From an uncultured Bacteroides sp. (GTDB lineage Bacteria > Bacteroidota > Bacteroidia > Bacteroidales > Bacteroidaceae): a stretch of 64,000 bases of DNA. A program made the position numbers and the translations under genes. This document shows, in pieces, positions 1-64,000 of the stretch (position 1 is its first letter; each line of letters begins with the position of its first letter). The notes beneath the pieces are model-generated. The model was not told the DNA's origin. It saw nothing but the letters and a program-made list of their open reading frames with translations, and did not search any database. The DNA lies in contig CAMTPH010000003.1 of assembly GCA_947074345.1 (NCBI GenBank), forward strand, positions 1 through 64,000, given 5' to 3'.

Positions 1-53
1 AGAGCATAACCTTGCCAAGGTTAGGGTCGCGAGTTCGAGTCTCGTTTTCCGCT
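1..53 (+). tRNA. tRNA-Gly (anticodon GCC), 5' end truncated by window edge
   Basis: Anticodon stem-loop TAACC-TTGCCAA-GGTTA (anticodon GCC at 14-16), T arm GCGAG-TTCGAGT-CTCGT, acceptor 3' strand TTTCCGC; D arm and 5' acceptor strand lie outside the window. Confidence 0.9.
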
Positions 54-55
54 CA

Positions 56-81
56 AAGGTCTTCTTCGGAAGACCTTTTTT
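56..81 (+). terminator. Rho-independent terminator after tRNA-Gly
   Basis: AAGGTCTTC-TTCG-GAAGACCTT followed by a T tract; UUCG tetraloop. Confidence 0.9.
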
Positions 82-425
82 GTTATATACCTATCTCGTC
101 TCGATAAACGATTAATTTAATTGTGGTTATATCCTTATAAACTGTTTGTTTTCTGTTATCTTTATCAAATTGCAACATATAACTTTTTTGATTGTATTTG
201 TGTAGTTTAAATCCTTTTGCTGTTTCGTAAATAATTATATCTCTTAATGAATGATGTTGCTAAAGAGAAACTAGTTGGATGCATGGTTTATTAAACTGTC
301 GCCGCGGTTCTTGGTCATGAAGTAGGGTTTATTGGTTATCATACAAATATTGATAAAAACAAGTTGATTTTTAAACTTAATATTTATCTCATTCGTTTGT
401 TTTATTATTCATTCGAACAAAATCC

Positions 426-1574
426 TTGAGTATGCTTTATCTTATTTTATTATTTATCATAATCGCTTTAGCTGATACCTTCATTTGGTGGAATTTTCTT
501 AAAAAGAAAAAGTCTTTTCTTACTGTTTTATTCTGGCTTCCTCTAGTTATAATGGTTGTATCGGTAATCTTGGGACTCAATGGCATTTATACTTATTATA
601 CGCTTCGTGTATTCTTTGTCTTGATGATATGTTTTGGTTTTCCTTCAATCGTCTTTGCCGTGATATCTCTTGTTGCCAACTTGGTGGGTATTTTTACGAA
701 GCGAACTAAATTAGTTCGAACCTCATTGATATTTGGTGTCGTGTTTGTTGTGATTGGATGCGGTATATATGGTTTTACCTATGGTTGGAAGCGTTTTGAT
801 GTAGTAGAACAAGTGGTGAAATCGCCCGATATTCCACCTGCATTCAATAATTACCGTATCGTGCAGTTGTCTGATTTGCATGTTGGAACATTCGATCATG
901 ATCCGGCCGTACTAGATACTCTAATCAATATTGTGAACTCACTAAAAGCAGATTTAATCGTTTTCACCGGAGATTTAATCAATGTTCATCACAATGAAGT
1001 TGATCCATATATGGAGGCTTTATCAAAGATGAAAGCTACCGATGGCGTTATATCTATTATGGGCAATCACGACTATGCCTATTACGACAAAGAGGCCGAT
1101 GAAGATGAATTAAATAGACGCATATTGGCGTTAGAACAAAAAGAGCGAGATATGGGTTGGGACTTACTGCTTAATGAGAATAGAGTCTTTGAAAGAGACG
1201 GACAATATTTGGCTATAGTAGGAGTCGAAAACGATAGTAAACCGCCGCATCCTGCTCGTGGGGATTTAAAAGCTGCATTAGTAGGAATACCTGAAGGTGC
1301 ATATGTTATATTGTTATCACACGATCCATCTCATTGGAGACGAGAAGTAGTGCCCGAAACGAATATTCCGGTTACTTTATCTGGACATACCCATGCTATG
1401 CAATTTAAGATAGGAAATATATCTCCGGCGCAATTGATTTATGACGAGTGGGGTGGTCATTTCGACGAAGATGAACAAATGCTCTATGTGAATGTAGGTA
1501 CAGGTTCAAACGTACCATTCCGATTCGGAGCTTGGTCCGAAATCGGTTTGATAACGCTTGTGCATGAAGATTAA
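426..1574 (+). CDS. Membrane-anchored metallophosphoesterase
   Basis: Hydrophobic N-terminus, then QLSDLHVG, FTGDLIN, GNHDY, LSHDP and SGHTHAMQ calcineurin-like phosphoesterase motifs. Confidence 0.88.
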   Translation: MSMLYLILLFIIIALADTFIWWNFLKKKKSFLTVLFWLPLVIMVVSVILGLNGIYTYYTLRVFFVLMICFGFPSIVFAVISLVANLVGIFTKRTKLVRTSLIFGVVFVVIGCGIYGFTYGWKRFDVVEQVVKSPDIPPAFNNYRIVQLSDLHVGTFDHDPAVLDTLINIVNSLKADLIVFTGDLINVHHNEVDPYMEALSKMKATDGVISIMGNHDYAYYDKEADEDELNRRILALEQKERDMGWDLLLNENRVFERDGQYLAIVGVENDSKPPHPARGDLKAALVGIPEGAYVILLSHDPSHWRREVVPETNIPVTLSGHTHAMQFKIGNISPAQLIYDEWGGHFDEDEQMLYVNVGTGSNVPFRFGAWSEIGLITLVHED

Positions 1575-1575
1575 T

Positions 1576-3576
1576 TTAAAACGAAACTCTTTCTTTGATT
1601 AGACCGTTGCGGTATGCAACCAAAAGTTTCTTTAAGTCGCTAATCTGAGAAATCAATTCTCTTCCTTTGTCGGTGTCTTTCACCATCATTCGTTGAGAAT
1701 TGAACTCGATAACGTGTGTAGTCGATTTAATATCTTGTCCCTCTTCAATTGCCTCTTGGCGTGATTGGAAAGGATCGTGTTGTACTAGCTGCATGCCATG
1801 TGAGTGATAAACCAACGTATAACCGGCAATACCTGTTTCAGGTTGATAGGCTTTAGAAAATCCTCCATCGATAACCAATAGTTTACCATTTGCCTTCATC
1901 GGCTGTTCGCCTTTGATAGTTTTCACCGGTACATGTCCGTTTATAATATGTGTATGTTGACCGTATACACCAAATTCGTTAAGTATCTTATCACACGCCT
2001 CTTCGTTGTCGCGAAGTGTATAATAATGCCCTTTAAGCTCTTTCTGAATATCTTTGTTTTCTAAGAAATAGCGTTCGAAAGTTGCCATCTTACTTTTGTC
2101 AAACGATGGAGAATCGGGTCCGCACCATACATACCAAATATAATCCATGGCAAATTGCTTTTCGTCTTCTTCTACATCGTCGTAATAAGCAGTACGCATC
2201 AATTGGTCAATCTTATCCATTAACTTCTTTCCCGAATAGTCTTTGCCATTGATTGACACCTTCTTGAAGCTGCCATCTACGTTCATTGGTACAGATGCAT
2301 GAAACAAAAGATTGGAGTTGCTAACCGTATACATACTTCCATATCTATATAGGCAATCCATGTGTTTCTTCAATTTATCACTGTTTTGGAAAGAATACTG
2401 AATTTTCTTCACTAAGTCTTCTTCCTCATCAGTCAACTTGTATGGATTTTTAGGATCGATAGTAGGGAAGTTGTTGTCACGCATAGCATACTCTTTGCCA
2501 TTGTACATATATATACCTTTCTCGAAATCTATGTTTTCTAAAAGCTTTCTGTTGTCCATGTTAAACTCTGGTCGACGATTGATAATATCGGCCTCTAATT
2601 TAAATTGAATAACAGTTATTGCTTTGTGCATTTGTGCGATTAAACGGCGAGTTTTTTCATTATATCTCGAATCTTCATCGCTTGCTTTAGGCATGAATAT
2701 GGTGCAAGGATCGTTTGCATAAGCATCCATTGCAAATGTTGCCAATGGCAATAAATTTATTCCATAACCATCTTCGAGAGTAGCCATGTTGCCATAACGC
2801 ATAGACATACGTATCACATTAGCCATGCAACTGGTATTGCCCGATGCTGCTCCCATCCAAAGAATATCATGATTTCCCCATTGGATATCGAAATTATGAT
2901 AGTTGCAAAGAGTGTCCATGATGATATGTGCACCTGGTCCACGGTCAAAGATATCGCCTACAATATGAAGAGAATCTATTGTTAATCTTTGAATTAGATT
3001 ACACATAGCGATAATGAAATCATCGGCACGTTTAGTTGATATAATAGTGCTAATAATAACATTGATATAAGCATGCTTATTAGGCTCAATGCTTGTTTCG
3101 TGCAATAATTCTTGGATTATATATGAGAACTCTTTTGGTAGCGACTTGCGAACTTTTGAACGGGTGTATTTAGAAGAAACGTTTTGGCATATCTTTACGA
3201 GTTGATTTAAAGTGATTAAATACCAATCATCCAAATCTTTCTCTTTGGCTTTCACAAGCTGAAGCTTTTCTTCAGGATAATAGATTAAGGTGCAAATCTC
3301 TTTCTTTTCGGTTTCTCTAAGAGAGTTGCCAAATATCTCGTTTACTTTTCTTTTAATAGCACCTGATGCGTTTTTTAATACATGTTGAAATGCTTCATCT
3401 TCTCCATGAAGATCGGTTAAGAAGTGTTCCGTTCCTTTTGGTAGATTTAGAATTGCCTCCAGGTTGATAATCTCAGTACTGGCATCGGCAATGGTTGGAA
3501 AGCTGCGAGATAAGAGTTGCAAATAGTGTAAATCATCTTGCAGGCTTTCGGGAGTAATATTGTTTAAAGCTGTCAT
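1576..3576 (-). CDS. fbp: Fructose-1,6-bisphosphatase, class III (Firmicutes/Bacteroidetes type)
   Basis: 666 aa; DLHGEDEAF, HIVGDIFDRGPGAHIIMD, WGNHDILWMGAA and NGHVPVK motifs characteristic of Fbp class III. Confidence 0.93.
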   Translation of the reverse strand: MTALNNITPESLQDDLHYLQLLSRSFPTIADASTEIINLEAILNLPKGTEHFLTDLHGEDEAFQHVLKNASGAIKRKVNEIFGNSLRETEKKEICTLIYYPEEKLQLVKAKEKDLDDWYLITLNQLVKICQNVSSKYTRSKVRKSLPKEFSYIIQELLHETSIEPNKHAYINVIISTIISTKRADDFIIAMCNLIQRLTIDSLHIVGDIFDRGPGAHIIMDTLCNYHNFDIQWGNHDILWMGAASGNTSCMANVIRMSMRYGNMATLEDGYGINLLPLATFAMDAYANDPCTIFMPKASDEDSRYNEKTRRLIAQMHKAITVIQFKLEADIINRRPEFNMDNRKLLENIDFEKGIYMYNGKEYAMRDNNFPTIDPKNPYKLTDEEEDLVKKIQYSFQNSDKLKKHMDCLYRYGSMYTVSNSNLLFHASVPMNVDGSFKKVSINGKDYSGKKLMDKIDQLMRTAYYDDVEEDEKQFAMDYIWYVWCGPDSPSFDKSKMATFERYFLENKDIQKELKGHYYTLRDNEEACDKILNEFGVYGQHTHIINGHVPVKTIKGEQPMKANGKLLVIDGGFSKAYQPETGIAGYTLVYHSHGMQLVQHDPFQSRQEAIEEGQDIKSTTHVIEFNSQRMMVKDTDKGRELISQISDLKKLLVAYRNGLIKERVSF

Positions 3577-3618
3577 ATTATAGTTATAATATTAATTAAA
3601 GGTTATGATGAATTTATT

Positions 3619-5283
3619 TTAGGTTAAGAGAATTATTAGAATTATCTGCGCTATAATAACGCGTAAGAACATACAAAATGGATAAACTGTAGCATAAGCC
3701 ACAGAAGGCTTATCGTTAGACATGGTTTCGTTGGTGTAACTTAATGCCATTGGGTTGGCCATACTTCCACAAATCATTCCGGCAACTGTACCGAAATCTA
3801 ATCTCATGAATTTTAAAGCAATTATACCTACGATTAATACAGGAACAATCGTTAAACCGGCTCCTAATGCTATCCATAATAAACCTTCGGAACGAAAAAC
3901 GGTTTCAAAGAAGTGTGCGCCTGCATTTAAACCTAAACAAGCAAGATACATAGACAACCCTAAAGCTCTCAACATTAAGTTGGCGCTGCGTGTGGTGTAT
4001 GTAACCATATGTAAACGTGGACCAAAGGTTCCTATTAATATTCCTATGATAATAGGGCCACCTGCTAATCCCAATTTTACTGGCGTACTGATGCCAGGGA
4101 TGTTAAATGGGATGGCTCCCAATGCCAATCCTATAACGATACCTATGAAAACTGCTACTAAGTTAGGTTCTTTTAGGCTTTTAATAGCATTTCCTAACAC
4201 TTTTTCTACATTTTTTATTGCACCAGCTTCGCCAACTACCGTTAAGCGGTCGCCTAATTGCAGAGTTAAGTCGGGTGTGGCAAGTAATTGAACTCCCGAA
4301 CGATATACACGGCTAATATTTATGCCATATTGATTACGTAAACGTAAAGAGCTTAGTTTTTTGCCATTGAGTTCAGGACGTGTCACAACAATACCTTGCG
4401 ATATTAGTTGATTGTCAATTGCATTCCAATCGATATCTTCTTTATTCCAATCGGTATTTTCTTGCTTTCCAAATAGGATAGTTAAGGCTTGAATATCTTT
4501 GTCGGCAGTAATGATTAATAATCGATCTCCTTCTCTTAATACCTTCTCTGAGGTAGGAATTGTTACATTTCCATCTCTCCATAGTCTGGAAATAACAAAT
4601 TTGGGATAACTCATATGAGCTATATCGACAATGCTCTTTCCAAATATTGCGGGGTTTTGTACTAAGAAAGCACCAATATATGTATGATTCTCGCTTTCTT
4701 CTGAATCGGTGTTTAAATCTTGTTGTCTAACAAGAAGTTTTTTAATGAAGATAATGGCAAATATTACGCCTACAACACCAAGTGGATAGGCTACAGCGCA
4801 ACCCAATGCAGGTGTATTGCTTTCCAATCCTAATTGTTTTAAAGTTTGCTGAGCAGCACCAAGAGCGGGTGTATTTGTAACAGCTCCACACAAAACACCG
4901 ATAATGTCAGGCAAAGCAATGCCATTGATGAAACTGGCAGCAATAGCAAGAAGCGTACCTAAAAGCACAATTCCTGATGCTAATAGGTTTAGTGTAACAC
5001 CTCCTTTGCGAAAGGAACTAAAGAAACCTGGACCAACTTGCAGTCCTAAGGCATATACAAAGATTACTAAACCAAAACTTTCAGCATAATTAAGCATCTG
5101 TGGGTCAATAGAAATACCAAAGTGTCCGGCCAGAATACCAACAAAAAACACGAAAGTAACACCTAATGAAACTCCTAATACATGAATTTTTCCTAAACCA
5201 AGTCCTATGGCCGAAATTACTGATAATACAACTACTGCTTGTAGGGCAGAATGTTCGATGAATAGATTACTTAACCATTCCAT
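3619..5283 (-). CDS. Putative transporter, AspT/YidE/YbjL family with duplicated RCK_C (TrkA-C) domains
   Basis: Two multi-TM halves flanking two TrkA-C-like segments; GxxxGxxxTNTPAL and GSMANPMALSYTN motifs. Confidence 0.88.
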   Translation of the reverse strand: MEWLSNLFIEHSALQAVVVLSVISAIGLGLGKIHVLGVSLGVTFVFFVGILAGHFGISIDPQMLNYAESFGLVIFVYALGLQVGPGFFSSFRKGGVTLNLLASGIVLLGTLLAIAASFINGIALPDIIGVLCGAVTNTPALGAAQQTLKQLGLESNTPALGCAVAYPLGVVGVIFAIIFIKKLLVRQQDLNTDSEESENHTYIGAFLVQNPAIFGKSIVDIAHMSYPKFVISRLWRDGNVTIPTSEKVLREGDRLLIITADKDIQALTILFGKQENTDWNKEDIDWNAIDNQLISQGIVVTRPELNGKKLSSLRLRNQYGINISRVYRSGVQLLATPDLTLQLGDRLTVVGEAGAIKNVEKVLGNAIKSLKEPNLVAVFIGIVIGLALGAIPFNIPGISTPVKLGLAGGPIIIGILIGTFGPRLHMVTYTTRSANLMLRALGLSMYLACLGLNAGAHFFETVFRSEGLLWIALGAGLTIVPVLIVGIIALKFMRLDFGTVAGMICGSMANPMALSYTNETMSNDKPSVAYATVYPFCMFLRVIIAQIILIILLT

Positions 5284-5316
5284 ATTTAAAAATTAGCGCG
5301 CAAATATATAAACAAT

Positions 5317-6669
5317 TTATGCGCGTACAAAACTTTTATTTAACCATTTAAGGCTATACCAGCGTTTAATGAAGATGGCACCTCTGATATTTTCGTCTAA
5401 TAAAAAGGCTAACCACATGCCAAATAATCCATATCCCCAATGAATACCTAACAAATATCCTCCTCCAACTGCAATGCTCCACATAACAATCAATCCTACA
5501 TAGAAAGGATAATTTACATCTCCGGCAGCTCTTAATGCATTGGTTGCAAAGATATTGATTGGTCGGCCGATCTCTAGAACAGTATCAATCCACAATACGG
5601 TTACACCAATACTAATGATTTCCGGATTCTTGGTTAACCATCCTAAAATGTATTTTCCGAATATTGCGATTGTGCACGATAATAGGAATGTTATTAATAC
5701 AGACCTTTTCATCACATACTTGCCCAGTAAGAATGCGGCATTGGGTTTACCTTCGCCAATAAGTTGCCCAATGCAGATTGCTCCTCCTTGTGCCATTGCA
5801 ATGCTAAATAGATAAACAAACATAATAATGTTGGCACAGTATGTTCGCGCAGCAAGTGCTTCGACACTTAGCATATTGATAAAATAGGTGATGACAACTT
5901 GTGATGAACTGTACGAAAACTGTTCGCCGGCAGATGGTAATCCAATCTTCATAAGGTTTTTCAACTCAATCCAAGGGAATGGTTTAAAGTAAGATAGAGG
6001 AAAACGTTGAATATGTACTTTAAATAAAACGAAGAATAAAATGATCATTGATGCACCACGACTAAAGGCAGTCGCTATTGCTGCACCTTCTACTCCTAAT
6101 TCGGGGAAACCAAACTTACCAAAGATCAATGAATAGTTGCCAAATATATTAAGGATATTGACAACAACAGTAACTAGCATTGGGTAAATAGCTTTGTTGG
6201 CACTGCGCAGTGAAGCAGATAAAGTAAGAGATATAGCTTGGAAAAAAGCAAAAGCACCCACAATACGCATGTACTCCACGCCATCTCCCATTAACTCAGA
6301 GTTTAGTCCCATCCATCTAAGAATTGTACTGCTCTCAAAGTATAAGAAGCAGCTGATAATGCCTCCTATAAATAGATTGACTATTAAGGATACTCCTACA
6401 ACTTGTACCACTTTCTTTTCTTGTCGCGCGCCAATGTATTGAGAGCACAATACGGATGTTCCAAGGTTTATTACTTCGAATAGCAAGAAGGTAAGCATTA
6501 CGATTTGATTAACTACTCCAACAGCAGCTACACTGTTATCCGAATGTCGACTAAGCATAAACGTGTCGACTGCTCCGAGCATCATAATCAATAATGTCTC
6601 TATAAAAATAGGGGTAGCTAATTTTGTAAGCCTTCTCTTAAGGCTATCTTGATGTAATTTATGTGTCAC
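5317..6669 (-). CDS. MATE family efflux transporter
   Basis: About 12 TM; MLGAVDTFMLSRHSDNSVAAVGVVNQ and GAAIATAFSRG motifs. Confidence 0.9.
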   Translation of the reverse strand: MTHKLHQDSLKRRLTKLATPIFIETLLIMMLGAVDTFMLSRHSDNSVAAVGVVNQIVMLTFLLFEVINLGTSVLCSQYIGARQEKKVVQVVGVSLIVNLFIGGIISCFLYFESSTILRWMGLNSELMGDGVEYMRIVGAFAFFQAISLTLSASLRSANKAIYPMLVTVVVNILNIFGNYSLIFGKFGFPELGVEGAAIATAFSRGASMIILFFVLFKVHIQRFPLSYFKPFPWIELKNLMKIGLPSAGEQFSYSSSQVVITYFINMLSVEALAARTYCANIIMFVYLFSIAMAQGGAICIGQLIGEGKPNAAFLLGKYVMKRSVLITFLLSCTIAIFGKYILGWLTKNPEIISIGVTVLWIDTVLEIGRPINIFATNALRAAGDVNYPFYVGLIVMWSIAVGGGYLLGIHWGYGLFGMWLAFLLDENIRGAIFIKRWYSLKWLNKSFVRA

Positions 6670-6767
6670 TTGAATAAGTAATTTTGAGTCTGCAAAGTTA
6701 TTTAAAATAGTCCGAACAGTATATTGACATAAATCAATAAAAGAGATTTATTTCAAGGTGAATTAAT

Positions 6768-6775
6768 TATATTTG
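6768..6775 (+). promoter_or_regulatory. Candidate Bacteroidetes -7 box TATATTTG
   Basis: Matches TAnnTTTG, 23 nt upstream of the ABC ATPase start codon; no clear -33 element. Confidence 0.35.
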
Positions 6776-6797
6776 TCGCATTATTTATTAAACCGAC

Positions 6798-7817
6798 ATG
6801 AAACAAGAAACCATTCGTATTTGTGATTTAAGTATTGGATATCGCCCAAAGAACAGTGTTCGTATGGTGGCTAGTGGTGTTAATGCTTCTTTGCATAGCG
6901 GAGAGTTGACTTGTTTGTTGGGTGCCAATGGAGTTGGAAAGTCTACCTTATTGCGTACATTATCAGGTTTTCAACCTAAGTTAAATGGCGAAATCTTCAT
7001 TAACAATAAAGAGATCGGACTATACAAAGAAAAAGAGTTGTCGAGTGTGATTAGTGTAGTGCTTACTGACAAGTGCGATATCTACAATATGACTGCAATC
7101 GATTTGATTGGTTTAGGACGAAGTCCATATACAGGTTTCTGGGGATCGTTAAGCAACCATGATAAGAATGAAATTGATAAAGCTATCCGCCTGGTTAAAA
7201 TAGAAGATTTAGCTCATCGCATGATTCATACTTTGAGTGATGGTGAACGTCAAAAAGTGATGATAGCTAAAGCGCTTGCCCAAGACACAGCTATTATTTA
7301 CCTTGATGAACCAACTGCTTTTTTAGATTTTCCAAGTAAAGTCGAGATGATGCAATTGCTTCATCGATTGAGTCGTGAAACCAATAAAACGATCTTTCTT
7401 TCTACCCATGATTTAGAATTAGCACTTCAAATTGCAGATAAGGTATGGATTATGGATAAAAAAGAGGGAGTAACTATTGGTGCACCAGAAGATTTAGCTC
7501 TAAACGGCTTTCTAGAGCGCTTTTTCGCATCTGATGGTCTTGTTTTTGATTATGCTACGGGTTTATTTAAGGTCTATAATAGATGCCATTCGCAAATAAA
7601 ATTGATTGGGAAAGGTTCAAAATACGATATGATGCGTAAGGCTCTTTTAAGAAATGGAATTATGGCACATAGTGATATAAATTCCATCTCTTTAATAGAT
7701 GCCGGACAAGATAAATCAGATGATTCGTTTATCCTTAAGTTCAATTCGGATTCTCCTTTCGAGGTATGCGGAATAGAAAATGTATTAAACTACATCAAGA
7801 ATAATACATATAATTGA
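6798..7817 (+). CDS. ABC transporter ATP-binding protein, FecE/BtuD-like, with C-terminal extension
   Basis: Walker A GANGVGKST, signature LSDGERQKV, Walker B IIYLDEP, switch H THD; about 85 aa extra C-terminal region. Confidence 0.88.
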   Translation: MKQETIRICDLSIGYRPKNSVRMVASGVNASLHSGELTCLLGANGVGKSTLLRTLSGFQPKLNGEIFINNKEIGLYKEKELSSVISVVLTDKCDIYNMTAIDLIGLGRSPYTGFWGSLSNHDKNEIDKAIRLVKIEDLAHRMIHTLSDGERQKVMIAKALAQDTAIIYLDEPTAFLDFPSKVEMMQLLHRLSRETNKTIFLSTHDLELALQIADKVWIMDKKEGVTIGAPEDLALNGFLERFFASDGLVFDYATGLFKVYNRCHSQIKLIGKGSKYDMMRKALLRNGIMAHSDINSISLIDAGQDKSDDSFILKFNSDSPFEVCGIENVLNYIKNNTYN

Positions 7818-7825
7818 TTCAGCTC

Positions 7826-8716
7826 TTATTCAGAAAAAGTTTCTTTTATTCCTTCATCTAAAGTCAGCGGTTGATAGCCAATCTCTTTTATAGCCTTTTC
7901 AATACTTAATCCACTATGGCGTGGTCTTGGGGTTATTTCTTGCATTTCTTCGGTTGTAACAGCCTTTATCAATGCAGAATCAAGCTGTAAATGGGCAGCA
8001 ACTCTATAAGCTATATCAGCAATTGAAACATTATCGCCACCACAAATATGATATATACCGCTTTTATTGTGGTGCATAAGCTTTTCTATCCCATTAGCTA
8101 TATCGCCTACATAGGTGGGTGTGCGCCATTGATCGGATACAACATTGATAGATTCTCCATTGCGCAATCTGTTGGCTACTAATTGAAGTATATTGCCATG
8201 TTGTCCTGGAAGCGGTTTTCCATAAACTACTACCACACGTACAATCGCATAATCGTTGCAGACATTAATAATACGTTTTTCGCCTTCCCATTTAGTCTTA
8301 CCGTAATAGTTTAATGGATTGGGTGTATCTTCTTCTGTATAAAGATGTTCGCTCTTGCCATCGAAAACAAAATCTGTAGATAAATGGATGAAACGGCAAT
8401 TGTATTTGTTGCATTTAATTGCTAGATATGCAACGGCTGTTGTGTTTATTAAATCAGCCTCTTCGTGATGAGTCTCACAATAATCGGGCACTGACAAAGC
8501 GGATGTGTTTATTACGATATCAGGTCGTGTTCTATTGAATAATTCAGTTAGATTATTCTCATTACAAATGTCTGCTTGTATAAATTCATATCCATCTTCA
8601 GGGTTGATATCTTGATGCAAAGAGCAAGCGTACAATTTATATTCTTTGTTTTTTGAGAAATCTTGCAATATCCTTCTTCCGGTGAAACCATTGGCACCGA
8701 TAATAAGTATCTTCAT
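7826..8716 (-). CDS. dTDP-4-dehydrorhamnose reductase-like SDR (RmlD family)
   Basis: GANGFTGRRI Rossmann motif, STDFVFDG, YGKTKWEGE, RPRHSGLS near the C-terminus as in RmlD. Confidence 0.8.
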   Translation of the reverse strand: MKILIIGANGFTGRRILQDFSKNKEYKLYACSLHQDINPEDGYEFIQADICNENNLTELFNRTRPDIVINTSALSVPDYCETHHEEADLINTTAVAYLAIKCNKYNCRFIHLSTDFVFDGKSEHLYTEEDTPNPLNYYGKTKWEGEKRIINVCNDYAIVRVVVVYGKPLPGQHGNILQLVANRLRNGESINVVSDQWRTPTYVGDIANGIEKLMHHNKSGIYHICGGDNVSIADIAYRVAAHLQLDSALIKAVTTEEMQEITPRPRHSGLSIEKAIKEIGYQPLTLDEGIKETFSE

Positions 8717-8735
8717 AGTTGTTAGTATTGTTATG

Positions 8736-9266
8736 TTAAAATGGTTGTGTTCGTCCTTGTTGCACTTCTACACGAATACCAAAGCTGCCATTAGCCGACT
8801 TTAATTCGAAAGCTCCTCTGAAGTTGTTTCTTTCCCAAGGCATAGCGCTTCTGTTTGGCATTCTATATCCCTTCGAATTATAATCACCATATGTGTTAAG
8901 TCTCATTCCGTTTTTTAGTTTGAATGACCCCATCTGTAGATTGTCTGTATTGCTAAAACCATCAATTCTACCAAATGACGAAAATGATGGAGTAAAGATG
9001 TTGGATAAACCTTTACTGTATGTTACATCCGGGTTTAAACGAAATATTTTGGAGAAGTCTTTTGATTGATCAAGTATTTTATAGTCTAACTTAGGAATCT
9101 CAGGAGGTGAGATATTAAATAAACTTACGTCAAGCAAGAACTCTCCGTACTCCTTGTAGTTATCGTTTAAGATATATGGGGTATTGTCATCAGATGGTAT
9201 TTCTGATTGTGCATAAATGGTAAAAGGGAAGATAATAACTAAAAGACAAAATAATAGCTTTCTCAT
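8736..9266 (-). CDS. Hypothetical secreted protein
   Basis: Signal peptide MRKLLFCLLVIIFPFTIYAQ; the upstream in-frame start at 9290 is possible but the Met at 9266 fits the signal peptide better. Confidence 0.6.
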   Translation of the reverse strand: MRKLLFCLLVIIFPFTIYAQSEIPSDDNTPYILNDNYKEYGEFLLDVSLFNISPPEIPKLDYKILDQSKDFSKIFRLNPDVTYSKGLSNIFTPSFSSFGRIDGFSNTDNLQMGSFKLKNGMRLNTYGDYNSKGYRMPNRSAMPWERNNFRGAFELKSANGSFGIRVEVQQGRTQPF

Positions 9267-9361
9267 ATTTTTAACTTGCATGAATGACAAATGTATAGAA
9301 TTATGTTCAATTCTATAGAAAAAATTAAAGCTATTTAAATAAAACGATAGGAAGGGTAGAG

Positions 9362-9493
9362 TTAATGGAAAAACTTTTTCTTGCGTAAATCCTTAAATAC
9401 GCTAATCATGATTCTGATGGAGAACCATGTGAGCCATAAGTAAAACATAAATATAGCTGCATCTACAATATATATAAATATAGTCTTAAGCAT
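9362..9493 (-). CDS. Small single-TM protein (43 aa)
   Basis: Read by hand: MLKTIFIYIVDAAIFMFYLWLTWFSIRIMISVFKDLRKKKFFH*; hydrophobic segment plus basic tail; below the size cut-off of the supplied ORF track. Confidence 0.4.
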   Translation of the reverse strand: MLKTIFIYIVDAAIFMFYLWLTWFSIRIMISVFKDLRKKKFFH

Positions 9494-9586
9494 ATTCTTA
9501 GAGGATTTAATACTTAAAACAATAGATTTGTAAGAATGGTTGTATAGTTTTAGTGAAATGATGTTGTTTAAGGTTTGTATTAAATA

Positions 9587-9620
9587 AAAATGGGATAGCT
9601 CGAATGAACTATCCCATTTT
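9587..9620 (-). terminator. Terminator downstream of uxaC
   Basis: AAAATGGGATAG / CTATCCCATTTT perfect 12-bp stem, T-rich on the minus side. Confidence 0.85.
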
Positions 9621-9642
9621 GTTATAATTTACTTCTATTCGA

Positions 9643-11049
9643 TTAGAATTGGAAGAAGTTTTTAGCGTTGTTGTAGCAAATATCTTCGATCATTTGGTTT
9701 GCACGTTCCATTTCAGAAGCTGGGATTTCACCATTTTCGATGTCGTTACCAACCAAGTTACACAATGTGCGACGGAAATATTCGTGACGTGGGTAAGATA
9801 AGAATGAACGAGAGTCAGTCAACATACCTACGAAACGGCTCAATAGACCCAATACAGATAGTGCGTTCATTTGTTTTTCCATACCATCTTTTTGATCTAG
9901 GAACCACCATCCTGAACCGAATTGGATTTTACCAGCAACAGTACCATCTTGGAAGTTACCCAACATAGTTGCGATTACTTCATTAGCACATGGGTTCAAG
10001 TTGTAAAGGATAGTTTTAGTCAATTTACCGTTAGAGTTCAAACGGTCTAAGAATTTAGACATTTTCTTCGCTGTAGTAAATTCGCCGATTGAGTCGAAAC
10101 CAGTATCAGCACCTAACAATTTAAACATTTTAGTGTTGTTGTTACGGATAGCGCCATAGTGGAATTGTTGAGTCCAACCTTTTTCCCAGTCCATTTCACC
10201 GAATACAATCATCATTGCAGATTTGAATTTCAAGATTTCTTCTTGAGTCAATTCTTGTCCGCCATATACCTTATTAAAGATAGCGTTGATTTCTGCGTCT
10301 GTATAGTCTTCAGCATAGAACTCTTCGATACCGTGGTCAGATAGTTTACATCCTTGTTCTGCAAAGAAGTCATGACGTACACGAAGTGCAGCAATCAAAT
10401 CATCGTAAGTAGAGATAGTAACACCGCTAACTTCAGATAATTTCTCAACGTAAGCACGGAATTCTGAAGGAACTTCAACAGCCATAGCTTTGTCAGGACG
10501 CCAAGTAGGAAGCATTTTAACTTCAAAACCACTTTCGCGAGTTTGGATATGATATTCTAATGAGTCGATTGGATCATCTGTAGTACAAACAACTTCTACA
10601 TTGTAACGACGCATGAAGCCACGAGCTGTATAATCAGCAGAAGCAAGCTTTTCATTACATTCGTCATAGATTTCGCGAGCTGTTTTAGGGCTCAAGATTT
10701 TATCGATACCGAAAGCTGTTTTCAATTCAAGGTGAGTCCAGTGGTATAGTGGATTACGGAAAGTGTATGGTACAGTTTCTGCCCATTTTTCGAATTTCTC
10801 CCAATCAGAAGTATCTTTACCTGTACAGTAACGCTCATCGATTCCGTTAGTACGCATTGCACGCCATTTGTAATGGTCGCCGCCTAACCAGATTTCTGTC
10901 AATGATTTGAACTTGTGATCATCAGCCACCATTTGTGGAATTAAATGACAGTGGTAATCAATAATTGGCATTTTAGCCGCATGCTCGTGATACAACTTCT
11001 GTGCAGTTTCAGTTTGCAACAGGAAGTTTTCGTCCATAAACTTTCTCAT
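9643..11049 (-). CDS. uxaC: Glucuronate isomerase
   Basis: 468 aa; IIDYHCHLIP, TDDPIDSLEYH, GSGWWFLDQKDGMEKQMNALS, MLTDSRSFLSYPRHEYFRRTLC motifs. Confidence 0.95.
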   Translation of the reverse strand: MRKFMDENFLLQTETAQKLYHEHAAKMPIIDYHCHLIPQMVADDHKFKSLTEIWLGGDHYKWRAMRTNGIDERYCTGKDTSDWEKFEKWAETVPYTFRNPLYHWTHLELKTAFGIDKILSPKTAREIYDECNEKLASADYTARGFMRRYNVEVVCTTDDPIDSLEYHIQTRESGFEVKMLPTWRPDKAMAVEVPSEFRAYVEKLSEVSGVTISTYDDLIAALRVRHDFFAEQGCKLSDHGIEEFYAEDYTDAEINAIFNKVYGGQELTQEEILKFKSAMMIVFGEMDWEKGWTQQFHYGAIRNNNTKMFKLLGADTGFDSIGEFTTAKKMSKFLDRLNSNGKLTKTILYNLNPCANEVIATMLGNFQDGTVAGKIQFGSGWWFLDQKDGMEKQMNALSVLGLLSRFVGMLTDSRSFLSYPRHEYFRRTLCNLVGNDIENGEIPASEMERANQMIEDICYNNAKNFFQF

Positions 11050-11132
11050 TCTACTGTGTTTTTAGATATATAAAATTATTACTTCTCGTACCTTATTATA
11101 TATGGCACTGATATTAAAGCTTATAACAGTAT

Positions 11133-11159
11133 AAAACCGTTTTGTTTTATTAACCGTTA
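11133..11159. promoter_or_regulatory. Candidate LacI-type operator pair in the uxaC / lacI divergent region
   Basis: Two odd palindromes sharing the core AACCGTT: AAAACcGTTTT (11133-11143) and TAACcGTTA (11151-11159), centres 17 bp apart. Confidence 0.35.
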
Positions 11160-11184
11160 TCGAACACAAAAGTAGAAAAATTAC

Positions 11185-11214
11185 TTGTAGGAACAAAAAA
11201 TACATGTATATTTG
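11185..11214 (+). promoter_or_regulatory. Bacteroidetes-type sigma promoter for the lacI-type regulator
   Basis: TTG (11185-11187) - 19 nt - TATATTTG (11207-11214), matching the TTTG/TAnnTTTG pattern. Confidence 0.5.
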
Positions 11215-11255
11215 CGAAGAATATTTATAAAATTTAAGTTTTAAAATCTAGTCAA

Positions 11256-12317
11256 GTGAGCGATCAGAACCATACAATTAAAGACATTGCCCGTATGGCA
11301 GGCGTTTCGGCAGGAACAGTTGATAGGGTATTGCATAATCGTGGTGATGTGTCTGAAAAGAGCCGTATAAAGGTGCAAGCTGTGCTTGATGAAATAAACT
11401 ATAAGCCCAATGTATTTGCCATTGGACTAGCAGCAAAAAAGAAATATACTATTTTGTGTGTTATTCCTCATTATGCTGAAAATAACTATTGGCATTCAGT
11501 TTTTATAGGAATTGAAAGAGCTAAAGAAGAGTTAAAAGCATTCAATGTGATCGTTAAATATTTGTTTTATGATCATGGTAATCGTGGTTCTTATCAAGAC
11601 TTATGTTTCAAGATAGAACAGGAAAGCATGGATGCTGTATTGATAGCTCCAAACTTTGCAGAAGAGACATTGGAGACGGTAGATAAACTTAAAGAAAAAA
11701 ATATTCCTTATGTCTTTATCGATTTTAATATCGAAGAGGCAAATGCCTTAAAGTATATAGGCCAAGACTCGTATTGTAGTGGATATCTGGCTGCTAAGAT
11801 TTTATTGCGCGACTATGTAGAAGGCGAGGAGGTTGTATTGTTTCTAAGTAACAATAAAGACAATCCTGCCGAAATACAAATGCGACGTCGTTTAGATGGT
11901 TTTCTGCAATATGTATCTGAGTTGCCTATTGATGTTAAAACATCTGAAGTGATACTCACAAATGATGATGTGTCAAAGAACAATATGGTATTAAAATCGT
12001 TTTTTGAAACACACCCCAACGCTCGTTTAGGAGTCTCTTTTAATTCGCGTGTTTATCAGGTTGGTAATTTCCTTAAAGAGCACGAATTTGCATTAAAAGG
12101 ATTGTTGGGATATGATTTGTTGCAACGCAATGTAGAGTTGCTTAAAGATGGTTTTATTACTTATCTGATTGGTCAAAGGCCCGGATTGCAAGGTTATTGT
12201 GGGGTAAAGGCATTAACAGATTATATTGTATTTAAAAAGCCTCGTAATAAGGTGAAATATATGCCAATAGATATCTTGCTGAAAGATAATATTGACTTCT
12301 ACTTTGAATTTGAGTAA
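11256..12317 (+). CDS. LacI family transcriptional regulator (probable hexuronate regulator)
   Basis: N-terminal HTH TIKDIARMAGVSAGTVDRVLHNRGDVSEKSR; periplasmic-binding-like domain; between uxaC and uxaB. Confidence 0.9.
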   Translation: MSDQNHTIKDIARMAGVSAGTVDRVLHNRGDVSEKSRIKVQAVLDEINYKPNVFAIGLAAKKKYTILCVIPHYAENNYWHSVFIGIERAKEELKAFNVIVKYLFYDHGNRGSYQDLCFKIEQESMDAVLIAPNFAEETLETVDKLKEKNIPYVFIDFNIEEANALKYIGQDSYCSGYLAAKILLRDYVEGEEVVLFLSNNKDNPAEIQMRRRLDGFLQYVSELPIDVKTSEVILTNDDVSKNNMVLKSFFETHPNARLGVSFNSRVYQVGNFLKEHEFALKGLLGYDLLQRNVELLKDGFITYLIGQRPGLQGYCGVKALTDYIVFKKPRNKVKYMPIDILLKDNIDFYFEFE

Positions 12318-12356
12318 AGCAAACTTAATTATTAATTTATATAATTCTATTTAAAC

Positions 12357-13799
12357 ATGAAAGCATTAAACAAAGAGACTGCCAACAAGGTGACACGTCC
12401 TGAAAGAATCATTCAATTTGGAGAAGGTAACTTCTTACGCGCATTCGTAGATTGGATCGTATATAACATGAATGAAAAAGCTGATTTCAACGGCGATGTT
12501 GTAGTAGTGCAACCAATCGAGAACGGAATGATCGATATGTTGAAGAAACAAGATTGTTTATATCATGTAAATCTTCAAGGTTTGGATAAAGGTGAAGTTG
12601 TAAACAGCCTTACATTAGTAGATGTTATCAGCCGTGCACTTAATCCATATACAGAAAACGATGCTTTTATGGCTCTTGCTGATCAAGAAGATATTCGTTT
12701 CGTTATTTCAAATACAACTGAAGCTGGTATTACTTTCGATCCATCATGTAAGTTAGATGATGCTCCTGCATCTTCTTACCCAGGTAAATTGACTCAATTG
12801 CTTTACCGTCGTTTCTTAACTTTCGATGGCGATAAGACTAAAGGTTTACTTATCTTCCCATGTGAATTGATTTTCCACAATGGTGCTAAATTGAAAGAAA
12901 CTATCTATCAATATATCCAACTTTGGGGTTTGAGCGATGAGTTTAAAACATGGTTCGAAGAAGCTTGTGGAGTATACTCTACATTGGTAGACCGTATCGT
13001 TCCTGGTTTCCCACGCAAAGATATCGATGCTATCAAAGAAAAACTTCAATACGATGATAACTTGGTAGTTCAAGCTGAAATCTTCCACCTATGGGTTATC
13101 GAAGCTCCTGAATCAATCGCTAAGGAATTCCCTGCTGACAAAGCTGGTTTGAATGTATTGTTTGTACCATCTGAAGCTCCTTACCACGAACGTAAAGTTA
13201 CTTTGTTGAATGGCCCTCACACAGTATTGTCTCCTGTTACTTACCTTTCAGGTGTAGATATCGTACGTGACGCTTGTCAACACGAAGTATTGAGCCAATA
13301 CATCAACCAAGTAATGTTTGGTGAATTGATGGAAACTCTTAACTTGCCTAAAGCAGAACTAGAACAATTTGGTAAAGACGTATTGGAACGTTTCAATAAT
13401 CCATTCGTAGACCACGCTGTAACAAGCATCATGCTTAACTCATTCCCTAAATTCGAAACTCGCGATCTTCCAGGATTGAAAGTTTATTTGGAGAGAACAG
13501 GTGAGCTTCCTAAAGGTTTGGTATTAGGTCTTGCTGCAATTGTAACTTATTACAAAGGTGGTACACGTGCTGATGGTGCACCTATTGCTCCAAACGATGC
13601 TCCTGAAATTGTAGATCTATTGCAAAAACTTTGGGCTACTGGTGATACTCAAAAAGTTGCTGAAGGTGTATTGGCTGCAACATTTATCTGGAACGAAGAT
13701 TTGAACTTAATTCCTGGTTTAACTGCAGCATTGAAAGCTGATTTGGATTCTATCCAAGCAAACGGTATGTTGGAAACTGTAAAAGCAATGCTTAAATAA
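12357..13799 (+). CDS. uxaB: Tagaturonate reductase (altronate oxidoreductase)
   Basis: 480 aa mannitol dehydrogenase family; QFGEGNFLRAFVDWI, KVTLLNGPHTVLSPVTYLSG motifs. Confidence 0.92.
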   Translation: MKALNKETANKVTRPERIIQFGEGNFLRAFVDWIVYNMNEKADFNGDVVVVQPIENGMIDMLKKQDCLYHVNLQGLDKGEVVNSLTLVDVISRALNPYTENDAFMALADQEDIRFVISNTTEAGITFDPSCKLDDAPASSYPGKLTQLLYRRFLTFDGDKTKGLLIFPCELIFHNGAKLKETIYQYIQLWGLSDEFKTWFEEACGVYSTLVDRIVPGFPRKDIDAIKEKLQYDDNLVVQAEIFHLWVIEAPESIAKEFPADKAGLNVLFVPSEAPYHERKVTLLNGPHTVLSPVTYLSGVDIVRDACQHEVLSQYINQVMFGELMETLNLPKAELEQFGKDVLERFNNPFVDHAVTSIMLNSFPKFETRDLPGLKVYLERTGELPKGLVLGLAAIVTYYKGGTRADGAPIAPNDAPEIVDLLQKLWATGDTQKVAEGVLAATFIWNEDLNLIPGLTAALKADLDSIQANGMLETVKAMLK

Positions 13800-13823
13800 G
13801 CATACAGCATAGTATAAAAAAAG

Positions 13824-13860
13824 AGAGTGATATCCTATTAAATGGATATCACTCTTTTTT
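13824..13860 (+). terminator. Terminator downstream of uxaB
   Basis: AGAGTGATATCC / GGATATCACTCT with T tract. Confidence 0.9.
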
Positions 13861-13876
13861 ATTCTCTTTAATGTAG

Positions 13877-14023
13877 CTAATCAATAATGACGCCTTCAAC
13901 GTTGTCTTGAGAATTGATGTCTACTTGATTGTCGATAGTTGGTGACGTAAGCAGCCAGATGGCTATTGCAAATAGTGCAATGATAATAATTACTATCAGC
14001 CATATTCCTCTTTTATTCTTCAT
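13877..14023 (-). CDS. Small single-TM protein (48 aa)
   Basis: Read by hand: MKNKRGIWLIVIIIIALFAIAIWLLTSPTIDNQVDINSQDNVEGVIID*; classic K/R-then-TM topology; absent from the supplied ORF track because of its size. Confidence 0.55.
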   Translation of the reverse strand: MKNKRGIWLIVIIIIALFAIAIWLLTSPTIDNQVDINSQDNVEGVIID

Positions 14024-14136
14024 TTTGGTTTAGGTTTATTGATTTTACATACTTAAATATTCAACAAACCTATGTCAACTTTGTTCAGTCTATGCTTTAG
14101 GCTGAATAAAGAATAATAAACCCAAAAGTAATCTGA

Positions 14137-14664
14137 TTATTTAGGCTGAGCTGCTCTTAAAATGAAGGTAGTAGCACCAATGGTTATAATCGCGCCATCT
14201 TCAATACGCATACGGTCTTTGTCGCCTAGAATATCATTCAATAAGAAAGTTCCTGTAAGGCTAGGAGCATCGCGCAAAGTGTAAATCACTTCACCTTGTT
14301 TGTTGCGTTTTACATTGATGATGCAGTGGCGTCTATCCATGCTCATATCACCTGTTTCGATAGGCATATCTACTACAGATCCTACACAACGACGACCAAT
14401 CACATTGTCTCCCTCTTTGAAAGGAATGATTTGTTTAAAGCCAAACACATTTTCGATAACACTTATGCTTCCCAACTCGTCGCGGAATGCTTCATCATCT
14501 AGCTTCTCGTTCTTTTGAAGCTCTTTCATTTTACTCTTACCAATTCGAATGCTGAATTGTTTTCCGCATTCATCACATTCAAATACAAGTGATTGACCTT
14601 CACTGTACTTGGTTTCATCAAAAGATAGGTATTTCTCGCACTTGGGGCAACGAACACGTTTCAT
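14137..14664 (-). CDS. Zinc-ribbon plus FHA domain protein
   Basis: N-terminal CPKCEKYL...CDECGKQF zinc ribbon; FHA-like NVIGRRCVGSVVDMPIETGDMSMDRRHCII. Confidence 0.82.
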   Translation of the reverse strand: MKRVRCPKCEKYLSFDETKYSEGQSLVFECDECGKQFSIRIGKSKMKELQKNEKLDDEAFRDELGSISVIENVFGFKQIIPFKEGDNVIGRRCVGSVVDMPIETGDMSMDRRHCIINVKRNKQGEVIYTLRDAPSLTGTFLLNDILGDKDRMRIEDGAIITIGATTFILRAAQPK

Positions 14665-14702
14665 AAATGTAAAATATTAAAAAGGAATAGGTTTATAATG
14701 AA

Positions 14703-15809
14703 TTATTGTACCAAAAGCCAAGCATCTTTAAAAGAATCTTGTGTTCTGATTTTCGCAAGATGATTGTTTGCTTCATCTCGAGTAGGAAGAGACATGATAC
14801 TAACGCGGATTCTTTCTCCACCGTTAATAACACGAGCACCGGTATATCCTTCAGCCTTTAATTTACTCACTAGTGTTTCGGCATTTTTCATGCCAATGCT
14901 AGATGATACAATTAAATGGTATTTGCCTGAAGTGATTTTTGTTTCAACTTTTGCAGGTTTAGCAACCTCTTTTTCTACCACCGGTTTTGTTGTTTCTTTA
15001 ATAGTAGCAGGAGTAATAGGAGTAGCAGCAACAATCGTTTTTGTTTCAGCAGGCTTAGTAGCAACCTTAATCTCTTTGGTCGCAATTGGTTTAGTGTTTT
15101 GCGAAGTGGTACTTGCCTTGCTTTTAGCTACTTTATTATTGGTGCTAATTTGGTTGGTTAAGATAGATTTAGACTCGATTGTCTCAAAAATATCTACCGG
15201 CAATAAATTAGCATAACTACCTTTTACTACATAAGTGTTCTCTATCGGCGAAGAGAATAAGAAGAACATGATAACTGCTGCAACAGATGCAACAGCTGTA
15301 CGAACAAATGCACGGTTAATGCGAATGTCGTATGTTTTCTTATTAGTATGTGGTATGATAGGTTGAATAGGTTTTTCCTCTATCGGCATCAATTCTGATA
15401 ACTCTTTCAACTCAAACGCGTGCAAGCCGTAATAAGCTGGCGTAATAAATTTGTTGTTGTAAGGAGTAAACTCGTAGGTTTGATGAATAGAGTAGTGGAG
15501 TTCGCCAATATGTGGCAGTTCAACCTTTCCGTTTTTCTGTAGAAGCTCTACCATTTCTTTGACTTCGTGATCGATTATTCTCGAAGCGTCAACAAAGTCA
15601 GTGTCGTGGCTAGCCATATACGATTGAATCAATAATCCATCATTCATTTTAAGCTGAGGATTAAAGCCTATAGTGCGAGTAGGAGGAAGAAAGCTGTTTT
15701 CTTCTATCTGTGCGCGATTATTGAATGCAACAAACCCACCAAAATCGGGAATGATAACGCAATCATTTTCTAATAATAATCTTTCTATATGCTGTGACAA
15801 TTCAATCAT
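14703..15809 (-). CDS. HU/CCDC81-like N-terminal domain, TM segment, C-terminal SPOR domain protein
   Basis: N-term IERLLLENDCVIIPDFGGFVAFNNRA typical of Bacteroidetes HU-CCDC81 proteins; single TM; Lys/Thr/Ala-rich linker; C-term YHLIVSSSIGMKNAETLVSKLKAEGYTGARVINGGERIRVSI SPOR-like. Confidence 0.78.
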   Translation of the reverse strand: MIELSQHIERLLLENDCVIIPDFGGFVAFNNRAQIEENSFLPPTRTIGFNPQLKMNDGLLIQSYMASHDTDFVDASRIIDHEVKEMVELLQKNGKVELPHIGELHYSIHQTYEFTPYNNKFITPAYYGLHAFELKELSELMPIEEKPIQPIIPHTNKKTYDIRINRAFVRTAVASVAAVIMFFLFSSPIENTYVVKGSYANLLPVDIFETIESKSILTNQISTNNKVAKSKASTTSQNTKPIATKEIKVATKPAETKTIVAATPITPATIKETTKPVVEKEVAKPAKVETKITSGKYHLIVSSSIGMKNAETLVSKLKAEGYTGARVINGGERIRVSIMSLPTRDEANNHLAKIRTQDSFKDAWLLVQ

Positions 15810-15968
15810 AGTGCAAATATAATGTTTATTTTGATTTTATTGTTAAAATTGATTTGGTTTTTTATACCAAAACACGCGATGATAAATAGCAATATAATAT
15901 ATCGCATTATCGCATATAATAAATGCTCGTCTGCTTTTTCTAATAATATGATGCGTTATTTTCAATGT

Positions 15969-16032
15969 GATAACTGTTAACAGTTATCGCGATGGTTGTA
16001 TATATTTAGCACGATAATAGTTAACAGTTATC
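15969..16032. repeat. 64-bp twin-palindrome dispersed repeat, copy 1
   Basis: GATAACTGTTAACAGTTATC (15969-15988, perfect 20-bp palindrome), 24-nt spacer with TGTATATA, GATAATAGTTAACAGTTATC (16013-16032). Confidence 0.85.
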
Positions 16033-16132
16033 ATTTGCTTTAAATACGGTTGATTTATGAAACTAATGAAAGCAATAGAATATTCGTAGTTACTATATCG
16101 ACTATTTTTAATAAGTAGAAAGGTAAATTTGT

Positions 16133-16140
16133 TATATTTG
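16133..16140 (+). promoter_or_regulatory. Candidate -7 box of the polysaccharide locus
   Basis: TATATTTG matching TAnnTTTG, 86 nt upstream of the first polysaccharide gene; -33 element weak. Confidence 0.4.
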
Positions 16141-16226
16141 CGTCAAATTATACTAAAGGCATTGAACTTTCGTTATTAATTGAGTAAAATAAGTAAAACC
16201 TTTTTAAAAGCTATTATAAATACGTT

Positions 16227-17030
16227 ATGAAATTTAAAAGTACATTTCTTCTATTTGCAATACTTCTTCTTGCATCTTGTAAGACTCCTGTGAATGTTGT
16301 ATATTTTCAAGATTTAGAAAGCCTAAACTCGGGAGTGTTGACCGATGAATCTGTAAATTATGAAGCCAAAATAATGCCTGATGATCAATTGCTTATTCAG
16401 GTTTCTGCAATGAATCCCGCTGCTGTGTCAATGTTTAATCTTCCGGCTGTGAGTTATCAAAGAACAGGTGAAACATCTCTTGCTTCATCTCCTAATTTAC
16501 AAACGTATCTTGTAGATAGCAAGGGTGATATTAATTTTCCAGTTTTAGGCAAGATATATGTAGAGGGGCTAACAAGAATCGAATTGTCTGATATCTTAGC
16601 TGAAAAAATATCAGAATATGTAAAGAATCCTCTTGTAAATGTAAAGATTAATAATTTTAAAGTATCTGTTTTAGGTGAAGTTAGAGCACCAGGTTCTAAG
16701 TTTTTTGGCAATGAACGTATCACTATATTAGATGCCATAAGTGCTGCAGGCGATTTGGATATTTATGCTAGAAGAGAGAATGTCTTGATATTGCGTGATA
16801 ATAATGGAAAAAAAGAATTCCACAGAATCGATTTGACTTCTTCTGATTTAACGAAATCGCCTTATTTTTATCTTCAACAAAATGATGTGATTTATGTAGA
16901 GCCTAATAAAGCACGTCAAAGTAACTCGCGCTTCAGTCAAAAAACATCCTATCATATGACGATTATTTCTACTGTGATTAGCGCTGTGTCTGTGATTGCT
17001 TCACTAACTATTGCTTTGTTGATTAAATAA
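16227..17030 (+). CDS. Polysaccharide export lipoprotein (Wza-like, Poly_export/SLBB)
   Basis: Lipobox LLLASC; MPDDQLLIQVSAMNP, SDILAEKISEYVKNPLVNVKI, VLGEVRAPGSKFF motifs. Confidence 0.92.
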   Translation: MKFKSTFLLFAILLLASCKTPVNVVYFQDLESLNSGVLTDESVNYEAKIMPDDQLLIQVSAMNPAAVSMFNLPAVSYQRTGETSLASSPNLQTYLVDSKGDINFPVLGKIYVEGLTRIELSDILAEKISEYVKNPLVNVKINNFKVSVLGEVRAPGSKFFGNERITILDAISAAGDLDIYARRENVLILRDNNGKKEFHRIDLTSSDLTKSPYFYLQQNDVIYVEPNKARQSNSRFSQKTSYHMTIISTVISAVSVIASLTIALLIK

Positions 17031-17053
17031 TTAATGCTTATATCTTTTTTATT

Positions 17054-18607
17054 ATGACTACTAACGACGAAAATATACATATTGGAGAGTTTATTAAAAC
17101 AGTATTTGGTTACTGGAAAATCTATGTTCCAATAGGGATTGCCTTCTTAATAGGGGCTATCGTTTTTTTGATGATTACTCCTAAAGAGTATAGGGTAATA
17201 TCACGCATTCAACTTTTAAGTGAAAAACAAGGAATGATGTCTGAACTTAAAATGATTAAGAGTTCGGGACTCGGTGGTTTACTTGGTGGTAGCTCTAGCG
17301 GTGTGAATGTAGATGATGAAATAACAATCATGCTATCTAGACAAAATCTGACAAGAGTTATTGAAGATAATGAATTGCAAGTTCAAACCTACTTGCATGA
17401 TGGATTTAAGAAATTGATTTTAGACAGAGATGAATCTCCTGTCTCTTTTATATTCCCTCAAGGCTTTTTGCAAGACCTTCAACGTCCTATCAATATTTCT
17501 TTGACGATTAAAGGTAATACAATTGAGAAAGTTAAATGTAAGAGCAGTCTCTTTAAGACTATTACTTTCAGAAATCTTGCTCTTCCTGCAACACTAAGTC
17601 TGCCGGTGGGCGATATAATGTTAGTTCGCAACAATTCGATGGATGGTGAATTTACCATTAATCTACTTCCGTTGCAATTGGTGTACGAGGTAATGGACAA
17701 AGATCTGAATATCAAATCGAGCGAGAAAGCATCTGACGTTGTTTATATGAGCTATGAGTCGTCTAATAAATTGCGTGCAAAAAAGATTCTTAATAGCGTA
17801 ATGAATCAATATAACAACTACTCGAGAGGCGTAAAGGTTCGTGATGCTAACTTAAATGCAGGTTTTGTTCGCGACCGTTTAGACTCAATTACTTTAGAAC
17901 TAACAATGCTCGAAATTCAACTAGAAAAGTACAAGCAGTCTAATAAGATGCCCGATCCTGAATTGTATGCTCAAGCAACTTATTATACAAATAAAGACAT
18001 TGAAAAGACTATCTTAGAGACAGAAACTCGTTTGCATATGCTTAATTATGTTATTAAGTATATTGAGGACCCTAAGAATGAATATTCGGCCATACCTATT
18101 GTTGATGGTACAGGCGAAACTGCAGTTGGTCATTACAACCAACTCTTGGTTGAAAGACAGTATATGCTTTTGACCTCTGAATCTAACAATCCGGCTTTGA
18201 TGTTAATTGATTTGCAGTTGAAAGAGCAACGTAAGATGTTGTTGGAAACAATTAAAAACGTAGCTAAGAATAATCTTCAGATATCATTGAACGCACTATA
18301 CAACAAGGATAATACATTGATTCAACAGATTGATAAGCTGCCTACTCAAGAGCGCGAGTTTATCGAAATGAAGCGTAAACAAAAAATAAAAGAATCAATC
18401 TATCTATTCTTAATTCAAAAGTTGCAAGAAAAAGAATTGATTAACTCGCCCGATGAGGTTGCCGGACGTATTGTTGATGAAGCTTATACTTCATACAAAC
18501 ATATATTCCCTAAAACATCAATCGTGTTGATTATAGCGTTTATTTTGGCGTCTATGGTTTCGCTATTTATTATCTCACTGAAAATATTTGTTTTCAATAA
18601 AGAATAA
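17054..18607 (+). CDS. Wzz/Wzc-type chain-length determinant protein (no kinase domain)
   Basis: Two TM helices at the ends (YVPIGIAFLIGAIVFLMITP; IVLIIAFILASMVSLFIIS), central coiled coil, LPTQEREFIEMKRKQKIKESIYLFLIQKLQE motif. Confidence 0.88.
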   Translation: MTTNDENIHIGEFIKTVFGYWKIYVPIGIAFLIGAIVFLMITPKEYRVISRIQLLSEKQGMMSELKMIKSSGLGGLLGGSSSGVNVDDEITIMLSRQNLTRVIEDNELQVQTYLHDGFKKLILDRDESPVSFIFPQGFLQDLQRPINISLTIKGNTIEKVKCKSSLFKTITFRNLALPATLSLPVGDIMLVRNNSMDGEFTINLLPLQLVYEVMDKDLNIKSSEKASDVVYMSYESSNKLRAKKILNSVMNQYNNYSRGVKVRDANLNAGFVRDRLDSITLELTMLEIQLEKYKQSNKMPDPELYAQATYYTNKDIEKTILETETRLHMLNYVIKYIEDPKNEYSAIPIVDGTGETAVGHYNQLLVERQYMLLTSESNNPALMLIDLQLKEQRKMLLETIKNVAKNNLQISLNALYNKDNTLIQQIDKLPTQEREFIEMKRKQKIKESIYLFLIQKLQEKELINSPDEVAGRIVDEAYTSYKHIFPKTSIVLIIAFILASMVSLFIISLKIFVFNKE

Positions 18608-18610
18608 GCC

Positions 18611-19792
18611 ATGCGGCAACTAGTTATATCTAAGAATAATCTTTTCTTTTATTTCTTAATTTTCGGATATCTATTTGGGGTAATCTTTTATGATTATCTC
18701 AAATTTGATTATACGGATGAATTAATGGCTTTCTTTCTGGTTGTATTTGCCGGAATTACTGTCTTTGAAAGAAAAGATATTAAGCAACTTAAGCCTTTGT
18801 TTTATTTAGGCTTGGTGTTCTTCTTCTATACCATTTACTCTTTTGCTATTCAATCTAATGTACCACAAGCCATATTAAAGGATTTTGTTATTCAGATAAA
18901 ACCTTTTTTAGGTTTCTTTTGTGCATGGCTTATAGCACCACGGTTTACTAAGAAGCAACGATTAATAGCGTGTATCTTATGTATGATAATAGGATGCTTT
19001 ATAGTAGTGGTTTATATATCGGGCAATTTATGGACGTTCTTTGTTCACCCTTCTCGGTTGGCTACATCTGCAACTGTAACAGCATTATTGTTTTTATACT
19101 GCAGCTCCTTTAACTGGAGTGATATCGTTATTTTTACTATTCTACTGTCGGTAGGACTTCTTTCTACCAGATCTAAAATGTATGGTTTCTGGAGTGTCTC
19201 AGTACTCTTGTGTGTCTATTATAAACTTGGTGGAACAATCCGATTAAATATAAAAACCATACTTATATTTGTTGTAGTTCTTGCTTTGGTGCTTGCCCTT
19301 ACATGGAAAAAGATAGCTATATACTATATCGATGGTTTTATGAATACAAAAGAGATGTGGAGTCGTCCGGCTATGGTATTGACTTCTTTCTTAATCTTGT
19401 ATGATTATATTCCTTTTGGTTCAGGATTTGGAAGCTTTGGTACATTTGCTTCGGGTGAATATTATTCTCCAATCTACGAGAAGTATGGAATAGATAAATT
19501 GTGGGGGCTAACAAGAGAGAACCCTATGTTTATTGCTGATGCATATTATCCAGAATTGGCGCAGTTTGGTATCGTTGGTGTGATACTTTATTTTGGTTTC
19601 TGGATATGGATTGCAAGAAAAGGCTTAGCGGCTCAAGCAGTATCAAAACAAAACGCATTAATTATTATACTCGTATTTCTATTCTTCCTTATTGAGGGCA
19701 CATCAGATGCGACTCTCACACACAATAGGGGATTGTTCGTAATGATATTACTGGGAATAGTAATGGGACAAAATGAAAAACACTTAGAATGA
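18611..19792 (+). CDS. O-antigen ligase/polymerase-like membrane protein (Wzy-like)
   Basis: About 10 TM; GSGFGSFGTFASGEYYSPIYEKYGI...ADAYYPELAQFGIVG extracytoplasmic loop typical of Wzy/WaaL. Confidence 0.75.
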   Translation: MRQLVISKNNLFFYFLIFGYLFGVIFYDYLKFDYTDELMAFFLVVFAGITVFERKDIKQLKPLFYLGLVFFFYTIYSFAIQSNVPQAILKDFVIQIKPFLGFFCAWLIAPRFTKKQRLIACILCMIIGCFIVVVYISGNLWTFFVHPSRLATSATVTALLFLYCSSFNWSDIVIFTILLSVGLLSTRSKMYGFWSVSVLLCVYYKLGGTIRLNIKTILIFVVVLALVLALTWKKIAIYYIDGFMNTKEMWSRPAMVLTSFLILYDYIPFGSGFGSFGTFASGEYYSPIYEKYGIDKLWGLTRENPMFIADAYYPELAQFGIVGVILYFGFWIWIARKGLAAQAVSKQNALIIILVFLFFLIEGTSDATLTHNRGLFVMILLGIVMGQNEKHLE

Positions 19793-19808
19793 TTATCTAA
19801 GTGTTTTT
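19776..19808. terminator. Bidirectional terminator hairpin overlapping both convergent stop codons
   Basis: AAAAACACTTAGA-atgatta-TCTAAGTGTTTTT, perfect 13-bp stem; TGA (+ gene) and TAA (- gene) lie in the loop. Confidence 0.85.
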
Positions 19809-21211
19809 CTTATTTTTAATTGGAAACCAAAATTATCTCCATATAAATCTCCGGTATCAAATGCTAACGATCCTGTAAATCTCCAACCTTTTAGTTTATT
19901 GGGTTTGTAAATAACCTCTGCAAATCCCGAAAAGTTCTCCAGTATTTGTGCCGTTGGTTCGAAAGGTGTTCCCCATGAACGGTTAAACGAAAACTTCGCT
20001 CTATAGTCAACCTGTGGTGCAATCTCTCCTTTCCATCCAATATGCATAGCTTTTATGCGTGTATGTCTAAGCGAAAGGAATCCGTCTTTGTTGTAAATGT
20101 TTGCAACGATCAAAGGATTTGAGTTCATCATTCCCCAATGTGTCCAACCTGAATATGCATGATTGTAATAGTTGTCTGCTCCTCCGGTTTTACCAACAAT
20201 AGAAAAGTCCCATCCATGCATTGGACCACTCTGATTGGTCGATTGATAGTACTCTACAACTAAATCGGTGATTGGTTTGAAGTTTTTCATATTGACTTCT
20301 ATTCCCCAAAGACCATCCATGCCATTGAGCTTGCCCATGCCAGAAAAATCTTCGTAAAAGTTCTCTAGATATGCACTAATGTTAAACTCTTTGTGTTTAT
20401 AGGTGAGTTTAATATGTTCGCTGCCAAGAAGGTTGCCATCAAAGAATATACCTTCTCCTCTGTTGAATGGAATGAAAGCGGTTGCATAGTCTTTCCATGT
20501 ATTTCCAAAATCAGTGACTTCATCACCTAAAACCGAGTATCCGCCAAATTGATTATCTATTTGCATGCCAATATCGACTTGCCAATTAGATGTTTCTTTG
20601 CCGAATCTAAAGAAGAAACTTTTATGATGATACTTAATTTGTTTAGCATAAGGAAATCCATTGCCAACATGTTTTCGTTGGTAACGGCCATCTGTAAACC
20701 ATCCATATGATATTTCTGCTTTGAACTGCACAACCGGTCCTAGATGTACATACTCAGGAATACCGATACAAACCTGAGGTACTGGTCGAGCATTGCCCGA
20801 CCAGGTTAATCCACCACTACTTAACTGTTGATTAAGCAGGGGAGAATCAATCTCTCGACAACCGGCCCATAAGCCCAACCATCTATATTGTATATCAGCA
20901 AATATTTGTTGTGGTACAAATACTGTATTTAAGCCTGCACCTACAGCAACGTCAGCACCAAAATGATATTTCCAGTTGTTTACAGTGTCTTTATAGAATA
21001 CTGCTCCTCGCAAATATCCATTATTATCGAGAGAAGATAGTCCGTGTTGGTTGCTCACTTGCCATAAAGGAGTATAATCACCTGTGTGCAAAGTAGTACC
21101 AGCTTCGATAAAACTCGTGATGTTTTGTGCGATAGATTTATTACTGCATATCAATAGTAATGATAATACAATGGTTTTATGTAATAGATAAATTCTTGTT
21201 CTATTTGTCAT
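19793..21211 (-). CDS. Capsule assembly Wzi-like outer-membrane protein
   Basis: Signal peptide; beta-strand-rich with TPLWQVSNQHGLSS, WSGNARPVPQVCIGIPEY, aromatic C-terminal strand. Confidence 0.75.
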   Translation of the reverse strand: MTNRTRIYLLHKTIVLSLLLICSNKSIAQNITSFIEAGTTLHTGDYTPLWQVSNQHGLSSLDNNGYLRGAVFYKDTVNNWKYHFGADVAVGAGLNTVFVPQQIFADIQYRWLGLWAGCREIDSPLLNQQLSSGGLTWSGNARPVPQVCIGIPEYVHLGPVVQFKAEISYGWFTDGRYQRKHVGNGFPYAKQIKYHHKSFFFRFGKETSNWQVDIGMQIDNQFGGYSVLGDEVTDFGNTWKDYATAFIPFNRGEGIFFDGNLLGSEHIKLTYKHKEFNISAYLENFYEDFSGMGKLNGMDGLWGIEVNMKNFKPITDLVVEYYQSTNQSGPMHGWDFSIVGKTGGADNYYNHAYSGWTHWGMMNSNPLIVANIYNKDGFLSLRHTRIKAMHIGWKGEIAPQVDYRAKFSFNRSWGTPFEPTAQILENFSGFAEVIYKPNKLKGWRFTGSLAFDTGDLYGDNFGFQLKIRKTLR

Positions 21212-21275
21212 ACTCTTTTAAAGAATCAATTTCGGTGTATGATAATAACGCATAATTGATAACGATATTATTGCA

Positions 21276-22463
21276 TTAATTGTTGCAATCGTATATTTTC
21301 ATTAAGCTATCATGGTATTGTATAGCGTTAAATCTACTTTGCGCTCTTTGTGCTATAGATGTATAATCAAATTCAGCATTAAACATTGCGTTGATTTTAG
21401 TTTCTAAATCACTAATGTTTTTTGCTTCAAACGTCATTCCGTTTGTGTTTTCATCTATCAATTCTGGTATTCCACCATTTTTACTACCCAATACAGGTGT
21501 GCCTAAACATAGTGCTTCTATAACTGAAAATGGATTATTTTCGTACCATTCTGAAGGAATAACACTGAAGCGAGCATTGCCTACAAGCTCTTTTATCTCA
21601 TCCCATTGTTTATGTCCTACCATTTGTATTTGTGGGTAATCCTTGATTGACTCTTTAATCTCGTTCTCTAAAGGTCCGCCACCAATAAGTTTCAACGTGT
21701 ATGGAAGATGTTTAGCCGCTTCAATCAAAGTTTTTAATCCTTTCTCATTAGATAGACGACCGATGTAGCAATAATAATCTTCTTTTTTGAAATTATCTCT
21801 TTTGCATTTTTCAACGTCAATGAAATTGCATAAAACAGTTGTCTTATTGCTTTCCATTCCTCCTTGTACAAGTTTGTTCTTTATAAATAGACTCGGGCAA
21901 ATAAATGTATCTGTGAAACTTTCTAATTTCTTTAGAGGCCATTTCTTAGCTTCATAGTAAGCTAAATAACTTGCAAGAGTGGAGTTCTTCATGCACTTAT
22001 GTTTAAGAACGTTTTTCTTATCAGTGAAACACTCTTCGCATGGCTCAACATCGTTTTTAAGACAATCATATCTTGGGCAAAGCAATTTGTAATCATGCAT
22101 TGTCCAAACTACTTTAATGCCGTGTTTTTTGGCTATCTGTGCTATGATAGGAGATAGTTGTGAGTGGATATTTCCAAGATGCACAACATCGGGATTGAAA
22201 TCCTTGATAAGTTTGGTGAATTTTCTCTCTACCTCTTTTGTTCCAAAAGGGCGCATAAATGCTTCAAACATTTTGGGGCCAGGTTTAAATATTACTTCAC
22301 TTGGGAAATAATCGCTCCATTGGCTTTCTATGTTTTCAGGATGTTGCATTGCGAATATAGCAACATCGTGATTGTTTGCTTTTAAGATTTTCTCTAACTC
22401 AATCGCATAAATGCAATCTCCTCCACGTCTATAATAGAATTTATTTGCTAGTATTATTTTCAT
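21276..22463 (-). CDS. Glycosyltransferase family 4-like protein
   Basis: YRRGGDCIYAIELEKILKANNHDV N-term, WTMHDYKLLCPRY, YIGRLSNEKGLKTLIEAAK, NNPFSVIEALCLGTPVLGS. Confidence 0.9.
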   Translation of the reverse strand: MKIILANKFYYRRGGDCIYAIELEKILKANNHDVAIFAMQHPENIESQWSDYFPSEVIFKPGPKMFEAFMRPFGTKEVERKFTKLIKDFNPDVVHLGNIHSQLSPIIAQIAKKHGIKVVWTMHDYKLLCPRYDCLKNDVEPCEECFTDKKNVLKHKCMKNSTLASYLAYYEAKKWPLKKLESFTDTFICPSLFIKNKLVQGGMESNKTTVLCNFIDVEKCKRDNFKKEDYYCYIGRLSNEKGLKTLIEAAKHLPYTLKLIGGGPLENEIKESIKDYPQIQMVGHKQWDEIKELVGNARFSVIPSEWYENNPFSVIEALCLGTPVLGSKNGGIPELIDENTNGMTFEAKNISDLETKINAMFNAEFDYTSIAQRAQSRFNAIQYHDSLMKIYDCNN

Positions 22464-23748
22464 TATTCAAAGTATTATATTTTTGGATAGCTTCTTCATA
22501 TATCTTTTCAAAAAGCTTTATTCTTTCTTCGTACATGTATTGCTTAGAACATTCTAAAACACCACTTGATAATTTATTAATCTGATGTGGGTTATCAATC
22601 AATTGTTTTATAGAATGACTAATGTCGTTCGTTACCTGATCATAAGAGTGTATCGGTATTTTAATACCGCAATTATCACATATTACTCCTGCCATGCCAC
22701 AATGATCTAATGATAGGGTAGGAACTGCAAATGACATTGCCTCGAAAAGTACAGTCGTTGTTGCTTCGCCTAGAGAAGTAATAATATGTAAATGAGATTG
22801 TTTTATAATACTCATTACTTGATCTCTTCCTACTTTTCCGAACCAGGTGATTTTATGATTAATATTATTATTATCGCAAAACTTATTCATGTCATTATAT
22901 AATAAACCATCGCCAACTACATTAAGATGCCATTTGCAATCTTTGATCTTATTTAATGCTTCTAACAATAATATTAATGCTTTGTTTTCATCAACTCTTC
23001 CAATCCATACTATCTCAAAGGTATCACCAGAATTGTATGATACTGGTGTTGTAACTTCCATTCTCATTATTCCGTTCTCGGGCATATAGATAGCATCTCT
23101 TTTATGAAAGTTCTTTATTTGCTGTATGGTAGTAGGAGTTGCCCCTAATATATAATCGCATCTTTTTATAGCTTTTTTTACTCTTTGATTATACTTGAAC
23201 GAATAATAATGGAGTATGTTTCTAAGCGTAAATGTTTTAATTTGCGACATTGTACTTAAACACTTTCTTAACTGCCAAGATCTGCGATGTGCACCAGATA
23301 TTGGTCCCCAGCAATAAGGTATGCCTTTAATGTTCCATGCATATCCGGGTTCTTTAAATCCAATAGGATTTAGGTAATGAATAAGATCTATTTTGTTATT
23401 GTAATAAAGCTCTTCGATTGCCAATCGAGCATATTTATGCCAATTCTTTTCTCGAACTATCTGACCAATATTCACTAAACTCTTATCATATTTCTTGCTG
23501 TAATGTTCAAGTGTTTTATAGAATTTATTATCTGGTAAATGAACTTCGACAAACTTAATATTGGGATTATCGTTTTGCTTCTGCCACTCTCTGATAGATT
23601 CAAAATCGCCAAATCCATTGCCTGCATTGCCATATATTACATAAAGCATATTATTTTTGCTCATACTCTTTACAAAGTTCCAAGCTACAGAGTATTCGCT
23701 ACCAAGATAAGGAGAGATTGCTGTGCAAATAACGGCTATTCGTTTCAT
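22441..23748 (-). CDS. Glycosyltransferase family 1/4-like protein
   Basis: IVWIGRVDENKALILLLEALNKI, SLGEATTTVLFEAMSFAVPTLSLDHCGM; Met at 23748 (MKRIAVICTAISPYLGSEYSVAW) preferred, giving a 4-bp overlap with the upstream flippase gene. Confidence 0.87.
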   Translation of the reverse strand: MKRIAVICTAISPYLGSEYSVAWNFVKSMSKNNMLYVIYGNAGNGFGDFESIREWQKQNDNPNIKFVEVHLPDNKFYKTLEHYSKKYDKSLVNIGQIVREKNWHKYARLAIEELYYNNKIDLIHYLNPIGFKEPGYAWNIKGIPYCWGPISGAHRRSWQLRKCLSTMSQIKTFTLRNILHYYSFKYNQRVKKAIKRCDYILGATPTTIQQIKNFHKRDAIYMPENGIMRMEVTTPVSYNSGDTFEIVWIGRVDENKALILLLEALNKIKDCKWHLNVVGDGLLYNDMNKFCDNNNINHKITWFGKVGRDQVMSIIKQSHLHIITSLGEATTTVLFEAMSFAVPTLSLDHCGMAGVICDNCGIKIPIHSYDQVTNDISHSIKQLIDNPHQINKLSSGVLECSKQYMYEERIKLFEKIYEEAIQKYNTLNNENNTSK

Positions 23749-25271
23749 CGTTTTCTGATTTTTAAAATAATGGAATTGCAAATATCATAAATGATACTTT
23801 TCTCTTGTCTGTTTAACGTTATAATCCAAAATAGGATAAAGTATATGCTAAATGAAATCATACAAATTATAATTAAGCCGATGAAATCATTTGCTATATA
23901 TAAAGATGTATAATAGATAAAACATAGGCATATAATGAATGATACTATTGATGGAATACTGATCTTCCTGATAAATAACAATATGGATAATCCAATTTGT
24001 TTTTTGGAATAGATTAATCGGGCAATGAATAGGAATATTTCAACTATAATTAATGCTATCGTAATAGAATATATTGGTAAACCACACTTAAAAAGAAGCA
24101 AAGCTATGGGCAACGTACATATTTGTATGATGCTTATTGCTATTTGAAAATGTCTAATATCTCCTTTAGCATATATGCCAGATTGTAAACCAAGGGTAGA
24201 TTGACTTATGATTGTAGCAAATAGAATTATTCTGCAAAAAATGACCGTATAATCGGGGACATTCTTTAGCCATAATTCTAAAATATAAGGTAGCTTTATG
24301 ATGATAGGTATGCTGAAAAATGAAATTAAGAAGAATGATAACTTGCAAGTTAATATACTCAATCGAAGCATTCTATCTCTATCACCAGCACCTTCGCTCT
24401 TCATGATTTGTGGTTCAATAGCTTGCAATAGTGAGGTAGAGAAATAATTCATTTGACCATTTACTTGATTTGCTATACCAAAGGCTGCATTAACGACTGT
24501 TCCTCCAAATATATTTAATATAATGATCATCCCTTGATCTGATAATATTTTGGATACATAACTAAGTGAAGACCAACCTGAAAATTTTAAAAGTGATTTA
24601 TAAATGCTCTTATCAGTTTTTACTTTGATTCTTACCTCTGAATACTTCCAATGACAATAAATTTTTTGAATAAAGGTGGTTAAACTATATATAGTAGCTA
24701 GAAGTACACCATAAGTAATCAGTTTATTGAAAGGCGTATATTGTAAATAGATTGCTATCCCTAACTTGAGCAAAGCCTCAATAGTGAAAATAATCGATAT
24801 GACATAAATATCTTCGTGAGAGTTTATAGCCGCTGTATAGGGTATGGCAATAATCGAAAAGAAAGTGCTTAATACCATACAATGAAAAACGACATGTGCC
24901 GAAAATATTTTATCGGGTGCAATGTTTAGAAATCCATTAAATAGAAACAGTCCGATAATTTCGAATATTATGATTGAGCACAGACCAAAGATTAGATGCA
25001 GCTTAACGCTTGAATGAAATATATTGGCTAGCTTGTTTATATCTTGCATTCCTAATGCATTGGATAAATATCTACGTACAGATGTAGACATAGCGGCATT
25101 TAAGAAAGATAGCATAGTAATAACGCCGGCTACAACATTAAAGATACCAAAATCTTCTGCTCCCAATTCATTTAAAACAATTCTTGTAGAATATAGTGTT
25201 ATGCCAATAGTTAATACCATTTTGGCATACATAATGCCTGTGTTTAAAGCGACTTTCTGAGATGATTGCAT
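23745..25271 (-). CDS. Polysaccharide flippase (Wzx/MATE-like, lipopolysaccharide biosynthesis protein)
   Basis: About 12-14 TM; VALNTGIMYAKMVLTIGITLYSTRIVLNELGAEDFGIFNVVAGVITMLSFLNAAMSTSVRRYLSN; likely start MQSSQ at 25271 (ORF extends to 25328). Confidence 0.87.
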   Translation of the reverse strand: MQSSQKVALNTGIMYAKMVLTIGITLYSTRIVLNELGAEDFGIFNVVAGVITMLSFLNAAMSTSVRRYLSNALGMQDINKLANIFHSSVKLHLIFGLCSIIIFEIIGLFLFNGFLNIAPDKIFSAHVVFHCMVLSTFFSIIAIPYTAAINSHEDIYVISIIFTIEALLKLGIAIYLQYTPFNKLITYGVLLATIYSLTTFIQKIYCHWKYSEVRIKVKTDKSIYKSLLKFSGWSSLSYVSKILSDQGMIIILNIFGGTVVNAAFGIANQVNGQMNYFSTSLLQAIEPQIMKSEGAGDRDRMLRLSILTCKLSFFLISFFSIPIIIKLPYILELWLKNVPDYTVIFCRIILFATIISQSTLGLQSGIYAKGDIRHFQIAISIIQICTLPIALLLFKCGLPIYSITIALIIVEIFLFIARLIYSKKQIGLSILLFIRKISIPSIVSFIICLCFIYYTSLYIANDFIGLIIICMISFSIYFILFWIITLNRQEKSIIYDICNSIILKIRKR

Positions 25272-25858
25272 GAATAAAAGAAATTTCAATCTAAAAAATA
25301 ATGTACTGGCTTTATCGATATAACACAATTGAAATTCGAATTACAAATTGAATTATGAACTATTATTTATTTTATTAATAAAGCGAAAATAATGTGTCCA
25401 AAGATATATAAAATACTAATAGTTTATTGTGAAAATGGCAAATCATATAGATAAATATGGCTGATAATAGTAATAATGAACTATTTTTTTTAAAATAAAT
25501 GTTTCAACATGTGTTATAATTCTAAATATTATATCACTTTTGTACGCAAAATCAATAATTTATGTTTTAGTTTAAGAAATAACACAACTTTCTAATGCCC
25601 AAATTGTTTAGGGACCGAAGGTGAAACGAAGATTTAAAAAGGATACTTGAATGTTTAAAATATGCTTGTTTGTATAGGCGTTGATAATCAGTATTGTACT
25701 CTTCTATTTGCTATTATTATTTAAATAAATTGTTTAAAATATAATTTTAATGAAATATATTCGTTTATGATATGTATTGTAAAAGTTTCTATATTTAAAT
25801 AAAATGTAAAAACGAAAATATTTCTATTGTTGAATAAAGTGAAAAGTTATATATTTCA

Positions 25859-26866
25859 ATGAAAACCACTACTCAAGCTAGTTTAATAACCACTTATAGA
25901 TGCAATGCCAAATGTAATATGTGTAATATTTGGCATCACCAGACTAATGCAAGTGACGAAATCGATTCATCGTTTTATGAAAAGTTACCTGATGGTCTAC
26001 GTATTAATATAACAGGTGGCGAAGCTACAATCAGAAAAGATATAGATCGTATTTTTGAAATACTTTATCCAAAAGCTTCATTGTTGGAGCTAAGTACAAA
26101 CGGATTTAATACAGAAACAATTGTTGCTCTGGCAAATAAATATCCAAATATTCTTATTCGTGTTAGTCTTGAAGGACTACCTGCTTTAAATGATTCTAAA
26201 CGTGGAACTCCTAATGGTTTTGATCATGCGCTGAGAACTATGCTTGAATTAAAGAAAACAAAATGTAAGAATATTGGCTTTTCGGTTGTTATCTCACCTG
26301 ATAATTATCAAGATCTAATCCACTTATATGATTTGTGTGCTTCTCTTGATGTTGAATTAGGAAATTCCGTTGTACATAATTCATGGTATTTTCATAAAGA
26401 AGATAATAAGATAGCTAGTCAAGAAGCTTTAAAACAACATGAATTGTTTGTTGAAGCCTTATTGCAATCAAAAAGACGTGGATTTAAAAAGAAACTCAAG
26501 GATTATGGTAGAGCATACTTTAATAAAAGTATTCATCGTAGACTAAGAGGAGATGAACCTGGATATCGTCCAAAATGTGGCGCTCTTCATGATTTTTATT
26601 TTATAGACCCTTTTGGAAATGTATCGCCATGTAATGGTTCAGAAGAAGAATGGGTGATAGGTAATATTAAAGAGAACTCAATTGAAGAGATATTGGCTTC
26701 AGATAAAGCGAAAGAAATATCTGAAAAAGTAGCTAATTGTAATCGTAATTGTGCATTCATTGTTACCGAGCGTCATGATATGGTACGTAAACCTTGGAAA
26801 CCTATTTGGTGGATTGTGAAGAATAAGATGAGAATCAGAATGGGTAAATGTATAGACTTTGAATGA
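25859..26866 (+). CDS. Radical SAM protein with SPASM/twitch-like C-terminal cysteines
   Basis: CxxxCxxC = CNAKCNMC, GGEATIRKD, STNG; C-terminal RPKCGALHDFYFIDPFGNVSPCNG...CNRNC. Confidence 0.9.
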   Translation: MKTTTQASLITTYRCNAKCNMCNIWHHQTNASDEIDSSFYEKLPDGLRINITGGEATIRKDIDRIFEILYPKASLLELSTNGFNTETIVALANKYPNILIRVSLEGLPALNDSKRGTPNGFDHALRTMLELKKTKCKNIGFSVVISPDNYQDLIHLYDLCASLDVELGNSVVHNSWYFHKEDNKIASQEALKQHELFVEALLQSKRRGFKKKLKDYGRAYFNKSIHRRLRGDEPGYRPKCGALHDFYFIDPFGNVSPCNGSEEEWVIGNIKENSIEEILASDKAKEISEKVANCNRNCAFIVTERHDMVRKPWKPIWWIVKNKMRIRMGKCIDFE

Positions 26867-27933
26867 GAATATCGGTTTTTGGAACGAGAGGATTTCCTAA
26901 TATACAAGGTGGCGTAGAGAAACATTGCGAGTCATTGTATCATTCGTTATCTGATAAACATAAAATTACTGTTTTCAGACGGAAGCCGTATGTTAAGAAT
27001 TCTATTGCTGATTCTGATATTGAGTTTATAGATTTACCATCGACTAAAATTAAAGGAGTAGAAGCTTTAGTTCATTCATTTATATGCTCTTTAGTTTGTG
27101 CTTATAAAAGACCTGAAATAGTACATATTCATAATATTGGGCCTGGATTGTTTATCCCGTTGTTGCGTGCTGTAGGACTGAAAGTGGTTTTAACATATCA
27201 TAGTCCCAATTATGAACATAGTAAATGGGGCACTTTTTCTAAATTGCTGTTGAAGTTTTCTGAATTTATTGCATTGTCATGCTCTAATTGCATAATCTTT
27301 GTAAATAGATTTCAGTTGGATAAACAAAAGGATGGCATTAAACAAAAAAGTGTGTATATAGCTAATGGAATAAATAAGATGAAAAATGTATCATCATTGA
27401 ACTATTTACAGTCATTAGGTATTTTACCCCATAAATATATATTAGCTGTTGGTCGAATAACTCCTGAGAAAGGATTTATTGATTTAATAAATGCATTTAA
27501 CGCCGCTAATTTGCCTGGTTATAAATTAGTTATAGCTGGAGGTGTTGAACATGAAGGAGGTTATTTTGAGCAATTGAAAAAAAAAAGTGATGATAGAATA
27601 ATATTTACTGGTTCAATTAATTCAGATTGTTTATCAGAGCTATATTCTTCTGCAAAATTATTTGTATTATCATCGCATAACGAGGGTTTCCCTTTAGTTG
27701 TTTTGGAAGCTATGCAGTTTGATTGTGATATTTTACTGAGCGACATTCCGGCAACACGTTTATTAGATTTGTCAGATGATTATTATTATCCAAAAGGCAA
27801 TGTAAAAAAGTTAACCGAGAGATTAAACATTAATGTTGGAAGTGATGTTAAGTGTCATAATTATGATTTGAGAGCTTATGATTGGGCTAATATTGCTCAA
27901 CAAACCGATCAAGTTTATGAGTCTTTATACTAA
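26863..27933 (+). CDS. Glycosyltransferase family 4 protein
   Basis: FGTRGFPNIQGGVEKHCESLY, LAVGRITPEKGFIDLINAF, SSHNEGFPLVVLEAMQFDCDILLSD; start overlaps the radical SAM stop (ATGA). Confidence 0.92.
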   Translation: MRISVFGTRGFPNIQGGVEKHCESLYHSLSDKHKITVFRRKPYVKNSIADSDIEFIDLPSTKIKGVEALVHSFICSLVCAYKRPEIVHIHNIGPGLFIPLLRAVGLKVVLTYHSPNYEHSKWGTFSKLLLKFSEFIALSCSNCIIFVNRFQLDKQKDGIKQKSVYIANGINKMKNVSSLNYLQSLGILPHKYILAVGRITPEKGFIDLINAFNAANLPGYKLVIAGGVEHEGGYFEQLKKKSDDRIIFTGSINSDCLSELYSSAKLFVLSSHNEGFPLVVLEAMQFDCDILLSDIPATRLLDLSDDYYYPKGNVKKLTERLNINVGSDVKCHNYDLRAYDWANIAQQTDQVYESLY

Positions 27934-27949
27934 ATAACTAATTTGAATT

Positions 27950-28585
27950 ATGGAAGCATTAACCATTAAAATGAATTCTGTATTAACTAAGAATAACACC
28001 CCATTAACAAGAAATGGAAATCGTGTAATGAAAAGAACTTTTGATATAATGACTGCTTCAGTCGTACTTATTTTTATATATCCTTGGGTATATATCTTTG
28101 TTGCTTGTGGTATTAAAATCTTTATGCCAGGTCCAATAATGTTTAAGCAAAAGAGAACGGGTAAAGATGGGCGCATTTTTACATGTTATAAATTTAGATC
28201 TATGGATGCTCGTAATAAATCAGATATATATGTAGATCCAGAATCTAATTCTCTTATTCTTGGAAATTTGTTACGTTCTAGCAGTATAGATGAGCTTCCG
28301 CAATTTTGGAATGTATTAAAGGGTGATATGTCAATAATTGGACCTCGTCCACATATGTTAGTTCACGATGATGAGTATACATCTTCAATACCCGAATATC
28401 CATTGAGATATAGAGTTAAACCTGGTATTACTGGATGGGCTCAAGTTAATGGTTTAAGAGGCGAACGTGAACTACAGCGTGTGAAGATGCGTGTTGAATA
28501 TGATTTGTGGTATATTGAGAATTGGTCAGTATTACTAGATTTGAAAATTATGTTCAGAACAGTAGGAGTAATGATGAAAGGATAA
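27950..28585 (+). CDS. Undecaprenyl-phosphate sugar transferase (short bacterial sugar transferase)
   Basis: KRTFDIMTASVVLI, PGPIMFKQKRTGKDGRIFTCYKFRSMD, SSSIDELPQFWNVLKGDMSIIGPRPHM, RYRVKPGITGWAQVNGLRGE. Confidence 0.93.
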   Translation: MEALTIKMNSVLTKNNTPLTRNGNRVMKRTFDIMTASVVLIFIYPWVYIFVACGIKIFMPGPIMFKQKRTGKDGRIFTCYKFRSMDARNKSDIYVDPESNSLILGNLLRSSSIDELPQFWNVLKGDMSIIGPRPHMLVHDDEYTSSIPEYPLRYRVKPGITGWAQVNGLRGERELQRVKMRVEYDLWYIENWSVLLDLKIMFRTVGVMMKG

Positions 28586-28591
28586 TATATT

Positions 28592-28628
28592 AATTCCGGT
28601 ATTGATTTAAGATACCGGAATTTTTTTT
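28592..28628 (+). terminator. Terminator after sugar transferase
   Basis: AATTCCGGTAT / ATACCGGAATT with T tract. Confidence 0.9.
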
Positions 28629-28823
28629 ATCTGTTAATATGATATAGGTGCTCTGTTATTTGACTATCTATTGGAATCAATTATTAGAGTTTTTTCATAC
28701 ATTTGTATTATGAAGCAATGGTATACTATACCTAAATAGTATAATATAGTTTAAATTGCTTCATCTTGCAAGAAACAGTTTAATCGTTATATAATTGAAA
28801 CTCAATTAAAAGATTCTAAGTAG

Positions 28824-29372
28824 ATGCAGTTTATTGAAACTTATATTAAAGGTGTTTGGGTAATAGAACCTAAAGTATTTAGCGATGATCGTGGTTATTT
28901 CATGGAAGCCTTTAAGGAAGATGAATTTGAGAATCATATTGGTAAAGTGAATTTTATCCAAGATAATGAATCAAAATCTACTAAAGGAGTTTTACGTGGA
29001 TTGCATTATCAGAAAGGATGTTTTAGTCAAGCAAAATTAGTACGCGTTATAAAAGGAGAAGTTTATGATGTCGCTGTTGATTTACGCAAATCATCTCCTA
29101 CGTTTGGTAGATACTTTGGTTTATTATTAACTGAAACAAACAAAAAACAATTATATATTCCACGCGGATTTGCTCATGGCTTTTTAGTAACAAGTGATGA
29201 AGCAATCTTTACTTATAAAGTAGATAATACATATACTCCCGAAGCTGAAGCTTCAATTATATATGATGACGCCAATTTAATGATTGATTGGCCTTTCAAT
29301 ATCGAGAAACTAATCTTATCAGACAAAGATAAAGCCGCAAAAGCGTTTATTCACGCTGAATACTTTGAATAA
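28824..29372 (+). CDS. rfbC: dTDP-4-dehydrorhamnose 3,5-epimerase
   Basis: DDRGYFMEAFKEDEF, FIQDNESKSTKGVLRGLHYQ, VYDVAVDLRKSSPTFGRYFG, IPRGFAHGFLV. Confidence 0.93.
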   Translation: MQFIETYIKGVWVIEPKVFSDDRGYFMEAFKEDEFENHIGKVNFIQDNESKSTKGVLRGLHYQKGCFSQAKLVRVIKGEVYDVAVDLRKSSPTFGRYFGLLLTETNKKQLYIPRGFAHGFLVTSDEAIFTYKVDNTYTPEAEASIIYDDANLMIDWPFNIEKLILSDKDKAAKAFIHAEYFE

Positions 29373-29392
29373 TCTATACAAAATAAATTAAT

Positions 29393-30706
29393 ATGAAGAT
29401 AGCAATCGTTGGAACCGGATATGTAGGTTTGGTTACAGGAACTTGTTTTGCTGAAATAGGCGTTGATGTATATTGTGTTGACACAAATGCCGATAAAATA
29501 GAATCTTTAAATAAAGGTATTATTCCGATATACGAACCCGGGTTAGAGGAGATGGTACTTAGAAACGCTAAATCAGGTAGATTGAAATTTACTACTTCAT
29601 TAGAAAGCTGTTTAAATGAAGTTGATGTAGTGTTTAGTGCTGTTGGTACCCCACCTGATGAAGATGGAAGTGCAGATTTGACTTATGTTATCAATGTAGC
29701 TCGTACCATTGGTAGAAACATGAATAAATATACGTTGGTTGTTACAAAGAGTACTGTGCCAGTTGGTACAGCCAATAAAGTGCGAGCAGCAATACAAGAA
29801 GAGTTAGATAAACGTGGTGAGGCGATTGATTTTGATGTAGCTTCTAATCCAGAGTTTTTAAAAGAAGGAAATGCTATAGCTGATTTCATGAGTCCCGATA
29901 GGGTAGTTGTTGGTGTAGAGTCAGAACGTGCTGAAAAGATTATGACTAGACTCTACAAACCATTTCAGTTGAATAATTTCCGCGTTATCTTTATGGATAT
30001 ACCATCTGCTGAGATGACTAAATATGCGGCAAATTCAATGTTGGCTACACGTATTAGTTTTATGAATGATATCGCTAATCTTTGCGAACTGGTTGGAGCA
30101 GATGTTAATATGGTACGTAGTGGTATCGGCTCTGATACTCGAATTGGTCGTAAATTCTTATATCCAGGCATTGGTTATGGTGGCTCTTGTTTCCCAAAAG
30201 ATGTGAAAGCATTAATTAAAACTGCACAACTGCACGGTTATGATATGCGTGTACTCAAAGCAGTTGAAGATGTAAATGAGAAACAAAAAGGAATCTTGTT
30301 CGAGAAATTAAATCGATTATTTGCTGGTGAGTTAAAAGGAAAAACAATAGCTGTATGGGGTTTAGCTTTTAAACCAGAAACAGATGATATGCGTGAAGCT
30401 CCTGCATTGGTTCTTATTCATGAAATGTTGAAAAGCGGATGCAATGTTAGGGTGTATGATCCTGTTGCAATGAATGAATGCAAAAGAAAGATCGGAGACT
30501 CAGTTTATTTTGCTAAAGATATGTATGATGCTGTATTAGATGCAGATGCCTTAATGCTTCTTACTGAATGGAAAGAGTTTCGTTTGCCAGCATGGGGTGT
30601 TATCGAAAAAGCGATGAATGGAAACCTTGTGTTGGATGGAAGAAATATTTATGATAAAAAAGAAGTTGAAGAGCAAGGATTTATCTATCATTGTATAGGT
30701 AAATAG
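29393..30706 (+). CDS. ugd: UDP-glucose 6-dehydrogenase
   Basis: MKIAIVGTGYVGLVTGTCFAEIG, NPEFLKEGNAIADFMSPDRVVVG, GIGYGGSCFPKDVKAL, WGLAFKPETDDMREAP. Confidence 0.95.
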   Translation: MKIAIVGTGYVGLVTGTCFAEIGVDVYCVDTNADKIESLNKGIIPIYEPGLEEMVLRNAKSGRLKFTTSLESCLNEVDVVFSAVGTPPDEDGSADLTYVINVARTIGRNMNKYTLVVTKSTVPVGTANKVRAAIQEELDKRGEAIDFDVASNPEFLKEGNAIADFMSPDRVVVGVESERAEKIMTRLYKPFQLNNFRVIFMDIPSAEMTKYAANSMLATRISFMNDIANLCELVGADVNMVRSGIGSDTRIGRKFLYPGIGYGGSCFPKDVKALIKTAQLHGYDMRVLKAVEDVNEKQKGILFEKLNRLFAGELKGKTIAVWGLAFKPETDDMREAPALVLIHEMLKSGCNVRVYDPVAMNECKRKIGDSVYFAKDMYDAVLDADALMLLTEWKEFRLPAWGVIEKAMNGNLVLDGRNIYDKKEVEEQGFIYHCIGK

Positions 30707-30735
30707 TATTTTATTAACTTCGTTATAAAACAGAT

Positions 30736-30772
30736 AGCGCATTGATCTTTAAAAAGACAATGCGCTTTTTTT
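30736..30772 (+). terminator. Terminator after ugd
   Basis: AGCGCATTG / CAATGCGCT followed by a T tract. Confidence 0.88.
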
Positions 30773-31087
30773 ATTAATTTGTTGATTAGTTGTTTGATTT
30801 ACCATTATTAATTTGTTCTTATATTATAGTTATTCATTTATTAAGATATAGTGTATTATGTTTGTTCTAAAACTCCTTTTTGTTGGGAGGTTTGGCTTAA
30901 TTCAGATAATTATATAAAACATGTTTTGGGTGAGAATTAATTTCTGTATTTATTTGCAACGTTGTTTATGTAACTAATATTAGTTTGAACAATAGCAACA
31001 GTACAATGTTTTTAATTCAGGATAAATCATATTGATACTGCTCATCTGTTAGAATGAGTATAATGCTTATTTATCTTAATAAAATAA

Positions 31088-32629
<1,542 letters not shown>

Positions 32630-32635
32630 TATACA

Positions 32636-32893
32636 ATGGAAGGAAGAACTGATACATTGCAACTCCGTGTTGTATCGCCTGAAAAGCTTGTATACGATGG
32701 GCAAGTTCTTAGAGTAACATTGCCAGGAACTAGCGGATCGTTTACTATTTTGCCACATCATGCCCCAATCGTATCATCATTGCAAAGTGGCAAACTTGTC
32801 TATTTTACATTAGATGAAGTAGGTCATGGCATCGATATACAAAGTGGTTTCATTGAGATGAGTGATAATGTAGTATCAGTATGTATATCATAA
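32636..32893 (+). CDS. atpC: F0F1 ATP synthase subunit epsilon
   Basis: LRVVSPEKLVYDGQVLRVTLPGTSGSFTILPHHAPIVSSL. Confidence 0.93.
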   Translation: MEGRTDTLQLRVVSPEKLVYDGQVLRVTLPGTSGSFTILPHHAPIVSSLQSGKLVYFTLDEVGHGIDIQSGFIEMSDNVVSVCIS

Positions 32894-32921
32894 TTATTTA
32901 AACAATAAAAGTACTAGCAGA

Positions 32922-33338
32922 ATGGCTAATATATTATCTAATCATAAGTATTTACTATATCTTACATTGTTTGCCATGTTATGGGATATAATCAGCGGAT
33001 GTGTATTGAAATTTATTTTCCCTACGCACTATTTGCCTATATATCCAGCCATTCCTTTCTATTTTTATATACTCAATGTGGTTGTTTACTTCATGCTCAA
33101 TTCCTTTAAGAATCAATCAAACAATAGCATGATGGTTTTCTTAGGTTCAAAGATTATTAAGATTTTGCTGTCCATCATCTTATTGCTAATCTATGTGTTA
33201 TTTGTAAAAGTTCAGATAGTAGAGTTTTTAATTGCATTTATTGGCAATTACTTATTCTTCTTAATGCTCGATTCGATATTGATGATGAAGTATCAACCCG
33301 GAAAGGCAGTTCTCGATAATGGAGGTTATAATAGATGA
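32922..33338 (+). CDS. Small 4-TM membrane protein in the ATP synthase operon (AtpI-like position)
   Basis: 138 aa, multiple TM segments, located between atpC and atpB; its stop overlaps the atpB start by ATGA. Confidence 0.75.
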   Translation: MANILSNHKYLLYLTLFAMLWDIISGCVLKFIFPTHYLPIYPAIPFYFYILNVVVYFMLNSFKNQSNNSMMVFLGSKIIKILLSIILLLIYVLFVKVQIVEFLIAFIGNYLFFLMLDSILMMKYQPGKAVLDNGGYNR

Positions 33339-34438
33339 AGTGGTATAAATTAAATATAATAAGTTTGTTGCTTTTGCTTTTTATGGCAAACCCTATCTAT
33401 GCACAAGTAGAAACGGTTACTGTAACTGAGGAGGCACAAAATGATGTTGATGTTAAAGAAATTGTTTTTGGGCATATTCTTGATTCGTATGAGTGGCATA
33501 TCACTAAGATAGGGCATAAAGAAATCGGAATACCATTACCAATTATAGTATATAGCAAGACAAGTGGGTGGAATGTATTCTTGTCGTCTAAGTTAGAAGA
33601 GCATCATGGCGACTACAAAGGATTCTCGATAGCCCCAAAGGGTACTAAATACGAAGGCAAGATAGTAGAATATAATGCCCAAGGAGATCAAGTTAGGCCA
33701 TTCGATATATCATTGACCAAGATAGCTGTAGCATTAATAATAAACAGTATACTTCTAGTGATTATTATTTTATGCATAGCTAGATGGTATAAAAAAAGAG
33801 GACCAGAGTCGCCAGCACCAAAAGGTTTTATTGGTTTCATGGAGATGTTTATCATGATGATAAACGATGATGTTATAAAGAGTTGTATCGGTCCTCGATA
33901 CAAGAAGTTTGCGCCTTATCTCCTTACAGCTTTCTTCTTTGTGTTTCTAAATAACTTGATGGGTTTAGTGCCGTTCTTTCCCGGAGGCGCCAATGTAACC
34001 GGCAATATAGCTATTACATTTGTTTTGGCCATGTGTACATTTATTGCCATCAATTTATTCGGAACAAAACACTATTGGAAAGAGATTTTATGGCCAGATG
34101 TACCTTGGTGGCTTAAAGTACCAATACCAATGATGCCTGTTATCGAGCTGTTTGGAATATTCACAAAGCCATTTGCTTTGATGATTCGTTTATTTGCTAA
34201 TATGCTCTCAGGCCATATGGCAATGTTGGTTTTGGTTAGCTTGGTATTTATCTCGGTAAGTATGGGCCCCGTGTTAAATGGAAGCTTGACAGTAGCTTCG
34301 GTACTGTTTAATATATTTATGAATGCTCTCGAGATATTGGTTGCTTTTATACAGGCTTATGTGTTTACAATGCTGTCGGCTGTATTTATAGGTTTAGGCC
34401 AAGAGGGTGGTGTTCACAATGAAGATGAAGAAATATAA
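33335..34438 (+). CDS. atpB: F0F1 ATP synthase subunit a
   Basis: PVIELFGIFTKPFALMIRLFANMLSGHMAM and ALEILVAFIQAYVFTMLSAVFIGL; long N-terminal extension with signal peptide. Confidence 0.95.
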   Translation: MKWYKLNIISLLLLLFMANPIYAQVETVTVTEEAQNDVDVKEIVFGHILDSYEWHITKIGHKEIGIPLPIIVYSKTSGWNVFLSSKLEEHHGDYKGFSIAPKGTKYEGKIVEYNAQGDQVRPFDISLTKIAVALIINSILLVIIILCIARWYKKRGPESPAPKGFIGFMEMFIMMINDDVIKSCIGPRYKKFAPYLLTAFFFVFLNNLMGLVPFFPGGANVTGNIAITFVLAMCTFIAINLFGTKHYWKEILWPDVPWWLKVPIPMMPVIELFGIFTKPFALMIRLFANMLSGHMAMLVLVSLVFISVSMGPVLNGSLTVASVLFNIFMNALEILVAFIQAYVFTMLSAVFIGLGQEGGVHNEDEEI

Positions 34439-34453
34439 ACTATTAAAAATTAA

Positions 34454-34714
<261 letters not shown>

Positions 34715-34725
34715 AATAGCATTTT

Positions 34726-35226
34726 ATGTCATTATTGTTGCCCGATAGTGGTCTTATATTTTGGATGATTCTTTCTTTCGGAATCGTATTGGCTATATTG
34801 TGGAAATTCGGTTTCCCTATCATTACTAAAATGGTAGAAGAACGTAAAAACTTTATAGACCAGTCGCTAGAAGTGGCAAAAGAAGCTAATGCTCAGTTGG
34901 CAAGACTTAAAGCAGAAGGCGATGCTATTTTGGTTAATGCAAATAAAGAACAAGGGCGAATTATGAAAGAGGCTTTAAAGGAGCGCGATAAAATCATTCA
35001 AGAGGCTAGGCTTCAAGCACAGCTTGCAGCTCAAAAAGAACTTGATGAGGTAACCAAGCAAATTAAGGCCGAGAAAGAAGATGCGATACGTGAAATACGT
35101 AGAGAAGTTGCAGTGTTATCAGTAGATATAGCTGAAAAAGTATTGCGTAAAAAACTCAACGAAGAAGATGAACAGATGGGCATGATAGATAGAATGCTCG
35201 ATGAAATCTTGAAACGCAATAATTAA
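34726..35226 (+). CDS. atpF: F0F1 ATP synthase subunit b
   Basis: N-terminal TM then long charged helix; operon position. Confidence 0.94.
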
Positions 35227-35250
35227 TCATATCATGTATAAATTATTAGT

Positions 35251-35811
35251 ATGGATATAGGAATTGTTTCGATGCGCTATGCTAAAGCGTTGATAGAATA
35301 TGCAAAGAATACCAATACGGCCAACGTGTTGTATGATGAAATCTCAATACTCTCGTATAACTTGAATACATGTCAAGAGTTACGCAAGGTGTTGGATAAC
35401 CCTATACTATCTATACGCGATAAATATTCCCTCATTTGTACGGCAGCAACAGGAGAATTGGCAGTTAGTAGAGAGTTCTCGCGATTTATCACACTGGTAT
35501 TAAGAAACCACCGTGAGAATTTCTTGCAGTATATCTGTTTGTCTTTTCTAGAACTATATAGACAGATGGAGCATATTGGTATTGCCAAGCTTATTACGGC
35601 TGTTCCGGTTGATAATTCTATATCCGATCGTATTAGACGTGCAGCGGGTGTAGTATTGAAACTGAAGATGGAACTTGATACTGTGGTTGATCCAAGCATC
35701 GAAGGTGGATTTATATTTGATTATGATGACTATCGATTGGATGCAAGTGTTGCAACACAACTCAAGAGAGTGAAACAACAATTTATTGAAAAGAATAGGA
35801 GAATTGTATAA
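35251..35811 (+). CDS. atpH: F0F1 ATP synthase subunit delta
   Basis: [13 protein letters not shown]-terminus, [29 protein letters not shown]-terminus. Confidence 0.94.
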
Positions 35812-37394
35812 TGACTGATACTATAAAGGTTAGCGAAGTATCTGAAGTGCTACGTAGACAGTTGGAAGGTATTGATAACCGTGTTAAACTGGATGAAATC
35901 GGTACAGTATTGCAAGTAAGCGATGGTGTAGCACGTATTTATGGTCTGAGAAATGCCGAAGCTAACGAACTTTTAGAATTTGATAATGGCATTAAGGCAA
36001 TTGTCATGAACCTTGAAGAAGACAATGTAGGTGCGGTATTGCTAGGACCAACCGATAAAATTAAAGAAGGTTTTACAGTAAAGCGTACTAAGCGTATTGC
36101 ATCTATTAAAGTAGGCGAGGGCATGCTTGGTCGTGTTATCGATCCTCTTGGTATGCCGCTTGATGGTAAAGGCGAAATAGGAGGACAGTTATATGAAATG
36201 CCCCTCGAACGCAAAGCACCTGGTGTTATTTTTAGACAACCTGTAAACCAACCTTTGCAAACAGGATTGAAAGCAGTTGATGCCATGATTCCTATAGGTC
36301 GCGGACAACGTGAGTTGATAATTGGTGACCGTCAAACCGGGAAGACAGCAATCGCTATTGATACGATAATCAATCAAAAAGAGAATTATTTAGCGGGCAA
36401 ACCTGTGTATTGTATCTATGTGGCTATCGGGCAAAAAGGTTCTACCGTTGCATCAATTGTTAATACACTGCGACAATATGGTGCTATGGATTACACCATT
36501 GTTGTGGCTGCTACTGCCGGCGATCCTGCTGCTTTGCAGTATTATTCGGCTTTCTCGGGTGCTGCCATTGGCGAATACTTTAGAGATACCGGTCGCGATG
36601 CTTTGATCGTTTTTGATGACTTGTCTAAACAAGCGGTAGCTTATCGTGAAGTATCTTTAATTCTTCGCCGCCCTTCTGGTCGCGAAGCTTATCCGGGTGA
36701 TATTTTCTATCTCCATTCTCGTTTGTTAGAGCGTGCTGCTCGTATCATCAACCAACAAGAGGTGGCTGCCGAAATGAATGATTTGCCTGATTGCTTGAAA
36801 GATATCGTAAAGGGTGGGGGTTCGCTTACTGCTTTACCTATTATCGAAACGCAAGCAGGAGATGTGTCGGCTTATATCCCTACCAATGTAATCTCTATCA
36901 CTGATGGACAGATATTTCTTGATTCCGACTTGTTCAATCAAGGTAATCGTCCGGCTATCAATGTAGGTATTTCGGTATCGCGTGTTGGTGGTAATGCGCA
37001 AATCAAAGCAATGAAGAAAGTGGCAGGTACCTTGAAGATAGACCAAGCCCAATATCGCGAACTAGAGGCTTTCTCTAAGTTTAGTGGCGATATGGATCCT
37101 GTTACAGCTCTTGTAATCGACAAAGGTAGAAAGAATGCAAGACTACTTATTCAGCCTCAATATACTCCAATGTCGGTTGAAAAAGAAATTGCAATACTAT
37201 ATTGTGGTGTCAACGGATTATTGCGTAATGTACCTCTTGATAAGGTACATGATTTTGAGCGTAGCTTCCTCGAAACTCTATCTATAAACCATCAAACCGA
37301 TGTGCTGGATGTATTGAAAACCGGTGTTATCGATGAGAATGTAGAAAAGGGACTCAGAGATACTGCCGATCTTGTAGTTAAACAATTTAGCTAA
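35811..37394 (+). CDS. atpA: F0F1 ATP synthase subunit alpha
   Basis: [52 protein letters not shown]. Confidence 0.97.
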
Positions 37395-37427
37395 TTATAT
37401 TACCATCTAACTAATTGATACTCAAAA

Positions 37428-38315
37428 ATGGCTTCACTTAAAGAGATAAAATCGAGAATTGGTTCGGTGCAAAGTACATTAAAAATTACTTCTGCCATGA
37501 AGATGGTAGCATCTGCCAAACTACATAAAGCACAAGATGCCATTGTCAACATGTTGCCTTATCAGGAGCAGTTAGACAAAATATTACGTAATTTTCTAAG
37601 TGGTGACTTGCCTATCGATTCTCCTTACGTGCAATATAGACCAGTTAAGAAGGTGGCTATTGTATTATTCTCTTCAAACAGTTCTTTGTGTGGTGCTTTT
37701 AACTCTAACGTAGTGAAAGATTTTCTCCATATGATAGGCGAATATCGTAAACTGGGGCAAGAGAATATTTATATATATCCTGTTGGCAAGAAAATAGAAG
37801 AGGCTGTTATCAAAATGGGATTTACTCCCAAAGGCACTTTTCAACACTTATCAGAAAAGCCCAATTATAGCGAGGCGTCTGTTTTGGCTCAGCAGCTCAT
37901 GAAGCTTTTCGAGAATAAAGAGATTGATAGGGTAGAGTTGGTCTTTCATCATTTCAAATCTGTTGCTTCTCAAACATTGGTTAGAGAACTGTATTTGCCA
38001 ATTGATTTATTGCAAATAGAAGAAGAGGAACATGCCAAAGAGATAGAAGATAATGTTCTTGTGAAAGATTATATTGTTGAACCATCGTTAGAGGAGTTAA
38101 TAGCAGATTTGTTACCTCAGGTATTGGCAAATAAGATGTTTACTACAAGTGTAGATTCATCGGCTTCTGAACATGCCGCACGTATGATTGCCATGCAGTC
38201 GGCAACAGATAATGCCAATGATTTATTGCAAACACTTACACAACAATACAACAAAGGTAGACAACAAGCTATTACTAATGAGCTACTCGATATAATAGGT
38301 GGCTCTATGCGTTGA
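37428..38315 (+). CDS. atpG: F0F1 ATP synthase subunit gamma
   Basis: MASLKEIKSRIGSVQSTLKITSAMKMVASAKL; C-term NKGRQQAITNELLDIIGGS. Confidence 0.96.
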   Translation: MASLKEIKSRIGSVQSTLKITSAMKMVASAKLHKAQDAIVNMLPYQEQLDKILRNFLSGDLPIDSPYVQYRPVKKVAIVLFSSNSSLCGAFNSNVVKDFLHMIGEYRKLGQENIYIYPVGKKIEEAVIKMGFTPKGTFQHLSEKPNYSEASVLAQQLMKLFENKEIDRVELVFHHFKSVASQTLVRELYLPIDLLQIEEEEHAKEIEDNVLVKDYIVEPSLEELIADLLPQVLANKMFTTSVDSSASEHAARMIAMQSATDNANDLLQTLTQQYNKGRQQAITNELLDIIGGSMR

Positions 38316-38324
38316 TAAACAATG

Positions 38325-38364
38325 CAAATAGCGCGATAACTGTTAACTGTTATCGCGCTATTTG
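38325..38364 (+). terminator. Long hairpin downstream of atpG, coinciding with repeat copy 2
   Basis: CAAATAGCGCGATAAC-tgttaact-GTTATCGCGCTATTTG, perfect 16-bp stem 10 nt after the atpG stop; no strong T tract. Confidence 0.5.
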
Positions 38365-38398
38365 TATATATATAACACGATAATAGTTAACAGTTATC
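38335..38398. repeat. 64-bp twin-palindrome dispersed repeat, copy 2
   Basis: GATAACTGTTAACTGTTATC (38335-38354), 24-nt spacer gcgctattTGTATATAtataacac, GATAATAGTTAACAGTTATC (38379-38398). Confidence 0.85.
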
Positions 38399-38577
38399 GT
38401 ACAGGGTTAATATATTGAATATCTCTTTCTAGCCTTATTACAAAGCAAACTCACTACTTTTAACTTGTAGTTGATAGACTTCTTGAATTTATAAACTTTT
38501 ACTTCTTGATGGGTGTTTACTTGTACATGAATACTATTTCATTAAATTTGTATTAGTTAAATTTAAAAATAAAAGAA

Positions 38578-39135
38578 ATGAAAGCTATTAATTACTCACT
38601 CGTTCGTATTCTATTTGCTCTCATCGTAGGTCTAATATTGATTATTTGGCCTGGTGTAGCAGTCAATTATTTGGTTATAACTGTCGGAATCCTTTTTCTA
38701 ATTCCAGGCATTATTGCAATGATAAGCTATATTGCATCTAAACCCCGCGAAAATAAAATATCTCGTTTTCCTATCGAAGGAATCGGTAGTATTCTATTTG
38801 GATTGTGGCTTATTGTAATGCCCGATTTCTTTGCTAATGTTTTGATGTATGTACTTGGCTTCATCTTGATATTGGCGGGCATCTGGCAACTTGCTTCACT
38901 AAATATTGCTCGTAAGCAGATGGCTGTACCCGGTGGCTTTTTTGTAATGCCTTTCTTGATATTATTGATGGGTGTGATTGTGATTTTCTTTCCGGCCGAT
39001 GTACGAAACACAACTTTTATATTGATCGGTATTACCTGTCTTGTTTACGCTTTGACAGAACTAGTCAATTACATTAAGTTCTCTCGTATGCTTCCAGCAG
39101 GACAAGATAAGGACATCGAAAACATAGAAAGCTAA
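38578..39135 (+). CDS. DUF308/HdeD family membrane protein
   Basis: Six TM helices; FALIVGLILIIWPGVAVNYLVITVGILFLIPGI repeat architecture. Confidence 0.82.
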   Translation: MKAINYSLVRILFALIVGLILIIWPGVAVNYLVITVGILFLIPGIIAMISYIASKPRENKISRFPIEGIGSILFGLWLIVMPDFFANVLMYVLGFILILAGIWQLASLNIARKQMAVPGGFFVMPFLILLMGVIVIFFPADVRNTTFILIGITCLVYALTELVNYIKFSRMLPAGQDKDIENIES

Positions 39136-39219
39136 TATAAAAAAAGAAGAGGACTACCTCACGGCACTCCTCCCCTGCAAACTTAAAACAACCAACAAAA
39201 GAAATAGATAATATAAAAA

Positions 39220-41409
39220 TTATCTAATGAATAACAATTCGCGATATTTTGGTAATGTCCACATTTGATTGTCAACAATTAATTCTAACTTATCAATGTG
39301 GTAACGAATTTCATCTAAAGCGGGAGCGATCGTATCATGGTAAGCAATTGCCTTTTCACGTTCGCTCTCTATTTTATTAGCAACCTTACGAGCATTAACC
39401 ATACTGTCAACATGTTCTTTGATGAATGCAGTATGTTTAGAGATTTGCTCAATCAACTCAATATTTTTAGCTGAAAGATCTGCTGCTTTATCTTCAGCGA
39501 AGATACCTTTCAATTTGTATACATTGTCGATAAGGTCTGATTGGTATTGAGTAGCGATAGGAATGATGTGATTCATTGCTAAGTCGCCCAATACACGTGC
39601 TTCAATTTGGATCTTTTTAGTATAAGTTTCCCATTTAACTTCGTTGCGTGCTTCCAACTCTTTTTCGTTCATAACGCCTGTTGCTTCAAACATAGCGATA
39701 GTTTCAGATTTCAAGTAGTTGTCGAAGATTACTGGAACGCTAGTTTCGCAATCTAAACCACGTTTTTTAGCTTCTTCTTTCCACTCATCGCTATAACCAT
39801 TACCATCAAAATGAATTGGGTTACAGATTTTGATATAACGACGGATAACGTCAAGAATAGCAGAAATCTTAGGTTCGCCTTTTTCGATTAACTCATCAAC
39901 ATCTTTCTTGAACATGTTTAGTTGTTCTGCAACAGCAGCATTCAAAGCAATCATTGCACTAGCACAGTTTGCTTCAGAACCAACTGCACGGAACTCAAAA
40001 CGGTTTCCTGTAAATGCGAATGGAGAAGTACGGTTACGGTCAGTGTTGTCGATCAACAATTCTGGGATTTGAGGAATGTCAAGTTTCATACCTTGTTTGC
40101 CAGCCAATGTTACAAGATCATCAGTTGTGCTTTCTGCGATATGATTAAGAACTTGAGTTAATTGTTTGCCTAGGAATGAAGAGATAATAGCAGGAGGTGC
40201 TTCGTTTGCTCCAAGACGGTGAGCATTTGTTGCACTTGAAATAGCTGCTTTCAACAATCCGTTGTGACGGTATACTGCCATTAATGTATTAACAACGAAA
40301 GTTACAAAACGTAGGTTGTCTTCGGCTGTTTTGCCTGGAGCCATTAATAATACTCCTGTATCTGTGCCAAGTGACCAGTTGTTGTGTTTACCACTACCGT
40401 TTACACCTTTAAATGGTTTTTCGTGAAGAAGAACACGGAAGCCATGACGACGGCTAATCTTACGAAGCAAAGACATGATCAACAAGTTGTGGTCGTTTGC
40501 TAAGTTACACTCTTCGTAAATTGGAGCAAGCTCGAATTGGTTAGGAGCAACCTCGTTGTGACGAGTTTTAACTGGAATACCTAGTTTAAGAGCTTCGATT
40601 TCTAAATCTTTCATGAATGCAGCAACACGAGTAGGGATTGCACCGAAGTAGTGGTCTTCCAACTGTTGGTTTTTAGCACTATCATGACCCATCAAAGTAC
40701 GGCCAGTAAGCAATAAGTCTGGACGAGCTGCATATAAACCTTCGTCAACCAAGAAATATTCTTGTTCCCAACCAAGGTAAGCAACTACTTTTTTTACTTC
40801 TGGATTGAAGTAACGACAAACATCAGTTGCAGCTTTATCAACAGCACGAAGAGCTTTCAATAAAGGAGCTTTATAGTCAAGAGATTCTCCAGTATATGCA
40901 ATAAAGATAGTAGGGATGCACAAAGTATCATCTACGATAAACGCTGGTGATGATGGATCCCAAGCTGAATAACCACGAGCTTCGAATGTATTACGAATAC
41001 CACCGTTAGGGAATGAAGATGCATCAGGCTCTTGTTGAACAAGAAGTTTTCCTGAGAATTCTTCCATTACACCACCTTTTCCGTCGTGTTCGATAAATGC
41101 ATCATGCTTTTCTGCAGTTCCTTCAGTCAATGGAGCAAACCAGTGAGTGTAATGAGTTGCATTCATTTCTGTTGCCCATTTTTTCATACCAGCAGCAACT
41201 TCATCAGCAATTGAGCGATCTAGTGGAGCACCATTGTCAATTACATCAATTAATTGTTGGTACACTTTGCTAGGAAGGTATTTGAACATTTTTTCTTTGT
41301 TAAATACATACTTTGCATAATACTCAGAAGGACGCTCCGCTGGAGTTGGTACTTCGATTGCTTTTTTGGTAAAAGCTGTCTCTACGACTCTGAATCTTAG
41401 TTTTGACAT
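39220..41409 (-). CDS. glnN: Glutamine synthetase type III
   Basis: 729 aa; NGGIRNTFEARGYSAWDPSSPAFI, GWEQEYFLVDE, KTRHNEVAPNQFELAPIYEE, HEKPFKGVNGSGKHNNWSL, NRTSPFAFTGNRFEFRAVGS. Confidence 0.95.
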   Translation of the reverse strand: MSKLRFRVVETAFTKKAIEVPTPAERPSEYYAKYVFNKEKMFKYLPSKVYQQLIDVIDNGAPLDRSIADEVAAGMKKWATEMNATHYTHWFAPLTEGTAEKHDAFIEHDGKGGVMEEFSGKLLVQQEPDASSFPNGGIRNTFEARGYSAWDPSSPAFIVDDTLCIPTIFIAYTGESLDYKAPLLKALRAVDKAATDVCRYFNPEVKKVVAYLGWEQEYFLVDEGLYAARPDLLLTGRTLMGHDSAKNQQLEDHYFGAIPTRVAAFMKDLEIEALKLGIPVKTRHNEVAPNQFELAPIYEECNLANDHNLLIMSLLRKISRRHGFRVLLHEKPFKGVNGSGKHNNWSLGTDTGVLLMAPGKTAEDNLRFVTFVVNTLMAVYRHNGLLKAAISSATNAHRLGANEAPPAIISSFLGKQLTQVLNHIAESTTDDLVTLAGKQGMKLDIPQIPELLIDNTDRNRTSPFAFTGNRFEFRAVGSEANCASAMIALNAAVAEQLNMFKKDVDELIEKGEPKISAILDVIRRYIKICNPIHFDGNGYSDEWKEEAKKRGLDCETSVPVIFDNYLKSETIAMFEATGVMNEKELEARNEVKWETYTKKIQIEARVLGDLAMNHIIPIATQYQSDLIDNVYKLKGIFAEDKAADLSAKNIELIEQISKHTAFIKEHVDSMVNARKVANKIESEREKAIAYHDTIAPALDEIRYHIDKLELIVDNQMWTLPKYRELLFIR

Positions 41410-41512
41410 AATAGCTAAAATGATTTGTTGTTAATTTGTTAGAGTATAAAAAACTTTTTTTATCGTTCCCGGAAAAGCGATCAAACTCGTCCGGGATATT
41501 TATTATCAATAA

Positions 41513-42949
41513 TTATACGTTATAAGCTGATTCTCCATGTTCGTAAACATCAAGACCTTCTTCTTCAACACGAGCCGAAACGCGTAAGCCGAATACTTTG
41601 TCAAGTGATTTAAATATGATGAATCCCATAAGTGCTGCCCATAAACCGATGATAATTGCACCAAGTGCTTGAGCTCCTAATAATCCAAATCCACCGCCAT
41701 AGAATAAACCTTCGTCAGTTGCGAACAATCCAACTAAAAGTGTTCCTAGACAACCGCAAACTCCATGAACAGAACTTGCACCTACTGGATCGTCTATCTT
41801 AAGAACTTTATCAATAAAGTCTACTGAGAATATCATTACTATACCACAGATTGCACCTATTGCAACAGCTCCACCACCTGAAACGCAATCGCAACCAGCT
41901 GTAATTCCTACTAGCCCTGCCAAAACGCCGTTCAAAGATAGTGATAAAGATGGTTTACTATATTTAATCCAGCTTAAAAATAATGCTGCAAAACCACCAG
42001 CAGATGCTGCAAGATTGGTAGTCAAGAAGATATGAGAAATAGCAATTTGATCTTCAGCAGATGCTGCTGCTAATTGTGAACCTGGATTGAAACCAAACCA
42101 ACCGAACCAAAGGATAAATACCCCTAAAGCTGCAATTGTTAAGTTGTGTCCTGGTATCGCTTTTGATTTACCGTCTTTGCCATATTTACCAATACGTGGG
42201 CCAAGAACTGCAGCTCCTACAAGAGCAATCCATCCTCCGACAGAGTGAACAATTGTAGATCCGGCGAAATCACGGAATGTTGTTCCGAACCAGTTCATCA
42301 TTAATGATCCTGCTTCGCCATTCATTAACCATCCGCCACCCCAAGTCCAGTGACCTGAAACAGGATATATAATAGCTGTGATAAATATTGTATATATTAA
42401 ATACATTGAGAATTTTGTACGTTCTGCCATTGCACCTGATACAATTGTTGCTGCAGTTGCACAGAATACTGTTTGGAATATCAAGAATCCTTCAGCAGGA
42501 AGTCCATCACTTTCGTAGAAATCTAACTCAAAGAAGTGTGGGGCACCAATGAAATCTCCAAGACCAAACATAAACCCAAATCCTACAAACCAATAGAATA
42601 ATGATCCAAACATGAAGTCACAAAGGTTTTTCATCATGATGTTGGCAGTACTTTTTACTCTTGTGAAACCTGCTTCTACTAAAGCAAATCCAGGTTGCAT
42701 GAAAAATACTAGCATTGCGGCTAATAACATCCATACTGTATTAAGTCCGTTTACTAAATCGCCAATATTTGTTGGTGCTATAGATGCTTCTTCGACAACT
42801 GGCTCTGCTATGAGAGTTGCAGTTTCTACTATAACTGTTGGCTCAACTGTTGCTGAATCTTGAGCAAATATTTCGGTTGTAAAGCACAGTGCGAATACAA
42901 CACTGGCTAACCACAGTTTTGATATACTGTGTTTTTTATATGTATCCAT
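41513..42949 (-). CDS. amtB: Ammonium transporter with N-terminal signal-like extension
   Basis: MQPGFALVEAGFTRVKSTANIMMKNL, DFAGSTIVHSVGGWIALVGA, WFGWFGFNPGS, ASSVHGVCGCLGTLLVGLFA. Confidence 0.95.
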   Translation of the reverse strand: MDTYKKHSISKLWLASVVFALCFTTEIFAQDSATVEPTVIVETATLIAEPVVEEASIAPTNIGDLVNGLNTVWMLLAAMLVFFMQPGFALVEAGFTRVKSTANIMMKNLCDFMFGSLFYWFVGFGFMFGLGDFIGAPHFFELDFYESDGLPAEGFLIFQTVFCATAATIVSGAMAERTKFSMYLIYTIFITAIIYPVSGHWTWGGGWLMNGEAGSLMMNWFGTTFRDFAGSTIVHSVGGWIALVGAAVLGPRIGKYGKDGKSKAIPGHNLTIAALGVFILWFGWFGFNPGSQLAAASAEDQIAISHIFLTTNLAASAGGFAALFLSWIKYSKPSLSLSLNGVLAGLVGITAGCDCVSGGGAVAIGAICGIVMIFSVDFIDKVLKIDDPVGASSVHGVCGCLGTLLVGLFATDEGLFYGGGFGLLGAQALGAIIIGLWAALMGFIIFKSLDKVFGLRVSARVEEEGLDVYEHGESAYNV

Positions 42950-43004
42950 AATGTAGTTCTATATGTGAGTTGTAATACCTATAATAATTCTCTCTAATTA
43001 AAAA

Positions 43005-43361
43005 TTAACGTTCTTGCTCTGCATTATAAAGTGCGATATCGCCTCTTTCTGCAGTTCTAATACGTATTGCATCTTCGAGTGGTATGATGAATATACGTCC
43101 ATCTCCGATCTCTCCAGTCTGAGCTGATTTAATAATAGCCTGAACTGTTTTTTCTGCATTTTTATCGCGTACAACAATAGAAATTAATGTACGTTCGATA
43201 GAACTTGTGTCATAAACAACTCCACGATAGATACGTCCTTGTCTAGCTTTGCCTACTCCTCTTACGTCATAATAAGAGAACCATTCGATATCAGCTTCAA
43301 GAAGTGCATCTTTTACCTCTTCAAATTTTGTTTTCCGAATAATTGCTTCAATCTTTTTCAT
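43005..43361 (-). CDS. glnK: P-II family nitrogen regulator
   Basis: MKKIEAIIRKTKFEEVKDAL; T-loop-like RQGRIYRGVVYDT; TGEIGDGRIFIIPLEDAIRIRTAERGDIAL. Confidence 0.95.
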   Translation of the reverse strand: MKKIEAIIRKTKFEEVKDALLEADIEWFSYYDVRGVGKARQGRIYRGVVYDTSSIERTLISIVVRDKNAEKTVQAIIKSAQTGEIGDGRIFIIPLEDAIRIRTAERGDIALYNAEQER

Positions 43362-43400
43362 ATACCTTAAATATTTAGTGTGTACAGGTTAGTAAAAGAG

Positions 43401-43480
43401 GAGTAAGAATGTTGGATGGCATTGTAGGTTACCTTACAACAAACCGATTACGAAAACTCTAACTACCAGAATTCTTACTC
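43401..43480 (-). other. Structured intergenic element between porin-like gene and glnK
   Basis: Outer 10-bp perfect inverted repeat GAGTAAGAAT (43401-43410) / ATTCTTACTC (43471-43480) enclosing the hairpin TTGTAGG-tta-CCtTACAA (43422-43439). Confidence 0.45.
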
Positions 43481-43503
43481 ACTCCTATATCAAAATTCTC
43501 TCT

Positions 43504-44214
43504 CTAAAAACTTAAACCAAATACCAAATAAGTTTTATCCATTGCAGGTGAAACAATCACTTGTGCAAATACTGGGATAGAAAAACTATCTGTTATTTTA
43601 ATGTCTTTTGCGCCCTTAAGCGAAATGTCTGTAAACCCACTTATCTTTTTGTCTGCATACATATAAGACTTGGTTGAAACTCCAATTGAAGGAGTCAAAA
43701 CTATGTCGCCAGGACAGTTTATATCATATGAAGCAGTAAAATAAGCTGATGTAACTTTTTTGTCTGTTACCGGATTTTTATCTCCCGCAAACATTACAGC
43801 TGCCGATAGGGTAAGGGGAACTTTCTCTCCGAAACAATAACTAATTGCTCCTTCGTAGAAATGGCTATCTTTATAATAACCATAATTAGCATCCTCTCCA
43901 TTCCACCAATAATCAGTCAAACATAGACTCAATCCGCCAATACTATAACCTAATGAGATATCAAACTCTTTTGGTTCAAGAGCTGTGATACTTGTGCTTC
44001 CCCAAGCCGATAGAGATAATCCTTTCCAAGCCAAACCTAGAGTAGGTTGAATTGAAGCTCCTGATCCCTGATCAAATCCCCTCCACACATACTTGTTAAC
44101 GAAATCAGCACCAATGGTGACTTCAAACTTGTCTTGTGCAGACATTGTGCTTGGTACAAGCATTCCCAATAAAGCTACTATTAAAATCAATTTTTTGTTA
44201 ATCGTTGTTTTCAT
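43504..44214 (-). CDS. Outer-membrane porin-like protein (TorF/gcw_chp-like)
   Basis: Signal peptide KLILIVALLGMLVPSTMSAQ; VTIGADFVNKYVWRGFDQGSGASIQPTLGLAWKGLSLSAWGSTS; beta-barrel-like, C-terminal aromatic; next to glnK-amtB. ORF extends to 44283. Confidence 0.7.
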   Translation of the reverse strand: MKTTINKKLILIVALLGMLVPSTMSAQDKFEVTIGADFVNKYVWRGFDQGSGASIQPTLGLAWKGLSLSAWGSTSITALEPKEFDISLGYSIGGLSLCLTDYWWNGEDANYGYYKDSHFYEGAISYCFGEKVPLTLSAAVMFAGDKNPVTDKKVTSAYFTASYDINCPGDIVLTPSIGVSTKSYMYADKKISGFTDISLKGAKDIKITDSFSIPVFAQVIVSPAMDKTYLVFGLSF

Positions 44215-44372
44215 CGTCTTTTCACCTTTTAAGTTAGAAAAATTGTGGATGTACGGTCCAACTTTATATATAGTAGCGCGCAATTACTATCTGCTTTTCG
44301 TGAGATTTAGTCCTTAGACTACGTTTTTTTACTTCTTCGTGTTTGTTTTGTTTGTGTTGTTGTGTTCTAGTA

Positions 44373-45605
44373 TTAAAGCCAGTTTTTGATGCGTCGCATT
44401 GCTTCAATGCAATTTTCACGCTCGCCAAAAGCTGTCAATCTTAAATAACCTTCGCCACTTGGGCCGAATCCTACTCCTGGTGTTCCAACAATATTTGCTT
44501 CATAAAGAAGTTGATCGAAGAATTTCCATGAGCTCATGTTATTTGGAGTTTTAATCCACAAATATGGTGCATTAACACCTCCGTATACTGTTAAACCGCT
44601 GCTTTCTAATGCTTCTTTCATGATGCCTGCATTGGTCATATAATAATCTATATTTTCTTTGATTTGCTTTTTACCCTCAGGAGTGTAAATCGCTTCAGCC
44701 GCACGTTGAGTAATGTAAGATGTACCATTAAACTTAGTGCTTTGTCTGCGGTTCCACAGCTTGTTTAACTCAACTCTTTCGCCAGTGATAGTAGAAGCTG
44801 TCAATTCTTTTGGCACTACAGTATATCCACAACGAACACCTGTAAATCCGGCTGTTTTAGAGAAACTACGGAATTCTATCGCACATTTACGTGCTCCTTT
44901 AATTTCGTAAATTGAGTGTGGTACATCATCTTCTTGGATATATGCTTCGTATGCAGCATCAAACAAAATCAATGTATCGTTTTCTAATGCATAATCAACC
45001 CATTTCTTTAATTCAGCTTTTGTTAAAGTTGTACCGGTAGGGTTGTTTGGATAACATAGATATACAATATCAATGCGTTTGTCAGGAATTTGTGGAATGA
45101 AATTGTTCTCACTTGTACATGGCATATATGTAATATTGCTCCATTTGCCAGATTCAATATCCAATTCGCCAGCTCTGCCACTCATTACATTGCTATCAAT
45201 ATATACTGGATAAATAGGATCTGTAACTCCAACGCTGTTATCATGACGAAGGATATCACCTATATTACCTGTATCGCTTTTAGCGCCATCATTAACAAAT
45301 ACTTCAGAATTACTAAAGTGGATGCCACGTGGAGCATAATCATTTTTAATAATTGCTTCGATTAAGAAGTCATATCCTTGTTCTGGTCCATATCCGCGGA
45401 ATGTCTCTGCTTTCGATAAGTCATTTACTGCTTTGTGCATAGCTTCTAAACAAGCTTCTGGTAATGGACGTGTTACATCACCAATACCTAATCTGATAAT
45501 ATCTTGTTTTGGGTGAGTAACTTTAAATGAATTTACTTTTTTAGCTATGTCCGAGAACAGATAACTTCCCGGCAGTTTAAGAAAATTTTCGTTTACTAAA
45601 GCCAT
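44373..45605 (-). CDS. dapL: LL-diaminopimelate aminotransferase
   Basis: [111 protein letters not shown]. Confidence 0.96.
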
Positions 45606-45637
45606 ATTGTTTTTTGTTTTAAGTTTTTCTATAAATG

Positions 45638-46447
45638 TTATTCTTCTATTTCTATTGTTCCATCAAATACCTTCGTTGCTGGTCCTGTCATATAAATCTT
45701 ATCTGTCTTTTCATCCCATTCGATGATTAAAGAACCTCCATCCATGATGATTTCTGATTTTCTATCTGCCTTACCATTAATAACAGCTGCTACTGCTGTT
45801 GCACAAGCACCGGTTCCGCAAGCTTGAGTAATGCCTGATCCTCTTTCCCAAACTCGCATTCTAATAACATTGTCTTTTATTACTTGAGCGAATTCAACAT
45901 TGATTCTATTTGGGAAACGTGAATGATTTTCTAGTTGAGGTCCGATTTCTGTTAAAGCGATTTGTTCGATATCATCTACGAATGTTACTAAGTGTGGGTT
46001 ACCCATTGAAACCTGAGTGGAGTTTAGGTTATCGAAATCCTGGAAAACAATCTTTTCTATTTCTGATGGTGATCCCATATCTACGGTCACCAATGTTACT
46101 TTTTCGTTTTCTAAAGTCAAGTTCAAAACTTTGATACCCGATAATGTTTCAAGAGTAATAGACTGTTTTGTGGTAAGTCCATATTCATATAGGTATTTCC
46201 CAATACATCTCGATGCATTACCACACATCAAAGCTTCTGATCCATCAGCGTTGAATATTCTCATACTGAAATCTGCTATTTCAGATCTTCCTATTAGTAC
46301 AAGTCCATCGCTTCCAATACCAGTATGGGGTTTACTCCATTCTATTGATTTTTCTTCGGGGTTATTTATTTGAAACTTGAGAGTGTTTATATAAATGTAA
46401 TCATTCCCAGCTCCATGCATTTTAGTGAACTGAATTGTTTTTGTCAT
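45638..46447 (-). CDS. dapF: Diaminopimelate epimerase
   Basis: [79 protein letters not shown]. Confidence 0.96.
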
Positions 46448-46811
46448 TTTGTTGCTAATTTATTGGTTGTTATTTCTTTTTGTATGATTACGATACAAAG
46501 ATATACCTTTTTGTTTAATATTGTATTAAATTAGGTGTCTATTATGTATTAAATTTGAATTAAGTATTAATTGTTCTAAAAAAACGTATATATACTTTTA
46601 AATTGTAATTATAATAATGCTGATAACTTATGAAATGAAAGTTTGACTCATTTAAAGATGTCTATTTAATGAATTAATATTGTTAAATTTGAAATATAAT
46701 ATGCATTATGTTCGATATTTTATGTATTTGATATCAAAATGAAATGTATTTGCAAATAATTAAATCATGATGAATTAATATTGCTCCGTTAGATTATTGA
46801 CTATTTACAAA

Positions 46812-46846
46812 TAAAAAAAGCCCTATAGGTTATATACTATAGGGCT
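46812..46846 (-). terminator. Terminator downstream of the SPT-like gene
   Basis: AGCCCTATAG / CTATAGGGCT 10-bp stem; T tract on the minus strand. Confidence 0.9.
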
Positions 46847-46872
46847 AAATTGCATTTATTTTGATAAAGATA

Positions 46873-48060
46873 TTATTTAATAATATCTAAAGCTTTGAAG
46901 CATTTTACAAGTTTCTCGATTGCAATATCAATCTGTTCTTTCGTGTGAGTCGCCATTAGTGCGAATCGTACTAAAGTGTCTTCAGGTGAACATGCTGGAG
47001 GAATTACTGGGTTAATGAAAACGCCTTCATCAAACAACATTTTTGTTACCAAGAATGTCTTTTCCATATCTCTTACATATAGAGGGATGATTGGAGTAGA
47101 AGTGTGGCCAATCTCAAATCCTAATTCACGGAATCTGCTTAAAGCATAGTTAGTTATTTCCCAAAGATATTCAATTCTTTCTGGTTCAGACTTCATGATT
47201 TGTAAAGCCGCTTTAGCTGCAGCAGTAGCAGCAGGTGTATTACTTGCACTGAAGATATATGAACGTGAATTGTGTCTTAAGAAGTTGATGATAGATTTAT
47301 CACCTGCAATGAAACCACCGATAGCTGCTAATGACTTACTGAATGTACCCATGATTAAATCAACATCGTTTGTTACGCCGAAGTGATTACATGTTCCACG
47401 TCCGTGGTCTCCTAGTACACCTAATCCATGAGCTTCGTCTACCATGATAGATGCATTGTATTTTTTAGCTAATCTAACTATTTCAGGTAAGTTAGCAACA
47501 TCACCTTCCATACTAAACACACCATCAACAATAATTAATTTGATTGATTCTGGTTTACATTTTTGAAGTTCTTTTTCAAGAGACTCCATATCGTTGTGTT
47601 TAAACTTGAGTGTGGTACTGAAAGATAATCTTCTACCTTCGACGATTGATGCATGGTCTAATTCGTCGCAGATAATATAATCTTCACGGCCAGTCACACA
47701 TGATACAACGCCCAAATTTACTTGAAATCCAGTAGAGTATATGATAGCATCTTCTTTGCCTACAAATTCGGCTAGTTCCTTCTCAAACTCAAGGTGTAAG
47801 TCTAGAGTTCCATTGAGGAATCTTGATCCTGCACAACCTGTACCATATTTGCGTGTAGCCTCTACAGAAGCTTCAATAACTTTAGGGTGATTTGTTAATC
47901 CTAGATAAGAGTTAGAGCCAAACATTAAGACTTTTTTGCCGCTCATTATAACCTCTGTGTTTTGTTCACTTTCGATACAACGGAAGTATGGATATACGCC
48001 TTTTGCTTTTACGCGTTGTGGTAGGTCGTATTTAGCTAGCTTTTCTTGTAATAATCCCAT
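46873..48060 (-). CDS. spt: Alpha-oxoamine synthase, probable serine palmitoyltransferase
   Basis: SNSYLGLTNHPKVIEASVEATRKYGTGCAGSRFLNGTLDLHLEFEKELAEF, VDEAHGLGVLGDHGRG, GTFSKSLAAIGGFIAGD; closely resembles the Bacteroides SPT as remembered, though separation from KBL/AONS homologs needs a tree. Confidence 0.8.
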   Translation of the reverse strand: MGLLQEKLAKYDLPQRVKAKGVYPYFRCIESEQNTEVIMSGKKVLMFGSNSYLGLTNHPKVIEASVEATRKYGTGCAGSRFLNGTLDLHLEFEKELAEFVGKEDAIIYSTGFQVNLGVVSCVTGREDYIICDELDHASIVEGRRLSFSTTLKFKHNDMESLEKELQKCKPESIKLIIVDGVFSMEGDVANLPEIVRLAKKYNASIMVDEAHGLGVLGDHGRGTCNHFGVTNDVDLIMGTFSKSLAAIGGFIAGDKSIINFLRHNSRSYIFSASNTPAATAAAKAALQIMKSEPERIEYLWEITNYALSRFRELGFEIGHTSTPIIPLYVRDMEKTFLVTKMLFDEGVFINPVIPPACSPEDTLVRFALMATHTKEQIDIAIEKLVKCFKALDIIK

Positions 48061-48290
48061 GAATTTTAAAATATTATTCCCATTGAATACTCAATTGTAA
48101 TGAGTAGTTTGAATGTGTTATTCTTAATAACTGTTTAAAACAGGTTGCAAAGATAACAAAAAATGTATTTAGCTACTCTTTTTGATAGAAAAAATGTATT
48201 ACACTAGTTATTTGGATAATCGTTGAGTTCTTAGATTAGGAAATTTGTATTACTTTTGTAATTTCCATATTGATATTTTTTAAAATTAGC

Positions 48291-49322
48291 ATGAGCGAAG
48301 AAAAGAAGAGAATAAGGTTTATTGTTAATCCTATTTCGGGCACACAAGCCAAGGAATATATTTTAAATCTATTGGATGAGAAGATAGATTCAGATAAATA
48401 TTTATGGGATGTTGTTTATACCGAACGAGCTGGTCATGCAATTGAGATAGCCACTTTCGCAGCTGAAGAAGGTATTGATATCGTAGTTGCCATTGGTGGT
48501 GATGGAACGATTAATGAAATTGGTCGTTCGTTGGTACATACAAAAACATCTTTAGGTATTATCCCTTGTGGATCAGGAAATGGACTTGCTCGTCATTTGC
48601 ATATACCAATGGATCCGCGTAAGGCTTTAGAGATAATTAATGATGGTTGTCAAGATGTTATTGATTATGGAAGAATCAATGATATGGCCTTCTTCTGTAC
48701 ATGTGGTGTAGGTTTTGACGCATTTGTTAGTCTTAAGTTTGCAAATGCCGGCAAAAGAGGTCTATTGACATATCTAGAAAAAACCCTTCAAGAAAGTTTG
48801 ACTTACGAACCTGAAACCTATGAGATTGAGACCGAAGATGGTGTAAACAAATATAAAGCATTCTTGATAGCTTGTGGCAATGCTTCGCAATATGGTAACA
48901 ATGCTTATATTACTCCTCATGCTACTTTGCATGATGGATTACTAGATGTAACTGTTCTAGAACCATTCACTGTACTTGATGTACCTTCTTTAGCATTTCA
49001 ATTGTTTAATAAAACTATTGATCAGAATAGTAGAATCAAAACATTTCGAACAAAGAAGATGCTTATTCGTCGTTCATCACCGGGTGTTATACATTTTGAT
49101 GGTGACCCTATTGAGGCTGATAAGGATGTTTCTATTCAGATAATGCAGAAAGGTTTAAGGGTAATCGTACCTAGAACCCCATCTATTGATAAAGAAAATA
49201 AGCATGTATTGCAAAAGGCGCAGCAATATATGAATGGAATCAAACTAATGAATGAGGCTATTGTTGATAATATAAATAGCAAGAATCAGAAAATTATCCA
49301 AAAACTAACACGCAAAAATTAA
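48291..49322 (+). CDS. Diacylglycerol/sphingosine kinase-like lipid kinase (YegS/DagK family)
   Basis: RFIVNPISGTQAKEYI, VAIGGDGTINEIGRSLV, LGIIPCGSGNGLARHL, HFDGDPIEADKDVSIQI. Confidence 0.92.
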   Translation: MSEEKKRIRFIVNPISGTQAKEYILNLLDEKIDSDKYLWDVVYTERAGHAIEIATFAAEEGIDIVVAIGGDGTINEIGRSLVHTKTSLGIIPCGSGNGLARHLHIPMDPRKALEIINDGCQDVIDYGRINDMAFFCTCGVGFDAFVSLKFANAGKRGLLTYLEKTLQESLTYEPETYEIETEDGVNKYKAFLIACGNASQYGNNAYITPHATLHDGLLDVTVLEPFTVLDVPSLAFQLFNKTIDQNSRIKTFRTKKMLIRRSSPGVIHFDGDPIEADKDVSIQIMQKGLRVIVPRTPSIDKENKHVLQKAQQYMNGIKLMNEAIVDNINSKNQKIIQKLTRKN

Positions 49323-49387
49323 ATTATTTATTTTTGCAGCCAACTTATTACAAATCTACATTATTATAATATTTAATACATATATAT

Positions 49388-51145
49388 ATGTTTAGAACTC
49401 ATACATGTGGAGAGCTTAGAATCTCTGACGTGAATAAACAAATAACTTTAGCGGGGTGGGTACAACGCACTCGTAAAATGGGTGGAATGACTTTCGTAGA
49501 TCTTCGTGATCGTTACGGAATAACTCAATTAGTTTTCAACGAAGCTGTTAATCAAGAGTTGTGCGAACAAGCTAATAAATTAGGACGTGAGTTTGTTATT
49601 CAAATTACAGGTACCGTAAATGAACGTTATAATAAGAATGAACACATTCCAACCGGTGATATTGAAATCATTGTTTCAGAAATGAAAGTGTTGAATGTTG
49701 CAAATACTCCTCCTTTTACAATCGAAGACAATACAGATGGTGGTGATGATATTCGTATGAAGTATCGTTATTTAGATTTGCGTCGTAACAACGTAAGATC
49801 TAATATGGAGCTTCGTCATAAAATGACTATCGAAGTACGTAAATACTTAGATGAGCTAGGATTCCTCGAAGTAGAGACTCCAATTCTTATTGGTTCTACA
49901 CCAGAAGGTGCACGCGACTTTGTAGTTCCTTCACGTATGAATCTAGGACAATTCTATGCACTTCCTCAATCACCTCAGTTGTTTAAGCAATTATTAATGG
50001 TGTCAGGTTTTGACCGTTATTTCCAAATTGCTAAGTGTTTCCGTGATGAAGACTTACGTGCTGACCGTCAACCAGAGTTTACTCAAATTGACTGTGAGAT
50101 GAGTTTTGTTGACCAAGAAGATGTTATCCAAACATTCGAAGGTATGGCTAAACACTTGTTCAAATCAATTCGTGGTATCGAGATTACTGAAACATTCCAA
50201 CGTATTCCTTGGGCTGATGCTATGAAGTATTATGGTAGTGATAAGCCAGACTTACGTTTTGATATGAAATTCGTAGAGTTGATGGATATCATGAAAGGTC
50301 ACGGTTTCCCTGTGTTTGATAGTGCAGAATATATTGGTGGTATTTGTGCTGAAGGTGCAGCATCATATACACGCAAGCAATTGGATGCATTGACAGACTT
50401 CGTGAAACGTCCTCAAATTGGTGCTAAAGGAATGGTTTATGCGCGTGTTGAAGCTGATGGTACAGTAAAATCAAGCGTAGATAAATTCTATACTCAAGAG
50501 GTACTTCAACAAATGAAAGAAGCTTTCAATGCTAAACCAGGCGATTTGATTTTGATTCTTTCGGGTGATGATGCAATGAAAACTCGCAAACAACTTTGTG
50601 AACTACGTCTTGAAGTAGGTTCTCAATTGGGATTGCGTGATAAAGATACATTCGTTTGCTTGTGGGTTGTTGATTTCCCATTGTTTGAGTGGGACGAAGA
50701 AACAGGACGTTACATGGCAATGCACCATCCATTTACATCTCCAAAACCAGAAGATATTCATTTGTTGGATTCAGATCCAGGTGCTGTACGTGCTAATGCA
50801 TACGATATGGTAATCAATGGTGTTGAAGTTGGTGGTGGTTCTATCCGTATCTACGATAGCGAATTGCAAAACAAGATGTTCCAATTATTAGGATTTACTC
50901 CAGAGCGTGCACAAGAACAATTTGGTTTCTTGATGGATGCATTCAAATTTGGTGCACCTCCTCATGGCGGATTGGCATACGGATTAGATCGTTGGGTGTC
51001 ATTGTTTGCAGGTCTTGACTCGATTCGTGATTGCATTGCATTCCCTAAAAACAACTCTGGCCGTGATGTAATGACTGATGCACCTGCTCCATTGGATCCA
51101 TCTCAATTAGAAGAGTTGAATTTAATAGTAGACATAAAAGAATAA
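49388..51145 (+). CDS. aspS: Aspartyl-tRNA synthetase
   Basis: 585 aa; [67 protein letters not shown]. Confidence 0.97.
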
Positions 51146-51541
51146 GTGAAAACATCAACACGTATTTTTCGTTTTGCCATTATTGGCACGATTAACGCCA
51201 TAATCATAGCTTTTGTAATATGGTTTATGATGAAAGTATTATCGTGTCACTACATTATAACTAATATTGTAGCCTATGTTTTGGCACAAACGAATAATTT
51301 TTTCTGGTGTAAATATTGGGTTTTCAAAAACGATGGAGGACCAAAACATACTCTTTGGGAACAGTTAGTCTTATTTGCTATTGCTTTCGGCATTGCTTAT
51401 GGCGCTCAATTCTTATTCCTTATTTTAATGGTTGAGGTAGGGCATGTAGATAAGATAGTTGCTCAGTTTCTTGGTATGTTTATATATGGTGCCATCAACT
51501 TTATTGCCAATAAACGATTTACATTCAAAGAAAAGAAATAA
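51146..51541 (+). CDS. GtrA family membrane protein
   Basis: FRFAIIGTINAIIIAFVIWFMM, NFFWCKYWVFK, NFIANKRFTFK; GTG start immediately after the aspS stop. Confidence 0.85.
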   Translation: MKTSTRIFRFAIIGTINAIIIAFVIWFMMKVLSCHYIITNIVAYVLAQTNNFFWCKYWVFKNDGGPKHTLWEQLVLFAIAFGIAYGAQFLFLILMVEVGHVDKIVAQFLGMFIYGAINFIANKRFTFKEKK

Positions 51542-51564
51542 TACAAGAACAGTATACAAAAAGA

Positions 51565-51600
51565 AAATCCGGTTAAACATTTTATTGTTTAACCGGATTT
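51565..51600. terminator. Bidirectional terminator between gtrA-like and aguB-like genes
   Basis: AAATCCGGTTAAACA-ttttat-TGTTTAACCGGATTT, perfect 15-bp stem between convergent genes. Confidence 0.92.
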
Positions 51601-51622
51601 CTTTTTATCGGTAGATTTCTTT

Positions 51623-52525
51623 TTAATCTATAAAGCGTTTAGTGATGCCGCTGTATTCATCAATTCTTCTATCACGCAAGAAAGGCCACCATCTACGCAC
51701 GTTTTCAGAGCGTTTCATGTCAATATCGACAATCAAGTTTTCCTCTTTATCGTTAGATGCTTGAGTTAAGAACTCACCTTGTGGGCCTGCAACGAAACTA
51801 TTACCCCAAAACTGAATACCATTAGTCTGACCCGAAGGATCACTTTCGTGTCCTACGCGATTAACAGAAATAACAGGCAAGCCATTGGCAACTGCATGAC
51901 CTCTTTGAGAGATGATCCATGCATTTAGCTGACGATTCTTTTCATCCTCAGTATCCGAACTTTCCCATCCGATAGCTGTAGGATAAATCAATAACTCAGC
52001 ACCTTTTAGAGCCATAAGTCTAGCAGCTTCCGGATACCATTGGTCCCAACATACTAGAACTCCCAACTTGCCTATAGATGTTTGAATAGGTTCAAAGCCG
52101 ATGTCACCCGGAGTAAAATAGAACTTTTCGTAATAAGCAGGATCATCAGGAATATGCATCTTGCGATATTTCCCTGCAATACTACCATCTTTATCAAACA
52201 CAACAGCAGTGTTGTGATATAAACCAGGAGCACGTTTCTCGAAAAGTGAAGTCACAAGAACAATACCCAAGTTCTTAGCAATTTCGCTATAGAAACCAGT
52301 TGATGGGCCAGGAATTGGTTCTGCTAAATCAAATAAATTAGTATCTTCTGTTTGGCAGAAATAAAGAGAATTGTGGAGCTCTTGCAATACCACAAGTTCG
52401 GCACCATCTTTAGCGCAATTTTCAATATTCTTAGCCAGCTTCATTAAGTTTGCTTTTAAATCAGCAGTATTGGCTTGTTGTATAAGTCCTACTTTAATAC
52501 TTCTCATATATTTATTAGTAATCAA
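51623..52525 (-). CDS. aguB: N-carbamoylputrescine amidase (carbon-nitrogen hydrolase)
   Basis: LVVLQELHNSLYFCQ, YRKMHIPDDPAYYEKFYFTPGD, LGVLVCWDQWYPEAARLMALKGAELLIYPTAIG; adjacent to agmatine deiminase. Confidence 0.94.
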   Translation of the reverse strand: MITNKYMRSIKVGLIQQANTADLKANLMKLAKNIENCAKDGAELVVLQELHNSLYFCQTEDTNLFDLAEPIPGPSTGFYSEIAKNLGIVLVTSLFEKRAPGLYHNTAVVFDKDGSIAGKYRKMHIPDDPAYYEKFYFTPGDIGFEPIQTSIGKLGVLVCWDQWYPEAARLMALKGAELLIYPTAIGWESSDTEDEKNRQLNAWIISQRGHAVANGLPVISVNRVGHESDPSGQTNGIQFWGNSFVAGPQGEFLTQASNDKEENLIVDIDMKRSENVRRWWPFLRDRRIDEYSGITKRFID

Positions 52526-52531
52526 AATCTA

Positions 52532-53647
52532 TTATTTAATAACTCCTTTTGGAAATTGCATGGTAACACAATGCAATGAGCCGTGTTGCTTAATCAATGC
52601 ACAGCAATCGATGCCCACAATTTCGTAATTAGGAAAAGCTTGTTTTAATACCTCTGCAGCTTTCTCATCATTTTCTGGTTGTTGATAAGTAGGGTAGAGT
52701 ACAGCCCCATTAATGATTAAGAAGTTGGCGTATGTAGCCGGCAAACGTTCATCATCAAAAATAATTTTATCAGCCATCGGCAAAGCAAGCAAACGATATG
52801 GGCGGTCATCAAGCGTACGAAATTCAGCTAACTGATTCTTCATCGCTAACAATGACTCATAATGTTCATCCTCTTTATCATTGCATTCTACAAAAGCGAT
52901 CGTGTCGTTAGGACAAATACGAGCAAGCGTATCGATATGACTATCGGTATCATCGCCTGCCAGATATCCATGATCTAACCACAATACTTGTTGTAGATGA
53001 AATATCGATTTAAGATATTGCTCAATATCCACCTTATTCATTTGTCCATTTCTATTAGGCGATAATAGACATTCTGATGTAGTAAGAATAGTACCCTTGC
53101 CATCACTTTCAATCGATCCACCTTCTAACACAAAATTTAGACAATTGGCATATGCACCGTTTATAGCGTTGCCAATAAATAAATTGCGAGTAATGAGGTT
53201 GTCGTAATTTGATGCGAATTTTAAGCCCCACCCATTAAAAGTAAAGTCTAACAGAAGAGGTTTTTCTTCTTGAATCATAGTAATAGCACCATGATCGCGT
53301 GCCCATGTATCGTTTGTGTCACATTTAAAGAAACGAACATTCTCCATGTTTACGATATTGGCAATTTTCTGATTTACCTCGTCAGGATTTGGAGTAACAA
53401 TCAAAAGCAATTCGCGTTTAGCTATCTCTTTAGCTATCTCAATGAAACAACGTTCAACCTCATCAAGGATATAAGCCCAATCGGTGTTTGCATGTGGCCA
53501 TGTTAGTTGTACACCACTTTGTTGATACCATTCAGCAGGTAGAAAAGCCTCTCTCATTTCGATGCTTTTATTAAAAAGTTGATCGAAAGTCAATTGATAA
53601 TCTTTACCAGAAAGACCTTCATAAGCAATATTAAAATTTATTCCCAT
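52532..53647 (-). CDS. aguA: Agmatine deiminase
   Basis: MREAFLPAEWYQQSGVQLTWPHANTDWA, TWARDHGAITM, LVLEGGSIESDGKGTILTTSECLL, GDDTDSHIDTLARI, CCALIKQHGSLHCVTMQFP. Confidence 0.95.
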   Translation of the reverse strand: MGINFNIAYEGLSGKDYQLTFDQLFNKSIEMREAFLPAEWYQQSGVQLTWPHANTDWAYILDEVERCFIEIAKEIAKRELLLIVTPNPDEVNQKIANIVNMENVRFFKCDTNDTWARDHGAITMIQEEKPLLLDFTFNGWGLKFASNYDNLITRNLFIGNAINGAYANCLNFVLEGGSIESDGKGTILTTSECLLSPNRNGQMNKVDIEQYLKSIFHLQQVLWLDHGYLAGDDTDSHIDTLARICPNDTIAFVECNDKEDEHYESLLAMKNQLAEFRTLDDRPYRLLALPMADKIIFDDERLPATYANFLIINGAVLYPTYQQPENDEKAAEVLKQAFPNYEIVGIDCCALIKQHGSLHCVTMQFPKGVIK

Positions 53648-53659
53648 AACGAAAAGCTA

Positions 53660-54190
53660 TTATTGTTTTGGTTTTCTATCAAAGAACGGATTTTTAGAAG
53701 AAGCACTAACAGGAATAGCATAAACCTGTTTGCATCCTTTTAACCAATCAAGTCTTTGTGCGGCAAGTCCCGCCGAGAACATAACACGAGTGTCTACACG
53801 AAAATCTGCTGCAGTAGCACAAGCCGAACCAATGGCAATTCCTACATCAACACTGTTGATAGCGCAAGGAACACCCTCTTTTCTATCTACACATTTATCA
53901 TATCCACAATGTCCACAATTTAAACCTTGTGCGGCATCATCAGTACCAATTATAACAATGCATTCAGCGTTAAGAATGTTTTCGGCATCGCGCAAAAAGA
54001 ACATCATGCCATGTTCTTCTACCATTGCTATCATCTTGTTAGATAGTGTTTTAATATCTTCGCCTGTAATCATGGCTACCTCAATAATGTCCACTCCCTT
54101 TCCTTTCGGAGCAGTACGGGCTGCAGTCATCATTTGTCGACCTACATTACAAATATATTCATGTCGACTGTCACGTTCGTTGATAATCAT
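53660..54190 (-). CDS. DUF2148 ferredoxin-domain protein
   Basis: RTAPKGKGVDIIEVAMITGED, GLNCGHCGYDKC, DVGIAIGSACATAADFRVDTRVMFSAG. Confidence 0.88.
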   Translation of the reverse strand: MIINERDSRHEYICNVGRQMMTAARTAPKGKGVDIIEVAMITGEDIKTLSNKMIAMVEEHGMMFFLRDAENILNAECIVIIGTDDAAQGLNCGHCGYDKCVDRKEGVPCAINSVDVGIAIGSACATAADFRVDTRVMFSAGLAAQRLDWLKGCKQVYAIPVSASSKNPFFDRKPKQ

Positions 54191-54243
54191 ATCTTTTTTG
54201 GTTTAATCTATAATACAAAGATATAAACTATCTTGATTAAAAC

Positions 54244-54273
54244 TTTTGAAATGATGCAATTTGTGTAACTTTG
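54244..54273 (+). promoter_or_regulatory. Candidate Bacteroidetes promoter for the ABC exporter operon
   Basis: TTTTG (54244-54248) - 17 nt - TAACTTTG (54266-54273), 29 bp upstream of the ATG. Confidence 0.45.
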
Positions 54274-54301
54274 CCCTAACTAAGTATAGAATATAAATAA
54301 A

Positions 54302-54925
54302 ATGCTACAAATAAAAGAAGCCTCTATTGTTTACAACGAAACGGTTTTATTTTCAGATTTCAGTATGCAATTAAATAAAGGCGAATCAGCTTGTATAGGA
54401 GGCGATTCAGGACGTGGTAAAACATCATTGCTCAATGCTATCATGGGCTTCGTGCCACTTCATTCAGGAAAAATCATAGTTGGAGGGTTAGAATTAAATA
54501 AGAGCAACATTCATAATATTCGTAAACAGATTGCTTGGATACCTCAAGAGTTAGCTTTGCCCAACGAGTGGGTACACGAAATGGTACAAATGCCTTTTGA
54601 CTTGAAAGCTAATCGTGGCATCGTTTTCTCTAAAGATAACTTATTTTCTTGTTTTGAAGAGTTAGGTCTAGACAATGATCTATATCAGAAGCGTGTAACA
54701 GAAATATCTGGCGGACAACGTCAACGTATTATGATAGCCGTTGCAGCTATGTTGCAAAAATCGCTATTGATAGTCGATGAACCAACATCTGCACTCGATC
54801 CTATTTCGACAGATAAAGTATTGGCATTTCTTCATAAGCAAGCAACCGAACATAACACTTCAATTCTTGCTGTTTCGCACGACAAGAGATTTGCTACAGG
54901 TTGTAAAACTCAAATTTGTTTATAG
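54302..54925 (+). CDS. fetA: ABC transporter ATP-binding protein (FetA/YbbL-like)
   Basis: GGDSGRGKTSLLNAIMGF, EISGGQRQRIMIAVAAML, LLIVDEPTSALD; followed by the FetB-like permease. Confidence 0.88.
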   Translation: MLQIKEASIVYNETVLFSDFSMQLNKGESACIGGDSGRGKTSLLNAIMGFVPLHSGKIIVGGLELNKSNIHNIRKQIAWIPQELALPNEWVHEMVQMPFDLKANRGIVFSKDNLFSCFEELGLDNDLYQKRVTEISGGQRQRIMIAVAAMLQKSLLIVDEPTSALDPISTDKVLAFLHKQATEHNTSILAVSHDKRFATGCKTQICL

Positions 54926-54947
54926 TACTCTCAAAACATATTAAATT

Positions 54948-55736
54948 ATGGGCACCATAGATATATCATACTTGCATTTAGCCATAGGGCTATTATTATT
55001 AGTCATTCCTATTTACTACTTATGGAAATATAAAACCGGTTTGGTCAATGCAACCATAATAGGAACATCGCGAATGATTGTTCAGTTATTTCTTATTGGT
55101 ATATATTTGAAGTACTTATTTTTATGGGATAATCCATGGGTTAACATACTATGGGTTGTGATAATGGTATTTGTTGCCGGTCAAACAGCTATTGCTCGCA
55201 CCGGATTAAAACGTAGTATACTGCTTATTCCTTTTAGTGTAGGATTCTTGTTTAGTGCAATTGTTGTGGGACTCTACTTTATAGGTGTGGTGTTGCGACT
55301 CGACAATATATTTAGCGCACAATACTTTATTCCGATATTTGGTATTTTGATGGGTAATATGCTTTCTAGCAATGTCATTGCTCTCAATACTTACTATAGC
55401 GGACTGAAAAGAGAAGAACAAATGTATCGCTATCTTTTAGGCAATGGAGCGACATCGCAAGAAGCACAAGCCCCATTTATAAAGCAAGCGCTCGTAAAAG
55501 CTTTTAGCCCACTTATAGCAAATATATCGGTTATGGGGTTAGTGGCTCTCCCTGGCACTATGATTGGTCAGATACTTGGAGGTAGTAGCCCAAACGTAGC
55601 TATCAAATATCAAATGATGATTATGGTTATCACCTTTACTGCTTCAATGATATCGCTAATTATTACTATCAAGCTAGCTTCTCGCAAATCATTTGATGCA
55701 TACGGCAAGTTACTTCCTATAAGTCGTATCAACTAG
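54948..55736 (+). CDS. fetB: ABC transporter permease FetB/YbbM (UPF0014)
   Basis: RMIVQLFLIGIYLKYLF, GNMLSSNVIALNTYYSGLKREEQ, LGNGATSQEAQAPFIKQAL, VMGLVALPGTMIGQILGGSSP. Confidence 0.93.
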   Translation: MGTIDISYLHLAIGLLLLVIPIYYLWKYKTGLVNATIIGTSRMIVQLFLIGIYLKYLFLWDNPWVNILWVVIMVFVAGQTAIARTGLKRSILLIPFSVGFLFSAIVVGLYFIGVVLRLDNIFSAQYFIPIFGILMGNMLSSNVIALNTYYSGLKREEQMYRYLLGNGATSQEAQAPFIKQALVKAFSPLIANISVMGLVALPGTMIGQILGGSSPNVAIKYQMMIMVITFTASMISLIITIKLASRKSFDAYGKLLPISRIN

Positions 55737-55750
55737 CCTATATCGTATTT

Positions 55751-55814
55751 GATAACTGTTAACTATTATCAGATTAAATGTATATAAACAATATGATAAC
55801 TGTTAACTATTAAC
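55751..55814. repeat. 64-bp twin-palindrome dispersed repeat, copy 3
   Basis: GATAACTGTTAACTATTATC (55751-55770), 24-nt spacer agattaaaTGTATATAaacaatat, GATAACTGTTAACTATTAAC (55795-55814). Confidence 0.82.
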
Positions 55815-55847
55815 GTGCAAGTTGTAGAAGAAAATAATAAAACATAC

Positions 55848-55885
55848 AAAGGCCAAAGCAATAGTTTGTTACTGCTTTGGCCTTT
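55848..55885. terminator. Bidirectional terminator between fetB and the fimbrillin-like array
   Basis: AAAGGCCAAAGCA / TGCTTTGGCCTTT perfect 13-bp stem. Confidence 0.88.
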
Positions 55886-55910
55886 GATGTATATATGTCA
55901 ATCAATTATA

Positions 55911-57020
55911 TTAATTGGTTTGGGTAGGAATAATTACTCCATCAATATTTACAATCTGCCAATTTTTAACTTGAACACTATTAGTTGCATTAAAGGTTAT
56001 CGTATCTACACTGAGCGTAGTATTGTAGGTGTAAGAATAACCTGCTTGATATCCGCCATCTCCACTTGTTGATGTTCCCCCTTTGTATGGAGGGATTTTC
56101 AATGAATAAACTCTAGGTGAACTTTCATTATTAATAGTTACACTAAATGTACACGTCATACTATCAGTTATTTGAGCCAAAGGCATCATAGTGATTTGTC
56201 CGTTATATGCATTAGTGGCCGAAGAGTTTGTTGATGTACCATCACCAACTGACATTGTAGTTGTAGAAGTTAATTCATCAGCTGGTGTAATAATACCTGT
56301 AGTTAAATTCCAAGAAATACCGTTAGTTGAAGATGGTGTTATACCGAAAAGTGGAGTTGGACTACTATTTATAGTAACACCGCTTTCAGCAGTTAGGTTG
56401 ACAATTATTTGGGTACAACAATGTGTCATCTTAAAATCGATTTCGTTTGAGGTAGCGTTAGGTGTATAACTTAATTTATCGCCCCAGATATAATCCATTT
56501 TATTTTGTAGAGAAGAGGCAGTAGCCGATCCACTACTAAAAGTAAATGAAGGAACAGCTGTACCAGCCGGCACATTTACACCTGCTGCATAGAAATCGTA
56601 TACACCAGAGGCAAGAACCATTTGATCGTCGTCTGATGGCGATAATGTTCCAGAAGTGATCGATTTATATTCCTTTGCTTGAACAACGGAATTTGTATTA
56701 TTAAATGCGCTAATATCTACGATACGGCCAGTACCAATATCAACATAGGTACCATCAGTGCCTGTAGTGACAGCAAATCCGCCCTGTGTTGCTGATGTTA
56801 ATACACCAGCCCGGAAATATAACTTGTAACTACTACTAGTTCCGGTGCTATCACTGCTATTGCTATTATCATCCGAACCTCCACCGCTATTGGTGTTGTC
56901 ATTGTCGGTTGGATTGATTAGATTGGAAAGGTTGATATTTATATCATCCTTAGAACAACTTATTGTGCATATAGTGATTAGTGATAATAACCCTATTGCT
57001 ATTAAATACATTTTTTTCAT
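55911..57020 (-). CDS. Fimbrillin/Mfa-like lipoprotein, paralog 6 (Ser/Asn/Gly/Asp linker)
   Basis: Lipobox ITICTISC; linker NPTDNDNTNSGGGSDDNSNSSDSTGTSSS; family motifs SGTLSP, GVYDFYAAG, MDYIWG, HCCTQIIV, C-terminal YSYTYN...VKNWQIVNIDG. Confidence 0.8.
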   Translation of the reverse strand: MKKMYLIAIGLLSLITICTISCSKDDININLSNLINPTDNDNTNSGGGSDDNSNSSDSTGTSSSYKLYFRAGVLTSATQGGFAVTTGTDGTYVDIGTGRIVDISAFNNTNSVVQAKEYKSITSGTLSPSDDDQMVLASGVYDFYAAGVNVPAGTAVPSFTFSSGSATASSLQNKMDYIWGDKLSYTPNATSNEIDFKMTHCCTQIIVNLTAESGVTINSSPTPLFGITPSSTNGISWNLTTGIITPADELTSTTTMSVGDGTSTNSSATNAYNGQITMMPLAQITDSMTCTFSVTINNESSPRVYSLKIPPYKGGTSTSGDGGYQAGYSYTYNTTLSVDTITFNATNSVQVKNWQIVNIDGVIIPTQTN

Positions 57021-57143
57021 ATCTATATCATCATTAATAATATTATACAGTCTAGTTTATTCTTTTATTAATACAAAACATATAAATTTTATAAATGTTT
57101 TGTTTAAAATCTTTTTTTTGATTCCTCCCAAATGTTTATAGTT

Positions 57144-58103
57144 TTAATATATTAGGGAATTAGTCAGAGTTGCTCTCGTTGTTTCTCCAAAATATATATC
57201 ATACATATAACAATAACCTTGTTCATAAACCCCTTCTGTTGGGATAGGCAAGTTTACATCATACCAACTTATGCCTTTGTTGTCTAAGTTTAAAGGTACC
57301 TTCATTATCATTGTATTATCGGGCGGTTCGAAGGGTATGAGATCAATATAAAAGGTATTAGAGCCAGGTATACTATCCAAGTTCATCATTCCGCTAGCAA
57401 GCGTATATGATGTTGTAATACTTCCGTTAGCCATTTGCAAATAAATATCAGTGTTACTAGGATATTGTATATTGGGTGTACTAATACTTGTTATTGTATG
57501 CCCTGATGCAGCTATGAAAGTCACTTGAATTTGAGTACATATATGTTGAAACTGCATATTAACATTGGTGCTTTCGTTATCCGAAATAACAATCCCTTCA
57601 TAACCCCACCATAAATAATCAAGATTGTCTGATAACATGTATTTTAGACCATCAGTACCATCACTATATAGAAATGGAGGAGTTTTGTCGCTATCATGAT
57701 TAAGCTCCGTTAAGGCGTAAAAATTGTAGGTGCCAGGATCGAGATTAATATCATATTGCGCGCTAGTAGGCGCAACAATACCTGCGCTGGTAGAAGAGTA
57801 TATAACAAAATTAATAGGGGTACCGGTTATTGGTGTATATTCGCCATCATATATATAAATGTGTATAACTCTATTTTCTGGTAATGGAATAGTATCAGGA
57901 GTATATGCGCCTCTTGATACGTTTTTTGTCCCCCCTCTAGGTATTACTTCTGCAGTAAATGTTACATTACTTTTTATGGTATCATCAGTTGTTAATGGTT
58001 GATAATAATCTTCAATAACAAGGTGATAATTGCCTCCTGCACATCCTATAAAAAATAAGAACAAAATGACAGAGAATATGGTATGTATTATATTTTTCTT
58101 CAT
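57144..58103 (-). CDS. Fimbrillin/Mfa-like lipoprotein, paralog 5
   Basis: Lipobox LFFIGC; PGTYNFYALTELN, LDYLWWG, QHICTQIQVTF; ends after YCYMYD without the Trp tail. Confidence 0.75.
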   Translation of the reverse strand: MKKNIIHTIFSVILFLFFIGCAGGNYHLVIEDYYQPLTTDDTIKSNVTFTAEVIPRGGTKNVSRGAYTPDTIPLPENRVIHIYIYDGEYTPITGTPINFVIYSSTSAGIVAPTSAQYDINLDPGTYNFYALTELNHDSDKTPPFLYSDGTDGLKYMLSDNLDYLWWGYEGIVISDNESTNVNMQFQHICTQIQVTFIAASGHTITSISTPNIQYPSNTDIYLQMANGSITTSYTLASGMMNLDSIPGSNTFYIDLIPFEPPDNTMIMKVPLNLDNKGISWYDVNLPIPTEGVYEQGYCYMYDIYFGETTRATLTNSLIY

Positions 58104-58109
58104 GATTTT

Positions 58110-59033
58110 TTAGTTTTCGTCAACATCTGGTTCAACCACTTCTGTCCACGGCAAAACTGTAACAACATCTGTATAAACAGTGTCGACTGCATAAACGATA
58201 TTGTAATTATATGATGTACCACTTACATAACCACCTGTTGGTATTGGTACAACAACCGAGAAGGAAACATCGTCATTATTTGTATTAATACAATTAATTT
58301 TTACTGTATCGCTTATGCTACTTGTAAAAGGTACACAGATAGTACTTATAGATAAACCGTTAATAGTCAAATCGCTCGATGTGGCGTATGTATAAGATGT
58401 TGCTGTAATCTGCGATATCCCACCATTAATTATATCCCATTTTGAGTTACTCTCACCATTAGGAACTCCGATTTGAGACGTATTATATATTTGAGTAACC
58501 TTAACATCCGATAGTGAATCTTGTATAACGAATTGCAACTGTACTGCCTGATGATAAAATGTGATAGGCAATGTAGTTGAAGGCGAATTAATTGTTTGTC
58601 CTGATATTGCTCCCCATACATAATCAACTCCATTTTCAAGTCCGGTTGCTGCATTATTTTCGACGCTTGGCGGGTTTGAGTTAGTCAATGATGAAATGCC
58701 ACGAAAGTTGTATGTTCCATAAGGCAACAATAATGGTGCACTACTCGACAGAATGCCACTAGTTTTGCAATAATAATCGTTTGCACTGATATAGGAATTT
58801 GCCTGATTATCGAGGAATGCATATATTCTAGCTTTAACCCCTTCAGGAAATGGTATATCTAGACTTCTAGTATAATTAGTTTCTAATTTAGGGCTAAAGA
58901 AAATCGGATATCTAGGACCATTCCAGTCAATAATACCAAGTCCTCGATAATCATCAATGATATATTCATTCTTAACACAGCTAGCTATGATAAAAAGACT
59001 TATTATGGACCATATTATATATCTCAACTTCAT
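58110..59033 (-). CDS. Fimbrillin/Mfa-like lipoprotein, paralog 4
   Basis: Lipobox FIIASC; YGTYNFRGISSLTNSNPPS, GVDYVWGAISG, FYHQAVQLQF, YNYNIVYAVDTVYTDVVTVLPWTEV. Confidence 0.78.
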   Translation of the reverse strand: MKLRYIIWSIISLFIIASCVKNEYIIDDYRGLGIIDWNGPRYPIFFSPKLETNYTRSLDIPFPEGVKARIYAFLDNQANSYISANDYYCKTSGILSSSAPLLLPYGTYNFRGISSLTNSNPPSVENNAATGLENGVDYVWGAISGQTINSPSTTLPITFYHQAVQLQFVIQDSLSDVKVTQIYNTSQIGVPNGESNSKWDIINGGISQITATSYTYATSSDLTINGLSISTICVPFTSSISDTVKINCINTNNDDVSFSVVVPIPTGGYVSGTSYNYNIVYAVDTVYTDVVTVLPWTEVVEPDVDEN

Positions 59034-59950
59034 GATATAGTATTGTTTTTGCTTATATATGCGTTATTGTTGTCAATAATGATTTTATATACAAAGTTAT
59101 ATCCCCAATGAAATACATTTCCAAAATGTGGCGATATATCAAGAGTGTATTCTTTCATCTCTAGTTGACTATTTGTAACAACGAACGATAATTTGGAAGG
59201 AATTGTTGACTCAAAAGGCAATAATATAGCTTTAGCACTACAACTATCTGTATTTAGTCGATAAATCTCATTACTATTCGCGGCAGGATTTATAATGCCT
59301 GTTGCGATAGACCAAGCGCATTGTGAAGCATCACCGGCTTCTATTTCTGCTGAATATAATTTGTTGTAATTGCTATTGTTGAACTCAAAGTTAAACTCAA
59401 TGCTTAAGCAACATCTTTTTAACTTGAACTCTAATATGTTTTTTATATCATCTTTTATCTCAAAATTACTTATCATGCCCCACAAATAATCTACACCATT
59501 ATAAACAGCTGATGATTTACCGTTTAATGGATCAAAATCAGGTACGCGATCGTGAGTTGAGTTAAATACCGAAAGCATATAAAAGTTATAAATACCTTTA
59601 TTGAGTTTCAGATTGTCATGAATAGGATTAATCTTACCCGTCTTTCTTGATTGATATACACTTTTAGCAAAACATTTATTCTCATCGGGAGTTTCGTATT
59701 GTTTATAAGCGTATATATGAATGATGGCATTGGGCAATATCTCTAAAGTAGTATCTGAACTACTTCTTGTAATCGATTGGTACGATTCTACATAAGCAGA
59801 CAAGTTAATATCAAAAAATAGAGTGTCTTTTGATATATTTATATTGTTTATATCATCATCAATAGATATGATACTTAAATCTTTGCTGCAAGATGATAGC
59901 AGCAATATGATTAATAGGTGAAGTATATATTTTAGTTTATGTTTATTCAT
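59030..59950 (-). CDS. Fimbrillin/Mfa-like lipoprotein, paralog 3 (most divergent)
   Basis: Lipobox ILLLSSC; KGIYNFYMLSVFN, GVDYLWGMIS, C-term GYNFVYKIII; stop overlaps the start of the next gene by ATGA. Confidence 0.72.
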   Translation of the reverse strand: MNKHKLKYILHLLIILLLSSCSKDLSIISIDDDINNINISKDTLFFDINLSAYVESYQSITRSSSDTTLEILPNAIIHIYAYKQYETPDENKCFAKSVYQSRKTGKINPIHDNLKLNKGIYNFYMLSVFNSTHDRVPDFDPLNGKSSAVYNGVDYLWGMISNFEIKDDIKNILEFKLKRCCLSIEFNFEFNNSNYNKLYSAEIEAGDASQCAWSIATGIINPAANSNEIYRLNTDSCSAKAILLPFESTIPSKLSFVVTNSQLEMKEYTLDISPHFGNVFHWGYNFVYKIIIDNNNAYISKNNTIS

Positions 59951-59959
59951 ATAAATATT

Positions 59960-60913
59960 CTAATAATTAGGTATTAAATCGCCATCTTCATTTACTTCTT
60001 TCCATGGAGCTATGGTTGCTTCAGTGATATAAACGCTGTCGTTTAGTAATTCAATGGTATATTCATATGATCTTCCGGCTATAAAACTATTGTTATCTAA
60101 TGTAGGCAACGATAAATTATAACCTTGTAAATTATCGTTGTTTGCAAGCTTTAATGATATGTACATCGGTATCTCGGCAATACTGTCTAATGGAAAAATG
60201 ATTTGATGCATTAAAAGTGTGTCAATATTCATTTGCAATGGATGAGAAGAATCTAACTCAGTGATAGTTGTTAGTTTACCACTATAGAGGTTCCATTTCG
60301 TATTGCTATCTAATAATGGAGGTGAAATTGATGCATAACTAATCCAATCGACTAAGTTAGATTGATTTTGATTGGATATTTTTACAGATATTTGAGTTGC
60401 ACAATGCTTGAAATCAACTAGTAGGTTGGTCGGGTTTTCTATGACGTTAGATATGGAGTAATACCACAAATAATCTGTGCCATTTGATAACGGGTTGTTT
60501 GTTGTATTAGTTACAATACCATTATAGAATAGCGGTGGGTTACTTGTAGAATTTGTAGAAATAAAATAATAAGCATACATGCCCGAGGGTAAAACTAATG
60601 CTGGGCCGGATACAGGTGATAATATACCATTCTCGTATGCTTTATAGTAAGCACTTGCTTTATTTAAATAATCTCCTTTATATAAAAAAATGTCTAGTCG
60701 TGCAACATTGCCTTTCTGAAACAGAGTTACTCCACTTGCTCTTGATGAAGAATAATCAATGATACGTGCGTAGAAGTTGATATTATTCTGTTCAGTAGAG
60801 CTACTATCCGTATGAGCATCAGAGTTGCCTCTATTGTCGATTACAATAAACTCGTTATCGGTGCAACTTACCATAACAAGCATCAATATTAATATGTATA
60901 TTAATTTATTCAT
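59960..60913 (-). CDS. Fimbrillin/Mfa-like lipoprotein, paralog 2
   Basis: Lipobox LVMVSC; NGILSPVSG, SGMYAYYFISTN, GTDYLWYYSIS, KHCATQISVKI, YEYTIELLNDSVYITEATIAPWKEV. Confidence 0.78.
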   Translation of the reverse strand: MNKLIYILILMLVMVSCTDNEFIVIDNRGNSDAHTDSSSTEQNNINFYARIIDYSSSRASGVTLFQKGNVARLDIFLYKGDYLNKASAYYKAYENGILSPVSGPALVLPSGMYAYYFISTNSTSNPPLFYNGIVTNTTNNPLSNGTDYLWYYSISNVIENPTNLLVDFKHCATQISVKISNQNQSNLVDWISYASISPPLLDSNTKWNLYSGKLTTITELDSSHPLQMNIDTLLMHQIIFPLDSIAEIPMYISLKLANNDNLQGYNLSLPTLDNNSFIAGRSYEYTIELLNDSVYITEATIAPWKEVNEDGDLIPNY

Positions 60914-60917
60914 CGTA

Positions 60918-61871
60918 TTAATCTATATCAGGTGCGATAGGAACATTATCTACTACAGGTATCCAATTGTCTATGTTTACACTATTGAATAAGATAGTAT
61001 CCGCTCGTATTAATAGGCTATAATGGTATGAGTAGCCTACTTTAAGACTATCATTCATGATTGGCAATTCGGTTTGATATGCTCTTGAATACTGATTCTC
61101 GTCAATAATCATTATGATTTTAAATGATGCTTTTAAAGTAGAACTTTCTTTCAGGTGGAGCGCCGGCATTGTAAATGTGCCATAGAATGTAGTATCATTA
61201 AGTTGAGATGTTAATGGTTGGAAAAGGGTATCGTTGACACTATGTGATGGACCCATGTCGCCATTAAAGAGATTCCAGGTTATGGTATCTCTTGATGATG
61301 GGGTTAACAACATCTCTTCGAAGGTTACTAGGTCTATCTCTTCGGATATAACAATCTCTAAAGCCACTTGAGTAACCGAGTGATCAAATTTAAGGTTGTA
61401 GTTATTTACCAGATCTTTTAATGTTACATTGCACGTATCCGACCATATATAATCTACTGTATAGTCAATATCACTACATATACCGTTAGTAAATGATGGT
61501 ATTTTGCGCAAAAAATCATTAGTCCCAACAGCAAAGAAGTTATAAGTACCCGGTGGTAAATACATTGCTTCGGTAAGTGGAGACAAGGTCCCTTCATCAG
61601 TTGAGATGTAGTTTACGATTGTGACTAAATTATTATCGGTATCATAGGCATATACATTGATGTACTTGTTTTTGCCTATATTTTCATATCCTGCTCTCGT
61701 AAAGTTTTGTTCTATTATTGTGTTAAAGTTAACTCTAACCTTATTTTTAGAAGTATCATCAACCGATAAATTATTTAATCTATTATAATTTATGACTGTG
61801 TTTTCGCACGAAACAAATAATGCGATAAATAGCGCGGCAGTAAAACATAATTTCTTATACGTAGCACACAT
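60918..61871 (-). CDS. Fimbrillin/Mfa-like lipoprotein, paralog 1 (first gene of array)
   Basis: Lipobox IALFVSC; EGTLSPLTEAMYLPPGTYNFFAVG, VDYIWSD, DHSVTQVALEI, YHYSLLIRADTILFNSVNIDNWIPV. Confidence 0.78.
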   Translation of the reverse strand: MCATYKKLCFTAALFIALFVSCENTVINYNRLNNLSVDDTSKNKVRVNFNTIIEQNFTRAGYENIGKNKYINVYAYDTDNNLVTIVNYISTDEGTLSPLTEAMYLPPGTYNFFAVGTNDFLRKIPSFTNGICSDIDYTVDYIWSDTCNVTLKDLVNNYNLKFDHSVTQVALEIVISEEIDLVTFEEMLLTPSSRDTITWNLFNGDMGPSHSVNDTLFQPLTSQLNDTTFYGTFTMPALHLKESSTLKASFKIIMIIDENQYSRAYQTELPIMNDSLKVGYSYHYSLLIRADTILFNSVNIDNWIPVVDNVPIAPDID

Positions 61872-61998
61872 ATTAATGATAAGTTTATATATTTAAACAA
61901 TCTGTCAAATAGAAAGATTAATATATAATTAATGTTAACTATAATTAACGTGTGTATTGGTGAATTATGCCTCTTATTTATATGTATAATGTGTGCTA
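61862..61998. repeat. 10-bp perfect inverted repeat bracketing the fimbrillin-operon upstream region
   Basis: TAGCACACAT (61862-61871, includes the start codon of paralog 1) and ATGTGTGCTA (61989-61998), 117 bp between arms. Confidence 0.5.
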
Positions 61999-62032
61999 AA
62001 AATGCTTTTAGGCGAATTCGAAATAACTAGTA

Positions 62033-63331
62033 TTAGCTATAGCGTCTAGGGTATCTGAATATAATTGCTAATAAAGCAAAAGCTCCCATGGTGAACGGGT
62101 AATAAAGATTGCCAACAATACTTATTGGAGAGATGTTGGCTAGTCCGGCTGCCATAAGCAACTGTGCACCATAAGGAATGATGCCTTGAATAAAGCATGA
62201 AAAGGTATCTAGTATACTGGCACTCTTGCGGGGATCGAGCTTAAAGCGTGTAGCGATATCTTTAGCAATAGGACCGGTAGTTAGAATGGCAATTGTATTG
62301 TTGGCAGTACATAGATTGGCAATACTCACCAATCCTGCTATACTGAATTCTGCACCACGTTTGCCATTTACACGACGAGTAAGGCCACGAATAATATAAG
62401 ATATACCTCCATTGTAACGTATTAGTTCGAGCATTCCTCCGGCAAGTAGTGTAATTATAATTAGTTCGCCCATGCCAATAATACCATCGCCCATAGCGGC
62501 AAAGCAATCAAACAAATCGAAGCTTCCAGTTGCGATACCAATAATACCGGTTGCTACAATTCCGAGGGTAAGTACAATAAATACATTGAGCCCTGCAATG
62601 GCTGTGGCCAATACAATGAGGTAGGGGATTACTTTTACCCATTCTATAGCAGGTGTATGAGTTAGCTCTGTTACGCCAATACCTTTCCATACATAAATGA
62701 GCAATACTACTATTGCGGCTGGAACAACAATGAGCGAGTTTACACGAAATTTATCTTTCATATCGCATCCTTGAGTTTTAGTGGCAGCGATAGTTGTGTC
62801 TGAAATGAATGACAGATTATCACCAAATAGTGATCCGCCTACTACAACAGCTACCATAAATGGTATGGCGATGCCTGTCTTATCAGCTAAACCTACTGCT
62901 ACTGGTGTCAGTGCTACAATTGTTCCAACACTCGTACCAATAGATAACGATATAAAACATGCAGCGAGAAATATTCCTGCCAAAAGTAGATTGTCGGGTA
63001 ATATTTGAAGTGTGAGATTGACTGTTGCATCTATGGCTCCCATTGCTTTAGCGCTTCGTGCAAAGGCTCCTGCAAGAATGAAAATCCAAATCATGAGTAG
63101 TATGTTCTTATTGGCTGCTCCCATAGAGAACTGGTAGATGCGTTGGTCTAGTTTCACGCCGTGTGTGATGGCGATAGCATAACACGATGATACCAGAAAA
63201 GCTACTGTGATAGGAACTTTATAGAAGTCGTTCATCACAATAGAGGTGATAAGGTAGAGACACAAGAATACTATAAGCGGGCTTAGTGCACGAAGTCCCG
63301 ACATGGGTTTTGGATTGTATATCTGATTCAT
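62033..63331 (-). CDS. NhaC-family Na+/H+ antiporter
   Basis: SLSIGTSVGTIVALTPVAVGLADKTG, VVVGGSLFGDNLSFISDTTIAATKTQGCDM, CTANNTIAILTTGPIAKDIA. Confidence 0.9.
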   Translation of the reverse strand: MNQIYNPKPMSGLRALSPLIVFLCLYLITSIVMNDFYKVPITVAFLVSSCYAIAITHGVKLDQRIYQFSMGAANKNILLMIWIFILAGAFARSAKAMGAIDATVNLTLQILPDNLLLAGIFLAACFISLSIGTSVGTIVALTPVAVGLADKTGIAIPFMVAVVVGGSLFGDNLSFISDTTIAATKTQGCDMKDKFRVNSLIVVPAAIVVLLIYVWKGIGVTELTHTPAIEWVKVIPYLIVLATAIAGLNVFIVLTLGIVATGIIGIATGSFDLFDCFAAMGDGIIGMGELIIITLLAGGMLELIRYNGGISYIIRGLTRRVNGKRGAEFSIAGLVSIANLCTANNTIAILTTGPIAKDIATRFKLDPRKSASILDTFSCFIQGIIPYGAQLLMAAGLANISPISIVGNLYYPFTMGAFALLAIIFRYPRRYS

Positions 63332-63382
63332 GTGTACAAAGATAGATATTTTTGATTGAACCGTATTTGTACGACAAATAAA

Positions 63383-63417
63383 AAACCGACCACACTAACG
63401 AAGTAGTGGGCCGGTTT
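63383..63417 (-). terminator. Terminator downstream of uxaA
   Basis: Imperfect stem AAACCGaCCAC / GTGGgcCGGTTT with a T tract on the minus strand. Confidence 0.65.
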
Positions 63418-63443
63418 ATCTCAAAATAACTAATATGTTTGAA

Positions 63444-64000
63444 TTATAATGTTACCCCTGTCTTGAAGATAGAGATTTCACGATAACCTTTCTTTTCGTT
63501 GTTTACTAATTCACCGCTTGCTACTTGCAAGATGTAATCAATGAAACGTTCGCAAGTTTTCTCCATTGGTTCGTTTTCTACAATTACGCCAGCGTTAAAG
63601 TCAATCCATCCTGGTTTATTGTTTGCCAATGCAGAGTTAGTAGAAATCTTCATAGTTGGAACGAATGTACCGAATGGAGTTCCGCGTCCTGTAGTAAACA
63701 ATACGATATGGCAACCGCATGATGCTAGAGCAGTAGCAGCAACTAAGTCATTGCCCGGAGCAGAAAGTAGGTTTAAACCTTTTACTTGAAGACGATCTCC
63801 ATAACCCATAACTCCTTCTACAAGACTCTTACCGCATTTTTGTGTACAACCCAAAGCTTTATCTTCTAGTGTTGAAATACCACCTGCTTTGTTGCCTGGT
63901 GATGGATTTTCACCTACTGGTTCACCATGTGATAAGAAATATTCTTTGAAGTCATTAATTAAACTTACTGTTTGATCAAATAACTGTTCGTTGCGACAAC
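63444..64000 (-). CDS. uxaA: Altronate dehydratase, C-terminal part (5' end beyond window)
   Basis: Frame stays open to the window edge upstream of the annotated Met; GENPSPGNKAGGISTLEDKALGCTQKCGKSLVEGVMGYGDRL, GRGTPFGTFVPTMKISTNSALANNKPGWIDFNAG. Confidence 0.92.
   Translation of the reverse strand, partial: CRNEQLFDQTVSLINDFKEYFLSHGEPVGENPSPGNKAGGISTLEDKALGCTQKCGKSLVEGVMGYGDRLQVKGLNLLSAPGNDLVAATALASCGCHIVLFTTGRGTPFGTFVPTMKISTNSALANNKPGWIDFNAGVIVENEPMEKTCERFIDYILQVASGELVNNEKKGYREISIFKTGVTL

Follow-up and report, generated by a model that had tools for sequence, protein, structure and literature searches.

Several families of short dispersed palindromes have been described in bacterial genomes. 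REP, BIME and REPIN elements, which are associated with the RAYT (TnpA-REP) transposase, are short palindromes of high copy number and species-specific sequence that occupy extragenic positions, often near the 3' ends of genes, and form mosaic arrays (PMC2817692, PMC3116915, PMC3733652). The CGTC REPs, found in several phyla including Bacteroidetes, are palindromic repeats without a dedicated transposase, built as tagged stem-loops with stems of 8-9 bp and loops of 4-5 bp (PMC3733652). The BrickBuilt MITE of Porphyromonas gingivalis is an intergenic element of 22-23-nt tandem units with a leader, a tail and IS5-like terminal repeats, and 22-nt tandem repeats have been noted in P. gingivalis W83, their locations not being given (PMC4596501). 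Finally, chromosomes and plasmids carry partition and macrodomain sites (parS, matS, ParR iterons), at which an oligomeric protein binds dyads that are dispersed or arrayed. The half-site of parS is TGTTTCAC, to which the GTTTCA half-site described below bears a resemblance that may serve as a lead.

The intergenic arrays reported here have features in common with each of these systems and differ from all of them. Unlike REP and BIME elements, the family first noticed is AT-rich, with neither a GT(A/G)G head nor a GC-rich palindrome and with no RAYT in the genome, and the arrays as a class have a strict 22-bp pitch, halves that do not covary, and several half-site families on one geometry. There is no CGTC tag in this family, and it is the fixed 22-bp pitch that characterizes the array. 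BrickBuilt belongs to the same phylum, and Porphyromonas uenonis carries one of the array families (GTTTCA), but the arrays lack ends of the BrickBuilt kind and target duplications. They differ from parS in half-site spacing and in that the cognate protein is putative, and from partition and macrodomain sites generally in the presence of several array families per genome and the replacement of their sequence between species. The literature searched, which included few subscription papers, contained no account of 22-bp dyad arrays in Bacteroides.

Structure of the 64-bp element

The source genome (G000; 3.1 Mb in 183 contigs, 84% complete) has Bacteroides as its closest relatives. The window, which is the whole stretch of 64,000 nucleotides that was analysed (C3:1-64000), contains three copies of a 64-bp element, exactly at the coordinates first assigned to them. 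Copy 1 (15969..16032) lies between divergent genes, the nearest ORFs being 159 bp away on one side and 194 bp on the other. It consists of outer dyad 1 (15969..15988, GATAACTGTTAACAGTTATC, a perfect palindrome), a weak middle dyad (15991..16010, GATGGTTGTATATATTTAGC) and outer dyad 3 (16013..16032, GATAATAGTTAACAGTTATC) at a pitch of 22 bp. On one side of copy 1 are genes encoding an HU-CCDC81/SPOR protein (14703-15809) and an FHA-domain protein (14137-14664), and on the other side begins a polysaccharide export cluster (Poly_export, Wzz-like). Copy 2 (38335..38398; middle weak dyad 38357..38376, GCTATTTGTATATATATAAC) follows the ATP synthase gamma gene (ORF 37428-38315) at a distance of 19 bp. 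Copy 3 (55751..55814; middle weak dyad 55773..55792, ATTAAATGTATATAAACAAT), which has one mismatch in its last palindrome, lies between convergent genes, a UPF0014 gene ending at 55736 and a fimbrillin-like gene on the minus strand ending at 55911, and is adjoined by a separate terminator. The six 20-mers are the sole matches at ≤3 mismatches in the window (shuffled sequences: mean 0.07, maximum 1). All three features are unstranded: the whole element is dyad-symmetric, and therefore the common orientation that had been ascribed to the copies carries little information.

The original prediction was of two 20-bp palindromes set 44 bp apart around a diverged filler. The 44-bp geometry is invariant in many copies, but the true period is 22 bp and the spacer is not filler: its 24 nt hold a further dyad of 20 bp, degenerate (about GYTRAATGTATATAYTTARC) and bordered by 2 bp on either side, so that the element is a row of three 20-bp dyads joined by 2-bp linkers. 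The family has the AT-rich consensus GATAAYWGTTAACWRTTATC, in which inverted half-sites of about 10 bp (GATAA[CT/TA/CA]GTT) recur every 11 bp, giving two strong dyads, both near-perfect GATAA[CT/TA/CA]GTTAAC palindromes, around a weaker one centred on TGTATATA. The half-words CTG, TAG and CAG mix freely, the left and right inner words being independent of each other (p = 0.46, 52 copies). The core is TGTATATA in 13 and TATATACA in 10 of the 52 listed copies. Within the middle dyad of these copies T24, T28, the central TATA, A35 and A39 are conserved and their neighbours are variable; this dyad resembles the outer half-site (GNTAANTGTW) with its T/A contacts kept, and two of its position pairs are complementary less often than expected (11 versus 19.0 and 10 versus 20.3). 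The search pattern that gathered the 52 copies consisted of the outer palindromes, and the conservation of the outer dyads is in part a product of that choice; a looser search of 444 kb of the genome nevertheless gave 15 copies of which 14 have ≤1 mismatch over both palindromes. Weak extra half-sites flank the 64 bp, with no other flanking sequence shared among 19 copies, and in two array families a weak inverted half-site with TATA closes the outer flanks. Recent duplication had been doubted from the start, and the divergence of the spacers (≤22/24 identical in any of the 52 copies) and the lack of target-site duplications agree with that view.

Abundance in the genome and in relatives

A genome-wide search for the twin-palindrome pattern, which had been proposed as a check on the element, yielded 59 strict pairs on the forward strand, and in every pair listed the spacer was exactly 24 nt; variable spacing was not seen in searches that allowed spacers of 20-28 nt and then of 16-40 nt. 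The reversed pattern gave no pairs in the same genome, and single 20-mers at ≤3 mismatches numbered 196 genome-wide versus 4 in the control. The strict pair is absent from 119 relatives and from a scan of GTDB r220, which possibly left out the source genome itself. A viral origin was considered and rejected: the IMG/VR collection contains no GTTTCA arrays and a single isolated GATAAC palindrome, GATAACTGTTAACCGTTATC at positions 1935-1954 of IMGVR_UViG_3300031998_000184 (L032), with no partner 44 bp away. What the reversed pattern matched in other genomes were 7-bp tandem repeats (CAATTGT type), a distinct phenomenon. Such repeats (TCAATTG, TCAATGG or TCAATCG type; loci L041 onwards) are very abundant in G013, G038, G047 and G066, with up to 204 matches per genome, and their pitch is unrelated to that of the 22-bp arrays.

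Array families that share the 22-bp pitch

The original observation stands and understates the extent of what is present, for the window's element represents just one of several families in a wider class of intergenic arrays with a 22-bp pitch, which had not been recognized. A sequence-blind search of the source genome for three phased palindromes peaks at a period of 22 (27 hits versus 0-7 elsewhere, and 10 at the 33-bp harmonic). A peak at the same period is found in G068 (12) and G194 (6), where the arrays differ in sequence from the window's family, and none in G195. At least four further half-site families with this pitch occur in Bacteroides. GTTTCA-N6-TGAAAC is present in 25 of 160 Bacteroides genomes, has 24 pattern matches in the source genome, where its arrays are usually of four units, and occurs in named species of Bacteroides, Phocaeicola, Parabacteroides, Porphyromonas, Prevotella, Segatella and Chryseobacterium as well as in one bin labelled Treponema. 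TTCTCA-N6-TGAGAA (31/160 genomes) and TTGCCA-N6-TGGCAA (32/160 genomes, with 25 matches in the source genome) came to light at a handful of loci during the blind search and were then found across the genus, with 0 or 1 in the control for each. By our own count from these searches, one or more of the three N6 families is present in 58 of the 160 genomes. In G068 the GGTAG family (GGTAGATAGG/GCTGGCAAGG, GGTAGATAGGCCTATCTACC-like) forms 33 arrays within 1.09 Mb and has 97 pattern matches in the genome as a whole. Some arrays of G068 (e.g. L107:2591 and L104:7286) place TGTTNACA-type units directly beside GTTTCA units in one 22-bp register. In a Bacteroidales bin (Md513_bin13, L198, about 7229-7622), a GTTTCA-type array extends to 18 units, compared with the usual 3-7.

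Turnover and conservation of position

Arrays change by whole units and by family. At one locus compared among four Bacteroides genomes, the flanks align and the units of the array differ in number and content; there, B. xylanisolvens XB1A and G021 differ cleanly by one unit. L191 and L208 differ by two units. Three sites with orthologous neighbours in the source genome and G068 are occupied by arrays that belong to different families in the two (GATAAC versus GTTTCA once, GTTTCA versus GGTAG twice), and G194 retains GTTTCA at one of these sites. Arrays at shared 3' ends of these two genomes are in excess (p = 0.027, from counts that are not independent), and those at shared 5' ends are not. 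In G194 and G068 nothing corresponding to copy 2 follows atpG, and a match of position in Phocaeicola oris is biased because the locus was chosen for its array. These comparisons suggest a weak conservation of array position.

Proposed function of the arrays

We consider it about an even chance (probability roughly 0.5) that these elements are helically phased arrays of double-stranded half-sites for a putative oligomeric DNA-binding protein, probably with an architectural role. Protein binding, the service of all array families by one protein family and the architectural role are inferred; what the genomes show is the geometry and copy number of the elements, their position between genes and away from promoters, half-sites that vary independently, a single pitch common to several families, and gain or loss of whole units. 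In such a system the protein, with its dimers side by side along the helix, would bind the three dyads cooperatively, each 22 bp, or about two helical turns, from the next; the slight excess of 22 bp over two turns of B-DNA (21 bp) counts against this reading. Of the readings first offered, a site for protein binding fits the data best, but as an array in which three sites follow one another every 22 bp, not as a pair separated by four turns. Located between genes and mostly near their 3' ends, the sites may have a role in organizing or insulating the chromosome and not in promoter control. From one species to another the words of the half-sites are replaced and the geometry is constant, as if related proteins had kept the geometry of the oligomer while their recognition drifted.

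A broader proposal is more tentative, namely that Bacteroidota possess a superfamily of intergenic arrays of invariant 22-bp pitch, read by putative oligomeric proteins, in which sequence preference has been replaced between species (at least five families) while the geometry and some positions have been kept. If so, a much-studied gut genus carries a widespread and fast-changing system of chromosomal sites that is absent from the literature searched. Such a system would offer a handle on chromosome organization in Bacteroidota, and a natural experiment in which a DNA-binding protein and dozens of its sites change sequence together under a fixed geometry.

Mobile elements as an alternative

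The main rival explanation, which we regard as possible and clearly second to a protein-binding array, is that of a selfish or domesticated repeat of the REP/BIME or MITE type, spread by some other mobilizer and tolerated away from promoters, with a pitch that reflects duplication and recombination within arrays. Amplification is specific to a lineage (dozens of copies versus none in the 119 relatives), the placement is like that of extragenic repeats, for which avoidance of promoters and a 3' bias are equally expected, and both the whole-unit differences (XB1A versus G021, and the two units between L191 and L208) and the weak inverted half-site with TATA at the outer flanks of two families are compatible with a selfish repeat. 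Against it, several unrelated sequence families would each have had to reach the same pitch, the spacers are diverged, and the viral collection lacks the arrays. A RAYT/REP-type transposase, which had been suggested as something to look for, did not materialize: no Y1/RAYT-type protein (PF01797) was found in G000 (84% complete), G068, G194, G139, or the complete single contigs of G148 and G134. The domain is present in 36 of the 160 Bacteroides genomes, and array-bearing genomes with a match include G044, G155, G012, G197, G047 and G205. Neither the transposase search nor the covariation test described below supports a REP/RAYT reading, and a RAYT-driven REP was rejected, PF01797 being missing from the source genome and from most of the array-rich genomes checked. 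The GT(A/G)G head does not occur in 19 flanks of the window's family. In the same number of copies no target-site duplication was detected, the result being below the shuffled expectation, and a MITE was rejected on this basis; an end may lie at the outer TATA. No empty site was seen around fba-rpmE2, where the proteins are 98% identical and the intervening gap does not align.

Hairpins and recombination sites as alternatives

Were the units hairpins, substitutions in one half would tend to be accompanied by complementary ones in the other half. Among 319 unique GTTTCA units there is no covariation within units beyond chance (156 versus 155.1 expected for pair 1-20), and at pair 5-16 the mismatches T-G (25) and C-A (23) are equally common, C-G being found twice; the linker of this family is AA or TT, which is not self-complementary. 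Compensatory change within units is likewise absent from TTCTCA (76 units) and TTGCCA (69 units), and GGTAG units favour unlike halves (z = -4.1 and -3.3), with mixed neighbouring units in the same direction 28 times versus 4. The central two bases tend weakly to self-complementarity in some families. Because the halves do not covary and GGTAG prefers unlike halves, selection most probably acts on half-sites lined up along double-stranded DNA. Compensation between the halves of a repeat provides a simple discriminator between hairpin repeats and arrays bound as double strands.

The suggestion of an RNA element, or more generally of an RNA or single-stranded DNA hairpin in 3' UTRs that serves termination or mRNA stability, is strongly disfavoured by the lack of compensatory change in the four families tested. 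The palindromic units, the bias towards 3' ends and convergent gaps, and the use of a similar word by a hairpin terminator after atpG in G068 would accord with it, but G-T mismatches are no commoner than A-C, unlike halves are preferred, there is no T-run, and copy 3 is adjoined by a terminator of its own. Compared with Rfam, the window and four further stretches of the genome gave tRNAs and nothing else above threshold, and an RNA hairpin was rejected as a candidate. The terminator-like hairpin of G068 (ATCAACTGTTCATTATCGAACAGTTGATTTTTG, L073) has the same kind of half-word as the array units there, a possible sign of exchange between the two kinds of element. A crude scan for terminator replacement, which missed one known terminator, found a terminator at 7/25 versus 31/71 ends (p = 0.23).

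Sites for a site-specific recombinase, with short inverted arms around a variable core and arrays that change by whole units, are similarly improbable. The GTTTCA-N6-TGAAAC layout has such a core, whole-unit indels occur, and the GGTAG family combines unlike arms with codirectional adjacent units (28 to 4); in the window's own family, though, the core is conserved, the 2-bp gaps between neighbours would leave no room for separate synaptic complexes, and homologous recombination between repeats accounts equally well for the indels.

Placement relative to genes

The predicted intergenic and 3' bias was borne out in the source genome, to which the following figures apply, the samples from G068 and G194 being too small for a firm repeat. 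All 23 elements sampled from two families in 444 kb are intergenic, as are all 15 sampled copies of the window's family. In a sample of 16, a single element falls within the 60 bp that precede a start codon, where 33% would be expected. Stop codons are closer than expected, at a median of 51 bp versus 98 bp, and 7 of the 23 elements occupy convergent gaps (13% expected). This placement speaks against promoter operators and fits an architectural role and a tolerated repeat alike. No regulator was convincingly recurrent beside the arrays. Operators are commonly built of three dyads in a row of which the middle one is weaker, and the element matches this plan, but ordinary operators of a transcription regulator for the flanking genes are the least probable of the explanations considered, since the region before start codons is avoided, 3' ends and convergent gaps are favoured, and the genes flanking the copies are unrelated, encoding ATP synthase gamma, DUF308, UPF0014, fimbrillin-like, HU-CCDC81/SPOR and polysaccharide export proteins.
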